Below are positions 1 to 45,253 of a stretch of DNA of 45,253 nt, piece by piece. Below the pieces are notes generated by a model. It did not search any database, was not told the origin of the DNA, and saw only the letters and a program-made list of their open reading frames with translations. Within the stretch, counting starts at the first letter, position 1, and the number at the start of each line of letters is the position of its first letter. A program made the position numbers and the translations under genes. Origin of the DNA: Candidatus Faecalibacterium gallistercoris (GTDB taxonomy: Bacteria > Bacillota > Clostridia > Oscillospirales > Ruminococcaceae); contig DXBJ01000057.1 of NCBI GenBank assembly GCA_019116585.1, positions 1 through 45,253 on the forward strand. The letters run 5' to 3'.

Positions 1-814
1 GGATGGTGTAGGTGCCGCCAAAGGAGGTATAGTTCATGGGGATGGTGAGCATATGGTGCAGGCCGAAGGGCAGCAGCAGACGCTCGAGGGTGCCGTAGAT
101 GAAGGGCGCCAGGATGGGCGAGGTCTCGCTGGAGTTGGCGATCCAGATGCCAAAGGCGTTGATGCCGCCCTGGATGACCGGCCAGACGATGGCCAGCACG
201 ATGGAGATGACCACCGACCAGACCATGACCACCAGCGGCACGAACCGCTTGCCGTTGAAGAAGGACAGCACGTCGGGCAGGCCGCGGTAGTTGTAATATT
301 TATTGTAGACCGTGGCGCCCAAAAAGCCGGCGATGATGCCGATGAACACGCCCATGTTCAGCGCCGGGGCCCCCAGGATGGAGGTGAAGTAGTCGGCCAC
401 CTCGATCTCCTGGCCGAAGAGGGTGGTGGTCACCGCGCCCTCGGTGTTCAGCATATCCGCCGTGACCCCGAAGATGGAGCCGGTCAGCAGGTTGATGAGG
501 ACAAACGCGATGACCGCCGCAAAGGCGCCGCCGGCCCGCTCTTTGGCCCAGGAGCCGCCGATGGCCACCGCAAACAGCAGGTTCAGGTTATTGATGACGC
601 CCCAGCCGATGTTGGCCACGATGGTGCCCACACGCACCAGCATGGCCACATCCGCGCCGAAGATCTGGATGATGTTGCCCAGGGAGATCATCAGGCCGGC
701 GGCGGGCATCACCGCAATGACGACCATCAGGGCCTTGCCGAGCTTTTGCAGAAACTCGAAGTTCAGCCCTTTGTGCTTGCCCCCGGCGGAGGCAGCCGCA
801 GCAGTTTTTTTCAT
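1..814 (-). CDS. PTS sugar permease, glucose/maltose-type EIIC domain (3' end outside window)
   Basis: Membrane domain of a phosphotransferase-system permease that imports and phosphorylates a sugar. The visible 271 residues begin MKKTAAAASAGG, then enter the EIIC core (LGKALMVVIAVMPAAGLM, GGSWAKERAGGAFAA, SFFNGKRFVPLVVMVW, ERLLLPFGLHHML). FFNGKRFVP and LPFGLHHML are typical of the PtsG/NagE/MalX/MalT branch. The ATG at 814 has AAAGAGG upstream. The EIIB and any EIIA part would lie beyond base 1. The gene is divergent from a LacI-type regulator, with operator-like palindromes between them, so a regulated alpha-glucoside or maltose permease is likely. The exact sugar cannot be read from the sequence. 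Confidence 0.9.
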   Translation of the reverse strand, partial: MKKTAAAASAGGKHKGLNFEFLQKLGKALMVVIAVMPAAGLMISLGNIIQIFGADVAMLVRVGTIVANIGWGVINNLNLLFAVAIGGSWAKERAGGAFAAVIAFVLINLLTGSIFGVTADMLNTEGAVTTTLFGQEIEVADYFTSILGAPALNMGVFIGIIAGFLGATVYNKYYNYRGLPDVLSFFNGKRFVPLVVMVWSVVISIVLAIVWPVIQGGINAFGIWIANSSETSPILAPFIYGTLERLLLPFGLHHMLTIPMNYTSFGGTYTI

Positions 815-850
815 GATTCCAACCTCTTTCCTTTCACGTTTGCACAGCGT

Positions 851-868
851 TTGCGAAATTTTACGCAA
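851..868. promoter_or_regulatory. Candidate LacI-family operator
   Basis: TTGCGAAATTTTACGCAA is an inverted repeat TTGCG-N8-CGCAA placed just after the predicted start of the PTS transcript, a position where a bound repressor would block transcription. Its length and its TTGCG/CGCAA arms suit a LacI/MalR-type regulator such as the one encoded at 1134. A GAAAGCGATT stretch next to it (on the minus strand) also resembles half of a catabolite-response element. Binding is inferred. Confidence 0.5.
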
Positions 869-885
869 TCGCTTTCGTTGTTTGC

Positions 886-914
886 ATTGTAGCGCTGTCC
901 GGCGCAAAATGCAA
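886..914 (-). promoter_or_regulatory. Promoter of the PTS permease gene
   Basis: On the minus strand, TTGCAT (909-914), a 17-base spacer and TACAAT (886-891) form a sigma-A-like promoter about 70 bases upstream of the permease start. The LacI-like palindrome at 851-868 lies just downstream of the expected transcription start. Confidence 0.65.
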
Positions 915-1028
915 GCATTCTTTCGCATTCAGGTGTATTTTCTGCATCTTGTACAAAGGAAAGGTCTGAAATTTGTGGGTTTTTTCGGCCGCCGTTCGGG
1001 GCGCTGCGTCCCGGCGTGCGCAACGCGA

Positions 1029-1047
1029 TTGCGCATATTTGCGGCAA
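1029..1047. promoter_or_regulatory. Second, imperfect LacI-like operator
   Basis: TTGCGCATATTTGCGGCAA repeats the TTGCG...CGCAA theme of the 851-868 palindrome with one extra base in the right arm. It sits just upstream of the -35 of the regulator's own promoter, so autoregulation is possible. Confidence 0.3.
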
Positions 1048-1063
1048 ACGCCCCGCCCCCTGC

Positions 1064-1092
1064 TTGACAACGCCCGCCCCCGCTTGCATAAT
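1064..1092 (+). promoter_or_regulatory. Promoter of the LacI-family gene
   Basis: TTGACA (1064-1069), a 17-base spacer and CATAAT (1087-1092). The start codon follows at 1134 with AAAGGAGG at 1119-1126. Confidence 0.75.
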
Positions 1093-1133
1093 AGAAGTAT
1101 CACACGCTCTTATTTGTGAAAGGAGGCGCCGCA

Positions 1134-2165
1134 ATGGCAACCATTTCCGATGTGGCCAGGCTGGCGGGGGTCTCCCCCTCCACCGTCTCTCGCACCTGCA
1201 GCGATCACCCGTCCATCAGCCGCCAGACCAAAGAGAAGGTCCGCCGGGCCATGGTGCAGCTGGGGTACGAGCCCAACTTCCAGGCCACCAGCCTGGCCAC
1301 CCAGAACAGCCGCACCTTCGGCATCCTGTTGCCGCCTTTGGAGTACGAGGCCTACCAGAAAAACTTCTATCTCGAAGCCATCCGGGGCATCGGGCTGTTC
1401 TGCAACCAAAAGCAGTACACCAACACCATCCTCACCGGCCAGAGCGACGAGGAACTGCTGCAAAGCGTCCAGTCCATGGTCAAAAGCGGCCGGGTGGAGG
1501 GGTTCATCCTGCTCTACGCACGGGAGGACGACCCCATCCTTGCCTATCTGCAGGCCGAGGGGGTGCTGTACGTCCTGATCGGCCAGTCCAAAAAGGACCT
1601 GGAGGACACCATCTACGTCAACAACGACAACATCCAGGCCTGCCGGGAGCTGACCTCCATGCTGATCGAGATGGGCCACCGGCGGATCGCCTACATCTCG
1701 GACGAGTGGCAGCACAACTACGCCCAGGACCGCAAAAGCGGCTATCTGCTGGCCATGACCGAGCATCAGCTGCCCATCCGCCCTGAGTATATCCTGGAGA
1801 GCTCGGGCCTGCCCGAGGAGAACGACGGCAAGCTGACCGCCCTGTTCTCCCTGCCCCAGCGGCCCACCGCCATCGTGGCCAGCGACGATGTGCTGGCCAT
1901 GGCCCTGGAGCGGGTGGTGCTCAGCCTGGGGCTGCGCATCCCCCAGGACCTGTCCATCGCCGCCTTCAACGACTCGCTGTTTTCCCGGCTGGCCTGCCCG
2001 CAGCTGACCAGCGTGAACATCAACGCCCAGCAGCTGGGCATCGAGGCCGCCAGCCAGATCATCAACCACATCGAAAACCCCGACCTGCTGGCCGCCAAGA
2101 TCATCGTCCCCCACCGGATCATCCGCCGGGCCAGCTGCTGCCCCCCGCCCCCCGAGGAAACCTAG
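1134..2165 (+). CDS. LacI/MalR-family transcriptional repressor
   Basis: DNA-binding sugar-responsive repressor of 343 residues. The N-terminal helix-turn-helix is clear (MATISDVARLAGVSPSTVSR, then the hinge region QLGYEPNFQATSLA), followed by a periplasmic-binding-protein-like effector domain with typical blocks (VEGFILLYAR, MGHRRIAYISD, PTAIVASDDVLAMALE, LTSVNINAQQLG). The ATG at 1134 is chosen because AAAGGAGG lies 7 bases upstream; a GTG 18 bases earlier would place that site inside the gene. It is divergent from the PTS permease and probably represses it and itself. The stop codon TAG is formed by the first bases of repeat R1 copy 1. Confidence 0.92.
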   Translation: MATISDVARLAGVSPSTVSRTCSDHPSISRQTKEKVRRAMVQLGYEPNFQATSLATQNSRTFGILLPPLEYEAYQKNFYLEAIRGIGLFCNQKQYTNTILTGQSDEELLQSVQSMVKSGRVEGFILLYAREDDPILAYLQAEGVLYVLIGQSKKDLEDTIYVNNDNIQACRELTSMLIEMGHRRIAYISDEWQHNYAQDRKSGYLLAMTEHQLPIRPEYILESSGLPEENDGKLTALFSLPQRPTAIVASDDVLAMALERVVLSLGLRIPQDLSIAAFNDSLFSRLACPQLTSVNINAQQLGIEAASQIINHIENPDLLAAKIIVPHRIIRRASCCPPPPEET

Positions 2166-2328
2166 GGTGTATCTGAAAACTCCCCAACGCTGTTCTATTC
2201 TACCAAAAAGCCCCATCTGCTGCGTTGCATTCGCTTGCATTCCATGGAGGAGTGCGGCGCTCATGCGCCTTGCATCTGGCGCTTTTTGGCGAATATCCCA
2301 GCATGTTTGACTTCTCAGATACACCCTG
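2163..2328. repeat. Interspersed repeat R1, copy 1 (166 bp, palindromic, TA-flanked)
   Basis: Starts TAGGGTGTATCTGAAAAC and ends with the inverted TTCTCAGATACACCCTG. The reverse complement of 13124-13289 matches over the full 166 bases with scattered differences. The two arms of each copy also pair with one another imperfectly (GGGTGTATC, CCAAAAAG and TTGCATTC blocks), so a transcript would form a long hairpin. It abuts the LacI gene and supplies its stop codon. No transposase is present; size, terminal inverted repeats and TA ends are like a MITE of the IS630/mariner kind (inference). Confidence 0.85.
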
Positions 2329-2397
2329 AGCCGCCTCCTCATACCCCGGGCCGGCCCGAATATACTAAATTGAAACGTCCGCCCGGCGCAGTTTGAT

Positions 2398-2426
2398 TTG
2401 ACTTTTGGAAGCATACCATGTAATAT
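2398..2426 (+). promoter_or_regulatory. Promoter of the anion permease gene
   Basis: TTGACT (2398-2403), a 17-base spacer and TAATAT (2421-2426). It shows that translation cannot usefully begin at the upstream ATG-like codon at 2398; the ATG at 2485 is preferred. Confidence 0.7.
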
Positions 2427-2430
2427 GGTA
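2414..2430. promoter_or_regulatory. Palindrome over the -10 box
   Basis: TACCAT-N5-ATGGTA overlaps the -10 hexamer of the permease promoter, a classic repressor position. I do not recognise the regulator. A related ATGGTACCAT palindrome lies at the start of the yicC operon transcript (31189-31198). Confidence 0.45.
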
Positions 2431-2484
2431 AGTGTCATTACATTCAGGTCCGCCCCGCGGGCCGGAAAGAAAGTTGGTATCTGC

Positions 2485-3756
2485 ATGATCTACGCATTGT
2501 TACTCTTCGCTGTTACCTACGTGCTGATGTTGGCCTTCAGCAAATACCGGCCCTACATCGCCATCGGCTCGGCGGCGGTCTTTATCGCCACCGGGATGCT
2601 GCCCTTCGACCAGATCCTGGGGGCCATCGACTTCAACGTCCTGCTGATGATCGCCGGCACCATGGGCCTGGTGCAGCTGTTCATCGACAGCAAAATGCCC
2701 GCCCTTCTGGCCGACCTTATCATGGAGAAGGTGCCCAACGTCCAGATGGCCGCGGTGGCCCTGGCCCTGTTTGCCGGCATCATCTCGGCCTTTGTGGACA
2801 ACGTGGCCACCGTGCTGATGGTGGCCCCCATCGCCCTGGAGATCTGCAAAAAGCTCAAGACCAACCCCGTGCCCTTTATCATCGGCATCGCGGTGTCCTC
2901 CAACCTGCAGGGCGCGGCCACCCTGGTGGGCGACACCACCGCCATCATGCTGGGCTCGTATGCCAACATGAGCTTTTTGGACTTTTTCTTCTACCGCGGC
3001 CGTCCCAGCATCTTCTGGGCGGTGGAGCTGGGCGCCGTGGTGTCGGCGCTGATCCTGGCCTTCCTGTTCCGCAAGGAGAAGGGCTCCATCCCCAAGGGCG
3101 CGCCCCGCACCAAGGTCACCGACTTTGTCCCCACCGTGCTGCTGGTGGGCATGATCGCCCTGCTGATCTCGGCCTCCTTCATCCAGAACAAGCCCGACAT
3201 CACCAACGGCCTGATCTGCGTCAGCCTGATGGTGATCGGCATGATCTATACTTACTGCAAGACCCATGACACCGCCGCGGTCACCGCCCCCCTGAAGGCC
3301 ATCGACTTCGAGACCATCGGCCTGCTGTTCGGCCTGTTCCTGGTCATCGGGGGCATCACCCACATGGGCGTGGTGGACGCCGCCGCCGGCCTGCTGGCCC
3401 AGATGGGCGGGGGCAACGTCTTTGCCATTTACACCGCCATCGTCTGGGCGTCGGTGCTCTTCTCGGCCTTCATCGACAACATCCCCTACGTGGCCACCAT
3501 GCTGCCGGTGGTCACCAGCCTGGCCGCGGGCCTGGGCATCGACCCCACCGTCCTCTACTTCGGGCTGCTGTCCGGCGCCACCCTGGGCGGCAACTGCACC
3601 CCCATCGGCGCTTCGGCCAACATCACCGGCATCGGCATCCTGCGCCGGGACGGCCACGAGGTCAAGACCAGCGACTTCTGCCGCATCGGCATCCCCTTCA
3701 CCCTTTCGGCCGTCATCCCGGCTTACATCTACCTGTGGCTGATGTACGGCGTATAA
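2485..3756 (+). CDS. ArsB/NhaD/SLC13-type (ion transporter superfamily) anion permease
   Basis: Polytopic membrane transporter of 423 residues. Around ten or more hydrophobic segments are visible. Two internally related halves carry the family marks: VDNVATVLMVAPIALEICKK and LQGAATLVGDTTAIMLGSYA in the first half, FIDNIPYVATMLPVV and GATLGGNCTPIGASANITG in the second. These are the re-entrant loop and substrate-site regions of the ArsB/NhaD/CitM superfamily. The substrate (dicarboxylate, Na+/H+ or oxyanion) cannot be assigned. The start at 2485 (MIYALLLFAVTY) is preferred because the promoter overlaps the longer frame; its ribosome site (GGAAAGAAAG) is weak. A terminator follows at 3780. Confidence 0.85.
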   Translation: MIYALLLFAVTYVLMLAFSKYRPYIAIGSAAVFIATGMLPFDQILGAIDFNVLLMIAGTMGLVQLFIDSKMPALLADLIMEKVPNVQMAAVALALFAGIISAFVDNVATVLMVAPIALEICKKLKTNPVPFIIGIAVSSNLQGAATLVGDTTAIMLGSYANMSFLDFFFYRGRPSIFWAVELGAVVSALILAFLFRKEKGSIPKGAPRTKVTDFVPTVLLVGMIALLISASFIQNKPDITNGLICVSLMVIGMIYTYCKTHDTAAVTAPLKAIDFETIGLLFGLFLVIGGITHMGVVDAAAGLLAQMGGGNVFAIYTAIVWASVLFSAFIDNIPYVATMLPVVTSLAAGLGIDPTVLYFGLLSGATLGGNCTPIGASANITGIGILRRDGHEVKTSDFCRIGIPFTLSAVIPAYIYLWLMYGV

Positions 3757-3779
3757 AAACAGCTCCCAAAACGACAGAC

Positions 3780-3809
3780 GGCGCGGACCTTATGGCCCGC
3801 GCCTTTTTT
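3780..3809 (+). terminator. Intrinsic terminator after the anion permease
   Basis: Stem GGCGCGG/CCGCGCC with a 10-base loop, then six T. Confidence 0.85.
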
Positions 3810-3842
3810 GCGTCCGCCTGCCGCGGCTGCCGCCGGACACGC

Positions 3843-3881
3843 AAAAAAAAGCGCCCTTCCAGCTTACGCTGAAAGGACGCC
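3843..3881 (-). terminator. Terminator of tRNA-Leu
   Basis: On the minus strand a 13-bp, nearly perfect stem (GCGTCCTTTCAGC with GCTGGAAGGGCGC, GTAA loop) is followed by eight T. It begins four bases after the encoded CCA of the tRNA. Confidence 0.85.
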
Positions 3882-3884
3882 TTC

Positions 3885-3967
3885 TGGTGCGAGGGAAGGG
3901 ATTTGAACCCTCAAGGTTACCCACACGCACCTCAAACGTGCGCGTCTGCCAGTTCCGCCACCCTCGC
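3885..3967 (-). tRNA. tRNA-Leu (anticodon GAG)
   Basis: An 83-base cloverleaf on the minus strand. Acceptor arms GCGAGGG/CCCTCGC, discriminator A and an encoded CCA. The anticodon stem CACGT/GCGTG closes the loop TTGAGGT, giving anticodon GAG, which reads CUC and CUU leucine codons. A long variable arm and the T-loop GGTTCAAATCC are present. It has its own promoter and terminator. Confidence 0.93.
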
Positions 3968-4017
3968 ATAACATCACGCGGCGCCGGTCTTGGGGGCCGC
4001 GGGCGAACTGCTTGATT

Positions 4018-4046
4018 ATAATAGCACAACCGGGCCCCAAAGTCAA
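4018..4046 (-). promoter_or_regulatory. Promoter of tRNA-Leu
   Basis: On the minus strand, TTGACT (4041-4046), 17 bases and TATTAT (4018-4023), about 50 bases before the tRNA 5' end. Confidence 0.65.
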
Positions 4047-4132
4047 GCCCGGAAATCACATTTGTGGGCTTTCATACAAAAACCCGGGCGGCATATCCTG
4101 TACTGTATCCCTTTGCAGACAGGAGGCATTCT

Positions 4133-4990
4133 ATGCAGCGATCCTTCCCTACACTCCGGGCCGCGGCGCGCTGGCTGCTGCTGGCCGCCGTCAGCGCCGC
4201 CGCCGGCTTTGCCCTGGGGGTGACGGCCAGCCGGCCCGCCCCTCTCAGCCAGGCGGCCGTCATCCCTACCCCGCCCCCCGCCGGCCAGCCTGCGCCGGGC
4301 CGGGGCCCGGGCGGCTCCTCCCTCCCCGGCGCGGCCCCGCCCGCCTCTCAGGCCGAGCTGCCCCCGCTGGTCTGCCTGACCTTCGACGACGGCCCCAGCC
4401 GGACCACCCCCGCCGTCCTGGCGGCCCTGGAGGAGGCGGAGGTGCCCGCCACCTTTTTTGTGGTGGCCAACGAGAACAACGAGAGCTACCTGCCCCTGAT
4501 CCGGCAGGCGGCGCAGGCGGGGTGCGAGATCGCTTTGCACTCGGCCTCCCACCGGTACAGCGACATCTACCGCAGCGCCGACGCCTTTTGGGAGGACATC
4601 GCCCTGCTGCGCCAGCGCATCGCCCCCTATGTGGACGACGGCGAGGTCCGCTGCCTGCGGTTCCCCGGGGGCAGCACCAACACCGTCAGCCGCAAATACG
4701 GCGGGGACGCCCTCATGGGCCAGCTGAAGGAGCAGGCGGAGGAACAGGGCTGGCGCTGGGTGGACTGGAACGTCTCGGCCGAGGACGCCGCCGGCAAAAA
4801 GCTGTCGGCGGAGGAGGTCTGCCGCAACGTCACCGGGGGCAGCGCCGGGCTGGAGCGGTGCATCGTCCTGATGCACGACTCGGCCACCACCGGCACCACC
4901 GCCGAGGCCCTGCCCTCCATCATCCGCTGGTACAAGGAGGAGGGCTACACCTTCTGCACCGTGTCCCAGCTGTACGACGCCCTGGAGTAA
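4133..4990 (+). CDS. Polysaccharide deacetylase (NodB/CE4 family), membrane-anchored
   Basis: Metal-dependent enzyme that removes N-acetyl groups from cell-wall or other extracellular polysaccharide, probably peptidoglycan. 285 residues. A hydrophobic anchor or signal segment at about 13-30 is followed by a Pro/Gly/Ala-rich linker (about 34-78), then the NodB domain. All five CE4 motifs are intact: TFDDGPS at 83-89, metal ligands H136 and H140 in HSASH, RFPGG at 176-180, DW at 211-212 and MHD at 247-249. The ATG at 4133 has AGGAGG at 4121-4126; the frame is open further upstream without a ribosome site. It stands alone on the plus strand and converges on the second anion permease. Confidence 0.92.
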   Translation: MQRSFPTLRAAARWLLLAAVSAAAGFALGVTASRPAPLSQAAVIPTPPPAGQPAPGRGPGGSSLPGAAPPASQAELPPLVCLTFDDGPSRTTPAVLAALEEAEVPATFFVVANENNESYLPLIRQAAQAGCEIALHSASHRYSDIYRSADAFWEDIALLRQRIAPYVDDGEVRCLRFPGGSTNTVSRKYGGDALMGQLKEQAEEQGWRWVDWNVSAEDAAGKKLSAEEVCRNVTGGSAGLERCIVLMHDSATTGTTAEALPSIIRWYKEEGYTFCTVSQLYDALE

Positions 4991-4993
4991 CAG

Positions 4994-5031
4994 AAAACCG
5001 CCGTCCGGCCCTGCCTGACAGCGGTTTTTTT
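4994..5031. terminator. Terminator between convergent genes
   Basis: AAAACCGC and GCGGTTTTTTT arms separated by about 20 bases, in the 43-base gap between two converging genes. It has A and T runs on both sides and can act in both directions. Confidence 0.75.
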
Positions 5032-5033
5032 CA

Positions 5034-6176
5034 TTACGCCAGCAGCGCCCACAGCCCCAGCAGGGCCGCCAGGAAAACCAGGTTGGACGCCGTGAACAGG
5101 AGGAAGTACCTGCCTTTGCCCTCCGGCTCTTCCCGGGCGATCTGCCGGTAGGAGATCAGGCTGGCCATGGAGGCGATCAGGGTGCCCAGGCCCCCCAGGT
5201 TGGTGCCCACGATCAGGGCCTGCACGTCCTGGGTGAAGCCGGACAGCAGCAGCGCTGCCGGCACATTGCTGGTCACCTGGCTGGCCAGCACCGACACCAG
5301 CACCTCCCGCCCGGCGATGACCTGCCCCAGCCAGGCCGAAAAGGCAGGCACCCGCCCCAGGTTGCCAATGAAGAGGAAGAAGGCCACAAAGGTCAGCAGC
5401 AGCGAGTAATCCACCCGGGCCAGGGTGGCGCGGTCGGCCAGGAGGGTGGCGGCCAGCACCGCGGCAAAGGCCGCCCCGTAGGGCACCGCCCGCATCACCG
5501 CCAGCAGGCAGACCACAAAGAGGGCTGCGTCCATCCAGACGATCCGCCGGTCGGCCCGCAGGCCCGGCCGCGGCGCCAGGAAGGGCCCTCCCGTCCCCTT
5601 GCGCACCGGGCTGCCGCCCCGGCACAGCCACACCGCCCAGGCGGCCAGCATCCCCAGCGACAGCAGGGTGTAGGGCAGCATCAGGGCCACGAACGCCCCC
5701 ATGCCCATGCCGCTGCGGCCGTACAGGTACAGGTTCTGGGGGTTGCCGATGGGGGTCAGCATGCTGCCCAGGTTGGCCCCGATGGTCTGCATGCACACCA
5801 CCGGCAGGATCAGCTTCTGCCGCGCCTCAGGGCCCAGGCTGTCCAGCACCACAAAGGCGAAGGGCACAAAGGTCAGCAGCGAGACGTCGTTGGTGATGAA
5901 CATGCTGCCAAAAAAGCACAGCCCCACCAGTACCAACACCAGCTGCAGGGTGCCCCCGGTCAGGGCCAGCAGGGCCCGGCCCATCCGGTCGAACACACCC
6001 TGCTGCCGCAGCCCCGCCATCACCGTCATCAGGGAAAAGAGGATGGCCAGCGTGCGGTAGTCGATGTAGCCAAGGTATGCCCCATCCGGGGGCACAAAAA
6101 ACGCGGAGACCACCGCCAGAACCGCCGCCACCGAGAGGACGGCCTCCTGTTTGACGAAACGTATCAACTTTGTCAT
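5034..6176 (-). CDS. SLC13/ArsB-type anion permease (second in window)
   Basis: Membrane transporter of 380 residues with about ten hydrophobic segments. Family marks are TNDVSLLTFVPFAF and ANLGSMLTPIGNPQNLYLYG in the first half and the related SNVPAALLLSGF and GTNLGGLGTLIASMASL in the second. The TPIGNPQN loop is typical of SLC13/CitMHS/ArsB permeases. It is unrelated in detail to the permease at 2485 (different loop sequences), so it is not a recent duplicate. ATG at 6176 (MTKLIRF) is chosen over an in-frame GTG three codons earlier; GGGTGG is a weak ribosome site. Substrate unknown. Confidence 0.85.
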   Translation of the reverse strand: MTKLIRFVKQEAVLSVAAVLAVVSAFFVPPDGAYLGYIDYRTLAILFSLMTVMAGLRQQGVFDRMGRALLALTGGTLQLVLVLVGLCFFGSMFITNDVSLLTFVPFAFVVLDSLGPEARQKLILPVVCMQTIGANLGSMLTPIGNPQNLYLYGRSGMGMGAFVALMLPYTLLSLGMLAAWAVWLCRGGSPVRKGTGGPFLAPRPGLRADRRIVWMDAALFVVCLLAVMRAVPYGAAFAAVLAATLLADRATLARVDYSLLLTFVAFFLFIGNLGRVPAFSAWLGQVIAGREVLVSVLASQVTSNVPAALLLSGFTQDVQALIVGTNLGGLGTLIASMASLISYRQIAREEPEGKGRYFLLFTASNLVFLAALLGLWALLA

Positions 6177-6232
6177 GATTCCCACCCGTTGTTCCGGCCT
6201 GCCGGGGCGCGCCTGCCCCAGGACAGGCCAAA

Positions 6233-6260
6233 GGGAGCGGCGCCCTGCGGAGCCGCTCCC
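6233..6260 (-). terminator. Hairpin after the M18 aminopeptidase gene
   Basis: GGGAGCGGC/GCCGCTCCC stem 9 bases after the aminopeptidase stop codon on the minus strand. The following tract (TTTGG) is poor in T, so termination may be partial. Confidence 0.45.
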
Positions 6261-6269
6261 CTCTTGTGT

Positions 6270-7673
6270 TTACTGTTTTGCGGCGATAAAGGTGCTGAAG
6301 GCACGGTAGGCCATGTACAGGTCGTTCTTGCTGACCACCTCGAAGGGCGAGTGCATGGACAGCACCGGCACGCCGATGTCCACCACGGCGATGCCGCTGT
6401 GGGCCACCTCGGTGGCCACGGTGCCGCCGCCGCCCAGGTCGATGCGGCCCAGCTCGCCGATCTGCCAGGCCACGCCGGCGGCGTCCATCATCCGGGTCAG
6501 ATAGCCCATCTGCTCGGCGGAGGCGTCGTTGGCGCCGCTCTTGCCGCGGCTGCCGGTGTACTTGAAGAAGGCCACGCCCCGGCCGGCGTAGGTGCCGTTC
6601 TGGGGCTCGAAGGCGCTGGACCAGGTGGGGTCGTAGGCGGCGGTGACGTCCGCCGACAGGCACAGGCTGGCCCGGAACGCCCGGATGTCGTCCGCGCCCT
6701 GCATCCGGCAGAGCTGGCGCAGCCAGTCAAAGGTGTAGGTGCTGCCCATGCCGGTGATGCCGTAGCTGCCGATCTCTTCCTTGTCCGCCAGGACGCAGAT
6801 GGTGGTGAAGGCGGGGTCCTTGACCTCGATCTCGGCCATCAGGGCGGCGTAGGCGTCCACGCGGTCGTCCTGGCCGTAGCCGCCCACCATCGAGCGGTCA
6901 AAGCCGATGTCCCGGGCGGGGGTGGCGGGGACGATCTCCAGCTCGGCGCGGGTGAAGTCCTTCTCGGTGATGCCGTACTTCTCGTGCAGCAGGATCATGG
7001 TCTGGAGCTTGACCTTCTCCTTGATCTCCTCGTCCTCCACTGCGTCGGAGCCGATCAGGATGTTCAGCTCCTCGCCCCGGATGCCGTCCGAGAGCTCGCG
7101 CTTGTTCTGCTCGGCGCTCAGGTGGGGCAGCAGGTCGGTGATGCAGAAGGCGGGGTCGCCCACGTCCTCGCCCACCTGGACGGTGACGGTGGTGCCGTCG
7201 GCGCGGGTAAACACGCCGTGGATAGCCAGGGGCATGGTGGCCCACTGGTACTTGCGGATGCCGCCGTAGTAGTGGGTCTTGAGCAGGCTGAAGTGGGCCG
7301 CCTCATACAGGGGGTTGGGGCGGATGTCCAGCCGGGGCGCGTCGATGTGGGCGATGACCAGGTGGAAACCGTCCTCCATCGAGCGGGTGCCGATGGTGCC
7401 GCACAGCACCACCTTGCCCTGGTGGATCCAGTAGATCTTGTCGCCGGCAGCGTACTGCTTGCGGTCGTCGTACAGCTGGTAGCCGGCGGCCTTCAGGGCC
7501 TCCTCGGCGTAGGCGGCCACCTCCCGCTCGGTCTTGCAGCGGGTCAAAAAGTCCTTGTATCCCTCGCCGAACGCAGCGGCGGCCTGCCGGGTGGCGGCGT
7601 CCTTGTCGCTGGCGTAAGCGGGCTCATACAGCAGGGCCTTGGCCTTCTGCTGCGCTTCGGTCATTTCTTTCAT
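6270..7673 (-). CDS. M18-family aminopeptidase
   Basis: Cytosolic zinc aminopeptidase of 467 residues that trims N-terminal residues (family members prefer acidic ones). The M18 metal and catalytic blocks are in order: AHIDAPR (His ligand), GQDDRVDAYAAL (bridging Asp), DKEEIGSYG (catalytic Glu pair), LSADVTAAYDP (Asp ligand) and SMHSPFEVVSKND (His ligand). Full family length. The minus-strand ATG at 7673 follows AGGGATAAGG. It is the last gene of the DUF951-prfA-tsaC-coaE-lytic transglycosylase run, 48 bases after the transglycosylase stop. Confidence 0.93.
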   Translation of the reverse strand: MKEMTEAQQKAKALLYEPAYASDKDAATRQAAAAFGEGYKDFLTRCKTEREVAAYAEEALKAAGYQLYDDRKQYAAGDKIYWIHQGKVVLCGTIGTRSMEDGFHLVIAHIDAPRLDIRPNPLYEAAHFSLLKTHYYGGIRKYQWATMPLAIHGVFTRADGTTVTVQVGEDVGDPAFCITDLLPHLSAEQNKRELSDGIRGEELNILIGSDAVEDEEIKEKVKLQTMILLHEKYGITEKDFTRAELEIVPATPARDIGFDRSMVGGYGQDDRVDAYAALMAEIEVKDPAFTTICVLADKEEIGSYGITGMGSTYTFDWLRQLCRMQGADDIRAFRASLCLSADVTAAYDPTWSSAFEPQNGTYAGRGVAFFKYTGSRGKSGANDASAEQMGYLTRMMDAAGVAWQIGELGRIDLGGGGTVATEVAHSGIAVVDIGVPVLSMHSPFEVVSKNDLYMAYRAFSTFIAAKQ

Positions 7674-7721
7674 GTTACCTTATCCCTTTCTGTTCCTGAG
7701 GCGCAGGGCCTCTTTTTCTTT

Positions 7722-8288
7722 TTATATACTGGGGCCGTAAAGCTCCGTATAGCGTTTGTAGCAGCGGAGGATCTTCTCCACGTAGTGGTTCATGCGGCTG
7801 TAGGGGAAGGAGGGCAGGGTCTTGCCGTCGCCGGTGTAGTCCTCGTGGTTCAGCAGGCTGTCCACCGTGCCCCAGCCGCTGTGATAGGCGGCCGCGGCGG
7901 TGGCCACGTCCCCGCCGTAGCGGTCCAGGCACAGCCGCAGGTAATACGCCCCGAACCGGACCGCGCAGGCCGGGTCGAACAGATCGTCGAAGGTCAGGGG
8001 CTCGTCGGGGGCGATCTTGGATTTGATCCACTCGAAGGTGTCCTCGGTCATCTGCATCAGGCCGCGGGCCCCCACGCTGGACACCGCCGCGGGGTCAAAG
8101 CTGCTTTCGGTGCGCACAAACGTATAGATCAGCAGCGGGTCCATCTCGTACTCCGCCGCGTAGCTTTCCACCACGCCGGCGTAGCGGCAGGGGTAGAGCT
8201 GTTCTTCGATCCGGCGCAGGGCGGTGGGCAGGCAGAGCAGCAGCGCCGCGGCCAGCACCAGAGAGAGGAGCTTGGTATGCAGTTTCAA
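7722..8288 (-). CDS. Lytic transglycosylase (SLT domain), secreted or membrane-anchored
   Basis: Cleaves the MurNAc-GlcNAc bond of peptidoglycan. 188 residues: a signal/anchor helix at about 7-21, then an SLT domain with catalytic E61 in RTESSFDP, GARGLMQM at 73-80 and AAYHSGWG. The start is TTG at 8288, overlapping the coaE stop as TTGA; a strong GGGAGGTGG lies about 10 bases upstream inside coaE. No ATG is available at a comparable place. Confidence 0.9.
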   Translation of the reverse strand: MKLHTKLLSLVLAAALLLCLPTALRRIEEQLYPCRYAGVVESYAAEYEMDPLLIYTFVRTESSFDPAAVSSVGARGLMQMTEDTFEWIKSKIAPDEPLTFDDLFDPACAVRFGAYYLRLCLDRYGGDVATAAAAYHSGWGTVDSLLNHEDYTGDGKTLPSFPYSRMNHYVEKILRCYKRYTELYGPSI

Positions 8289-8908
8289 ACCGGCAGGCCA
8301 CCTCCCCTTTCCGCTTCGGCCAGGAGCCGGGCCGCCAGCGCCTCGGCTTTCTGGTGCAGCTGCTCCCGCGTGCCGTCGTTGGCCAGCAGAAAGTCGGCCC
8401 GGGCGGCCAGGGCCGCCTCGGGCAGCTGGGCGTCCAGCCGGCGGCGGGCCATCTCGGGGCGGATGCCGTCCCGGGCCACGATCCGGGCCACGCTCACCTC
8501 GTAGGGGGCGGTGACCACGATCAGCCGGTCCCAGATGCCGTCGATGACGCTGCCCACCAGCACCGCCCCGTCGATGACGAACAGGGGGCTGCCCGCAGCC
8601 TGGGCCGCCTGCCGGGCGGCCTCGATACGGCGGACGATGGCCGGGTGGGTGATGGCGTCCAGGTCGGCCTTGCCCTCGGGGGTGGCAAAGGCCCGGTCGG
8701 CCAGCAGCCGCCGGTCCAAAACGCCCTCCCCGCTCAAAATATCGCCCCCAAAGCGGGCGGCCAGCTGCGCCAGCACCGGGCTGCCGGGCTGCAGCACCTG
8801 CCGGGAGATCTGGTCGGCGTCGGCCACCGGCACCCCCCGGGCGGCAAAGCAGGCGGTGACGGTGGATTTGCCGCAGCCGCTGCGGCCGGTGATGCCTACC
8901 GTGATCAT
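8285..8908 (-). CDS. coaE: Dephospho-CoA kinase
   Basis: Last step of coenzyme A synthesis: phosphorylates the ribose 3'-OH of dephospho-CoA. 207 residues. P-loop G8-T16 (GRSGCGKST), then the family blocks DADQISRQVLQPG, DRRLLADRAF, HPAIVRRIE and VVTAPYEVSVARIVARDG. The ATG at 8908 overlaps the tsaC stop as ATGA, so the genes are translationally coupled. The frame is open far upstream inside tsaC but without family similarity. Confidence 0.95.
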   Translation of the reverse strand: MITVGITGRSGCGKSTVTACFAARGVPVADADQISRQVLQPGSPVLAQLAARFGGDILSGEGVLDRRLLADRAFATPEGKADLDAITHPAIVRRIEAARQAAQAAGSPLFVIDGAVLVGSVIDGIWDRLIVVTAPYEVSVARIVARDGIRPEMARRRLDAQLPEAALAARADFLLANDGTREQLHQKAEALAARLLAEAERGGGLPV

Positions 8909-9933
8909 AGCGCCACCACCCGGAACGCCGCAGCCCGGATCAGGCGGTTGTACACCGCCATCGAGACGCCGTCCTTCCGGGGGCAGCGGGCGTAGACCAC
9001 CCGATCCCCCTGTTCGTCCAGGGCGCGCAGGCTGCGGAAGATATGCCGGGCCTGGTCGTCCCCGTCCCCCTCCCGGCCGTACTCCACACAGGGGAAGGGG
9101 GCCAGCTTTGCCCCCTCGCCGGCAAAGCACAGGCAGGCGGGGTCCTGGGCGGCGTGGGCCTCCACATAGGCTTTGAACTGTTCAAAGGTCCCCTCCAGGA
9201 TGGTGATGTCCGCCCGGGGGGCGTAGTGCTTGTATTTCATGCCGGGGCTGCGGGCCACCTCGCCCTCGGCCAGCTTTTCCAGGATGGCGGGGGACAGCTC
9301 CACTTCCTCCCCCAGGGCCCGCTCCAGGTCCTCCAGGGTGATGTGCCCGGGGCGGAAGAGGGTGGGCTTTGCCCCCACCACCGACACCACAGTGGACTCC
9401 ACCCCCACCGCGCAGGGACCGCCGTCCAGGATCAGGGGCAGGCGGCCCTGCATATCGGCCCAGACGTCCTGGGCGGTGGTGGGGCTGGGCCGACCCGACC
9501 GGTTGGCCGAGGGGGCCGCAAAGGCGCAGCCGCTGGCCTCGATGACCTGGCGCACCACCGGGTGGCTGGGCATCCGGATGCCCACCGTGTCCAGCCCGGC
9601 GCAGCACTCGTCCGCCACCTCGGGGCCGCGCGGCATGATGATGGTCAGCGGCCCGGGCCAGAAGGCCGCGGCCAGCAGCCGGGCCCGCTCGGGGAACTCG
9701 CTGACCAGGCCCGGCAGCATCCCGACGTCGTCGATGTGGACGATGAGGGGGTTATCCTGGGGGCGGCCCTTGGCCGCAAAGATCTTTTTCACCGCGCTGC
9801 CGTTGCGGGCGTCGGCGGCGATGCCGTACACCGTCTCGGTGGGCAGGGCGATGATCTCCCCCTGCCGCAGCAGGGCGGCAGCCCGGGCGACGCCCGCCTG
9901 GTCTGCCGGGCAGAGAAGGGTTTCGATGCTCAT
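8905..9933 (-). CDS. tsaC: Threonylcarbamoyl-AMP synthase (Sua5/YrdC/YwlC)
   Basis: Makes threonylcarbamoyl-AMP from threonine, bicarbonate and ATP for the t6A37 modification of ANN-decoding tRNAs. 342 residues, the longer Sua5 type: YrdC domain with LPTETVYGIAADA, KGRPQDNPLIVH, TVGIRMPSHPVV and APSANRSGRPSPT in the first 200 residues, the linker motif SPGMKYKHYAPR, then a C-terminal Sua5 domain. ATG at 9933. It lies 20 bases downstream of prfA and overlaps coaE. Confidence 0.95.
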   Translation of the reverse strand: MSIETLLCPADQAGVARAAALLRQGEIIALPTETVYGIAADARNGSAVKKIFAAKGRPQDNPLIVHIDDVGMLPGLVSEFPERARLLAAAFWPGPLTIIMPRGPEVADECCAGLDTVGIRMPSHPVVRQVIEASGCAFAAPSANRSGRPSPTTAQDVWADMQGRLPLILDGGPCAVGVESTVVSVVGAKPTLFRPGHITLEDLERALGEEVELSPAILEKLAEGEVARSPGMKYKHYAPRADITILEGTFEQFKAYVEAHAAQDPACLCFAGEGAKLAPFPCVEYGREGDGDDQARHIFRSLRALDEQGDRVVYARCPRKDGVSMAVYNRLIRAAAFRVVAL

Positions 9934-9953
9934 AATCGTTTACGCTTTCTGTT

Positions 9954-11036
9954 TCATTCTTGCAGTTGGCCCAGTTTTTCCGCCTGCTCGTGCAGGACCA
10001 GGGCGTCCAGCACCTGGTCCAGGCCGCCGTCCATGATCTTGTCAAGGTTGTGGACGGTCAGGCCGATGCGGTGGTCGGTGCAGCGGTCCTGGGGGAAATT
10101 GTAGGTGCGGATCTTCTCGCTGCGGTCGCCGGTGCCCACCTGGGCCTGGCGGCCGGCGTTGATGGCGTTTTGCTGTTCGGCCTTTTTTTGGGCCAGCAGG
10201 CGGCTGCGCAGGATCTCGAGCGCTTTGTCCTTGTTCTGGAACTGGCTGCGCTCGTTCTGGCACTCCACCACCATGCCGGTGGGCAGGTGGGTGATGCGGA
10301 TGGCGCTGGATGTCTTATTGATATGCTGGCCCCCCGCCCCGGATGAACGGAAGGTGTCGATGCGCAGGTCCTTCATGTCCAGCTGCACCTCCACCTCGGC
10401 GGCCTGGGGCAGCACCGCCACCGTGGCGGTAGAGGTGTGGATGCGGCCCTGGGTCTCGGTGTCGGGCACGCGCTGCACCCGGTGGACCCCGCTCTCAAAC
10501 TTCAGGCGGCTGTAGGCCCCCTGCCCGTTGACGGCAAACACGGCCTCCCGCACGCCGCCCAGCTCGGTCTCGCTCAGGCTCAGCAGCTCCATCTGCCAGC
10601 GGCGGGCCTGGGCGTACATGCTGTACATCCGCACCAGGCTGTGGGCAAAGAGGGCGGCCTCTTCGCCGCCCACCCCGCTGCGCACCTCCATGATGACGCT
10701 GCGGCCGTCGTATTCGTCCCGGGGCAGCAGCAGCAATTTGAGAGAATGTTCCAGCTCCGCCACGGATTTCGTTTTTTCGCAGATCTCCTGCTGTATCATT
10801 TGTTTGAAGTCCGGCTCCAGGGGCCCTTCCCCCGTGAGCAGGGCTTTTGCCTGCGCCAGGTGGTCCCGCTCGGTCTTTAAGGCCCGGTAGGCGGCCACGG
10901 CCGGCTCGGCCTCGTGGTATTCCTGCATCAGGCGGCGGAAGCGGGCCGGGTCGGCGGCGGTCTCGGGCTGGTTCAGCCGGTGGGCCAGCTCCTCAAAGCG
11001 GCGGCTGACCGCCTCCATCTGTTGTTCCAGGGACAA
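9954..11036 (-). CDS. prfA: Peptide chain release factor 1 (TTG start)
   Basis: Recognises UAA and UAG stops and triggers peptide release. About 360 residues. The codon-reading P-x-T motif is present as PDT (RVPDTETQGRIHTS), and the catalytic GGQ loop as SSGAGGQHINKTSSAIRITH. The start is set at TTG 11036 because AAAGGAG lies 8 bases upstream; a TTG seven codons earlier (11057) would put this ribosome site inside the gene, and an ATG lies six codons later. The resulting length fits the family. It follows the DUF951 gene by 54 bases. Confidence 0.93.
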   Translation of the reverse strand: MSLEQQMEAVSRRFEELAHRLNQPETAADPARFRRLMQEYHEAEPAVAAYRALKTERDHLAQAKALLTGEGPLEPDFKQMIQQEICEKTKSVAELEHSLKLLLLPRDEYDGRSVIMEVRSGVGGEEAALFAHSLVRMYSMYAQARRWQMELLSLSETELGGVREAVFAVNGQGAYSRLKFESGVHRVQRVPDTETQGRIHTSTATVAVLPQAAEVEVQLDMKDLRIDTFRSSGAGGQHINKTSSAIRITHLPTGMVVECQNERSQFQNKDKALEILRSRLLAQKKAEQQNAINAGRQAQVGTGDRSEKIRTYNFPQDRCTDHRIGLTVHNLDKIMDGGLDQVLDALVLHEQAEKLGQLQE

Positions 11037-11090
11037 GGATCTATCTCCTTTCTGCAAGGGGGTGTGTGCGGCCGGTGCAGGACGGCGGGG

Positions 11091-11291
11091 CTATGGCTTG
11101 CCCTCCGGCCCGCCGGGCCGGATCACCTTTTTGATGTTCTTTTCGATCTTGACCCGGGGCAGCATGATCTCACGCCCGCAGCCGGTGCAGCGGATGCGGA
11201 AATCCATCCCCACCCGCAGCACTTCAAAGCTGGCCGCGCCGCAGGGGTGCTTTTTCCTGGTCTGGATGATGTCTCCGACAGCAATATCCAT
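11091..11291 (-). CDS. DUF951 small protein
   Basis: 66-residue conserved Firmicute protein of unknown function. Family marks: MDIAVGDIIQTRKKHPCGA, EVLRVGMDFRIRC, CTGCGREIMLPR. One Cys in HPCG and a C-x2-C pair suggest a small metal-binding fold. ATG at 11291 has AAAGGAG 8 bases upstream. It is the first gene of the prfA operon; in other Firmicutes DUF951 genes often sit near translation or replication genes. Confidence 0.88.
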   Translation of the reverse strand: MDIAVGDIIQTRKKHPCGAASFEVLRVGMDFRIRCTGCGREIMLPRVKIEKNIKKVIRPGGPEGKP

Positions 11292-11329
11292 GGGCAAAGC
11301 TCCTTTCCGGGCGGCAGGGCCGCCCGCCC

Positions 11330-11365
11330 CCTGAAAGCGCCCGGGGCGTTTTCAGGCACACCCTA
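11330..11365. repeat. Hairpin with an R1-like end (probable R1 remnant)
   Basis: CCTGAAAGCGCC...GGCGTTTTCAGG forms a hairpin, and its right side TTTTCAGGCACACCCTA matches the R1 terminus TTTTCAGATACACCCTA at all but two positions. It lies directly after the -10 box of the DUF951-prfA promoter and so forms the 5' end of that transcript. Confidence 0.5.
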
Positions 11366-11393
11366 GTATAGTCGAAACCCCGGCAAATTTCAA
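11365..11393 (-). promoter_or_regulatory. Promoter of the DUF951-prfA-tsaC-coaE operon
   Basis: On the minus strand, TTGAAA (11388-11393), 17 bases and TATACT (11365-11370). Confidence 0.75.
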
Positions 11394-11499
11394 GGAATAG
11401 AGCTAGCACACAAAAATTTTGCATATGTTGGTAGCGGGGCCGGCCCAAAAGGCCCCAGCCGCCATCCTGCAAACTGAACCGAAGAAAGAGGAATGAAAG

Positions 11500-12435
11500 A
11501 TGATGCAAACATTTCGGACCGAAGGCAATTACCGCGACGCATCCCGTCTCAGCATCGCAGAGCTGCGCGCTGCCGCCGCCAGCGGCGAGATCCTGCAGGC
11601 CACCGCCCTGGCCTTCGACACCCGACGCCAGCTGCGGTTCGACCTGGGGGGCGTGCGGGGGGTGATGCCCTTTGCCGCCTGCGCCGAGGGCGCGGACACC
11701 GGCGCCGTGCGGGACATCGCCGTGCTGACCCGGGTTGGCCGGGCCACCTGCTTTGTGATCGAGAGCCTGGACGAGGACGCCGAGGGCCGGCCCCTGTGCC
11801 GCCTGTCCCGGGCCAGGGCCCAGCAGATGTGCCGGGAAGAGTACCTGGACGGCCTGGAGCCGGGGGACATCCTGCCCTGCGCGGTGACCCACATCGAGTC
11901 CTTCGGGGCCTTTTGCGACGTGGGGTGCGGCATCAGCGCCCTGCTGCCCATCGACTGCATGTCGGTCAGCCGCATTTCTTCCCCGGCCGACCGGGTCAGC
12001 GTGGGGCAGCAGATCCTCTGCGCCATCCGCAGCCGGGACAGCCAGGGCCGCTTTGTGCTGACCATCCGGGAGCTGCTGGGCACCTGGGCCGAAAACGCCG
12101 CCGCCTTCACCCCCGGCGAGACGGTGGTGGGCATCGTGCGCAGCGTGGAGGACTACGGCACCTTTGTGGAGATCGCCCCCAACCTGGCGGGCCTGGCCGA
12201 AAGCTGCCCCGACCTGCGCCCCGGCCAGGCCGTCAGCGTCTACATCAAGAGCATCCTGCCCGAGAAGATGAAGATCAAGCTGGTGATCGTCAACCGGGCC
12301 CTGGGCCAGAGCCACCGGTTCGACCTGCATTATTTCCTCACCGAGGGGCACATCGACCGGTGGGTCTACTCCACCCCCGAGAGCAAAAAGCAGATCGTGA
12401 CCGAATTTGCCGCCCCGGCCTGCAATCGAGCTTGA
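11500..12435 (+). CDS. S1-domain RNA-binding protein
   Basis: 311 residues with two recognisable S1 (OB-fold) RNA-binding repeats: LEPGDILPCAVTHIESFGAFCDVGCGISALLP (about 120-155) and FTPGETVVGIVRSVEDYGTFVEIAPNLAGLAE (about 200-235). The N-terminal 100 residues look like a further, degenerate OB-like region. Often annotated as ribosomal protein S1, but it is much shorter than true S1 and lacks the IspH fusion or the 4-6 repeats; its function is probably RNA binding in translation. ATG ATG at 11500/11503 follow AAAGAGGAATG. Divergent from the prfA operon. Confidence 0.85.
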   Translation: MMQTFRTEGNYRDASRLSIAELRAAAASGEILQATALAFDTRRQLRFDLGGVRGVMPFAACAEGADTGAVRDIAVLTRVGRATCFVIESLDEDAEGRPLCRLSRARAQQMCREEYLDGLEPGDILPCAVTHIESFGAFCDVGCGISALLPIDCMSVSRISSPADRVSVGQQILCAIRSRDSQGRFVLTIRELLGTWAENAAAFTPGETVVGIVRSVEDYGTFVEIAPNLAGLAESCPDLRPGQAVSVYIKSILPEKMKIKLVIVNRALGQSHRFDLHYFLTEGHIDRWVYSTPESKKQIVTEFAAPACNRA

Positions 12436-12460
12436 AATCCGGCCCAAAACCTTTTATACT
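12432..12460 (+). promoter_or_regulatory. Promoter of the DUF4364 gene
   Basis: TTGAAA (12432-12437), 17 bases, TATACT (12455-12460). The -35 box overlaps the stop codon of the S1-domain gene. Confidence 0.7.
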
Positions 12461-12567
12461 AAAGGGCAGAGGGGGAAGCGCCCCGGCCGCGCCGGCCTTT
12501 CCCGCAGCACAGACGCGGCGACCGATCCGGCGGGGCCCCCGCCGCCACAAAAGGATGTGAAGATACC

Positions 12568-13119
12568 ATGGCTGAACGCGATGCTTTCACCGCCGGGGTC
12601 CGGCCCGGCGGGCTGACCAGCAGCACCGAGATCCGGCTGCTGCTGTGCTATCTGGTCCAGCACAGCGGGCCTGTGACCCAGCGCCAGCTGGAGACCGCCC
12701 TCACCGACGCCCAGCTGGTCAATTATTTCGAGATCGGCTCCTGCCTTGACGACATCCGCCGCCAGGGCCTGGTGGAGCGCACCGGGGACGAGTACGCCAT
12801 CACCCCCAAGGGCCGCCGGGTGGCCCGGGAGCTGACCCACGACCTGCCCCTGTCGGTGCGGGAGCGGGCGGTGGCCGCCGTGGTCAAGGCCCAGCTGTGG
12901 ACCCGCAAACAGGCCGAGTACAGCGCCGTCATCTCGGAGCGCGCCGACGGCCACTGCACCGTCCGCTGCATGATCAACCGGCTGGACGAGCGGCTGTTCT
13001 GCCTCGAGCTGGGGATGCCCGACCGCCTGACCGCCGAGCTGGTCAAAAAGCAGTTCATCCTCAAGGGCAACGAGATCTACCAGCTGCTCATCAACAAGCT
13101 GACCGAGGACGAGCTGTGA
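12568..13119 (+). CDS. DUF4364 winged-helix-like protein
   Basis: 183-residue protein of the DUF4364 family, known mainly from Clostridia. The N-terminal part resembles a winged helix (TEIRLLLCYLVQHSGPVTQR, LDDIRRQGLVERTGDEYAITPKG), as in PadR/MarR-like regulators; the C-terminal part is an alpha/beta domain ending in LLINKLTEDEL. ATG at 12568 follows AAAGGATG. It has its own promoter and ends 4 bases before repeat R1 copy 2. Role unknown. Confidence 0.82.
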   Translation: MAERDAFTAGVRPGGLTSSTEIRLLLCYLVQHSGPVTQRQLETALTDAQLVNYFEIGSCLDDIRRQGLVERTGDEYAITPKGRRVARELTHDLPLSVRERAVAAVVKAQLWTRKQAEYSAVISERADGHCTVRCMINRLDERLFCLELGMPDRLTAELVKKQFILKGNEIYQLLINKLTEDEL

Positions 13120-13123
13120 CCGT

Positions 13124-13289
13124 TAGGGTGTATCTGAGAAGTCCAAAATGCTGAACAATTCGCCAAAAAGGTGCAGATGCAAGGCGCATGAGCGCTGCAC
13201 TCCTTTGTGGAATGCAAGCGAATGCAACGCAGCAGATGCGCCTTTTTGGTAGAATTGGACAGCGTTGGGGAGTTTTCGGATACACCCTA
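13124..13289. repeat. Interspersed repeat R1, copy 2 (166 bp, opposite orientation)
   Basis: Flanked by TA on both sides (TA-GGGTGTATC ... GATACACCC-TA). Reverse-complement match to copy 1 at 2163-2328, the same length to the base. The arms form a long imperfect stem. It lies between the DUF4364 stop codon and its terminator. A frame starting ATGAGCGC is open through both copies and encodes a similar short peptide (ANATQQM, LFGRI, QRWGVF), but the differences between copies are not biased to silent sites. Confidence 0.87.
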
Positions 13290-13290
13290 G

Positions 13291-13331
13291 GCCCCGTATG
13301 TACGCGCATGGCGTACAGACGGGGCTTTTTT
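13291..13331 (+). terminator. Terminator after DUF4364 and R1 copy 2
   Basis: GCCCCGT-TGTACGC paired with GCGTACA-ACGGGGC, then six T. It starts one base after the R1 end. Confidence 0.88.
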
Positions 13332-13407
13332 GGGGCGTCTGTTTGTTCAAAGATTGCTCACATTTGTGACATAGTTTTATCACACCATACAAACCTTCAT
13401 CAGACAG

Positions 13408-13436
13408 TTGACAGCATTTCATCTCCGTGCTACTGT
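13408..13436 (+). promoter_or_regulatory. Promoter of cstA
   Basis: TTGACA (13408-13413), 17 bases, TACTGT (13431-13436), about 180 bases before the start codon, leaving a long leader. Confidence 0.6.
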
Positions 13437-13490
13437 TAGTGCATCCAAAAGCCAGATGCAAAGCAGCAACGCGGCGTATCCTTTGTCGAA

Positions 13491-13580
13491 AGCCTCCGCC
13501 CCTGCGGCAGCGCCCTGCGCGCAGCGGCGGGGGCTTTTTGCACAGCGGCTGGCCGGCGGATGGGGCCCCAAGGGCCTTTT
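13491..13580 (+). promoter_or_regulatory. cstA leader with terminator-like hairpins (candidate attenuator)
   Basis: Between promoter and start codon, 13491-13539 forms AGCCTCCGCC-CTGCG...CGCAG-GGCGGGGGCT followed by five T. A second small hairpin GGCCC-CAA-GGGCC with four T lies at 13564-13580. Two terminator-like structures inside a leader suggest regulated read-through. I see no T-box or other riboswitch signature that I recognise. Confidence 0.5.
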
Positions 13581-13618
13581 GCAACCCATTGCATACCAAG
13601 AGAGAGAAGGGGAACATC

Positions 13619-15307
13619 ATGAACACACTTGTAATCGTCCTGATCGCGGCGGTGTGTCTGATCGCGGCCTACGCCCTGTACGGGCGCTGGCTTGCCCGGA
13701 CCTGGGGCATCGACCCCACCGCCCAGACCCCTGCCGTCCGCCTGAGCGACGGCAAGGACTATGTGCCCACCGACGGCTGGACCGTGTTCAGCCACCAGTT
13801 CAGCTCCATTGCGGGGGCGGGGCCGGTCACCGGCGCCATCCAGGCGGCGGCGTTCGGCTGGCTGCCGGTGCTGCTGTGGATCCTGCTGGGGGGCATCTTT
13901 TTCGGCGCGGTGACCGACTTCGGCGCGCTGTACGCCAGCGTGAAAAACGACGGCAAATCCATGGGCCTGCTGATCGAAAAATACATCGGCAAGCTGGGGC
14001 GCAAGCTCTTCCTGCTGTTCTGCTGGCTGTTCACCCTGCTGGTGATCGCCGCCTTTGCGGACATGGTGGCCGGCACCTTCAACGCCTTTGACGCCAGCGG
14101 CGCCATGGTGGAGGCCGCCCGCTCCAACGGCGCGGCAGGCAGCATCTCGCTGCTGTTCATCGTGTTTGCCATGCTGTTTGGCCTGGTGCAGAAAAAGTTC
14201 CGCTTCACCGGCTGGAAAGAGGCCGTCCTGGGCCTTGCCTGCACGGTGGCGGCCCTGGCCCTGGGCATGATGGCCCCCCTGATCGCCGGGCAGGACGCCT
14301 GGATCTACATCACCTTTGTGTACATCTTCTTTGCAGCGGTGCTGCCCATGTGGCTGCTCAAGCAGCCCCGGGACTACATGACCACCTTCATGTTCATCGG
14401 GATGATCGCCGGGGCCGTGGTGGGCCTGCTGGTGGCCCACCCCGCCATGAACCTGCCGGTGTTCACCGGCTTCCACAACGACAGCCTGGGCGATTTGTTC
14501 CCCATCCTGTTCGTCACGGTGGCCTGCGGCGCGGTGTCGGGCTTCCACAGCCTGGTGTCCTCGGGCACCTCCTCCAAGACGGTGTCCAATGAAAAGGATA
14601 TGCTGAAGGTGGGCTACGGCGCCATGGTGCTGGAAAGCCTGCTGGCCACCCTGGCCCTGTGCGTGGCGGGCGCTTCGGCCGCCGCCGACGGCACCGCCGC
14701 CGCGGGCACGCCCTTCCAGATCTTCAGCCGCGGCGTGGCGGGCTTTTTGGAGATGTTCGGGGTGCCGGTGTACGTGGCCCAGTGCTTTATGACCATGTGC
14801 GTGTCGGCCCTGGCCCTGACCAGCCTGGACGCGGTGGCCCGCATCGGCCGCATGAGCTTCCAGGAGCTGTTCAGCGTGGACGACATGGCCCACGCCGAGG
14901 GCTGGCGCAAGCTGCTGTGCAACACCTATTTTGCCACCATCATCACCCTGGCGGGCGGCTTTGTGCTGACGCAGGTGGGCTACTCCAACATCTGGCCCCT
15001 GTTCGGCTCGGCCAACCAGCTGCTGAGCGCCCTGGTGCTGGTCACCCTGTGCGTTTTCCTCAAGGTGACCGGGCGCAGCAACAAGATGCTGTTCCCGCCG
15101 CTGGTCATCATGCTGTGCGTCACCTTCACCGCCCTGGTGCAGCGGCTGATCGCCCTGATCCGGGCTTTCCAGGCGGGCAGCGCCACCTTTATGCTGGAAG
15201 GGCTGCAGCTCATCATCGCGGTGCTGCTGATCGCCCTGGGCCTGACCATCGTGGTCAACAGCCTGCGCAGCTACTTCAAGGCCCGGCACAACAGCGAGGT
15301 GGAATGA
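13619..15307 (+). CDS. cstA: CstA-family carbon-starvation transporter (peptide/pyruvate)
   Basis: Polytopic membrane protein of 562 residues. CstA-family marks: DGKDYVPTDGWTVFSHQFSS and IAGAGPVTGAIQAAAFGW near the N-terminus, GAVTDFGALYASVKNDGKSM, GAVSGFHSLVSSGTSSK and WPLFGSANQLLSALVLV. Known members in Enterobacteria take up peptides (CstA) or pyruvate (BtsT/YjiY); the substrate here is not evident. It is shorter than the roughly 700-residue E. coli proteins. ATG at 13619 follows GAGAAGGGG. No two-component sensor sits beside it; the long leader may carry the regulation. Confidence 0.92.
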   Translation: MNTLVIVLIAAVCLIAAYALYGRWLARTWGIDPTAQTPAVRLSDGKDYVPTDGWTVFSHQFSSIAGAGPVTGAIQAAAFGWLPVLLWILLGGIFFGAVTDFGALYASVKNDGKSMGLLIEKYIGKLGRKLFLLFCWLFTLLVIAAFADMVAGTFNAFDASGAMVEAARSNGAAGSISLLFIVFAMLFGLVQKKFRFTGWKEAVLGLACTVAALALGMMAPLIAGQDAWIYITFVYIFFAAVLPMWLLKQPRDYMTTFMFIGMIAGAVVGLLVAHPAMNLPVFTGFHNDSLGDLFPILFVTVACGAVSGFHSLVSSGTSSKTVSNEKDMLKVGYGAMVLESLLATLALCVAGASAAADGTAAAGTPFQIFSRGVAGFLEMFGVPVYVAQCFMTMCVSALALTSLDAVARIGRMSFQELFSVDDMAHAEGWRKLLCNTYFATIITLAGGFVLTQVGYSNIWPLFGSANQLLSALVLVTLCVFLKVTGRSNKMLFPPLVIMLCVTFTALVQRLIALIRAFQAGSATFMLEGLQLIIAVLLIALGLTIVVNSLRSYFKARHNSEVE

Positions 15308-15342
15308 TCCCCGCCCCCGCGGCATACTGACCCACACAAACG

Positions 15343-15383
15343 AAGCTCCCGCTGTCCCTAGAAAGGCACAGCGGGGGCTTTTT
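15343..15383 (+). terminator. Terminator after cstA
   Basis: AAGCTCCCGCTGT paired with ACAGCGGGGGCTT, then T. It lies between cstA and the converging spoIVA and may serve both. Confidence 0.85.
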
Positions 15384-15405
15384 CGTTTGCAAAACGCAAC
15401 GCGGG

Positions 15406-16884
15406 TTACAATAGGATGCAGATCAGGCCGGTGCAGCCCTCGTTGATGACCCGCTCCAGGGTCTCCTGCATCCGGGTGCGGGCCTCCTGGGGCATATGCA
15501 GCAGCTTGGCCTGCAGCCCCTCGTTGACCAGCTGGTGCAGGCTCTTGCCAAACAGGTTGGACTGCCACAGCCGGGCGGGGTCGTCGGCAAAATCGGCCAG
15601 CAGGCTCTGGACCAGCTCCTCGCTTTGGCGCTCGGAGCCCACGATGGGGCTCAGCTCGGTGCGGATCACCGCCCGCATCATATGGATGGAGGGGGCGCTG
15701 GCCTCCAGCCGGACGCCGTAGCGGCCCCCCTGCCGGACGATCTGGGGCTGTTCCAGGTGCATCTGGTCCACCGACGGCATGACGATGCCGTAGCCGGTGG
15801 CCTCCACCTGCTCCAGGGCGCCCTGCAGCCGCTCGTATTCCCTCTTGGCCCGGGCCAGCTCGATGATGCAGGGCATCAGCCCGGCCTCGTCCCCGATCTC
15901 CAGGCCGGTCTGCTCGCTCAGCACCTGGTAGAACACTTCGGGTTTCAGCTCCACCGTCACCCGGACGCTGCCCTCGGCCAGGTCCATGCCGGTGACCGGC
16001 GAGCGGGCCACCGCCTCGCAGTCCAAGGCCTGGGCCCCGGCGGCCTGCAAGTCCTTCATGCGGGTGATGCGGGCGGCAAAGTCCAGCGCCGCCTGGTAGA
16101 CGCTGCTCTGCAGCCAGTGGCCGCTGTCCAGCATGGTGACCCAGCGGGGCATGGCAAAATCCAGCTCCCGGACGGGGAACTCGTACAGCACGCTTTCCAG
16201 GATGGCCTCCAGGGCGGCGGCGTCCAGGTCCACGCAGCTGACCGGCAGCACCGCCCGGCCGTACTGCTGCTGCATCCAGGCAGCCAGCCGGGCAGTCTCG
16301 GGGGAGCCGGGGCTGGTGGTGTTCAGCAAAATGACATAGGGCTTGCCCAGGGCCTCCAGCTCGGCGATGACCCGGGCCTCCGCCTGCTGGTAGCCCGCCC
16401 GGGGGATGTCGCTGATGGAGCCGTCGGTGGTCACCACCACCCCGATGGTGGAGTGGTCCCGGATCACCTTGCGGGTGCCGGTCTCGGCGGCCTTGTCAAA
16501 GGGCACTTCGTGGTCGAACCAGGGGCTTTTGACCATGCGGGGCTTGTCGTTTTCCTCGTGGCCCATGGCCCCCTCCACCATATAGCCCACGCAGTCGATC
16601 AGGCGCACCCGGCACTCGCCGCCCCCCTCCAGCTGCAGGGGGACGGCTGTTTCGGGGATGAACTTGGGCTCGGTGGTCATGATGGTGCGGCCGGCGGCGG
16701 GCTGGGGCAGCTCATCCTGGGCGCGGGCGCGGGCGGCGCCGTCCTCCCAGGCGGGCAGCACCAGCTGCTGCATGAACCGCTGGATGAACGTGCTTTTGCC
16801 GCTGCGCACCGGCCCCACCACCCCGATGTAGATGTCGCCGCCGGTGCGCCGGCCGATCTCGCGGTAGAGTACAGGATTTTCCAC
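15406..16884 (-). CDS. spoIVA: Stage IV sporulation protein A, spore-coat basement ATPase
   Basis: ATP-hydrolysing, self-assembling protein that coats the forespore outer membrane and anchors the spore coat. Walker A GPVRSGKS at 24-31. Long stretches match B. subtilis SpoIVA: RTGGDIYIGVVGPVR, RARAQDELPQPAAGRTIMTT, GTRKVIRDHSTIGVVVTTDG, RQGGRYGVRLEASAPSIHM and ETLERVINEGCTGLI. Start GTG at 16884 gives 492 residues, the length of the Bacillus protein, and aligns with no offset at the N-terminus; AGGAGG is 10 bases upstream. A TTG two codons earlier is possible. It lies 17 bases after sipL. Confidence 0.96.
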   Translation of the reverse strand: MENPVLYREIGRRTGGDIYIGVVGPVRSGKSTFIQRFMQQLVLPAWEDGAARARAQDELPQPAAGRTIMTTEPKFIPETAVPLQLEGGGECRVRLIDCVGYMVEGAMGHEENDKPRMVKSPWFDHEVPFDKAAETGTRKVIRDHSTIGVVVTTDGSISDIPRAGYQQAEARVIAELEALGKPYVILLNTTSPGSPETARLAAWMQQQYGRAVLPVSCVDLDAAALEAILESVLYEFPVRELDFAMPRWVTMLDSGHWLQSSVYQAALDFAARITRMKDLQAAGAQALDCEAVARSPVTGMDLAEGSVRVTVELKPEVFYQVLSEQTGLEIGDEAGLMPCIIELARAKREYERLQGALEQVEATGYGIVMPSVDQMHLEQPQIVRQGGRYGVRLEASAPSIHMMRAVIRTELSPIVGSERQSEELVQSLLADFADDPARLWQSNLFGKSLHQLVNEGLQAKLLHMPQEARTRMQETLERVINEGCTGLICILL

Positions 16885-16901
16885 AGTCAATGCTCCTCCT
16901 C

Positions 16902-18425
16902 TCAGTTGCCGGGGGCCCCGGGCACCAGCAGGCGGCAGGCCTGGGCCAGGGTCTGGGCGTCGGGGTCCAGGCCGTTGGCCGCCAGCATCTGCCCCGGCGC
17001 GACGTGGAACCGCCGGGCAATGTCGAACAGCGCCTCGCCCGGCTGGGCGTAGTAGACCCGCAGGGAGATGTCCGGGTCGGCGGGGGCCAGGGGCTGGCCC
17101 GTCTCCACGGCGCTGACGCAGGGCAGGCTGTGCCGCCCCAGCACGGCCCCCTGGGCCCGGACCCGGACGCCCACCTCCAGCACGCCCCCGGCGCAGCTGG
17201 CCTGGACGCTGACGGCAGACAGCCAGCACTCGGGGTACAGCTGCCCTTCGGGGCAGCCCTCCAGGGGGATGGCCAGGTCGGCGGCCTTGTCGTAGCTGTC
17301 GATCTCGTCCAGGCTGTTTTGCCCAAAGGCCGTCACCAGCACCCGTGCCGTGAGGACGGGGCCCTGGTCCCGGGTCTCGATGCTCACCGGCCCAAAGGAG
17401 GCAAAGCAGGCCAGCAGGCGGGTGTCCTGGTCGGGCAGGGGCCCCGAACAATTCACCTCCACGGTCTGGTCCAGGGTGCAGGCCAGGGTCTCGGCGGTAA
17501 GGGGGGCGGTCTCGCACTGGACCTCGCACTGGGTGGAAAAGGCGTCCGCTACGCAGCGCAGCTCGTAGGGGCGCCAGGCCCGCAGATGCAGCATGGCGGT
17601 GGCGGACAGCTGGGCAGGGGCCCCGTTTTCGCCCTCGGCCAGGGCAAAGCCCACCGGCTCGGCCACGCACAGGCACTGGCAGTCCTCGGTCAGGCCCTCC
17701 ACATCCAGGATCTGCTCAAAGGGGATGGCCGCCTCCTGGCTCTGCAGGGCGGCGCTGTCCCGGCTTTTCCAGGCGCAGAGGGCCTGGATCTGCCCTTTGA
17801 CCACCGCCTTGCCCGCCAGCAGCTTGACCTCGGTGACGGCGGCGCTGCCGCTGATGTCCAGCACGGCGGCGGGCGGCTGGGCAAAGGCCACCGTCCCGTC
17901 GGCGGCAAACAGCTTATCCAGCACGGCGGCCCGCCGCACCCCCCGCAGCACGGCCAGCCGCTGCTGGATGCCGCAGCCGGTCAGGGCGGTGATGGCCTCG
18001 GCGGCGGCCTGGGTGGACACCGACGCCGCCAGGCTGTAGGCCCCCCGCACCTCGATCCGCCGCGGGGTGACGGCCCGGCAGTTGATGTACTCGGTCTGCC
18101 CTTCCACCAGGGCGCTCCATGCGGCAAAGGGGAAGTCCGGCAGCTCCAGCACCTTGTGAAAAGGCAGCTTCTGCTCGGTCTGGCACAGGCCCGCGCCCTC
18201 CTCCCCCTGATAGTAGACGGTGCAGCGGATGTAGCCCTCCAGGGTCAGGCGGCCGGGCTGCAGCTGTTTTTGCAGCACCACCGGCCGTGCAAAGCACTTG
18301 ACCACCTTGAACACCTGGGGCAGATAATCCGAGATCAGGATCTCGGTCTCGACGGGTATCTCCGCCTGGACGGCGCAGCACCCGCCGCCCCCGCAGAGGA
18401 CATCGCGGAATACCTTCAGTTCCAT
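16902..18425 (-). CDS. sipL: SipL-like coat morphogenetic protein (SPOCS/DUF3794 domains plus C-terminal LysM)
   Basis: 507 residues. An N-terminal region and a second region around 160-260 show SPOCS/DUF3794 patterns (ILISDYLPQVFKVVKC, LEGYIRCTVYYQGEE, VVKGQIQALCAWKSRD, IPFEQILDVEGL), with a third divergent repeat after 300. The last ~50 residues form a LysM domain (YYAQPGEALFDIARRFHVAP, LLVPGAPGN). This architecture and length match Clostridioides difficile SipL, which binds SpoIVA through its LysM domain, and functionally SpoVID of Bacillus. Being directly upstream of spoIVA supports the same partnership. ATG at 18425 follows AAAGGAG at 10 bases. Confidence 0.85.
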   Translation of the reverse strand: MELKVFRDVLCGGGGCCAVQAEIPVETEILISDYLPQVFKVVKCFARPVVLQKQLQPGRLTLEGYIRCTVYYQGEEGAGLCQTEQKLPFHKVLELPDFPFAAWSALVEGQTEYINCRAVTPRRIEVRGAYSLAASVSTQAAAEAITALTGCGIQQRLAVLRGVRRAAVLDKLFAADGTVAFAQPPAAVLDISGSAAVTEVKLLAGKAVVKGQIQALCAWKSRDSAALQSQEAAIPFEQILDVEGLTEDCQCLCVAEPVGFALAEGENGAPAQLSATAMLHLRAWRPYELRCVADAFSTQCEVQCETAPLTAETLACTLDQTVEVNCSGPLPDQDTRLLACFASFGPVSIETRDQGPVLTARVLVTAFGQNSLDEIDSYDKAADLAIPLEGCPEGQLYPECWLSAVSVQASCAGGVLEVGVRVRAQGAVLGRHSLPCVSAVETGQPLAPADPDISLRVYYAQPGEALFDIARRFHVAPGQMLAANGLDPDAQTLAQACRLLVPGAPGN

Positions 18426-18467
18426 GTATACGGCGCTCCTTTCCGGTCCCTCATCGTGGCATAGTTC

Positions 18468-18495
18468 ACTGTATGCACCGGAACGGACAAAAAGA
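18468..18495 (-). promoter_or_regulatory. Candidate sigma-E promoter of sipL-spoIVA
   Basis: On the minus strand CATACAGT (18468-18475) matches the mother-cell sigma-E -10 consensus CATACANT. A poor -35 (TCTTTTT, 18489-18495) lies 13 bases upstream, inside the terminator T-run of spoVM. Position 43 bases before the start codon is suitable. Confidence 0.35.
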
Positions 18496-18536
18496 CCCGT
18501 CCCGCGGGCTTTTACGGCCTGCGGAGCGGGTCTCTT
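18488..18536 (-). terminator. Terminator after spoVM
   Basis: On the minus strand AGACCCG...CGGGTCT with an inner stem, then five T. It separates spoVM from sipL. Confidence 0.8.
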
Positions 18537-18546
18537 TGTCGTGGTT

Positions 18547-18624
18547 TCAGTTGTTCCGGATGCCGAACACCAGCCGCAGCAGGCCGGCCAGGCACCGGGG
18601 GCTTTTCAGGACGACGATCTTCAT
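18547..18624 (-). CDS. spoVM: Stage V sporulation protein M (25 residues)
   Basis: Amphipathic micropeptide that senses the convex forespore membrane and recruits SpoIVA. It begins MKIVVLKSPRCLAGLLR and ends VFGIRNN. Against Bacillus SpoVM (26 residues) the conserved positions are kept: K2, K7, the essential P9, basic residue 10, L12, G14, R17 and G21, with hydrophobic residues between. AAAGGCGGTG precedes the ATG and a terminator follows. It lies directly after thiN, exactly where spoVM lies in B. subtilis, and before sipL and spoIVA. Too short for standard gene callers. The synteny makes the assignment firm. Confidence 0.9.
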   Translation of the reverse strand: MKIVVLKSPRCLAGLLRLVFGIRNN

Positions 18625-18652
18625 ACGCGGCACCGCCTTTCTGTTTTGCTCC

Positions 18653-18681
18653 ATTATAAGCAAAACGGGGCCGGAATGTGA
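18653..18681 (-). promoter_or_regulatory. Candidate sigma-E promoter of spoVM
   Basis: On the minus strand TCACATT (18675-18681; consensus KMATATT, one mismatch), 14 bases, CTTATAAT (18653-18660; consensus CATACANT, two mismatches). spoVM is a sigma-E gene in Bacillus. The -10 also contains TATAAT, so a sigma-A reading is possible although no good -35 sits at 17 bases. Confidence 0.4.
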
Positions 18682-18706
18682 CAGCGCCCTGCGGGATGCC
18701 GCCCCG

Positions 18707-19357
18707 TTACGGCTGCGGAGCGTCCGCCCGGGTCTCGATCACCGCAAGGGCCCCCCTGCCCACCGACAGGGTGATGGCCTGCGAGCCGGGGGCGTACTCG
18801 TTGCTGACCCCCAGGGGGTACCCCGCGGTCAGGACGGCGTCGGTCAGCTCGTAAAAGGCGCCCCGGATGCACACCCCCTCGGCGCGGCCCTCCAGGGGGA
18901 ACACCGACAGATAGAAGTAGTCCTCCCGGGGGTAGGTGCGGGTCTGGCCGGGCAGCAGGAAGGTCACGCGGCTGCGCTCGTCCTGCAGGACGGCGCGCAC
19001 CCCCTGCTGCTCCAGCCCCAGGCCGGTGCACAGGTTGGCCAGAGTGTGCTCCAGCCGGGGGCCCCCCAGACAGCCCAGCAGCAGCGCTTCGGTGCAGCCC
19101 CGCTGCACCGCCAGCCGGGCGGCGTACTGGGTGTCGGTGTCGTCCTTGACATGGGGCAGCACCACCAGGGCCTCCCCCGGGCGGGTCCGGGGCCGGGGGG
19201 CCGAGTCGAAGTCCCCCACCACGGCGTCGGGCTGCCGGCCCAGCGCCTTGCAGTTGCAGTAGCCCGCGTCGCAGGCGATCAGGTAGTCCTCCGCCCGCAG
19301 CAGGCCGGCCAGCGCCGGGCTGACCGGGCAGGCCGAAACGATGACGCAGCGCGCCAT
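18707..19357 (-). CDS. thiN: Thiamine pyrophosphokinase
   Basis: Transfers pyrophosphate from ATP to thiamine, giving the cofactor TPP. 216 residues. Motifs: ACDAGYCN, VVGDFDS, KDDTDTQYA and GGPRLEHTLANL (the usual GGRLDHTL box, slightly altered). The C-terminal beta-domain ends with GVSNEYAPGSQAITLSVGRG, the usual SNE-type thiamine-binding block. ATG at 19357 follows AAAGGAGG. It is 18 bases after rsgA; the rpe gene found between them in B. subtilis is absent. Confidence 0.93.
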   Translation of the reverse strand: MARCVIVSACPVSPALAGLLRAEDYLIACDAGYCNCKALGRQPDAVVGDFDSAPRPRTRPGEALVVLPHVKDDTDTQYAARLAVQRGCTEALLLGCLGGPRLEHTLANLCTGLGLEQQGVRAVLQDERSRVTFLLPGQTRTYPREDYFYLSVFPLEGRAEGVCIRGAFYELTDAVLTAGYPLGVSNEYAPGSQAITLSVGRGALAVIETRADAPQP

Positions 19358-19375
19358 ATCCCTACTCCTCCTTTG

Positions 19376-20266
19376 TCATTCCGCCCCCGGCCGCCGGGGC
19401 TGCTGCCAGTCCTTGACGTCCTTGACCTCGTCGTACATGGCGCAGTAGCTGTCGTAGCGGGTGGGCGACAGCTCCCCCGCCGCCAGGGCCGCCCGGATGG
19501 CGCAGCCCTTTTCGCTGCGGTGGGAGCAGCCGGTGAACTGGCACTTGCCCAGATAGGGCCCAAACTCGGGGAAGGCGTGCTCCAGATTCTCTTTGGGGAT
19601 GAAGCCTGCCCGCCCCGCCTCCAGGCTGGCGAAGCCGGGAGTGTCGGCGATGCGGCCCCCAAATGCCTCGAAGATGGTCACCTCCCGGGTGGTGTGGCGG
19701 CCCCGGCCCAGCTTGCGGCTGATGGCGGCGGTCTCGCGGCCGGCGTCGGGCAGCAGGGCGTTCAGCAGCGTGGACTTGCCCACCCCCGAGTTGCCGCAGA
19801 AAGCGCACAGCCGCCCGGTGATCCAGGCCTTGACCTGGTCCAGCCCCTGGCCGGTGGCGTAGTCGATGCAGATCAGGGGCAGGGTGGATTTTGCATAGGC
19901 CTGCTCCAAAAAGTCGGTCGCGGCCAGGTCCCCTTTGGTGCACAGGATCACCGGCTGGACCCCTTTGTCCACCGCGATGGCGGACAATTTGTCCAGCACC
20001 AGGGTGCTGGGGGTGGGCTGGGTGGTGCTGGCCACCAGGAACAGCACGTCCAGGTTGGCCACCGGCGGCCGGACGAACAGGTTTTTGCGGGGGGCGATCT
20101 CCGCGATCACCGCCGCGCCGTTCTCGGTGGCAAGGGCGACTTCATCCCCGGCCACCGGGCTGCGCTTCTGCTTGCGGAAGATGCCGCGGGCCCTGCACTC
20201 CACCACCCCCGAGGGGGTCTTGACGTAGTAAAACCCGCCGATGCCTTTCATGATATATCCGTCCAT
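19376..20266 (-). CDS. rsgA: Ribosome small-subunit GTPase A
   Basis: Circularly permuted GTPase that checks 30S subunit maturation. 296 residues. N-terminal OB domain, then G4 TKGD (110-113), G1 GNSGVGKST (158-166), G3 DTPG (208-211) and the C-terminal zinc knuckle C242, C247, H249, C255. Full family length. ATG at 20266, 12 bases after prkC. Confidence 0.95.
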   Translation of the reverse strand: MDGYIMKGIGGFYYVKTPSGVVECRARGIFRKQKRSPVAGDEVALATENGAAVIAEIAPRKNLFVRPPVANLDVLFLVASTTQPTPSTLVLDKLSAIAVDKGVQPVILCTKGDLAATDFLEQAYAKSTLPLICIDYATGQGLDQVKAWITGRLCAFCGNSGVGKSTLLNALLPDAGRETAAISRKLGRGRHTTREVTIFEAFGGRIADTPGFASLEAGRAGFIPKENLEHAFPEFGPYLGKCQFTGCSHRSEKGCAIRAALAAGELSPTRYDSYCAMYDEVKDVKDWQQPRRPGAE

Positions 20267-20278
20267 GGTCCGCCCCCG

Positions 20279-22150
20279 TCAAAACCAGTCCCAGGGCCAG
20301 ATCAGGCCGGGGTCGGTGGAGCTGGCGCCCCCGCCGGACGAGGAGGACGAGGACGAAGAGGACGACGAGGACGAGCCGCCGCCCCACAGGTCGCTCCACC
20401 AGTCGCCGCCGCCCTCCGGGGTGCTGGGCGCCTCGGGCACTTCGGGCGCGGGCTCGGGCCCGGCCGACACGGTGACGTTGATCCGGGTGTTGAACTTGAC
20501 GGTGGACCCTGCCGCGGTCTCCTGGGCGATGACGGTGCCCACCGGCTGGTCGCTGTAGGCCTGGGTCTGGCTGCCCAGGGTCAGGCGGTTCTGCACCAGC
20601 AGGGTGCGGGCGTCGTCCACCGTCAGGCCCACCACCGAGGGCACGGTGGTGGTGGTGGCCACCTGCTGGCGGCTGACGTAGACCACCACGGTGCTGCCGG
20701 CGGCCACGGAGGTGCCGGCGGCCGGGTCGGTGCGGATCACCGCGCCCACCGCCACCGAGGGCTCCACGTTCTGGACCACCAGCACCGACAGCCCGCTGTC
20801 CCGCAGCAGCTGCTCGGCGTCGGCCTGGACGTAGTTGGTCACGTCGGGGATGGCCACATACTGGGTGCCCAGGCTGACGGTCAGGGTGACGGTCTGGCCC
20901 TCCCGGATGTTGCGGCCCCCTGTGGGGGACTGCTTGTAGATATAGCCTTCGCCGTAGGTGCTGCTGTATTCTTCCACCCACTCCACGTTGATCTGGCCGG
21001 CGCTGATCTGGGCGCTGGCCTCGGCCTCGGCCCGTGTCATGCCCACAAAGTCCTCCAGGACGATGTCGGCCTTCTGGTCGGTGAACATATTGTTGGCGTT
21101 GCGCAGGATCATAAAGCACAGGCAGGCGCAGGCCACCGCGAACGCCACCGTGATGCCCAGCAGCACCGGGATGAACACCGAGCGCTTTTTCTTCCGCTTT
21201 TTGGGCGGGCGGGCGGGGGTGTCTTTTTTCTGGTTCATTGTCTGTTTCACCACCTTTGCAGGTGCTTCCTCCGTGATATACTTGTAGGCAAAGACCACGT
21301 CCGGGTCCTGCACATAGCGGCGCAGGGCCTCCAGCATCTCGCTGGCGCTGGCGTAGCGGTTGGCGGGCAGCTTTGCCATGGCCTTCTCGGTGATCTCGAC
21401 CAGGGCGCGGGGGGTGTCGGGCGCGATCTGGGCCAGGGGCAGAGGGGTGTCGGTGATCTGTTTCAGGGCCACCTTGACCGCGTCGTCCCCGTCGAAGGGC
21501 AGGCGCCCCGACAGCATCTCGTACATCATCACCCCCACCGAGTAGATGTCGCTCTGGGGGCCGGTCACCTCGCCCCGGGCCTGCTCGGGGCTGATATAGT
21601 GGACGCTGCCCATGGCCTTGCCGGCCAGCAGCTGGTTTTCGGCCCGGGAGATGCGGGCGATGCCAAAGTCCATCATCCGCAGCTGGCCGCTTGCCAGCAG
21701 CATGATGTTCTGGGGCTTGACGTCCCGGTGCACCACCCCGTTGCGGTGGGCGTGGTCCAGCGCCTGGAGGATCTGGGAGATGAAGTGCACCGTCTCCCGG
21801 CTGGTCAGCCGGCCGCCCCGCTCGTTGAGGTACTGGCGCAGGGTCATGCCGTTGACGTATTCCATCACGATATACTGCAGCCGGTCGGTGACCGACACGT
21901 CGTACACCTTGACGATGTTGGGGTGGTGCAGCAGGGAGATGGCCTTGGACTCGTTTTTGAAGCGGTTGACCAGGTCGGGGTCGTGCATATACTCGGCCCG
22001 CAGCACCTTGACCGCCACCACCGTGCCGGCGGGCACGGGGCCGTTCTGGCCCACCATCACCGCCTTGTAGACGTTGGCCATGCCGCCCGCGCCGATCAGC
22101 TCCCGCACCTCGTACAGGCCGTCCAGCTTTTTGCCGATGAGATTATCCAT
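20279..22150 (-). CDS. prkC: PASTA-domain Ser/Thr kinase (PrkC/Stk1)
   Basis: Membrane kinase that senses muropeptides or lipid II and controls growth, cell-wall synthesis and spore germination. 623 residues: kinase domain 1-280 (AGGMANVYKA, K48, HRDVKPQN with D143, DFG 161-163), a basic juxtamembrane stretch, one membrane helix at about 325-349, then three PASTA repeats (about 358-570) outside the cell. The tail is unusual: a run of 13 Ser between glycines, with tryptophan-rich WWSDLW before it and WPWDWF at the very end. The PP2C gene overlaps its start by 8 bases. Confidence 0.95.
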   Translation of the reverse strand: MDNLIGKKLDGLYEVRELIGAGGMANVYKAVMVGQNGPVPAGTVVAVKVLRAEYMHDPDLVNRFKNESKAISLLHHPNIVKVYDVSVTDRLQYIVMEYVNGMTLRQYLNERGGRLTSRETVHFISQILQALDHAHRNGVVHRDVKPQNIMLLASGQLRMMDFGIARISRAENQLLAGKAMGSVHYISPEQARGEVTGPQSDIYSVGVMMYEMLSGRLPFDGDDAVKVALKQITDTPLPLAQIAPDTPRALVEITEKAMAKLPANRYASASEMLEALRRYVQDPDVVFAYKYITEEAPAKVVKQTMNQKKDTPARPPKKRKKKRSVFIPVLLGITVAFAVACACLCFMILRNANNMFTDQKADIVLEDFVGMTRAEAEASAQISAGQINVEWVEEYSSTYGEGYIYKQSPTGGRNIREGQTVTLTVSLGTQYVAIPDVTNYVQADAEQLLRDSGLSVLVVQNVEPSVAVGAVIRTDPAAGTSVAAGSTVVVYVSRQQVATTTTVPSVVGLTVDDARTLLVQNRLTLGSQTQAYSDQPVGTVIAQETAAGSTVKFNTRINVTVSAGPEPAPEVPEAPSTPEGGGDWWSDLWGGGSSSSSSSSSSSSSGGGASSTDPGLIWPWDWF

Positions 22151-22892
22151 GGCGCGCCTCCTCCGGCTCGGCGCCCAGCAGCAGGGCGGTGATGTTGTCG
22201 GGGCCGCCCGCCGCGTTGGCCGCCTCGATCAGGTGGTCGGGCAGGTCGTAGAAGGGGGCCCGGGCCAGGATCTTTTCGATCCGCTCCAGGGGCAGCGCGT
22301 TGGTCAGCCCGTCCGAGCACAGCAGCAGCATATCCCCTTTCACCACCACCACCGAGGTGCAGTCGGGCCCCAGGCGGTAGTCCACCCCCAGCGCCCGGGT
22401 GATGATGTTTTTCTGGGGGTGGTGTTCGGCCTCTTCGGGGGTGATGGTGCCGCAGTCCACCAGCTCCTGCACATAGGAGTGGTCGTGGGTCAGCTGGTGC
22501 AGCCGCCCCCCGTGGTAGAGGTAGGCGCGGGAGTCGCCGGCGTGGCAGATATAGGCCCGGCCGTCCCGCACCAGGGCGCAGACCACCGTGGTGCCCATGC
22601 CGGCCAGGGCCTCGTCCCGGGCCGATTTTTGAAAGATATAGTGGTTGGCGTTTTCCAGCGCCTGGGTCAGGAACTGCTCCTCCCCGCCGGGGGCGCAGCG
22701 GCCGTACTGCTCCTGAAAGCAGCGCTCGATGACGTCGCAGGCCCCGCGGGACGCCTCCCGGCCTCCCCGCGCGCCGCCCATGCCGTCGCACACCAGCCCC
22801 CAGGCCGCGCCGCCGGGCAGCTCCCCGGCGCGGAAATCGTCCTGATTTTCCCGCCGGACCCGGCCCACATCGGTTTTCCCTGCAAGTTTCAT
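22143..22892 (-). CDS. prpC: PP2C-family protein phosphatase (PrpC/Stp)
   Basis: Metal-dependent Ser/Thr phosphatase that reverses PrkC phosphorylation. 249 residues with the PP2C motifs in order: RRENQDD, VCDGMGG, GTTVVCALV, HAGDSRAYLY, ITRALG, LCSDGLTN and GGPDNIT. ATG at 22892 has AAAAGGAG 6 bases upstream; the frame runs further upstream without a ribosome site or similarity. Its end overlaps prkC, giving the classic phosphatase-kinase pair. Confidence 0.95.
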   Translation of the reverse strand: MKLAGKTDVGRVRRENQDDFRAGELPGGAAWGLVCDGMGGARGGREASRGACDVIERCFQEQYGRCAPGGEEQFLTQALENANHYIFQKSARDEALAGMGTTVVCALVRDGRAYICHAGDSRAYLYHGGRLHQLTHDHSYVQELVDCGTITPEEAEHHPQKNIITRALGVDYRLGPDCTSVVVVKGDMLLLCSDGLTNALPLERIEKILARAPFYDLPDHLIEAANAAGGPDNITALLLGAEPEEARHG

Positions 22893-22994
22893 ACGTATCT
22901 CCTTTTCGATCGCATCTTGCGGCCCGCGGCCGCATGTCAGGGAGGCTTTCCCTGTTCCCCTCTGTTCCAAAGTGCCCGGCCTGCCGGGCGGCGC

Positions 22995-24041
22995 TCAGGT
23001 GGTTTTGGCCGCGTCCATTTCTTCCCGGCGCAGCTGGCCGCAGGCGGCGCTGATCTCGCTGCCCAGGCGGCGGCGGATGGTGGCGTTGACCCCCAGGGCC
23101 GTCAGCTTTGCCTGGAAGCGGCGGACGTTCTCGGCGTCGGTGGCCGAATAGGGGCTGCCGTCCACCGGGTTGATGGGGATCAGGTTGACATGGGCCCCCA
23201 TCCCGCGGATCAGATGGGCCAGCTCCCGGGCGCAGGCGTCCGAGTCGTTGACCCCCCGCACCATCGAGTATTCAAAGCTGACCCGCCGGCCGGTGACGTC
23301 CTGGTAGCGGCGCACCGCCTCCATCAGCCGGGCCACGGGGTAGGCGTCGTTCACCGGCATCATCTGGCTGCGGATGGCGTCGTTGGGGGCGTGGAGGGAG
23401 ATGGACAGGGTCAGCTGGAGCTTGTGCTCCGCCAGCCGGTCGATCTGGGGCACGATGCCGCAGGTGGACAGGCTGATGTTGCGCATCCCGATGTTGACCC
23501 CCTCGGGGGACGAGATCAGGGAGAGGAACTTCATCACCTGGTCAAAGTTGTCCAGCGGCTCGCCGATGCCCATGAGGACGATGTGGGAGATGCGCTCCCC
23601 GATGTCCTTCTGGGCGGTGTAGACCTCGGCGCAGATCTCCCCCGCCTCCAGGTTGCGCACCCGGCCCGCCTGGGTGGAGGCGCAAAAGCGGCAGCCCATC
23701 CGGCAGCCCACCTGGGTGGAGACGCAGACGGTGGGCCCGTAGTGGTAGCGCATGACCACCGTCTCGATGCAGTTGCCGTCGGCCATCCGCAGCAGGTACT
23801 TGACGGTGCCGTCCTTTGCCTCCTGCCGGCGCTCGATGGTGGGCGCGGCGATGTAGAACTCCTGCTCCAGCTTTGCCAGCAGGGCCTTGGGCTGGTCGGT
23901 CATGGCGGCAAAGCGGTCCGCCAGTTTCTGGTGGACCCAGTGGAAGATCTGCTTTGCCCGGAAGGCCGGCTGGCCCATCGCCTGCATTTCGGCGGCCAGC
24001 TCCTCCAGCGTCAGGGAAGAGATGCAGCGTTTTTGTTCCAT
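22995..24041 (-). CDS. rlmN: 23S rRNA A2503 / tRNA A37 C2-methyltransferase (radical SAM)
   Basis: 348 residues. Radical-SAM cluster C-x3-C-x2-C in GCRMGCRFCASTQ, the mechanistic cysteines in LSTCGIVP and SAACGQL, and the family blocks GIGEPLDNF, SLHAPNDAIRSQMMPVN and RRRLGSEISAACGQ. It methylates A2503 of 23S rRNA and A37 of some tRNAs. ATG at 24041 follows GAGGAG at 7 bases. Downstream of rsmB by 20 bases. Confidence 0.96.
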   Translation of the reverse strand: MEQKRCISSLTLEELAAEMQAMGQPAFRAKQIFHWVHQKLADRFAAMTDQPKALLAKLEQEFYIAAPTIERRQEAKDGTVKYLLRMADGNCIETVVMRYHYGPTVCVSTQVGCRMGCRFCASTQAGRVRNLEAGEICAEVYTAQKDIGERISHIVLMGIGEPLDNFDQVMKFLSLISSPEGVNIGMRNISLSTCGIVPQIDRLAEHKLQLTLSISLHAPNDAIRSQMMPVNDAYPVARLMEAVRRYQDVTGRRVSFEYSMVRGVNDSDACARELAHLIRGMGAHVNLIPINPVDGSPYSATDAENVRRFQAKLTALGVNATIRRRLGSEISAACGQLRREEMDAAKTT

Positions 24042-24061
24042 GTTGTAACTCCTCGGCGGCG

Positions 24062-25384
24062 TCATCCGTCCCGCCGCATCACGCAGATAAAAAATCCGTC
24101 CATCCCCGTCCGCCCCGGCACCGACAGCATGCCGTAAGGCCCCGTCTCCATGCCGGCGGGCAGGGCGGCCCCGGGCTGTTCCACCCGGAAGCCGGGCTGC
24201 CTGGCCAGGAAAGCCCGGACCTGCTCCTGGTTCTCTTCGGGGTGGATGGTGCAGGTGGAATAGACCAGCCGGCCCCCCGGCTTCAGATACCGGGCGGCGC
24301 AGTCCAGGATGGCGCTCTGGGTGGCCAGCAGCTCCCGGCGGCGGCCGTCGTCCAGGGTCTTGTAGCGGATGTCCGGCTTTTTGTTCAGGATGCCCAGGCC
24401 GCTGCAGGGCACGTCGGCCAGCACCCGGTCGGCCGCAGGCAGGGCGGGGTCGTACACCGCCGCGTCGTTGCAGCGCGTCTCGATGCAGCCCAGGCCCATC
24501 CGGGCGGCGGCGGCCCGGATCAGGCCCACCCGCTTTTCGGTCACGTCGCAGCTGACCAGCCGGCCCCGGTCCCCCATCTCCTGGGCGATGGTCAGGGTCT
24601 TGCCCCCCGGGGCGGCGCACAGGTCCAGCACGGTGTCCCCCGGCTTTGCCCCCAGGCAGAGGGCCGCCAGCTGGCTGGCCTGGCCCTCCACGTGGTACAG
24701 CCCCCGGCGGAAGGCTTCGGTCCCCGCGGGGCTGCCCGCAAAGCCGGCCAGCAGGCTGCCCGGCACAAGGCCGGGCGCCGCCGCTGCCCCTTCGGCCGCC
24801 AGGGCGGCGGTCAGGCTTTCAGGGTCCGTTTTCAGGGGGTTGACCCGCAGGGCGGTGCGCCCCCCGTCGGCGGGGGCGGTCAGGATGTCCAGGGCCTCCC
24901 GGGGGTAGTATTGGCGCAGAAACGCCGCCACATCCCGCCCGGCGCACCCCAGCACCATCAGGCGCTGGGTCTCGTCCGCAAAGGCGGCGGTGTCCAGGTC
25001 GAAGCTGCAGCTCTTGCGCAGCACCGCGTTGACCAGCCCCGCCGCGCTGGCCTTGCCATAGGCGCGGGTCAGCTTGACCGCCTCGTTGACGGCGGCGGAG
25101 GGGGGCACCTGCATGAAGCGGGCCTGGGCCAGCCCGCTGCGCAGGATGGCGCGGACGGGCGGGTCCAGCTTTTCGACCCCTTTGGGGAGGAAGCGCCCCA
25201 GGATATAGTCCAGGGCGGCCTGTTTTTCCACCGTAGTGTAAAACACCGCCCCCGCAAAGGCGCGGTCCCGCCCGGTCAGGCCGCTGCGGTCCAGCTCGGC
25301 GTCCAGAACCAGGTTGGCGTAGCCCCCCTGCTCCTGGTGCAGCAGGGCCGCCACGGCGGCCGCCCGGGGCCCCGCGGGCCTCAA
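24062..25384 (-). CDS. rsmB: 16S rRNA (cytosine-967-C5)-methyltransferase (TTG start)
   Basis: 440 residues. N-terminal NusB-like domain (LHQEQGGYANLVLDAEL, AVNEAVKLTRAYGKASAAGLVNAVLR), then the SAM methyltransferase domain: DLCAAPGGKT, the catalytic pair of cysteines in DVPCSGLGI and VYSTCTIHPEEN. The start is TTG at 25384, overlapping the fmt stop as TTGA; there is no ATG near the beginning of the similarity. The ribosome site (GTGGGGGA) is modest, so coupling to fmt translation is likely. Confidence 0.93.
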   Translation of the reverse strand: MRPAGPRAAAVAALLHQEQGGYANLVLDAELDRSGLTGRDRAFAGAVFYTTVEKQAALDYILGRFLPKGVEKLDPPVRAILRSGLAQARFMQVPPSAAVNEAVKLTRAYGKASAAGLVNAVLRKSCSFDLDTAAFADETQRLMVLGCAGRDVAAFLRQYYPREALDILTAPADGGRTALRVNPLKTDPESLTAALAAEGAAAAPGLVPGSLLAGFAGSPAGTEAFRRGLYHVEGQASQLAALCLGAKPGDTVLDLCAAPGGKTLTIAQEMGDRGRLVSCDVTEKRVGLIRAAAARMGLGCIETRCNDAAVYDPALPAADRVLADVPCSGLGILNKKPDIRYKTLDDGRRRELLATQSAILDCAARYLKPGGRLVYSTCTIHPEENQEQVRAFLARQPGFRVEQPGAALPAGMETGPYGMLSVPGRTGMDGFFICVMRRDG

Positions 25385-26298
25385 AGGGCGTCCCCCACTT
25401 GGAGCCGCAGCCCGGCGGCAAAGGCGCTGCCCTCCATGGGCCGGGAGCCCTCGGGCACCACCCGCAGCAGCTGCACGGCGCCCTCGCCGCAGGCCACGGT
25501 CAGGGGTTTCAGCGCCAGCACCTGGCCCGGCGCGCCCGACTGGGCGGCCACGCGGCACTCCAGCACTTTGACCTTGCGCCCCCCGCCGGTGACGAACCAG
25601 GCCGCCGGCCAGGGGTTCATCCCGCGCACCCAGTTGTGGATGTGGGCGGCGCTCTCCTCCCAGCGGAACTGGGCCAGCTCCTTGGTCAGCATGGGGGCCA
25701 GGGTGGCGGCGGCGTGGTCCTGGGGGGTGGGGGTCAGGGTCCCGGCGGCGATCCGGGGCAGGGTCTCGCACAGCACCCGCGCCCCCACCGCCGTCACCCG
25801 GTCGAACAGCTCGCCGCTGGTCTCCTCGGGGCCGATGGCCACTTTCTCGCACACCAGCACGTCGCCGGTGTCCAGCCCGGCGTCCATCTGCTGGATGGAC
25901 ACCCCCGTCTCCGCGTCCCCGTTCAGGACGGCCCACTGCACCGGCGCGCTGCCCCGGTATTTGGGCAGCAGGGAGACGTGGAGGTTGATGCAGCCGAACT
26001 TCGGGATGTCCAGCACCGCCTGGGGCAGGATGCAGCCGTAGGCCACCACCACGATCAGATCGGGGGCCAGGGCCTGCAGGTTGGCGTTCTCGCCGCCGTC
26101 CCGCAGGGTGCGGGGCTGAAAGACGGGGGCGCCGTGGGCCAGCGCCACCTGCTTGACCGGGGGCGGGGTCAGCACCTGTTTGCGCCCCACCGGCTTGTCG
26201 CGCCGGGTGTAGACGGCGCAGATGTCGTGCCCGGCGGCGTACAGCGCCTCCAGGCAGGACGCCGCGATGTCCGGCGTGCCCATAAATACGATCCGCAT
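25381..26298 (-). CDS. fmt: Methionyl-tRNA formyltransferase
   Basis: Formylates initiator Met-tRNA. 305 residues. Catalytic Asn-His-Asp set: N and H in INLHVSLLPKYRGSAPV and D in QQMDAGLDTGD. N-terminal MRIVFMGTPDIAASCLEAL and C-terminal OB domain present. The ATG abuts the def stop (TGA-ATG). Confidence 0.96.
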   Translation of the reverse strand: MRIVFMGTPDIAASCLEALYAAGHDICAVYTRRDKPVGRKQVLTPPPVKQVALAHGAPVFQPRTLRDGGENANLQALAPDLIVVVAYGCILPQAVLDIPKFGCINLHVSLLPKYRGSAPVQWAVLNGDAETGVSIQQMDAGLDTGDVLVCEKVAIGPEETSGELFDRVTAVGARVLCETLPRIAAGTLTPTPQDHAAATLAPMLTKELAQFRWEESAAHIHNWVRGMNPWPAAWFVTGGGRKVKVLECRVAAQSGAPGQVLALKPLTVACGEGAVQLLRVVPEGSRPMEGSAFAAGLRLQVGDAL

Positions 26299-26835
26299 TC
26301 AGTGCTGCTCCTTTGCTTTGCGGGCCTCTTCCCGGCCCTCCTCGGTGTCCTCGTAGAAATATTCGCTGGACTGCATGATGGTGATGCCGTCCAGGTGGTC
26401 GTTCTCGTGCTGGATGCAGCGGCCCAGCAGGCCGTCGGCCTCCAGCTCGAACCACTCGCCGTTGCGGTCCTGGGCCCGCACCCGGACCGCCACCGGCCGG
26501 GTCACCGCGCCGTTGTGCCCCGGGAAGGACAGGCAGCCCTCGTAGTGGGTCTCCTCCTCCTCCGACACCTCCAGGATCTCGGGGTTGACAAAGTCGATGA
26601 ACTTATACTCGTACCCTTCGGGGATCTCCTCGGGGGCGTCGGTGGTGTCCCACACCACGAACAGCCGGCGCAGCATCCCCACCTGGGGGCCGGCCAGGCC
26701 GACGCCGTCGGCCCGGATCATGGTCTCGTGCATATCGTCCAGCAGGGTGGCCAGACGGTCGTCAAACCTGGTCACAGGGCGGCAGACCTTGTTCAGGATG
26801 GGGTCGCCTTCCTTGACAATGTTGCGGATAGCCAT
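26299..26835 (-). CDS. def: Peptide deformylase
   Basis: Removes formyl groups from nascent proteins. 178 residues. The three motifs are GVGLAGPQVG, EGCLSFPG (Cys metal ligand) and QHENDHLDG (HExxH with two His ligands). A slightly long acidic C-terminus (EDTEEGREEARKAKEQ). ATG at 26835 follows AAAGGAG. Paired with fmt as in most bacteria. Confidence 0.96.
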   Translation of the reverse strand: MAIRNIVKEGDPILNKVCRPVTRFDDRLATLLDDMHETMIRADGVGLAGPQVGMLRRLFVVWDTTDAPEEIPEGYEYKFIDFVNPEILEVSEEEETHYEGCLSFPGHNGAVTRPVAVRVRAQDRNGEWFELEADGLLGRCIQHENDHLDGITIMQSSEYFYEDTEEGREEARKAKEQH

Positions 26836-26893
26836 AGTCGTTTGTCTCCTTTACCAGTCGTACATAGGGCCCGGCAGGGCGGCCGGGCCTGCT

Positions 26894-29158
26894 TCAGATG
26901 TCGCCGTCCGCGTGCATATCCACGGCCACGCTGGCCTTGGCGGGCAGTTTTTCCTGCTCGTACAGGCCCAGCACCTGCCCCAGCAGGGCGCGGAAGCGTT
27001 TGTCGTTGCGGCACTTGACGGTGAGCTTATAGCGATAGATCTCGTTGATCTTCAGGATGCTGCCGGGGGTGGGCCCCAGCACCCGCAGGGGGATGTCGGG
27101 CTGCCGGGCGGCCTGCTGTGCCAGCAGGGCGGCAAAGCGGGCGGCGGCGGCGGCGGTCTCCTCCTCCTTTTTGCCCGCAAAGCTGACGATGCACAGGCTG
27201 CAAAAGGGCGGGTACAGCCCCAGCTTGCGGTACTCGATCTCCTGGGCGAAAAAGGCGTCGTAGTCCTGGGCGGCCGCCAGGCGCAGGACGGGGTTGTCGG
27301 GGTCGGTGGTCTGGATGATGGCCCGCCCCGGCGCCGAGGCCCGGCCGCTGCGGCCCACCACCTGGGTCACCAGGCTGAACACCGTCTCATACGCCCGGAA
27401 CCCCTGGGCAAACAGAAGCGAGTCGATGCCCAGCACCCCCACCAGGGTCACGTCCTCAAAATCGAGGCCCTTGGCCACCATCTGGGTGCCCACCATGATG
27501 TCGTATTCGTGGCGGGCAAAGCCGGCCAGCAGCTTTTCGTGGGCGTCCTTGGCGGCGGTGGTGTCCTGGTCCATGCGCAGGATGCGGGCCTCCGGGAAGA
27601 GGGCGGCCAGCTCTTCTTCCGCCTTTTGGGTGCCGAAGCCCCGGTACTGCAGCTTGCCGCCGCAGGCGGGGCAGACCTCGGGCCGGGGGGCGATCTGGGC
27701 GCCGCAGTAATGGCACAGCAGCCGCCCGCCCCCGTCCTTGTGGTAGACCATGGGGACGCTGCACCGGGGGCACTTGAGCACCTCCCGGCAGTCCCCGCAC
27801 TGGGCCATGGTCTGGTAGCCCCGGCGGTTGAGCAGCAGGATGGCCTGCCGGCCCTCGGCCAGGTTGGCCCGCAGGGCGTCCTCCAGGGCCAGGCTGATCT
27901 CCCGGGGGTTGCCGGCGGCCAGCTCGGCCCGCATATCCACCATCTGGACGGCGGGCAGCGGCTGGCCGGCGTACCGCTGGGTCAGCCGCACCAGCTGGCA
28001 CCGCCCGGCCTGCGCCTCATAAAAGGTCTCGGTGCTGGGGGTGGCGCTGGCCAGCAGCAGCAGGGCCCCGTTTTTGGCGGCCCGCCAGCGGGCCACCTCC
28101 TGGGCCGCGTAGCGGGGCGACGACTCGGAGCGGTAGGTGTGCTCCTGCTCTTCGTCGATGACGATCAGGCCCAGCCCCTCCAGGGGGGCAAAGACGGCGC
28201 TGCGGGTGCCCACCACGATGTCCGCCCCGCCGTCCTGGATCATCTGCCATTGCAGCAGCCGCTCGGTGTGGTTGAGGGCGGAGTGCTGCACCGCCACCCG
28301 CCGGCCGAACCGTTCTTTCAGCCGGCGGATCATCTGGGGGGTCAGGCTGATCTCGGGCACCAGCACCAGGGCTTTTTTGCCCAGGGCCAGGCACCGCTCG
28401 ATCAGCTTGAGGAACACCAGGGTCTTGCCGCTGCCGGTGACGCCGTACAGCAGGGCGGCGTGGGGCCGGCCTGCCTCCAAATGGGGGGCCAGGGCGTCGA
28501 AGGCGGCCTGCTGCTCGGCGGTCAGCTCCAGGCGCTCGGTCCTGGGGGGGATGTGGGCGTAGAGGTCGATGGATTTGTTCACCCGCTCGGCCGCCAGCAC
28601 CCCCTTGGCGCAGAGGTTTTCTGCCACGGCCCGGCTGACCCCGTGGGCCTCCAGGTCGGCCTGGGTGCGGGGCCCCCCCGACAGCAGGGCCACCGCCGCC
28701 ATCTGCTTGGCGGTGGGCCGGGGCTTGGCGGGCAGCGGGGCGGCCAGGCGGTAGAGGGTCTCGGTGTGGCGGGTCAGCTGCTTTTGCAGCACCGGGGTCA
28801 CCCCGTCGGCGGCCAGGGCGGGCTTGTACTGGGCCCCGTAGGGGATCACCGCCCGCACCGCCTCGTACCAGGTGCAGAAGGTCCGCTCCTTGAGCAGGCG
28901 GACCAGCTCCAGCAGCTCGCCGGTCAGGCAGGCCGAGGCGGGGGCCACGTCGAAGAGGGCCTTCAGCCGGGCGCTTTCCGGCTCGGCGTCGCAGGCCAGC
29001 ACCACCCCCATCCGGGGGCGGCTGCTGCGCCCGAAGGGCACCAGCACCATGCTGCCCAGCCGCACCTGGTCCTGCTGGTCGGGCATGACCGCATAGGTAT
29101 ACAGTTTGTCGAAGTGGAAGGCCGCATGGCTGACCGCGACACCCACCGTTTTTGGCAT
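26894..29158 (-). CDS. priA: Primosomal replication helicase PriA
   Basis: Reloads the replisome at stalled forks. 754 residues. N-terminal DNA-binding domain (FDKLYTYAVM), Walker A GVTGSGKT, DEEQ-type Walker B (VIDEEQEHTYRSE), the zinc-binding cysteine array (CGDCREVLKCPRC, LLCHYCG, CPACGG), helicase motifs LLNRRGYQ, GTQMVAKGLDFEDVTLVG and QVVGRSGRA. ATG at 29158 follows AAAGGAG. In B. subtilis rpoZ and coaBC precede it; here a repeat (R2 copy A) fills that gap. Confidence 0.96.
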   Translation of the reverse strand: MPKTVGVAVSHAAFHFDKLYTYAVMPDQQDQVRLGSMVLVPFGRSSRPRMGVVLACDAEPESARLKALFDVAPASACLTGELLELVRLLKERTFCTWYEAVRAVIPYGAQYKPALAADGVTPVLQKQLTRHTETLYRLAAPLPAKPRPTAKQMAAVALLSGGPRTQADLEAHGVSRAVAENLCAKGVLAAERVNKSIDLYAHIPPRTERLELTAEQQAAFDALAPHLEAGRPHAALLYGVTGSGKTLVFLKLIERCLALGKKALVLVPEISLTPQMIRRLKERFGRRVAVQHSALNHTERLLQWQMIQDGGADIVVGTRSAVFAPLEGLGLIVIDEEQEHTYRSESSPRYAAQEVARWRAAKNGALLLLASATPSTETFYEAQAGRCQLVRLTQRYAGQPLPAVQMVDMRAELAAGNPREISLALEDALRANLAEGRQAILLLNRRGYQTMAQCGDCREVLKCPRCSVPMVYHKDGGGRLLCHYCGAQIAPRPEVCPACGGKLQYRGFGTQKAEEELAALFPEARILRMDQDTTAAKDAHEKLLAGFARHEYDIMVGTQMVAKGLDFEDVTLVGVLGIDSLLFAQGFRAYETVFSLVTQVVGRSGRASAPGRAIIQTTDPDNPVLRLAAAQDYDAFFAQEIEYRKLGLYPPFCSLCIVSFAGKKEEETAAAAARFAALLAQQAARQPDIPLRVLGPTPGSILKINEIYRYKLTVKCRNDKRFRALLGQVLGLYEQEKLPAKASVAVDMHADGDI

Positions 29159-29182
29159 TCAGGTTACTCCTTTACAGTCGTT

Positions 29183-29361
29183 CCAGGGGGGACCAATTTC
29201 TGCGCGCAGCCGCGCGACAGAAATTCTTTCCCCCTGGTATCCCCCTTTTGGACAAAATTTGTCGCCGAACCGCGCACTCGCCTGCGGCTCGCACACTCTC
29301 GACGCCAAATTTCCCTGTCGGTGTCCCATCCGTCCGCACATGTCGGCCGGATGGGACTTTT
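29183..29361 (+). repeat. Structured repeat R2, copy A
   Basis: Lies between gmk and priA, antisense to that operon. Three stems are visible in order: P2 CCAGGGGG/CCCCCTGG enclosing AATTTCTG/CAGAAATT; P3 AAATTTG...CAAATTT enclosing CGCGCACTCG...CTCGCACACTC; P4 GTCCCATCCG/CGGATGGGAC then TTTT. About 179 bases. In this orientation the terminator-like end does not face the gmk-to-priA transcript. Confidence 0.85.
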
Positions 29362-29370
29362 CGCAAAATG

Positions 29371-29940
29371 TTACGTTCTGTCCACTTTATGGGCCATCAG
29401 CCGGTACAGCTCGCCGGCCGCCTGCTCGAGGGTGTGGTTGACGATCCAGGCGTCGAACTCGCCGGCGTGGCCCAGCTCTTCCCGGGCGATGTCCAGCCGG
29501 CGGCGGATGGCCTCCTCGCTGTCGGTGCCGCGGCCCCGCAGCCGCTGCTCCAGCACCTCGAAGGTGGGCGGCAGCAAAAAGACGATGGTGGCGCCGGGGT
29601 ACAGCCGCTTGATGTTGGCCGCCCCGTGCACGTCGATGTTCAGCAGGGTGAGCTTGCCGGCGGCCATCCGGCGCTCCACCTCGGCCCGCAGGGTGCCGTA
29701 CAAATAGCCGTTGTAGCGGTTGCTCTCCAGGATCTGCCCCTGGGCGGCCAGCTGCCGGAACGCTTCCTCGGTGCGGTAATAGTAGTTGACCCCTTCGGCC
29801 TCCCCTGCCCGGGGGGGCCGGGTGGTGGCCGAGATGGTCTTTTCGATCTCGGGGTGGGCCTGCCGCAGGCAGGTCATCACGCTGTCCTTGCCGACGCCCG
29901 AGGGCCCCGACACCACAAACAGATAGCTTTCGCCTTTCAT
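29371..29940 (-). CDS. gmk: Guanylate kinase
   Basis: Phosphorylates GMP to GDP. 189 residues. P-loop VVSGPSGVGKDSV, GMP-binding TTRPPRAGEAEGVNYYY, and LNIDVHGAANIKRLYP, IVFLLPP. In the P-loop the residue after the Lys is Asp followed by Ser, a small variation on the usual GKGT/GKSS. ATG at 29940, one base after remA. Confidence 0.95.
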   Translation of the reverse strand: MKGESYLFVVSGPSGVGKDSVMTCLRQAHPEIEKTISATTRPPRAGEAEGVNYYYRTEEAFRQLAAQGQILESNRYNGYLYGTLRAEVERRMAAGKLTLLNIDVHGAANIKRLYPGATIVFLLPPTFEVLEQRLRGRGTDSEEAIRRRLDIAREELGHAGEFDAWIVNHTLEQAAGELYRLMAHKVDRT

Positions 29941-29941
29941 T

Positions 29942-30214
29942 TCAACGTTCCTCCTCTGGCGCTTTGGGTTCCGGCTGGGCAGGGCTGCCGGCGCGGCCGG
30001 CCACCGTCTCGGGCTGCAGCGCCGACAGGATCACATGGTCCGAGTCCATGATGAGCACCGCCCGGGTGCTGCGCCCGTAAGACGCATCGACCAGGCGGCC
30101 CTGCTCCCGGGCCTCCTTGATGATCCGCTTGATGGGGGCCGAGTCGGGGCTGATGACCGCCACCAGCCGCTCGGCGCTGACCATATTGCCAAAACCGATG
30201 TTGATAAGTTTCAT
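29942..30214 (-). CDS. remA: RemA-like DNA-binding regulator (DUF370)
   Basis: 90 residues. RemA of B. subtilis is a ring-forming DNA-binding activator of matrix and osmoprotection genes. The core [47 protein letters not shown] and [11 protein letters not shown] is well conserved; the last 20 residues are a Pro/Glu-rich tail. ATG at 30214 follows GGAG; an in-frame GTG three codons earlier overlaps the yicC stop. It sits between yicC and gmk as in Bacillus. Confidence 0.9.
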
Positions 30215-30219
30215 GGTGT

Positions 30220-31098
30220 TCACTCCAGATTCTGGATCTGCTCGCGGATCTTTTCGATCTCAGCCTTCATGTCCACGACGATCCGTGTGATGTCCAGGTC
30301 CTGGCACTTGGAGCCGATGGTATTGGCCTCCCGGTTGAGCTCCTGGGTCAAAAAGTCCAGCTTGCGGCCCACCGGCTGGCCGCTGCCCAGGATCGCCCGG
30401 TACTGGGCGATGTGGCTGCGCAGCCGGACGGTCTCCTCGTCCACGGCGGTCTTGTCGCCAAAGATGGCGGCCTCGGTCAGGACCCGGGCGTCGTCGATGG
30501 AGCGGTCCTCCAGGATCACCTTCAGCCGCTCGTACAGGCGCTGGGTGTATTTTTCCACCCGGCCGGCGGTCAGCTCCTCGACCCGGCCCACCATAGCCTC
30601 GACCGCATCCAGCCGGCCGGTGATGTCGGCCAGCATCTTTTCGCCCTCGACGCCCCGCATCTCCACAAAGGTCTCCACAGCCTGGGCGGCCACCGCCGAC
30701 ACGTCCGCCCACAGCCGCTCCTCGTCCACTTCGGCCTGGCGGGCCACCAGCACGTCGGGGAAGCGGGCCAGCAGGCCCGCCGTCACGTCGTTTTTCACCC
30801 CCAGGGTCTCGGACATATCCCGCAGGGCCTGCTGGTAGCTGCGGGCCAGGTCCATGTCCACCGCCACCGCCGTCTCGGAGGCGTCCAGGTCCTGCAGGGT
30901 GAGGCTGACCTCCACCTTGCCCCGGGCGATGCGGCTGCCCAGCAGGGCCTTGAGCCTGCTGTCCAGAAAAGCGCAGCTGCGGGGGATGCGGGAGGTATAC
31001 TCGAAGTAGCGCGCGTTGACGCTGCGCAGCTCCACCGTGATCTCCCGGCCGCCCAGTACCGCACTGGCCCGGCCATACCCAGTCATGCTATAGATCAT
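30220..31098 (-). CDS. yicC: YicC/YloC-family endoribonuclease
   Basis: 292 residues. N-terminal [27 protein letters not shown] and C-terminal [20 protein letters not shown] with the terminal [20 protein letters not shown] mark the YicC family (DUF1732), shown in E. coli and B. subtilis to be an RNase. First gene of the long minus-strand operon, about 100 bases after its promoter. Confidence 0.93.
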
Positions 31099-31196
31099 AT
31101 GATTTCTCTCTTCCCTTTTTCATTCTTGGCAGAACGTTTTAGCACCTATATATCCGTGCGGGGTCTAGTGCCCCATCTTACGATACATATGGTACC

Positions 31197-31225
31197 ATTT
31201 TACTATTCCAGGGCCCTTTTTGCAA
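31197..31225 (-). promoter_or_regulatory. Promoter of the yicC-remA-gmk-priA... operon
   Basis: On the minus strand TTGCAA (31220-31225), 17 bases, TAAAAT (31197-31202). An ATGGTACCAT palindrome (31189-31198) starts at the -10 box, and a GGGG...CCCC hairpin lies in the leader (31169-31184). Confidence 0.65.
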
Positions 31226-31279
31226 GGGAGGCGGGCAAAAAAGCGCGGTTTCACACTCTCTTCACCAAAACTCACCAAA

Positions 31280-31310
31280 ACAAAAACCGGGCAGGTCTGT
31301 CCTGCCCGGC
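31280..31310 (-). terminator. Terminator hairpin, outer copy of a 25-base duplication
   Basis: On the minus strand CCGGGCAGG-ACAG-ACCTGCCCGG type stem followed by TTTTTGTTTT. The 25 bases 31286-31310 are identical to 31530-31554; R2 copy B lies between the two. Confidence 0.75.
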
Positions 31311-31320
31311 ACAAAGGGTC

Positions 31321-31527
31321 AAAAAAGTCCCGGCCGGACGACATGCGCGTACGGTCGGGACACCGACAGGGAAATTTGCCGCCGGGAGTGTGCGAGGCCG
31401 CAAGGCCGAGTGCGCGGTTCGGCGGCAAATTTTGTCCCCAGGGGGATATTAGGGGGAAGGAATTTCTGCCGCGCGACTGCGCGCAGAAATGGGTTCCCCC
31501 TAAAGCGTGCCGCAAAAGCGGCACGCC
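31321..31527 (-). repeat. Structured repeat R2, copy B (fullest copy)
   Basis: On the minus strand, in order: P1 GCGTGCCGC-TTTT-GCGGCACGC; P2 TTAGGGGG/CCCCCTAA enclosing ATTTCTGC/GCAGAAAT; P3 AAATTTGCCGCCG/CGGCGGCAAATTT, a perfect 13-bp stem with an inner GGCC-TTGC-GGCC hairpin; P4 GTCCCG-CCG/CGG-CGGGAC then TTTTTT. Compared with copies A and C many stem bases differ but pairing is kept. It follows the small gene at 31559 in the same orientation. Confidence 0.87.
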
Positions 31528-31529
31528 GG

Positions 31530-31554
31530 ACCGGGCAGGTCTGTCCTGCCCGGC
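31530..31554. repeat. Inner copy of the 25-base hairpin duplication
   Basis: ACCGGGCAGGTCTGTCCTGC plus CCGGC, identical to 31286-31310. It starts 5 bases after the stop codon of the small gene at 31559 but has no T-run, unlike the outer copy. Confidence 0.8.
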
Positions 31555-31558
31555 GGGG

Positions 31559-31777
31559 TCAGTATTCCTTTGCGACGTTCTCGACGCCGTATTCCTTTTC
31601 AAAGCGCGCCAGGTCCCGGTCGTCCCGGATCAGCATGACCTCCTCAAAGCGGCCGGTGGCCGTCTCTTTGAAGCCCGCGGCCATCTCGCCGGTGCAGATG
31701 CTGCACCGGATCACCGGCTTCCAGCGGGCGGGGTCGTAGGCCTTTTTCTCCCGCGGCTTCTTTTTGGCAAACAGCAT
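31559..31777 (-). CDS. Conserved small protein of unknown function
   Basis: 72 residues: MLFAKKKPREKKAYDPARW, then KPVIRCSICTGEMAAGFKE and FEEVMLIRDDRDLARFEKEY. A short basic N-terminus and one C-x2-C pair. Similar short Clostridial proteins with the RCSICTGE-AGFK pattern are sometimes labelled aspartate dehydrogenase, which the size does not support. It lies 23 bases after the oadA-like gene and is probably its operon partner. I do not know its role. Confidence 0.7.
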   Translation of the reverse strand: MLFAKKKPREKKAYDPARWKPVIRCSICTGEMAAGFKETATGRFEEVMLIRDDRDLARFEKEYGVENVAKEY

Positions 31778-31800
31778 GGCAGCGCGCCTCCTTGCCCGGC

Positions 31801-33204
31801 TCAGACCGGGTGGGACTTGTTCACGTAATCGGCGTGGTCGGCGTCGACGCCCTGCATTTTGGCGTTGCGCTTTTCAAAGAATTTGGGGGCCACCTGGGGG
31901 AACATGGCGTAGGTCAGGGCGTCCTCCTCCTGGACGGACCACTTGGCGGCCTCGGCCTTCAGCTTGTCCATCTCCGGCTCCAGGGTGTCGGCAAAGCGGC
32001 AGGTGATGGGCTGCTCGTCGCCCAGGATCTGCTTGCTGAACGCGGGCTTGATGGGGGCGGGGGTCTTGCCGTAATCGCCGTGGATCAGGCCCTTGAACTC
32101 CTTGGTGACCATCTTGTACCGCTCGCCCAGGATGACGTTGAACACCGCCTGGGTGCCCACGATCTGGCTGGTGGGGGTGACCAGGGGGGGATAGCCGGCG
32201 TCCTCGCGCACGCGGGGGATCTCGGCCAGCACTTCGTCCAGCTTGTCCTCCTTGCCGGCGTCCTTCAGCTGCTTGAGCATGTTGGAGAACATGCCGCCCG
32301 GCACCTGGTAGATCAGGGTGTTGGCGTCCACGCCCAGGCTCTTGGGGCTGATCTGGCCGCTGGCGATATACTTTTCGCGCAGCTTGGCGAAATAGGCGCG
32401 GACGACGTTCAGCTGGTTCAGGTCCAGGCCGGTGTCGTAGTCGGTGCCCCGCAGCGCCGCCACCAGGCTCTCGGTGGGCATATGGCTGGTGCCCAGGGCC
32501 AGGGGGCTCATGGCGGTGTCCACGATGTCGGCGCCCGCCTCGATGCCCTTGAGGATGGACATGGAGGCCAGGCCCGCGGTGTAGTGGCTGTGGATGTCCA
32601 CCGGGATCTTGACGGCGGCCTTCAGCTCCTTGACCAGCTCGTAGCAGGTGTAGGGGGTCAGCAGGCCGGCCATGTCCTTGATGCAGATGGAGTCGGCCCC
32701 CATCTCCTCCAGGGTCTTGGCGTAGGCCGCAAAGGCCTCGTTGGTGTGGACCGGGCTGAGGGTGTAGCTGATGCAGCCCTGGACATGGGCGCCCTCCTTG
32801 TTGGCGGCCTTGATGGCGGTCTGGAGGTTGCGGGGGTCGTTCAGGGCGTCAAAGATGCGGATGACGTCGATGCCGTTGGCCACCGACTTCTGGACGAAAT
32901 ACTCCACCGCGTCGTCGGCGTAGGGGCGGTAGCCCAGCATGTTCTGGCCGCGGAACAGCATCTGCAGCTTCTGGTGGGGCAGCTCCTTGCGCAGGATGCG
33001 CAGGCGCTCCCAGGGGTCCTCGTCCAGGAAACGGATGCAGCTGTCGAAGGTGGCGCCGCCCCAGCACTCCACCGAGAAATAGTTGATCTTGTCCATTTCG
33101 GGCAGGATGGGACGCATCTCATCCATGGTCATCCGGGTGGCCAGCAGGGACTGGTGGGCGTCGCGCAGGACCACCTCGGTGACCTTGATGGGCTTTTTGG
33201 CCAT
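31801..33204 (-). CDS. oadA: Biotin-dependent carboxyltransferase of the oxaloacetate decarboxylase alpha / transcarboxylase 5S type
   Basis: 467 residues. TIM-barrel carboxyltransferase acting on pyruvate/oxaloacetate: VVLRDAHQSLLATR (metal Asp and Gln), ECWGGATFDSCIRFL, LFRGQNMLGYRPYADD, SICIKDMAGLLTP (the lysine of the active site) and VDIHSHYTAGLA (metal His pair). The biotin domain is absent from this chain and is provided by the separate gene at 33221. No membrane beta subunit of a sodium-pumping decarboxylase is nearby. Second to last gene of the four-gene operon. Confidence 0.9.
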   Translation of the reverse strand: MAKKPIKVTEVVLRDAHQSLLATRMTMDEMRPILPEMDKINYFSVECWGGATFDSCIRFLDEDPWERLRILRKELPHQKLQMLFRGQNMLGYRPYADDAVEYFVQKSVANGIDVIRIFDALNDPRNLQTAIKAANKEGAHVQGCISYTLSPVHTNEAFAAYAKTLEEMGADSICIKDMAGLLTPYTCYELVKELKAAVKIPVDIHSHYTAGLASMSILKGIEAGADIVDTAMSPLALGTSHMPTESLVAALRGTDYDTGLDLNQLNVVRAYFAKLREKYIASGQISPKSLGVDANTLIYQVPGGMFSNMLKQLKDAGKEDKLDEVLAEIPRVREDAGYPPLVTPTSQIVGTQAVFNVILGERYKMVTKEFKGLIHGDYGKTPAPIKPAFSKQILGDEQPITCRFADTLEPEMDKLKAEAAKWSVQEEDALTYAMFPQVAPKFFEKRNAKMQGVDADHADYVNKSHPV

Positions 33205-33220
33205 AGTGTTCTTCCTCCCT

Positions 33221-33619
33221 TTAGTTCAGGGTGACCAGGGTGTCGCCCGAGTTGACGACGTCGCCCTTGTTCACGTCGATGGTGGCCACGGTGCCGTCCT
33301 GGGGGGCGACGATCTCGTTCTCCATCTTCATGGCCTCCAGGACCACCAGGGCGTCGCCGGCCTTGACGGAAGCGCCGGGCTTGACCTTGACGTCCAGGAT
33401 GTTGCCGGGCATGGGCGCCTTGACCGCCACGGCGCCGGCGGGGCCGGCGGGGGCCTTGGGCGCAGCCGGGGCAGCGGGGGCGGCAGGGGCCTCAGGCTTG
33501 GGCGCGGCAGCCGGGGCCGGGGCGGCGGGAGCGGCGGCCACAGGGGCGGCGCCGGCCGCGGTCTCCTCCACGCTGACGCTGTAGGCGACGCCATTGACGG
33601 TAATGGTATAGTACTTCAT
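33221..33619 (-). CDS. Biotin carboxyl carrier protein (1.3S/gamma-type)
   Basis: 132 residues. Short N-terminal beta segment (MKYYTITVNGVAYSVSVEE), an Ala/Pro-rich flexible linker (about 20-62), then the biotinyl domain with EAMKMEN; K98 is the expected biotin site. It carries carboxyl groups between the two carboxyltransferase subunits encoded on either side. CAGGAGGG precedes the ATG. Confidence 0.95.
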   Translation of the reverse strand: MKYYTITVNGVAYSVSVEETAAGAAPVAAAPAAPAPAAAPKPEAPAAPAAPAAPKAPAGPAGAVAVKAPMPGNILDVKVKPGASVKAGDALVVLEAMKMENEIVAPQDGTVATIDVNKGDVVNSGDTLVTLN

Positions 33620-33771
33620 GGATAAAACCCTCCTGAAAAATCGGCTTGTACGGAGCTATTTCAAAATCCGTCCGGGGAAACGGCATCCGCGTCCCACAGG
33701 ACGCACCCGGAAAAAGGACCGGCGGGCGGTGCGGGCCGCCGGGCAAGGGATCAGGGGTCAGCCCTGCGCGG

Positions 33772-35091
33772 TCACAGCGCCATATTGCCGTGCTTTTTGG
33801 GCAGGCGGGCGGCGCGCTTGGTGCGCAGCATATCCAGGGCGGCCACCACGGCGGCGCGGACGCCGGCCGGGTCGCAGGCCGTATCCGCCGCGCCGGCTGC
33901 CACAGCGGCGTCTGCGCTGCACACATCTTTGGCGTAGGCGGCGGCCCGGGCGTTGGTGGCCGCGACGATGTTGTCGGAGGCGTCGATCGCCTCCTTGTCC
34001 AGGACCGAGACGGCGGCGGCGGGCTCCAGCGGGGCCACCACGCAGCCGCGGACGGCGATCTTCCAGTCGGCGGCGGCCAGGGCGGTGTAGACGGGGCCCA
34101 CGGCCTTGCCTGCCAGCAGGCAGACCCGGGCGGTGGTGGCGTCGGCGTAGGTGCCGGCCAGGCGGGCCGCCTCCCGGATGCCGCCGGCGATGTCGTCGGT
34201 GGCACTGGGCACAAAGCCCTCGGTGGCGGCGATGGTCACCACCGGCAGGCCGAAGGCGTCGCACAGGCGGACGAAGCGGGACGCCTTGACGGCGCAGTTG
34301 TGGCAGAGCTTTTCGCCGGTGGCCACCACGCCCACCGCCTCGCCGGCCACGGTGGCCAGGGCGGTGTAGACGTTTTTGCCAAAGCCGGCGTACAGCTCCA
34401 CGGCGCTGCCGGCGTCGACCACGGCGGCGGCCGCCTTGGCGGGGGCCTGCCCGGCCTTGAAGGGGGCGGCGGGGGCCTCGAAATCAAAGCAGGAGGGCCC
34501 GCTCAGGTTGTTGGCAGGCAGCAGGCCCGCCACATGGGCGGCGGCCTCGGCCGCTTCGGCAGCCGAAGCAGCCACGATGGCGGCCACGCCGGCCTTGGCG
34601 GCGGCGGCGGCCGTGCCGGCCCCCTCGACCTTATCGCCCCGGGCAGCCGAGGTGAAGGGCGGGGTGAAGAACAGCTCGGCCCCCTGGGCCATGATGCAGA
34701 CGTCGGCGTTGGCCGCGGCCAGCGCGCTGGTGCCGCCGCAGACGCCCAGGACCACGGCCACCTGCGGGATCACGCCCGACACCCTGGCCACCGCGGCGTT
34801 CAGCCGGGCGCTGGCGGTGAGGGCGTCCAGGCCCTCGGCCAGTTTGGCGCCCACCGAGTTGTAGAAGGTGACCACCGGGCAGCCGGTCTCAGCGGCCAGG
34901 GCCAGCAGGCGGACCACCTTGTCCACGTCCCTGGCGCCCAGCGCCTCGCCGTTCTGCCAGACGGTATAGACCTGCTGGCCGCCTGCGCAGCCAAAGGCGG
35001 CGCTCACCGCGCCCTGGTCAAACAGAGCGGTGGAAACGCCGTCGTCGTAAAATCGGGCCAGAATCTCTTTTTGGTTGATCTTTGAAGCCAT
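33772..35091 (-). CDS. Carboxyltransferase subunit (PccB/MmdA/12S family), divergent and short
   Basis: 439 residues, about 70-80 fewer than typical acyl-CoA carboxyltransferases. The two crotonase-like halves can be followed: VVTFYNSVGAKLAEGLDAL, VVLGVCGGTSALAAANADVCIMAQGAELFFTPP (first) and LCHNCAVKASRFVRLCDAFGLPVVTI, YTALAAADWKIAVRGCVVAPLEPAAA (second). Ala/Val-rich stretches connect them. ATG at 35091 follows GGGAGG; longer starts have no ribosome site. First gene of the operon. The acyl-CoA used is unknown, and divergence means the reaction is only inferred from family and neighbours. Confidence 0.8.
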   Translation of the reverse strand: MASKINQKEILARFYDDGVSTALFDQGAVSAAFGCAGGQQVYTVWQNGEALGARDVDKVVRLLALAAETGCPVVTFYNSVGAKLAEGLDALTASARLNAAVARVSGVIPQVAVVLGVCGGTSALAAANADVCIMAQGAELFFTPPFTSAARGDKVEGAGTAAAAAKAGVAAIVAASAAEAAEAAAHVAGLLPANNLSGPSCFDFEAPAAPFKAGQAPAKAAAAVVDAGSAVELYAGFGKNVYTALATVAGEAVGVVATGEKLCHNCAVKASRFVRLCDAFGLPVVTIAATEGFVPSATDDIAGGIREAARLAGTYADATTARVCLLAGKAVGPVYTALAAADWKIAVRGCVVAPLEPAAAVSVLDKEAIDASDNIVAATNARAAAYAKDVCSADAAVAAGAADTACDPAGVRAAVVAALDMLRTKRAARLPKKHGNMAL

Positions 35092-35154
35092 GATCGGACC
35101 TCCCTGTGCTTCCCTCATGGCGGCGGGGCCGCCATTGCATTCATAATTGCTCTT

Positions 35155-35183
35155 ATTATACTATTTTGTGAGGTTCTTCTCAA
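35155..35183 (-). promoter_or_regulatory. Promoter of the carboxyltransferase operon
   Basis: On the minus strand TTGAGA (35178-35183), 17 bases, TATAAT (35155-35160). A GGCGGC...GCCGCC hairpin lies in the leader at 35117-35134, before the ribosome site. Confidence 0.75.
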
Positions 35184-35219
35184 GTACTTTTGTATCCATT
35201 TTGTCGAAAGGCGCCCGGC

Positions 35220-36089
35220 TCAGCCCTGGCGCCGGGGGTTTTTGGTCCGGGGGCCGGCGGCCGCTCCCCTGGCCCGCGCCCGGACCTTCACCGGCCCGGC
35301 CGGCGCTTTGGGCCCGGCGGCCCGGGCGGCTGCGGCGGCGCTGCGGGTCTGGGCGCGGCCCTTGGCGGCTGCGGCCCGCAGGCCGGACAGCTCCTGCCGG
35401 GTCAGCTCCCGGTACTTGCCGGGCTGCAGCATCCCCAGCTTGACCACGCCCTCGGCGTTGCGCTTGAGGCGCACCACCTGCAGGCCCACCGCCTCGCACA
35501 TCCGGCGGATCTCCCGGTTCTTGCCCTCTTTGAGGGTGATCTCCATGACGGTGCGGCCGGGCTCGTCCACCACCACGTTGACGGTGCAGGGCAGGGTCCG
35601 GGTGCCGTCGTCCAGCACCACCCCCGAACTCAGCTGCAGCACCTGCTCTTCGGTGGCGTGGGGCTGTACGGTGACCCGGTACAGCTTGCTGATGCCCCCC
35701 GAGGGGTGCATCATGGCGTTGGCAAAGGCGCCGTCGTTGGTCATCAGCAGCAGGCCCTCGCTGTCCTTGTCCAGGCGGCCCACCGGGTACAGCCGGGCCG
35801 GGATGTCCGCCACCAGGTCCATGACGGTGCGGCGGCCCAGCTCGTCGCTGACGGTGGTCACATAGCCCCGGGGCTTGTACAGGGCCAGGTAGTACATCTT
35901 CTGCTCCTTGTCGATGTAGATCCGCTCGCCGTCCACGTGCAGCACGTCGCGGTCGGGGTCCATCTTGTCCCCCACGGCGGCCACATGGCCGTTGACCTTG
36001 ACCCGCCCCTCGGCGATGATCTGCTCGGCGGCGCGGCGGGAGCACAGCCCCTGCTCGCTCATGATCTTCTGTATGCGTTCCAATGCCAT
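35220..36089 (-). CDS. rluB: Large-subunit rRNA pseudouridine synthase (RluB/RsuA family)
   Basis: 289 residues. N-terminal S4 domain (MALERIQKIMSEQGLCSRRA), then the synthase with catalytic Asp107 in GRLDKDSEGLLLMTNDG, and KLYRVTV, LKEGKNREIRRM. The last 55 residues are an Ala/Arg/Lys/Pro-rich basic tail that probably contacts RNA. ATG at 36089 follows AGAAGGAG. Last gene of the scpAB-gerW run. Confidence 0.94.
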   Translation of the reverse strand: MALERIQKIMSEQGLCSRRAAEQIIAEGRVKVNGHVAAVGDKMDPDRDVLHVDGERIYIDKEQKMYYLALYKPRGYVTTVSDELGRRTVMDLVADIPARLYPVGRLDKDSEGLLLMTNDGAFANAMMHPSGGISKLYRVTVQPHATEEQVLQLSSGVVLDDGTRTLPCTVNVVVDEPGRTVMEITLKEGKNREIRRMCEAVGLQVVRLKRNAEGVVKLGMLQPGKYRELTRQELSGLRAAAAKGRAQTRSAAAAARAAGPKAPAGPVKVRARARGAAAGPRTKNPRRQG

Positions 36090-36127
36090 GATCGTTTCTC
36101 CTTCTGTGTGCGCCTCCCGGCGCTCGG

Positions 36128-36156
36128 GCGTGCCGCACGGCACGCTTTGGGGGGAA
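36128..36156 (+). repeat. Fragment resembling the left end of repeat R2
   Basis: GCGTGCCGCACGGCACGC followed by TTTGGGGGGAA. R2 copy B reads GCGTGCCGC-TTTT-GCGGCACGC then TTTAGGGGGAA. Only P1 and the start of P2 are present, in the gap between gerW and rluB. It is short and could be coincidence. Confidence 0.4.
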
Positions 36157-36230
36157 AGGCCGGGCGCCTGTGCCCGGGGCCCCTCCCCCCTGTGGTTCTT
36201 GTCTGTGTCGGGCCGCCCCGGCCGGGGGGC

Positions 36231-36653
36231 TTATGCCTGCTCCGGGCCGGACGCGCCGTCCTGCGGCTGGGGCCCGGCGGCCTTTTTGTCGGGGATCAGG
36301 GCCATCAGCCGGTCCACCAGCTCGGGCAGCATGGTCAGCGCCCGGTCGATGCTGTTGGACGGGTCGGACAGCTGGATGGTGCGGACCAGCCCGTCCTTGA
36401 TGACCAGGAACGCCACCGGGCGGATGCTGACGCCGGCCCCCGACCCGCCGCCGAACAGGTCCTTCTGGGCGCTGTTCTTGCTGTCGAAGTCGGACCCGCC
36501 GGTGCCGACGCCCACCGAGATGCGGGACACCGGGATGATGGTGGTGCCGTCCTCGGTCTTGATGGGCTTGCCGATGATGGTGTTGGCGTCGGCCATCTGG
36601 CGCACCTTGTCCATCGTCACGTTCATCAGCCCCTGAATCGTATGCTCAGCCAT
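36231..36653 (-). CDS. gerW: Sporulation/germination protein GerW (YtfJ)
   Basis: 140 residues. The family core IQGLMNVTMDKVRQMADANT, IIGKPIKTEDGTTIIPVSRI, the glycine-rich GGGSGAGVSIRPVAFLVI and VRTIQLSD are intact; a short Pro/Gly tail ends it. In Bacillus GerW is made in the forespore and is needed for germination with L-alanine. ATG at 36653 follows AAGGAGG. The 65-base gap upstream holds GTATA and CATACG boxes 15 bases apart on the minus strand, a weak forespore-sigma-like pair. Confidence 0.93.
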   Translation of the reverse strand: MAEHTIQGLMNVTMDKVRQMADANTIIGKPIKTEDGTTIIPVSRISVGVGTGGSDFDSKNSAQKDLFGGGSGAGVSIRPVAFLVIKDGLVRTIQLSDPSNSIDRALTMLPELVDRLMALIPDKKAAGPQPQDGASGPEQA

Positions 36654-36718
36654 AACGTTTGGCCTCCTTACAAACTATCTTCTGTGCGTATGCGCTGCTA
36701 CAAGCAGTATACCATATC

Positions 36719-37477
36719 TTACAGGAAAACGTCCAGTACCTTTTCCCGGTAGAAGCGGATCAGGACCTGCACCGCCGCGATCAGGACGAACAGCGCCCGC
36801 GCCGACACCCGGAAGGACACCCGCGCCGCCGGCGCCGGCGCGTCGGGGTCCAGCCAGGGCGTCAGCCGCAGCTCCTCAAAGTCCAGGTACAAAAAGTGGC
36901 TCAGCGCCCCCAGGGTGGGGTACAGCCAGGCGTTGGCCTTGCCGTAGGCCCGGGCGGCCTCGTCCGGCTCCGGCCCGGTCACCGGCCAGAACAGCCGGAT
37001 GCGGGTGATCCGCAAAGCCCCGAACGCCGCCCGGGTCAGCCGCCCCGCCCCCTGCAGCAGGGTGCGGAGGACATGCAGGGTCAGCCGGGCTTTCTGCCGG
37101 GGCGGGCGGGCAGGGCGGGGCTTGCGGGCGGCGGCCCGCTTCTGCCGGCGGGCGGCCCGCCTCGCCTTCAGCCTGGCCAGCAGGCGGCGGAGGGGGCCCG
37201 GCTGTTTTGGCGGGGCGGAGGGGGCGCCGGGGGGCGGGGCGGGTTTGGGGTATTCCCACACCGGCAGGGTGATGCCGCAGGCCCCCGCCCGGACCCGCAG
37301 CCGGCCGGGCGCGTCGGGGTCGCCCGCCTCCCCTTCCCACGCGACGTCGGCGCAGAAGGGGATCAGCAGGGCTGCCAGGGCCAAAAGCAGCGCCGCCCCC
37401 AGCACCGCCAGCAGCGCCAGCCCCAGCCGGGCCAGCACCCATACCGCCCCGCTCAGGACGGCCGTCAGCAGGTTCAT
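36719..37477 (-). CDS. DUF2953 membrane protein
   Basis: 252 residues. A strong membrane helix at about 8-42 (LALLAVLGAALLLALAALLI), a Pro/Arg-rich basic middle (about 80-130), then the DUF2953 region (FWPVTGPEPDEAARAYGKANAWLYPTLG, LRLTPWLDPDAPAPAARVSF) and a C-terminal hydrophobic segment. A DUF2953 gene next to gerW (ytfJ) and scpB is usual in Firmicutes, suggesting a sporulation link. Overlaps scpB by 4 bases. Confidence 0.85.
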   Translation of the reverse strand: MNLLTAVLSGAVWVLARLGLALLAVLGAALLLALAALLIPFCADVAWEGEAGDPDAPGRLRVRAGACGITLPVWEYPKPAPPPGAPSAPPKQPGPLRRLLARLKARRAARRQKRAAARKPRPARPPRQKARLTLHVLRTLLQGAGRLTRAAFGALRITRIRLFWPVTGPEPDEAARAYGKANAWLYPTLGALSHFLYLDFEELRLTPWLDPDAPAPAARVSFRVSARALFVLIAAVQVLIRFYREKVLDVFL

Positions 37478-38016
37478 GGCGTGACCTCCTTTTCTTCCTC
37501 ATCATCCCGGCCGTGGACCGGGGGCAGGCCGTCCAGGCTGGACAGCCCGAACACCCGCAAAAAATGGTCCGTGGTCCGGAAGCTGACCGGGCGGCCGGGC
37601 AGGTCCAGCCGGCCCGCCTCCTCGATCAGGCCCTTTTCCAGCAGGCTGGACACGCTGGAGGAGGAGTCCACCCCCCGCACCTGCTCGATGAACGCCCGGG
37701 ACACCGGCTGGTTGTAGGCGATGACGGTGAGCGTCTCCAGCGCCGCCTGGGACAGGGGCGCCGCCCGCCGGGTGTCCAGGGTGCGGCGGACGTAGGCGCC
37801 GTATTCGTTTTTGGTGGCCAGCTGCCAGTGGTCCCCCAGGCGCAGCAGGGCCAGGCCGCTGTCCGGCTGCATATAGCGGGCCTGCAGGGCGTCCAGGCCC
37901 TGCAGCACCAGGCTCTCGGGCCAGTCCAGGGCGGCGGCCAGCCGGCCGGCCCCCACGGGGTCCCCGTGGGCGAACAGCACGGCCTCCAGCACCGCCATCA
38001 TCTCAGCTTGTTCCAT
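37474..38016 (-). CDS. scpB: Segregation and condensation protein B
   Basis: Winged-helix kleisin partner of the SMC condensin complex. 180 residues: VLEAVLFAHGDPVGAGRLA, LQLATKNEYGAYVRRTLD-like region, LSQAALETLTVIAYNQPVSRAFIEQVRGVDS, GRPVSFRTTDHFLRVFGLSSLDGLPP. It overlaps scpA by 14 bases. Confidence 0.94.
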   Translation of the reverse strand: MEQAEMMAVLEAVLFAHGDPVGAGRLAAALDWPESLVLQGLDALQARYMQPDSGLALLRLGDHWQLATKNEYGAYVRRTLDTRRAAPLSQAALETLTVIAYNQPVSRAFIEQVRGVDSSSSVSSLLEKGLIEEAGRLDLPGRPVSFRTTDHFLRVFGLSSLDGLPPVHGRDDEEEKEVTP

Positions 38017-38785
38017 TTTGTTCTTCCTCTCCGGGCGTCCGGGGCCCGCCGGCCCCCGCCCTGTCTCCTCCGCCCTGCGCCGCCGGGGGCAGACGGCCCC
38101 GGCGGATGCTCAGCCCGCCGTCCGGGGCGATGGCCACCCGGCCGGACCGGACCAGCTCCAGCACCGCCAGAAAGGTGGCCACCGTGGCCGAGAGCTCCTG
38201 CTCCGGGCTGAACAGCTGGGCCAGCCGGTCCACCTTGCCGGTGGCCAGCCCCCGCAGCACATGGACCACCCGGCTTTCCACCGAGACGAAGGGGGCCGCC
38301 ACCAGCGGCTGGAACGCCTCCTGCCGCAGCGGCTGGGGCCGGGCCCGGCCGGCCATGGCCTGCCAGCAGTCCGCCAGGGCCTGGGCGGCGTGGCGCAGGG
38401 GGTAAAGGCTGCCCCCTGCCAGCCGGGCGGGGGGCCGGGTGTACACCTCCACCCCCCGGGCCCGGCTGCGCAGCTGCCCGGCCAGGCGGCGGCAGCGGTC
38501 GTATTCGATCAGGCGGCCGGTCAGCTCCTGCTTGAGCTGCTCGGCCTCCGGGCTGCGGGGCAGCAGCAGGCGGCTTTTCATCTCCACCAGCTGGGCCGCC
38601 ATGGCCACAAAGCTGCTGGCGGCGTCCGGCTCCTGCTGCTGCGCGCGGGACACCACGCGGGTGTACTGGTCGATCAGCTCCAGGATGGGGATGTCGTGCA
38701 GGTCCATCTTGTGGGCCTGCACCAGGGCCAGCAGCAGCTCCAGCGGGCCGTCGAAGTCCTTCAGGTGGAAGGTCAGCTCCCCCAT
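38003..38785 (-). CDS. scpA: Segregation and condensation protein A
   Basis: Kleisin subunit that bridges SMC heads. 260 residues. N-terminal block LKDFDGPLELLLALVQAHKMDLHDIPILELIDQY, FVAMAAQLVEMKSRLLLP, and a C-terminal winged helix (TVATFLAVLELVRSGRVAIAPDG). The last 30 residues are a Gly/Arg-rich extension. ATG at 38785. Confidence 0.94.
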   Translation of the reverse strand: MGELTFHLKDFDGPLELLLALVQAHKMDLHDIPILELIDQYTRVVSRAQQQEPDAASSFVAMAAQLVEMKSRLLLPRSPEAEQLKQELTGRLIEYDRCRRLAGQLRSRARGVEVYTRPPARLAGGSLYPLRHAAQALADCWQAMAGRARPQPLRQEAFQPLVAAPFVSVESRVVHVLRGLATGKVDRLAQLFSPEQELSATVATFLAVLELVRSGRVAIAPDGGLSIRRGRLPPAAQGGGDRAGAGGPRTPGEEEQNGTS

Positions 38786-38789
38786 GCCG

Positions 38790-39473
38790 TCACACCACCG
38801 TGCCGCTGCGGATGATGTCCCAGACGACGACCCGGCTTGCGATCGCGTCCACCCAGCCGGTGCCGTCGTACAGCAGGCCCCAGACCACGTTGGTGGCCGC
38901 GTTGATGGGGCCGTTCAGGGCGCCGTACCACACCACCGCCAGCAGCACCACCAGGATGGCTTTTTCGTAGCGCATGACGCCGAAGTACAGCCGCGGCGGC
39001 AGGAACACCAGCAGCACCCGGCTGCCGTCCAGCGGGGGCACCGGGATCAGGTTGAACACCGCCAGGCCCACGTTCATCACCACCATGTACTGCAAAAAGT
39101 AGGTGGCAAACCAGCTGATCTCGTTGGCCGGGGCCCAGTAGTAGACCATCTTCCACACCGCCATGGACAGGTAGGCCAGGATGAGGTTGGCCGCCGGGCC
39201 GGCCAGGGCGGTGACGGCCATGCCCGCCTTGGGGTTTTTGAAGCGGCGGACGTCGGTGGGGACGGGCTTGGCCCAGCCCACCCCCGCCACCACCATGCAG
39301 ATGGTGCCCAAAAGGTCAAAGTGCCGCAGCGGGTTGAGGGACAGCCGGCCGTGGTTGCGGGCGGTGGGGTCCCCCATCAGCCAGCTGGCCAGGGCGTGGC
39401 CCGCCTCGTGGCAGGGGATGGCCAGCAGCGTCACCAGCAGCCGCGTCAGGTAATAGATGCCCATTGAGGTCAT
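38790..39473 (-). CDS. M50 site-2-protease family membrane protein
   Basis: Intramembrane zinc metalloprotease, 227 residues, about six hydrophobic segments. Zinc motif HEAGH at 22-26 and the third-ligand block FNLIPVPPLDGSR are both intact. This compact type commonly precedes scpA in Firmicutes; the substrate is unknown. ATG at 39473 follows GGAGAAG. First gene of the M50-scpA-scpB-DUF2953-gerW-rluB run. Confidence 0.92.
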   Translation of the reverse strand: MTSMGIYYLTRLLVTLLAIPCHEAGHALASWLMGDPTARNHGRLSLNPLRHFDLLGTICMVVAGVGWAKPVPTDVRRFKNPKAGMAVTALAGPAANLILAYLSMAVWKMVYYWAPANEISWFATYFLQYMVVMNVGLAVFNLIPVPPLDGSRVLLVFLPPRLYFGVMRYEKAILVVLLAVVWYGALNGPINAATNVVWGLLYDGTGWVDAIASRVVVWDIIRSGTVV

Positions 39474-39530
39474 AAAACTTCTCCATTTTTATCATAGACT
39501 TCCCTGCAGGGTGGTATGCAGGATGCTTTT

Positions 39531-39559
39531 ATGATACTATGTTTTGCCCCGCGAGACAA
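39531..39559 (-). promoter_or_regulatory. Promoter of the M50-scpAB operon
   Basis: On the minus strand TTGTCT (39554-39559), 17 bases, TATCAT (39531-39536). Confidence 0.6.
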
Positions 39560-39610
39560 GGCCCCGCCGCCCAACTTGCAAAAAAACAGCGGTAATTTTC
39601 GAAAATGGGC

Positions 39611-39639
39611 TTGCTTTTTGCCGCCGCGTCTGGTAAAAT
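39611..39639 (+). promoter_or_regulatory. Promoter of rpmB
   Basis: TTGCTT (39611-39616), 17 bases, TAAAAT (39634-39639). Divergent from the M50-scpAB promoter. Confidence 0.65.
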
Positions 39640-39712
39640 AATAGGGCTGATTACACTGTATTGTTTTGGATTCCCTTTTTTGATCCCACTTCAACAGGAG
39701 GTGCAAGTACCC

Positions 39713-39901
39713 ATGGCTAAGTGTGAATGCTGCGGCAAGGGCGTAACCTTTGGTATCAAGGTCTCCCACTCTCATCGCCGCTCCAACCGTACCTGGAAGC
39801 CCAACGTCCGCCGCGTCAAGGCTGTCGTCGACGGCTCTCCCAAGTATGTTTACGTCTGCTCTCGTTGCCTGCGCGCTGGCAAGGTCACCCGCGCTGTCTG
39901 A
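39713..39901 (+). CDS. rpmB: 50S ribosomal protein L28
   Basis: 62 residues: MAKCECCGKGVTFGIKVSHS, HRRSNRTWKPNVRRV, VYVCSRCLRAGKV. Two C-x2-C pairs (C4/C7 and VCSRC) mark the zinc-binding form. ATG at 39713 follows AGGAGGTG. Codon choice (GTA, GGT, TCT, CAT, CGT) differs from the GC-ending bias of its neighbours, as expected for a very highly expressed gene. Confidence 0.96.
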   Translation: MAKCECCGKGVTFGIKVSHSHRRSNRTWKPNVRRVKAVVDGSPKYVYVCSRCLRAGKVTRAV

Positions 39902-39917
39902 GACTGTGGTGTATGCT

Positions 39918-39947
39918 GCCGGTCACGTTTGGCGTGGCCGGCTTTTT
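39918..39947 (+). terminator. Terminator after rpmB
   Basis: GCCGGTCACG-TTTGG-CGTGGCCGGC stem followed by six T. Confidence 0.88.
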
Positions 39948-39973
39948 TGTTCTGGCGGAAAGAGGTGTTGTTT

Positions 39974-40156
39974 ATGACGCTGCCCGGCGATCCCGTCATG
40001 CTGCTGAGCGTTGTCAACCTGAAACTGCGGGATCATTACCCCACCCTGGATGCCCTGTGCGAGGACCTGGACGCCGACAAGGCCGCCCTGTGCGCCAGGC
40101 TGGCGTCCATCGGCTACCAATACGACCCCCTGCAAAATCAGTTCAAAGCCTGCTGA
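39974..40156 (+). CDS. DUF4250 small protein
   Basis: 60 residues, start MTLPGDPVMLLSVVNLKLRD, then YPTLDALCEDLDAD and GYQYDPLQNQFKAC. This is the DUF4250 pattern (LP-DP-MLLS-VN-KLRD ... GY-YD---NQF), widespread in Clostridia and of unknown function. AAAGAGG precedes the ATG at 39974. Confidence 0.85.
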   Translation: MTLPGDPVMLLSVVNLKLRDHYPTLDALCEDLDADKAALCARLASIGYQYDPLQNQFKAC

Positions 40157-40211
40157 AAGGCTTTTTCGGGCGCAAAGCCTGATCCTATTATGCGAAGGAG
40201 GCAACTGCATC

Positions 40212-41006
40212 ATGATGGAAGGCACTTATTATAAGGAATGGAGCACGGCCCTGGGCCGGGACATGGAGTTCAAGGTCTACGGCACGGGGGGCGTGCCGGT
40301 GCTGGCGTTCCCCTGCCAGGGCGGCCGCTTTTACGACTGGGAGAACAACGGCATGCCCGACGCGGCGGCCTGGCTGATCCAGAACGGCCGCATCCAGCTG
40401 TTCTGCGCCGACAGCATCGACCAGGACAGCTTCTTGGCCGAGGGGCTGAGCCTCCGGCGCCGGGCCGAAATGCAGGAGAAGTATTTCTGCTACGTCACCG
40501 GCGAGCTGGCGCCCCGCATCCTGGCCCTGAACGCCGCCGCGGCCCCCCAGGCTGCGGACAAGCCCGCCAGGGCCGCCAAGCCCGGGCCCGTCCTGTGGGC
40601 CGTGGGGGCCGACCTGGGGGCCTACCAGGCGATCAACTGCCGCCTGCGCCGCCCCGAGCTGTTCTGCGGGGCCATCGGCCTGTCCGGCCGGTACGACGTG
40701 TCCGGCTGGCTGGGCGGCCCCGAGGACGACCTGGCCCTGCGCAACGATCCCCTTGCCGCCCTGGCCGCGGGCCTGCTGGACAGCGCCGCCGTCGCCGCCC
40801 TGGCCAAGGGGCAGTTCCTCCTGTGCGCCGGCCAGGGCCAGGACTTTGCCGAGCCCGCCGCCCTTGCCTCCACCCAGGCGCTGGACGCCGCCCTCAAGGC
40901 AGCCGGCATCCCCGCCGACACCGAAGTCTGGGGCCAGGACGTCACCCACGAGTGGCGCTGGTGGGCCCGCGCCTTCGATGTGTTCACCAACCGTCTGTTC
41001 AGCTGA
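40212..41006 (+). CDS. Esterase-family alpha/beta-hydrolase with altered nucleophile
   Basis: 264 residues, esterase-D-like family: EWSTALGRDMEFKVYGTGG, VPVLAFPCQGGRFYDWEN, ADSIDQDS, then the nucleophile elbow and DVTHEWRWWARAFDVF (His at about 246). In family members the elbow reads G-A-S-M-G-x-Y; here it is GADLGAYQA, so the catalytic serine is Asp134. The rest of the fold, including PELFCGAIGLSGRYD, is kept. It may be a non-catalytic binding protein or use different chemistry. ATG ATG at 40212/40215 after AAGGAGG; the first is at the better spacing. It precedes the TIM-barrel gene by 13 bases. Confidence 0.82.
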   Translation: MMEGTYYKEWSTALGRDMEFKVYGTGGVPVLAFPCQGGRFYDWENNGMPDAAAWLIQNGRIQLFCADSIDQDSFLAEGLSLRRRAEMQEKYFCYVTGELAPRILALNAAAAPQAADKPARAAKPGPVLWAVGADLGAYQAINCRLRRPELFCGAIGLSGRYDVSGWLGGPEDDLALRNDPLAALAAGLLDSAAVAALAKGQFLLCAGQGQDFAEPAALASTQALDAALKAAGIPADTEVWGQDVTHEWRWWARAFDVFTNRLFS

Positions 41007-41019
41007 GGAGGTACCTGCC

Positions 41020-41859
41020 ATGCCCGCATTCATCACCGGAGCCCGGGGCCATGATTTTGGCCGCCACACCCCCCTCGACCTGCTGTCCGCCATCGGGCAG
41101 GCCGGCTTTGCCTGCACCCAGCTGGCCTACACCAAAGCGGTGGAAGGGGTCCAGAGCTACGCCGACGTGACCCCCCCGCTGGTGGAGGCCACCCGGGAGG
41201 CCGCCGCCCGCACCGGCGTGCAGATCGCCGTCTACGGCACCTACGTGGAGCTGAGCTTTGTGGACGAGGCCAGGCGCAAGGCCGAGGCGGCCAAGGTGCT
41301 GGGCCAGATCGGCAACGCCAGGCTGCTGGCCGCCGGGTGCATGGGCAGCGAGACCACCCCCATGGCCAAGCAGCCCGGCGCCAGCCGCAAGGACGCCCTG
41401 GAATCGCTGCTGCGCAGCCTGGGCGAGATCATGCCCGCCTGCGAGGAGGCGGGGGTGCTGTTTGGCATCGAGTGCGTCTACCACCACGCCATGAACACCC
41501 CCGAGGCTACCAAAATGGTGCTGGACACCATCGCCAGCCCCAACCTGCGGGTGATCTGCGACCTGGCCAACTACATCGGGGCCGAGAACGCCTCCCTGGA
41601 CGCCCAGCGCCGCATCTGGGACAAGGTGGGCAGCTGGTACGGCGACAAGATCTGCGCCGTCCACTTCAAGGGCCAGGCTTTCCGCCCCGACGGCAGCCAC
41701 TACTCCACCAGCCTGGAGGACTCCGCCATCGACTACGCCGGGGGCTTTGCCATGCTGCGGCAGCTGCCCCAGACCCGCCTGCCCGTCCTGCGGGAGGAGG
41801 CCGTGCCCGCCCGCGCCGCCTCCGACATCGCCTTCATGGAGCAGTTTTATCAAGCCTGA
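41020..41859 (+). CDS. Xylose-isomerase-like TIM-barrel protein
   Basis: 279 residues of the sugar phosphate isomerase/epimerase (AP endonuclease 2-like) fold: TPLDLLSAIGQAGFACTQLAY, VQIAVYGTYVELS, AGVLFGIECVYHHAMNTPE, NLRVICDLANYIG, KICAVHFKGQAF. Likely metal ligands are E in GIECVYHH, D in VICDLANY, H in AVHFKG and E near REEAVP. The substrate is unknown. ATG at 41020 follows GAGGAGG. Probably translated from one transcript with the esterase-like gene. Confidence 0.85.
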   Translation: MPAFITGARGHDFGRHTPLDLLSAIGQAGFACTQLAYTKAVEGVQSYADVTPPLVEATREAAARTGVQIAVYGTYVELSFVDEARRKAEAAKVLGQIGNARLLAAGCMGSETTPMAKQPGASRKDALESLLRSLGEIMPACEEAGVLFGIECVYHHAMNTPEATKMVLDTIASPNLRVICDLANYIGAENASLDAQRRIWDKVGSWYGDKICAVHFKGQAFRPDGSHYSTSLEDSAIDYAGGFAMLRQLPQTRLPVLREEAVPARAASDIAFMEQFYQA

Positions 41860-41873
41860 TCTTTATTTCCTGT

Positions 41874-41905
41874 GGGAGGTCCGCCAAGGGCCTCCCCTTT
41901 TCTTT
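41874..41905 (+). terminator. Terminator after the TIM-barrel gene
   Basis: GGGAGG/CCTCCC stem with an 11-base loop, then CTTTTCTTT. Confidence 0.65.
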
Positions 41906-41923
41906 CACGCTTTTTTCACACGG

Positions 41924-42008
41924 ATAGGGGGTATCGGTATCTTTTCCCTCTTGTTTTAGGGGGCAAACCGTGCTATAATACAGGCACAGGTACCCCCTAT
42001 GGGTGTGC
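41924..42008 (+). promoter_or_regulatory. csoR-copA promoter flanked by CsoR-type operators
   Basis: Promoter TTGTTT (41951-41956), 17 bases, TATAAT (41974-41979). The decamer TACCCCCTAT lies at 41991-42000 just after the transcription start, where it begins the palindrome ACCC-CCTAT-GGGT, and its inverse ATAGGGGGTA lies at 41924-41933 upstream of -35. Such C/G-run palindromes are typical CsoR copper operators. They fit the repressor encoded directly downstream. Confidence 0.65.
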
Positions 42009-42085
42009 CGGGTGGGCTGCACGCCGCCGGCGCGCCACGGGCGGCCTCCTTTGGTGCGCATGAATACGAAAGAGAGGTCCATACT

Positions 42086-42454
42086 ATGGAAAACGAAACC
42101 AAACTTCCCGATACCGCCCTGCAGCAGCCCGACGAGGCCGCCGCAGGCTACCCCGCCACCACCGGCCACGGCACCCCCCGCACCCGCCACCGCAGCCCCG
42201 AAGAATACCAGGATCTCATCAACCGGCTCAACCGGGTGGAGGGCCAGGTCCGGGGCATCCGGGGCATGGTGGAGCGGGACGCCTACTGCCCGGACATCCT
42301 GTTCCAGGCGTCGGCGGTGAGCAAGGCCCTGGACAGCTTCTGCAAGGAGCTGCTGGGCCAGCACATCCGCACCTGCGTGGTGGACGACCTGGAGGCCGGC
42401 CGCTACGAGGCCGTGGACGAGCTGGTGCGGGTGATCCAGCGGCTGATGAAGTGA
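42086..42454 (+). CDS. csoR: CsoR-family copper-sensing repressor
   Basis: 122 residues. The first 38 are a disordered, acidic and Pro-rich extension; the helical CsoR core follows ([24 protein letters not shown]). Cu(I) ligands C68 (AYCPDI), H93 and C97 (GQHIRTC) are all present, the C-H-C fingerprint of true CsoR rather than FrmR/RcnR types. Apo-CsoR represses the operon and releases DNA when copper binds. ATG at 42086 follows AGAGAGG; the open frame upstream crosses the operator and promoter region and is not coding. Confidence 0.93.
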
Positions 42455-42476
42455 CCCCGCCCGCAAGGAGGAAACG

Positions 42477-45035
42477 ATGGAACAATACAACGTGACCGGG
42501 ATGAGCTGCGCGGCCTGCAGCGCCCGGGTGGAAAAAGCGGTCAGCAAGGTGCCGGGGGTGACAGCCTGCTCGGTCAGCCTGCTGACCAACTCCATGGGGG
42601 TGGAGGGCACCGCCAGCCCCGACGCGATCGTCCGGGCGGTGGAGGAAGCCGGCTACGGCGCCAGCCCCAAACAGGCCGCCGGGGCCGCCCCCGCCTCCGA
42701 CGCCGGCGCGGCCCTGGACGCCCTGGCCGACCACGAAACGCCCCGGCTCAAGCGGCGGCTGATCGCCTCCCTGGGCTTTCTGCTGGTGCTGATGTACTTC
42801 TCGATGGGGCATATGATGTGGGGCTGGCCCCTGCCCGCCTGGTTCGAGGGCAACCATGTGGCGGTGGCCCTGGTCCAGATGCTGCTGGCCGTCGCCGTCA
42901 TGGTCATCAACCAGAAGTTCTTCGTCAGCGGCTTCAAGAGCCTGGCCCACGGTGCCCCCAACATGGACACCCTGGTGGCCCTGGGGTCCTCGGCGTCCTT
43001 TGTGTGGAGCACCTACGCCGTCTTTGTCATGACCGACGCCCAGCTGCACGGGGACGGCGCCCGGGTGATGGAGTACATGATGGAGCTGTACTTCGAGTCG
43101 GCCGCCATGATCCTCACCCTCATCACGGTGGGCAAGATGCTGGAGGCCCGCTCCAAGGGCCGGACCACCGACGCCCTGAAAAGCCTGATGAAGCTGGCCC
43201 CCCAGACCGCCACCCTGCTGCGGGATGGCAGCGAGGTCACCGTCCCCATCGGGCAGGTGCGCCGGGGCGACCAGTTCGTGGTGCGGCCCGGCGAGAACAT
43301 CCCGGTGGACGGCCTGGTGCTGGAAGGCGCCAGCGCCGTCAACGAGAGCGCCCTGACCGGCGAGAGCATCCCGGTGGACAAGGCCCCCGGGGACGCCGTC
43401 TCGGCCGCCACCGTCAACCAGTCGGGCTTTTTGCGCTGCGAGGCCACCCGCGTGGGCGAGGACACCACCCTGTCCCAGATCATCCGGATGGTCAGCGACG
43501 CCGCCGCCACCAAGGCCCCCATCGCCAAGATCGCCGACCGGGTGTCGGGGGTGTTCGTCCCCGCGGTCATCGCCATCGCGGTGGTCACCACGGCGGCCTG
43601 GCTGCTGCTGGGCCGGGACCTGGCCTTCGCCCTGGCCCGGGGCATCTCGGTGCTGGTCATCAGCTGCCCCTGCGCCCTGGGCCTGGCCACCCCGGTGGCC
43701 ATCATGGTGGGCAACGGGCTGGGGGCCAAAAACGGCATCCTGTTCAAGACGGCGGCCTCCCTCGAGGCGGCCGGCCGCACCCAGATCGTGGCCCTGGACA
43801 AGACCGGCACCATCACCCGGGGCGAGCCGGAAGTCACCGACCTGCTGCCGGCGGAGGGGGTCACCGAGGGCGAGCTGCTGACCCTGGCCGCCGCCCTGGA
43901 GCAAAAGAGCGAGCATCCCCTGGCCCGGGCGGTGCTGGCTTACGCCGCCGCCCGCCAGCTGGACCCCCCTGAGGTGACCGACTTTGCCGCCCTGCCCGGC
44001 AACGGCCTGACCGCCAAACTGGCCGGCCGCAGCGTCTATGCCGGCAGTTTCAGCTTCATCCAGACCCAGGCCCCCGTCCCCGCCGCCCTGGCCGGGCAGG
44101 CCCAGGCGCTGGCCGAACAGGGCAAGACCCCCCTCTTCTTTGGCGGGGAGGGCCGGCTGCTGGGGGTCATCGCGGTGGCCGACACCATCAAGGAGGACAG
44201 CCCCGACGCCATCCGCCAGCTGCAGGCCATGGGCATCCGGGTGGTGATGCTGACCGGCGACAACCAGCGCACCGCCGAGGCCATCGGCCGGCAGGCGGGC
44301 GTGGACCAGGTGATCGCCGGGGTGCTGCCCGACGGCAAGGAGAGCGTGATCCGCGCCCTGAGCGAAAAGGGCAAGGTGGCCATGGTGGGCGACGGCATCA
44401 ACGACGCCCCCGCCCTGACCCGGGCCGGCACCGGCATCGCCATCGGGGCAGGCACCGACGTGGCCATCGACGCCGCCGACGTGGTCCTGATGAACAGCCG
44501 CCTGTCCGACGTGCCCGCGGCCATCCGCCTGTCCCGCGCCACCCTGCGCAACATCCACGAAAACCTGTTCTGGGCGTTCATCTACAACGTCATCGGCATC
44601 CCCCTGGCGGCCGGCCTGCTGATCCCCCTGGGCCTGACGCTGAACCCCATGTTCGGCGCGGCGGCCATGAGCCTGTCCAGCTTCTGCGTGGTGTCCAACG
44701 CCCTGCGGCTGAACCTGTTCCAGCTGCACAGCGCTGCCAAAGATAAGGCCATCCGGCCCGTCGAGCTGCCCCCCGCGCCCGCGCCGGCGGCCTGCCCCAT
44801 CGTCAACCAAACGGAGGTAACTGCTATGAAAAAGACCATCAAGATCGAAGGCATGATGTGCGGCCACTGCGAGGCCACCGTTAAGAAAGCCCTGGAGGCC
44901 CTGCCCCAGGTGGACGCGGCGCAGGTCAGCCACACCGCCGGCACCGCCGTCGTCACCCTGAACGCCGGCGTGGCCGACGACGTCCTGACCCAGGCCGTGG
45001 AAGCCAAAGACTACAAGGTGACCGGCATCGAGTAA
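42477..45035 (+). CDS. copA: Copper-exporting P1B-ATPase fused to a C-terminal CopZ-like domain
   Basis: 852 residues. N-terminal heavy-metal domain with C11-x2-C14 (GMSCAAC), eight predicted membrane helices, TGES actuator loop, CPC at 397-399 in the membrane, D441-K-T-G-T phosphorylation site, SEHPLARA, and GDGIND at 638-643; MSLSS near the last helix is typical of Cu(I) pumps. After the last helix and a 40-residue Pro/Ala linker comes a second heavy-metal domain (C795-G-H-C798) at residues 784-852. C-terminal metal domains are unusual in CopA. AAGGAGG precedes the ATG at 42477. Regulated by CsoR. Confidence 0.94.
44813..45035 (+). CDS. copZ: Nested in-frame copZ reading frame with its own ribosome site inside copA
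   Basis: GGAGG at 44813-44817 lies 8 bases before ATG 44826, in frame with copA. From there 69 residues form a complete CopZ-type copper chaperone ([19 protein letters not shown] ... DYKVTGIE). No stop codon separates it from copA, so it is made as a fused domain, and it could also be made alone by internal initiation. The codons around the site (ACG GAG GTA ACT GCT ATG AAA) break the local GC-ending bias, as expected for a kept or ancestral intergenic ribosome site. The coding part is 44826-45035. Independent translation is inferred. Confidence 0.55.
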
Positions 45036-45051
45036 GACCGGACTTCCCATA

Positions 45052-45087
45052 AAAAAGCAGCCTCTGCCCGTCAGCGGGCAGGGGCTG
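45052..45087 (-). terminator. Hairpin after copA with a T-run on the minus strand
   Basis: GCAGCC-CTGCCCG/CGGGCAG-GGCTG stem. Six T follow it only on the minus strand (45052-45057), so it best terminates a minus-strand transcript coming from the right; on the plus strand it is a hairpin without a T-run after copA. Confidence 0.6.
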
Positions 45088-45090
45088 TCA

Positions 45091-45253
45091 GCGTGTCGCA
45101 AAAGCGCCACGCTCCAGGGGGGACCCATTTCTGCCCGCATACGCGGGACAGAAATTCCTTCCCCCTGGTATCCCCCTGGGGACAAAATTTGGTGCTGAAC
45201 CGCGCACTCGCCGCAAGGCGGCTCGCACACTCTCAGCGCCAAATTTCCCTGTA
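45091..45253 (+). repeat. Structured repeat R2, copy C (cut by window end)
   Basis: P1 GCGTG-CGC-AAAA-GCG-CACGC; P2 CCAGGGGG/CCCCCTGG enclosing ATTTCTG/CAGAAAT and CCCGC/GCGGG; P3 AAATTTGGTGCTG/CAGCGCCAAATTT with an inner GCCGC-AAG-GCGGC hairpin. P4 lies beyond the window. It is oriented with copA and follows it. Confidence 0.85.

Follow-up and report, generated by a model that had tools for sequence, protein, structure and literature searches.

A dispersed folded repeat in Candidatus Faecalibacterium gallistercoris is very probably a non-autonomous mobile element with IS1182-type ends that inserts at terminator hairpins

The stretch of DNA analysed here (the window, 45,253 nucleotides, contig DXBJ01000057.1 of assembly GCA_019116585.1) contains three copies of a short repeat, R2, which an earlier note had read as a structured RNA or terminator module. 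Copy A lies between two minus-strand genes that we take, from their sequence and gene order, to be gmk and priA, so that their transcription would read the minus strand of the copy. Copy B is entire, and copy C runs into the end of the contig (Table 1). All three copies are found where the earlier note placed them, also by matches of a covariance model of helices P3 and P4, and the P2 and P4 stem letters that it quoted are present in the sequence. The proposed fixed order of stems, P1-P2-P3-P4, is borne out in part: P1 is present in copies B and C, but it is absent from copy A, and copy C is truncated inside P4. A further, weak match to the P3-P4 model at 13236-13325 of the window (21.5 bits) possibly arose by chance.

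Table 1 Positions of R2 copies, their parts and their neighbours in the window
Feature	Position	Strand	Remarks
priA (presumed)	26894-29158	-	
Copy A	29183..29361	+	Without P1, right end degenerate; between gmk and priA
Copy A, P2	29183..29237	+	
P3-P4 model match, copy A	29239-29357	+	
Copy A, P3	29255..29312	+	
Copy A, P4	29323..29357	+	With GC(A/G)CATGTC loop motif
gmk (presumed)	29371-29940	-	
Copy B, downstream duplicate of terminator hairpin	31286..31310	-	Followed by T-run (A at 31282-31286 on plus strand)
Copy B, entire element	31311..31529	-	Right end at 31311, P1 side at 31529
P3-P4 model match, copy B	31327-31448	-	
Copy B, P1 (left terminal hairpin)	31504..31526	-	
Copy B, upstream duplicate of terminator hairpin	31530..31554	-	Without T-run; 25/25 bases identical to downstream duplicate
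Terminator-like hairpin directly upstream of copy C	45057..45088	+	Other flank beyond the contig
Copy C, P1 to part of P4	45090..45253	+	P4 cut by contig end at 45253
Copy C, P1	45090-45113	+	
P3-P4 model match, copy C	45169-45253	+	

Aligned copies, read on the strand used by the earlier note (hereafter the plus strand), define a unit of approximately 180-220 bases, which is too short to hold a transposase. It opens with the P1 hairpin (AGCGTGTCGCAAAAGCGCCACGCT), continues through P2 with its variable inner stem, P3 and P4, the loop of which reads GC(A/G)CATGTC, and closes with TTTTTTGACAGTCTG. The stretch 29183-29361 does hold a copy, but the unit is longer than that, reaching from P1 through the shared ...TTTTTTGACAGTCTG end that is common to many copies. 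P1 is absent from some copies (copy A, L004, L007 and L016) and the right end from others. The left arm of P1 is an imperfect inverted repeat of the right end, a relationship that is clearer in relatives: named contigs have AGGCTGTCGAAAAA versus AGCTTGTCGAAAAAG, and further relatives have GAGCGTGTCGAAAAAGTC versus CAG(T/A)CTGT(C/A)GAAAAA. The ends in relatives follow the form AG..TGTCGAAAAA, and those of the source genome, AGCGTGTCGCAAAA and AGACTGTCAAAAAA, are a diverged form.

The interior varies as well. An additional structured module, roughly 100-130 bases long, is found in some copies, where it either replaces or lies inside P2 (GGTTGCGGT...CAGCTTCGCAG) or is set in the loop of P4 (CACTGCGCCCGCAGGCGCG...GGCCGGAGA, in L126 and L138), and similar modules stand at the same positions in different genera (L036 in contig C55 of the source genome, G000; L119 and L122 in G287; L105 and L126 in G220; L138 and L081/L086 in G054). 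Elements with R2 ends in genomes G153 and G059 (L349, L353, L362 and L363) have a different repeat inside them (CCTCCCTTGTCAAAGGGAGG...GGTGGTGGGATTC and variants). A second subfamily (L339 in G107, L344 in G187 and L357 in G083) combines R2 ends and the GC(A/G)CATGTC hairpin with otherwise different internal stems, and L339 and L357 have hairpin copies on both flanks.

R2 is a dispersed family. Within the source genome, a draft that is 93% complete in 81 contigs, BLAST with copy A gave 40 scored places from 97 first-look candidates, and a P3 motif pattern gave 65 matches compared with 0 for the reversed pattern. Of these 65 matches, 41 are close to a contig end (within approximately 175 bases) and the other 24 are internal, so that one copy may in some cases have given two matches; the true copy number is probably approximately 45 to 65. 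Of 396 genomes of the family, 18 have matches to the P3-P4 covariance model; these carriers fall in 8 of 126 genera and include 4 of the 7 genomes of the window's genus (source genome among them). At most nine candidates were scored per genome, and a few of the carriers have a single weak match. A pattern scan of named genomes matched at least 118 stretches. The 80 matches listed include several Candidatus Gemmiger species, Faecalibacterium sp. UBA1360, Anaerofilum sp. An201 and uncultured Clostridia, together with single, chance-like matches in unrelated taxa. Five viral contigs also have pattern matches, and a search of phage and plasmid records with a G187 copy as the sole query gave no match. 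No description of R2 was found in the titles and abstract openings of the literature searched.

The fold is well supported by covariation. A 216-base composite of source-genome copies has fold z scores of -8.93 and -10.75 on its two strands. For 14 sequences that we chose from 34 (11 from the source genome, one from G134 and two from G054), the covariation score is 0.399 compared with 0.020-0.067 for slid pairings, none of 500 shuffles scores as high, and changes on both sides occur in 17 of 30 pairs. The covarying fold is real, but, unlike what the earlier note had claimed, pairing is not fully kept at every base change: there is a T.G in P3 of copy C (GGTGCTG/CAGCGCC) and an A.C in P4 of copy B. 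In Rfam 15, the window at gathering score yielded one tRNA only and the R2 elements at a permissive threshold yielded only matches below gathering, in line with the earlier note, which had recognised no known RNA family. The lack of a match at gathering score rules out an Rfam family as the source of the fold.

Mispairs bear on which strand is folded. In the P3 and P4 stems of 75 copies from three same-genus genomes, A.C outnumbers G.U by 23 to 5 events on the plus strand (binomial p 0.0009), counted per pair, state and genome and not on a tree, and the corresponding directions in unpaired columns number 11 versus 15 (Fisher p 0.004 against 23:5). An A.C on the plus strand is a G.U on the opposite one, so for P3 and P4 these counts make the opposite strand the likelier folded one, be it as RNA or as single-stranded DNA. 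The earlier note had drawn the plus strand as folded; the P3 and P4 counts go against this, and P2 lacks that bias, with 24 G.U and 12 A.C events, the opposite of P3 and P4. P1 has 11 of each, and P4 with its tail pairs included has 12 G.U and 13 A.C, partly from misaligned rows. The structure used for counting was drawn from the composite, and the P1, P2 and tail columns include misaligned or truncated rows. The minus strand is also lower in energy in 96 of 97 copies that pass filters (five groups), which are related to one another, and single control segments have an s.d. of 9.5 kcal/mol.

Strong covariation, a loop motif common to several genera, the one-strand bias in P3 and P4 relative to unpaired columns and the greater stability of the minus strand are all what would be expected if R2 were maintained for the host as a structured noncoding RNA or as a regulatory element in 3'-UTRs, its dispersal being incidental. 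We nevertheless consider such a host function unlikely, given the patchy distribution over 18 of 396 family genomes, the varying gene orientation around copies, the opposite bias of P2 and the lack of bias in P1, as well as the empty orthologous sites and flank duplications described below. Conservation can, moreover, equally serve the mobility of the element itself.

Compensation could also have come about at the DNA level, through hairpin-templated (quasi-palindrome) mutation and recombination between copies, with no RNA under selection. The tip of P3 occurs in two exactly inverted forms in many source-genome copies (GCCGCAAGGC and GCCTTGCGGC), which points to a DNA-level inversion rather than stepwise compensation; copies combine the variants of P3 and P4 in different ways; Watson-Crick pairs dominate, without any G.U in the 14-sequence set; and the bias differs between helices. 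Such a process should not, however, favour A.C over G.U as seen in P3 and P4 but not in unpaired columns, and unpaired segments are also conserved across genera, so that we regard it as unlikely. The argument that double compensatory changes reveal selection on the fold must nevertheless be used with caution, given the inverted P3 tips.

The proposal of a terminator cassette formed by P4 and a T-run on the plus strand fits the source genome, in which P4 is directly followed by a T-run in most copies, and one G220 copy (L090) has P4 followed by CTTTTT. In other genera, copies with recognisable right ends mostly have P4 and the T-run approximately 10-55 bases apart, so the adjacency is mostly confined to the window's genus. 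The T-run complements the AAAAA of the terminal inverted repeat, which is also found on IS1182, and the excess of A.C over G.U in P3 and P4 is on the very strand that would have to fold. A terminator role for P4 is accordingly very unlikely.

The flanks of R2 point to mobility. Directly to the left of the element there is often the stem of a terminator-like hairpin, which continues into it without a break. Among the 24 source-genome copies with both flanks, four have left and right flanks that are more alike than the null maximum (L032, L030, L017 and L008, which is window copy B). In a wider set of 99 copies, from which matches with a core of <64 bases or cut flanks were excluded, 18 exceed all 1,206 mismatched flank pairs (null maximum 12.0); the exact 25-base duplication at window copy B is not counted among these 18, as a boundary error caused it to be missed. 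They come from G107 (5 of 5), G187 (3 of 3), G059 (2 of 2), G000 (5 of 29), G054 (1 of 6), G134 (1 of 4) and G287 (1 of 9). The remaining 81 copies have no flank duplication above the null, and none was found in the other ten genomes, including G236 (0 of 10), G220 (0 of 9), G318 (0 of 8) and G153 (0 of 6). The 18 duplications are 16-43 bases in aligned length, mostly whole hairpins, and range from exact to clearly diverged (L017 and L145). Named contigs add further cases, such as L190 and L206. By analogy with these copies, the hairpin at 45057..45088 is probably the target hairpin of copy C.

In 8 of the 18 duplications the downstream hairpin copy is directly followed by three or more T. Orientation relative to the terminator varies, as L096 has an A-run before the upstream copy. 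The upstream gene has the same strand as R2 in 67 of 126 entries and the opposite strand in 24, with no call in 35, according to a codon-position heuristic that is probably wrong for at least L003.

Orthologous sites without the element were also found. The gap between gmk and priA is short and lacks the element in all six same-genus genomes compared. At the site of copy B, upstream of a gene that is presumably yicC, G236 lacks the element and has a single terminator, next to the same upstream gene as in the window. Because other genomes have different neighbours at yicC, this empty site amounts to one comparison. G236 has another R2 copy (L118) beyond the gene upstream of yicC, and in G329, where yicC has another neighbouring gene, a degenerate element-like match (L107, 44.4 bits) stands upstream of yicC, so the region is not simply empty in all relatives. 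Given the empty orthologous sites, window copies A and B are best read as insertions.

The ISfinder entry for IS1182 gives a direct repeat of 0-60. To compare R2 with transposase-bearing elements, we searched 394 genomes of the order with the IS1182 protein of Bacillus pumilus, and 31 had a match at 1e-30. We analysed 21 loci, namely L377 and 20 of the 30 loci from this search; L384, L386, L387, L398 and L404-L409 were left out, the first three being the genes of G000, G236 and G287 already covered as L152-L154. A terminator-like hairpin of 27-39 bases stands on both flanks at 9 of the 21 loci (L377, L388-L392 and L394-L396), exactly repeated in eight and with two loop differences in L392. The ends of these nine are CAG..TGTCGAAAAA or close variants, like those of R2, and the end pattern seen in IS1182 loci is CAG.(C/T)TGT(C/A)(G/A)A.AA. 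L388 and L389 come from genomes of the family to which the window belongs, and L377, from Bacillus pumilus pBP-T2, has a 28-base hairpin exactly repeated, with a T-run on the downstream copy. One right end of R2, CAGACTGTCGAAAAA when read inwards (L096), is identical to an end of the L392 IS1182. L383 and L385 have such ends but hairpins that differ between flanks. At the remaining ten loci, the ends are of other kinds or were not recognised and direct repeats score no higher than 10, and two plasmid IS1182, L378 (Sinorhizobium) and L379 (Thioclava), have other ends and no shared hairpin.

R2 thus resembles IS1182 with CAG..TGTCGAAAAA ends (L388, L389 and L377) in its ends, its hairpin target and the duplication of the whole hairpin, and it shares the left terminal hairpin with L377 and several other IS1182. 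It differs in being only approximately 180-220 bases long, in lacking a transposase and in carrying the P2-P4 core. The P4 motif is absent from all 11 IS1182 loci checked for it, so that the core is no simple internal deletion of these. The ends and the duplication of R2 are thus those of one IS1182 subgroup, and its core is not shared with the copies checked. A SINE-like retro-element, in which a folded RNA is reverse transcribed into nicked terminators, would also offer a folded core with strand bias in P3 and P4, many copies and flank duplications of variable length; because R2 has its ends in common with transposase-bearing IS1182, at which the same duplications occur, no RNA step is needed, and we regard this reading as extremely improbable.

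Related behaviour has been described for IS1272 and TnSha1 of the IS1182 family. Like R2, they insert into hairpins, several of which are proven terminators, and TnSha1 was found by Furi et al. to target hairpins with partial deletion (PMC4923244). Some copies are directly 3' of genes, and Wan et al. drew three outcomes for IS1272-type ends attacking a cruciform (PMC5678879). Unlike at R2, the hairpin sequence at IS1272 is, in the accounts consulted, removed or replaced and no duplication is described. The pneumococcal BOX, RUP and SPRITE repeats are likewise short and dispersed, cluster and are inserted into one another (PMC10969869); they are set beside R2 by description only, and the sections consulted do not mention hairpin duplication.

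The IS1182 model NF033551 matched 10 of 20 genomes, four of them over the cut-off (G000, G236, G287 and G151), and gave no match in three same-genus genomes lacking R2. Seven of 17 carriers gave no IS1182 match at E 1e-5 (G054, G059, G083, G107, G220, G318 and G357), and two of these seven have fresh-looking copies. The source genome has two IS1182 genes with ends of another type (GGAGCTGTTGACAAA at L152 and GGACCTGTTGACAAA at L162), and a helper with R2-matching ends was not found in this draft (93% complete, 81 contigs). When four R2 ends were tried against L152-L154, only the G107 left end had its best match at the IS end in all three; the source-genome R2 end did not. End motifs spaced 700-2600 bases apart were also paired across 1,404,985 bases of loci, some of which overlap, and inspection by eye gave no convincing autonomous partner. 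Two scans of viral contigs found 19 and 23 stretches with IS1182-like end motifs, and tblastn with four IS1182 proteins gave no hit at 1e-6 in them.

The IS1182 copies L152-L154 have their GGAGCTGTTGACAAA ends inside inverted repeats, and their DNA identity of approximately 98-99.7% across three species of the genus suggests recent horizontal transfer. L153 (G236) and L154 (G287) also have 5-base direct repeats (GCTTC and GTTTT), which look like a duplication of the hairpin loop only.

Taken together, we consider it very probable that R2 is a non-autonomous mobile element (MITE) with IS1182-type ends that inserts at terminator hairpins. Of the roles that had been suggested for it, the mobile hairpin is the one borne out, by the flank duplications, the empty sites and the ends. 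The family is dispersed, with shared ends, flank duplications of variable length and empty sites, and transposase-bearing IS1182 has a like anatomy. Beyond these observations, we infer that R2 is mobilised in trans, that a cruciform is involved and that termination is preserved. An IS1182-type transposase would act in trans on R2, and the element ends would be joined at the two feet of the terminator palindrome, which is probably extruded as a cruciform. Gap repair would then copy the whole hairpin and leave R2 between two hairpin copies, the upstream one running directly into R2 and the downstream one retaining the T-run where one exists, which may leave termination of the host gene intact. 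P2-P3-P4 would be a conserved folded cargo inside the element.

As a tentative possibility, a separate folded cargo may have captured the IS1182-type ends. This cargo, a fold of bottom-strand RNA or of single-stranded DNA with the GC(A/G)CATGTC hairpin that is kept in several Clostridia genera, would aid its own spread, for example by engaging the transposase or the terminator hairpin. R2 would then be a structured nucleic acid that parasitises an insertion sequence.

Covariation in dispersed hairpins is not by itself proof of a host noncoding RNA, and a folded core common to several genera is a concrete and testable puzzle. R2 offers natural evidence for a pathway that was drawn only as a possibility for IS1182-type transposition (PMC5678879). 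By targeting the stop signals at gene ends and duplicating the hairpin, R2 plausibly leaves the host gene with a working terminator, which would be a low-cost route to tens of copies.
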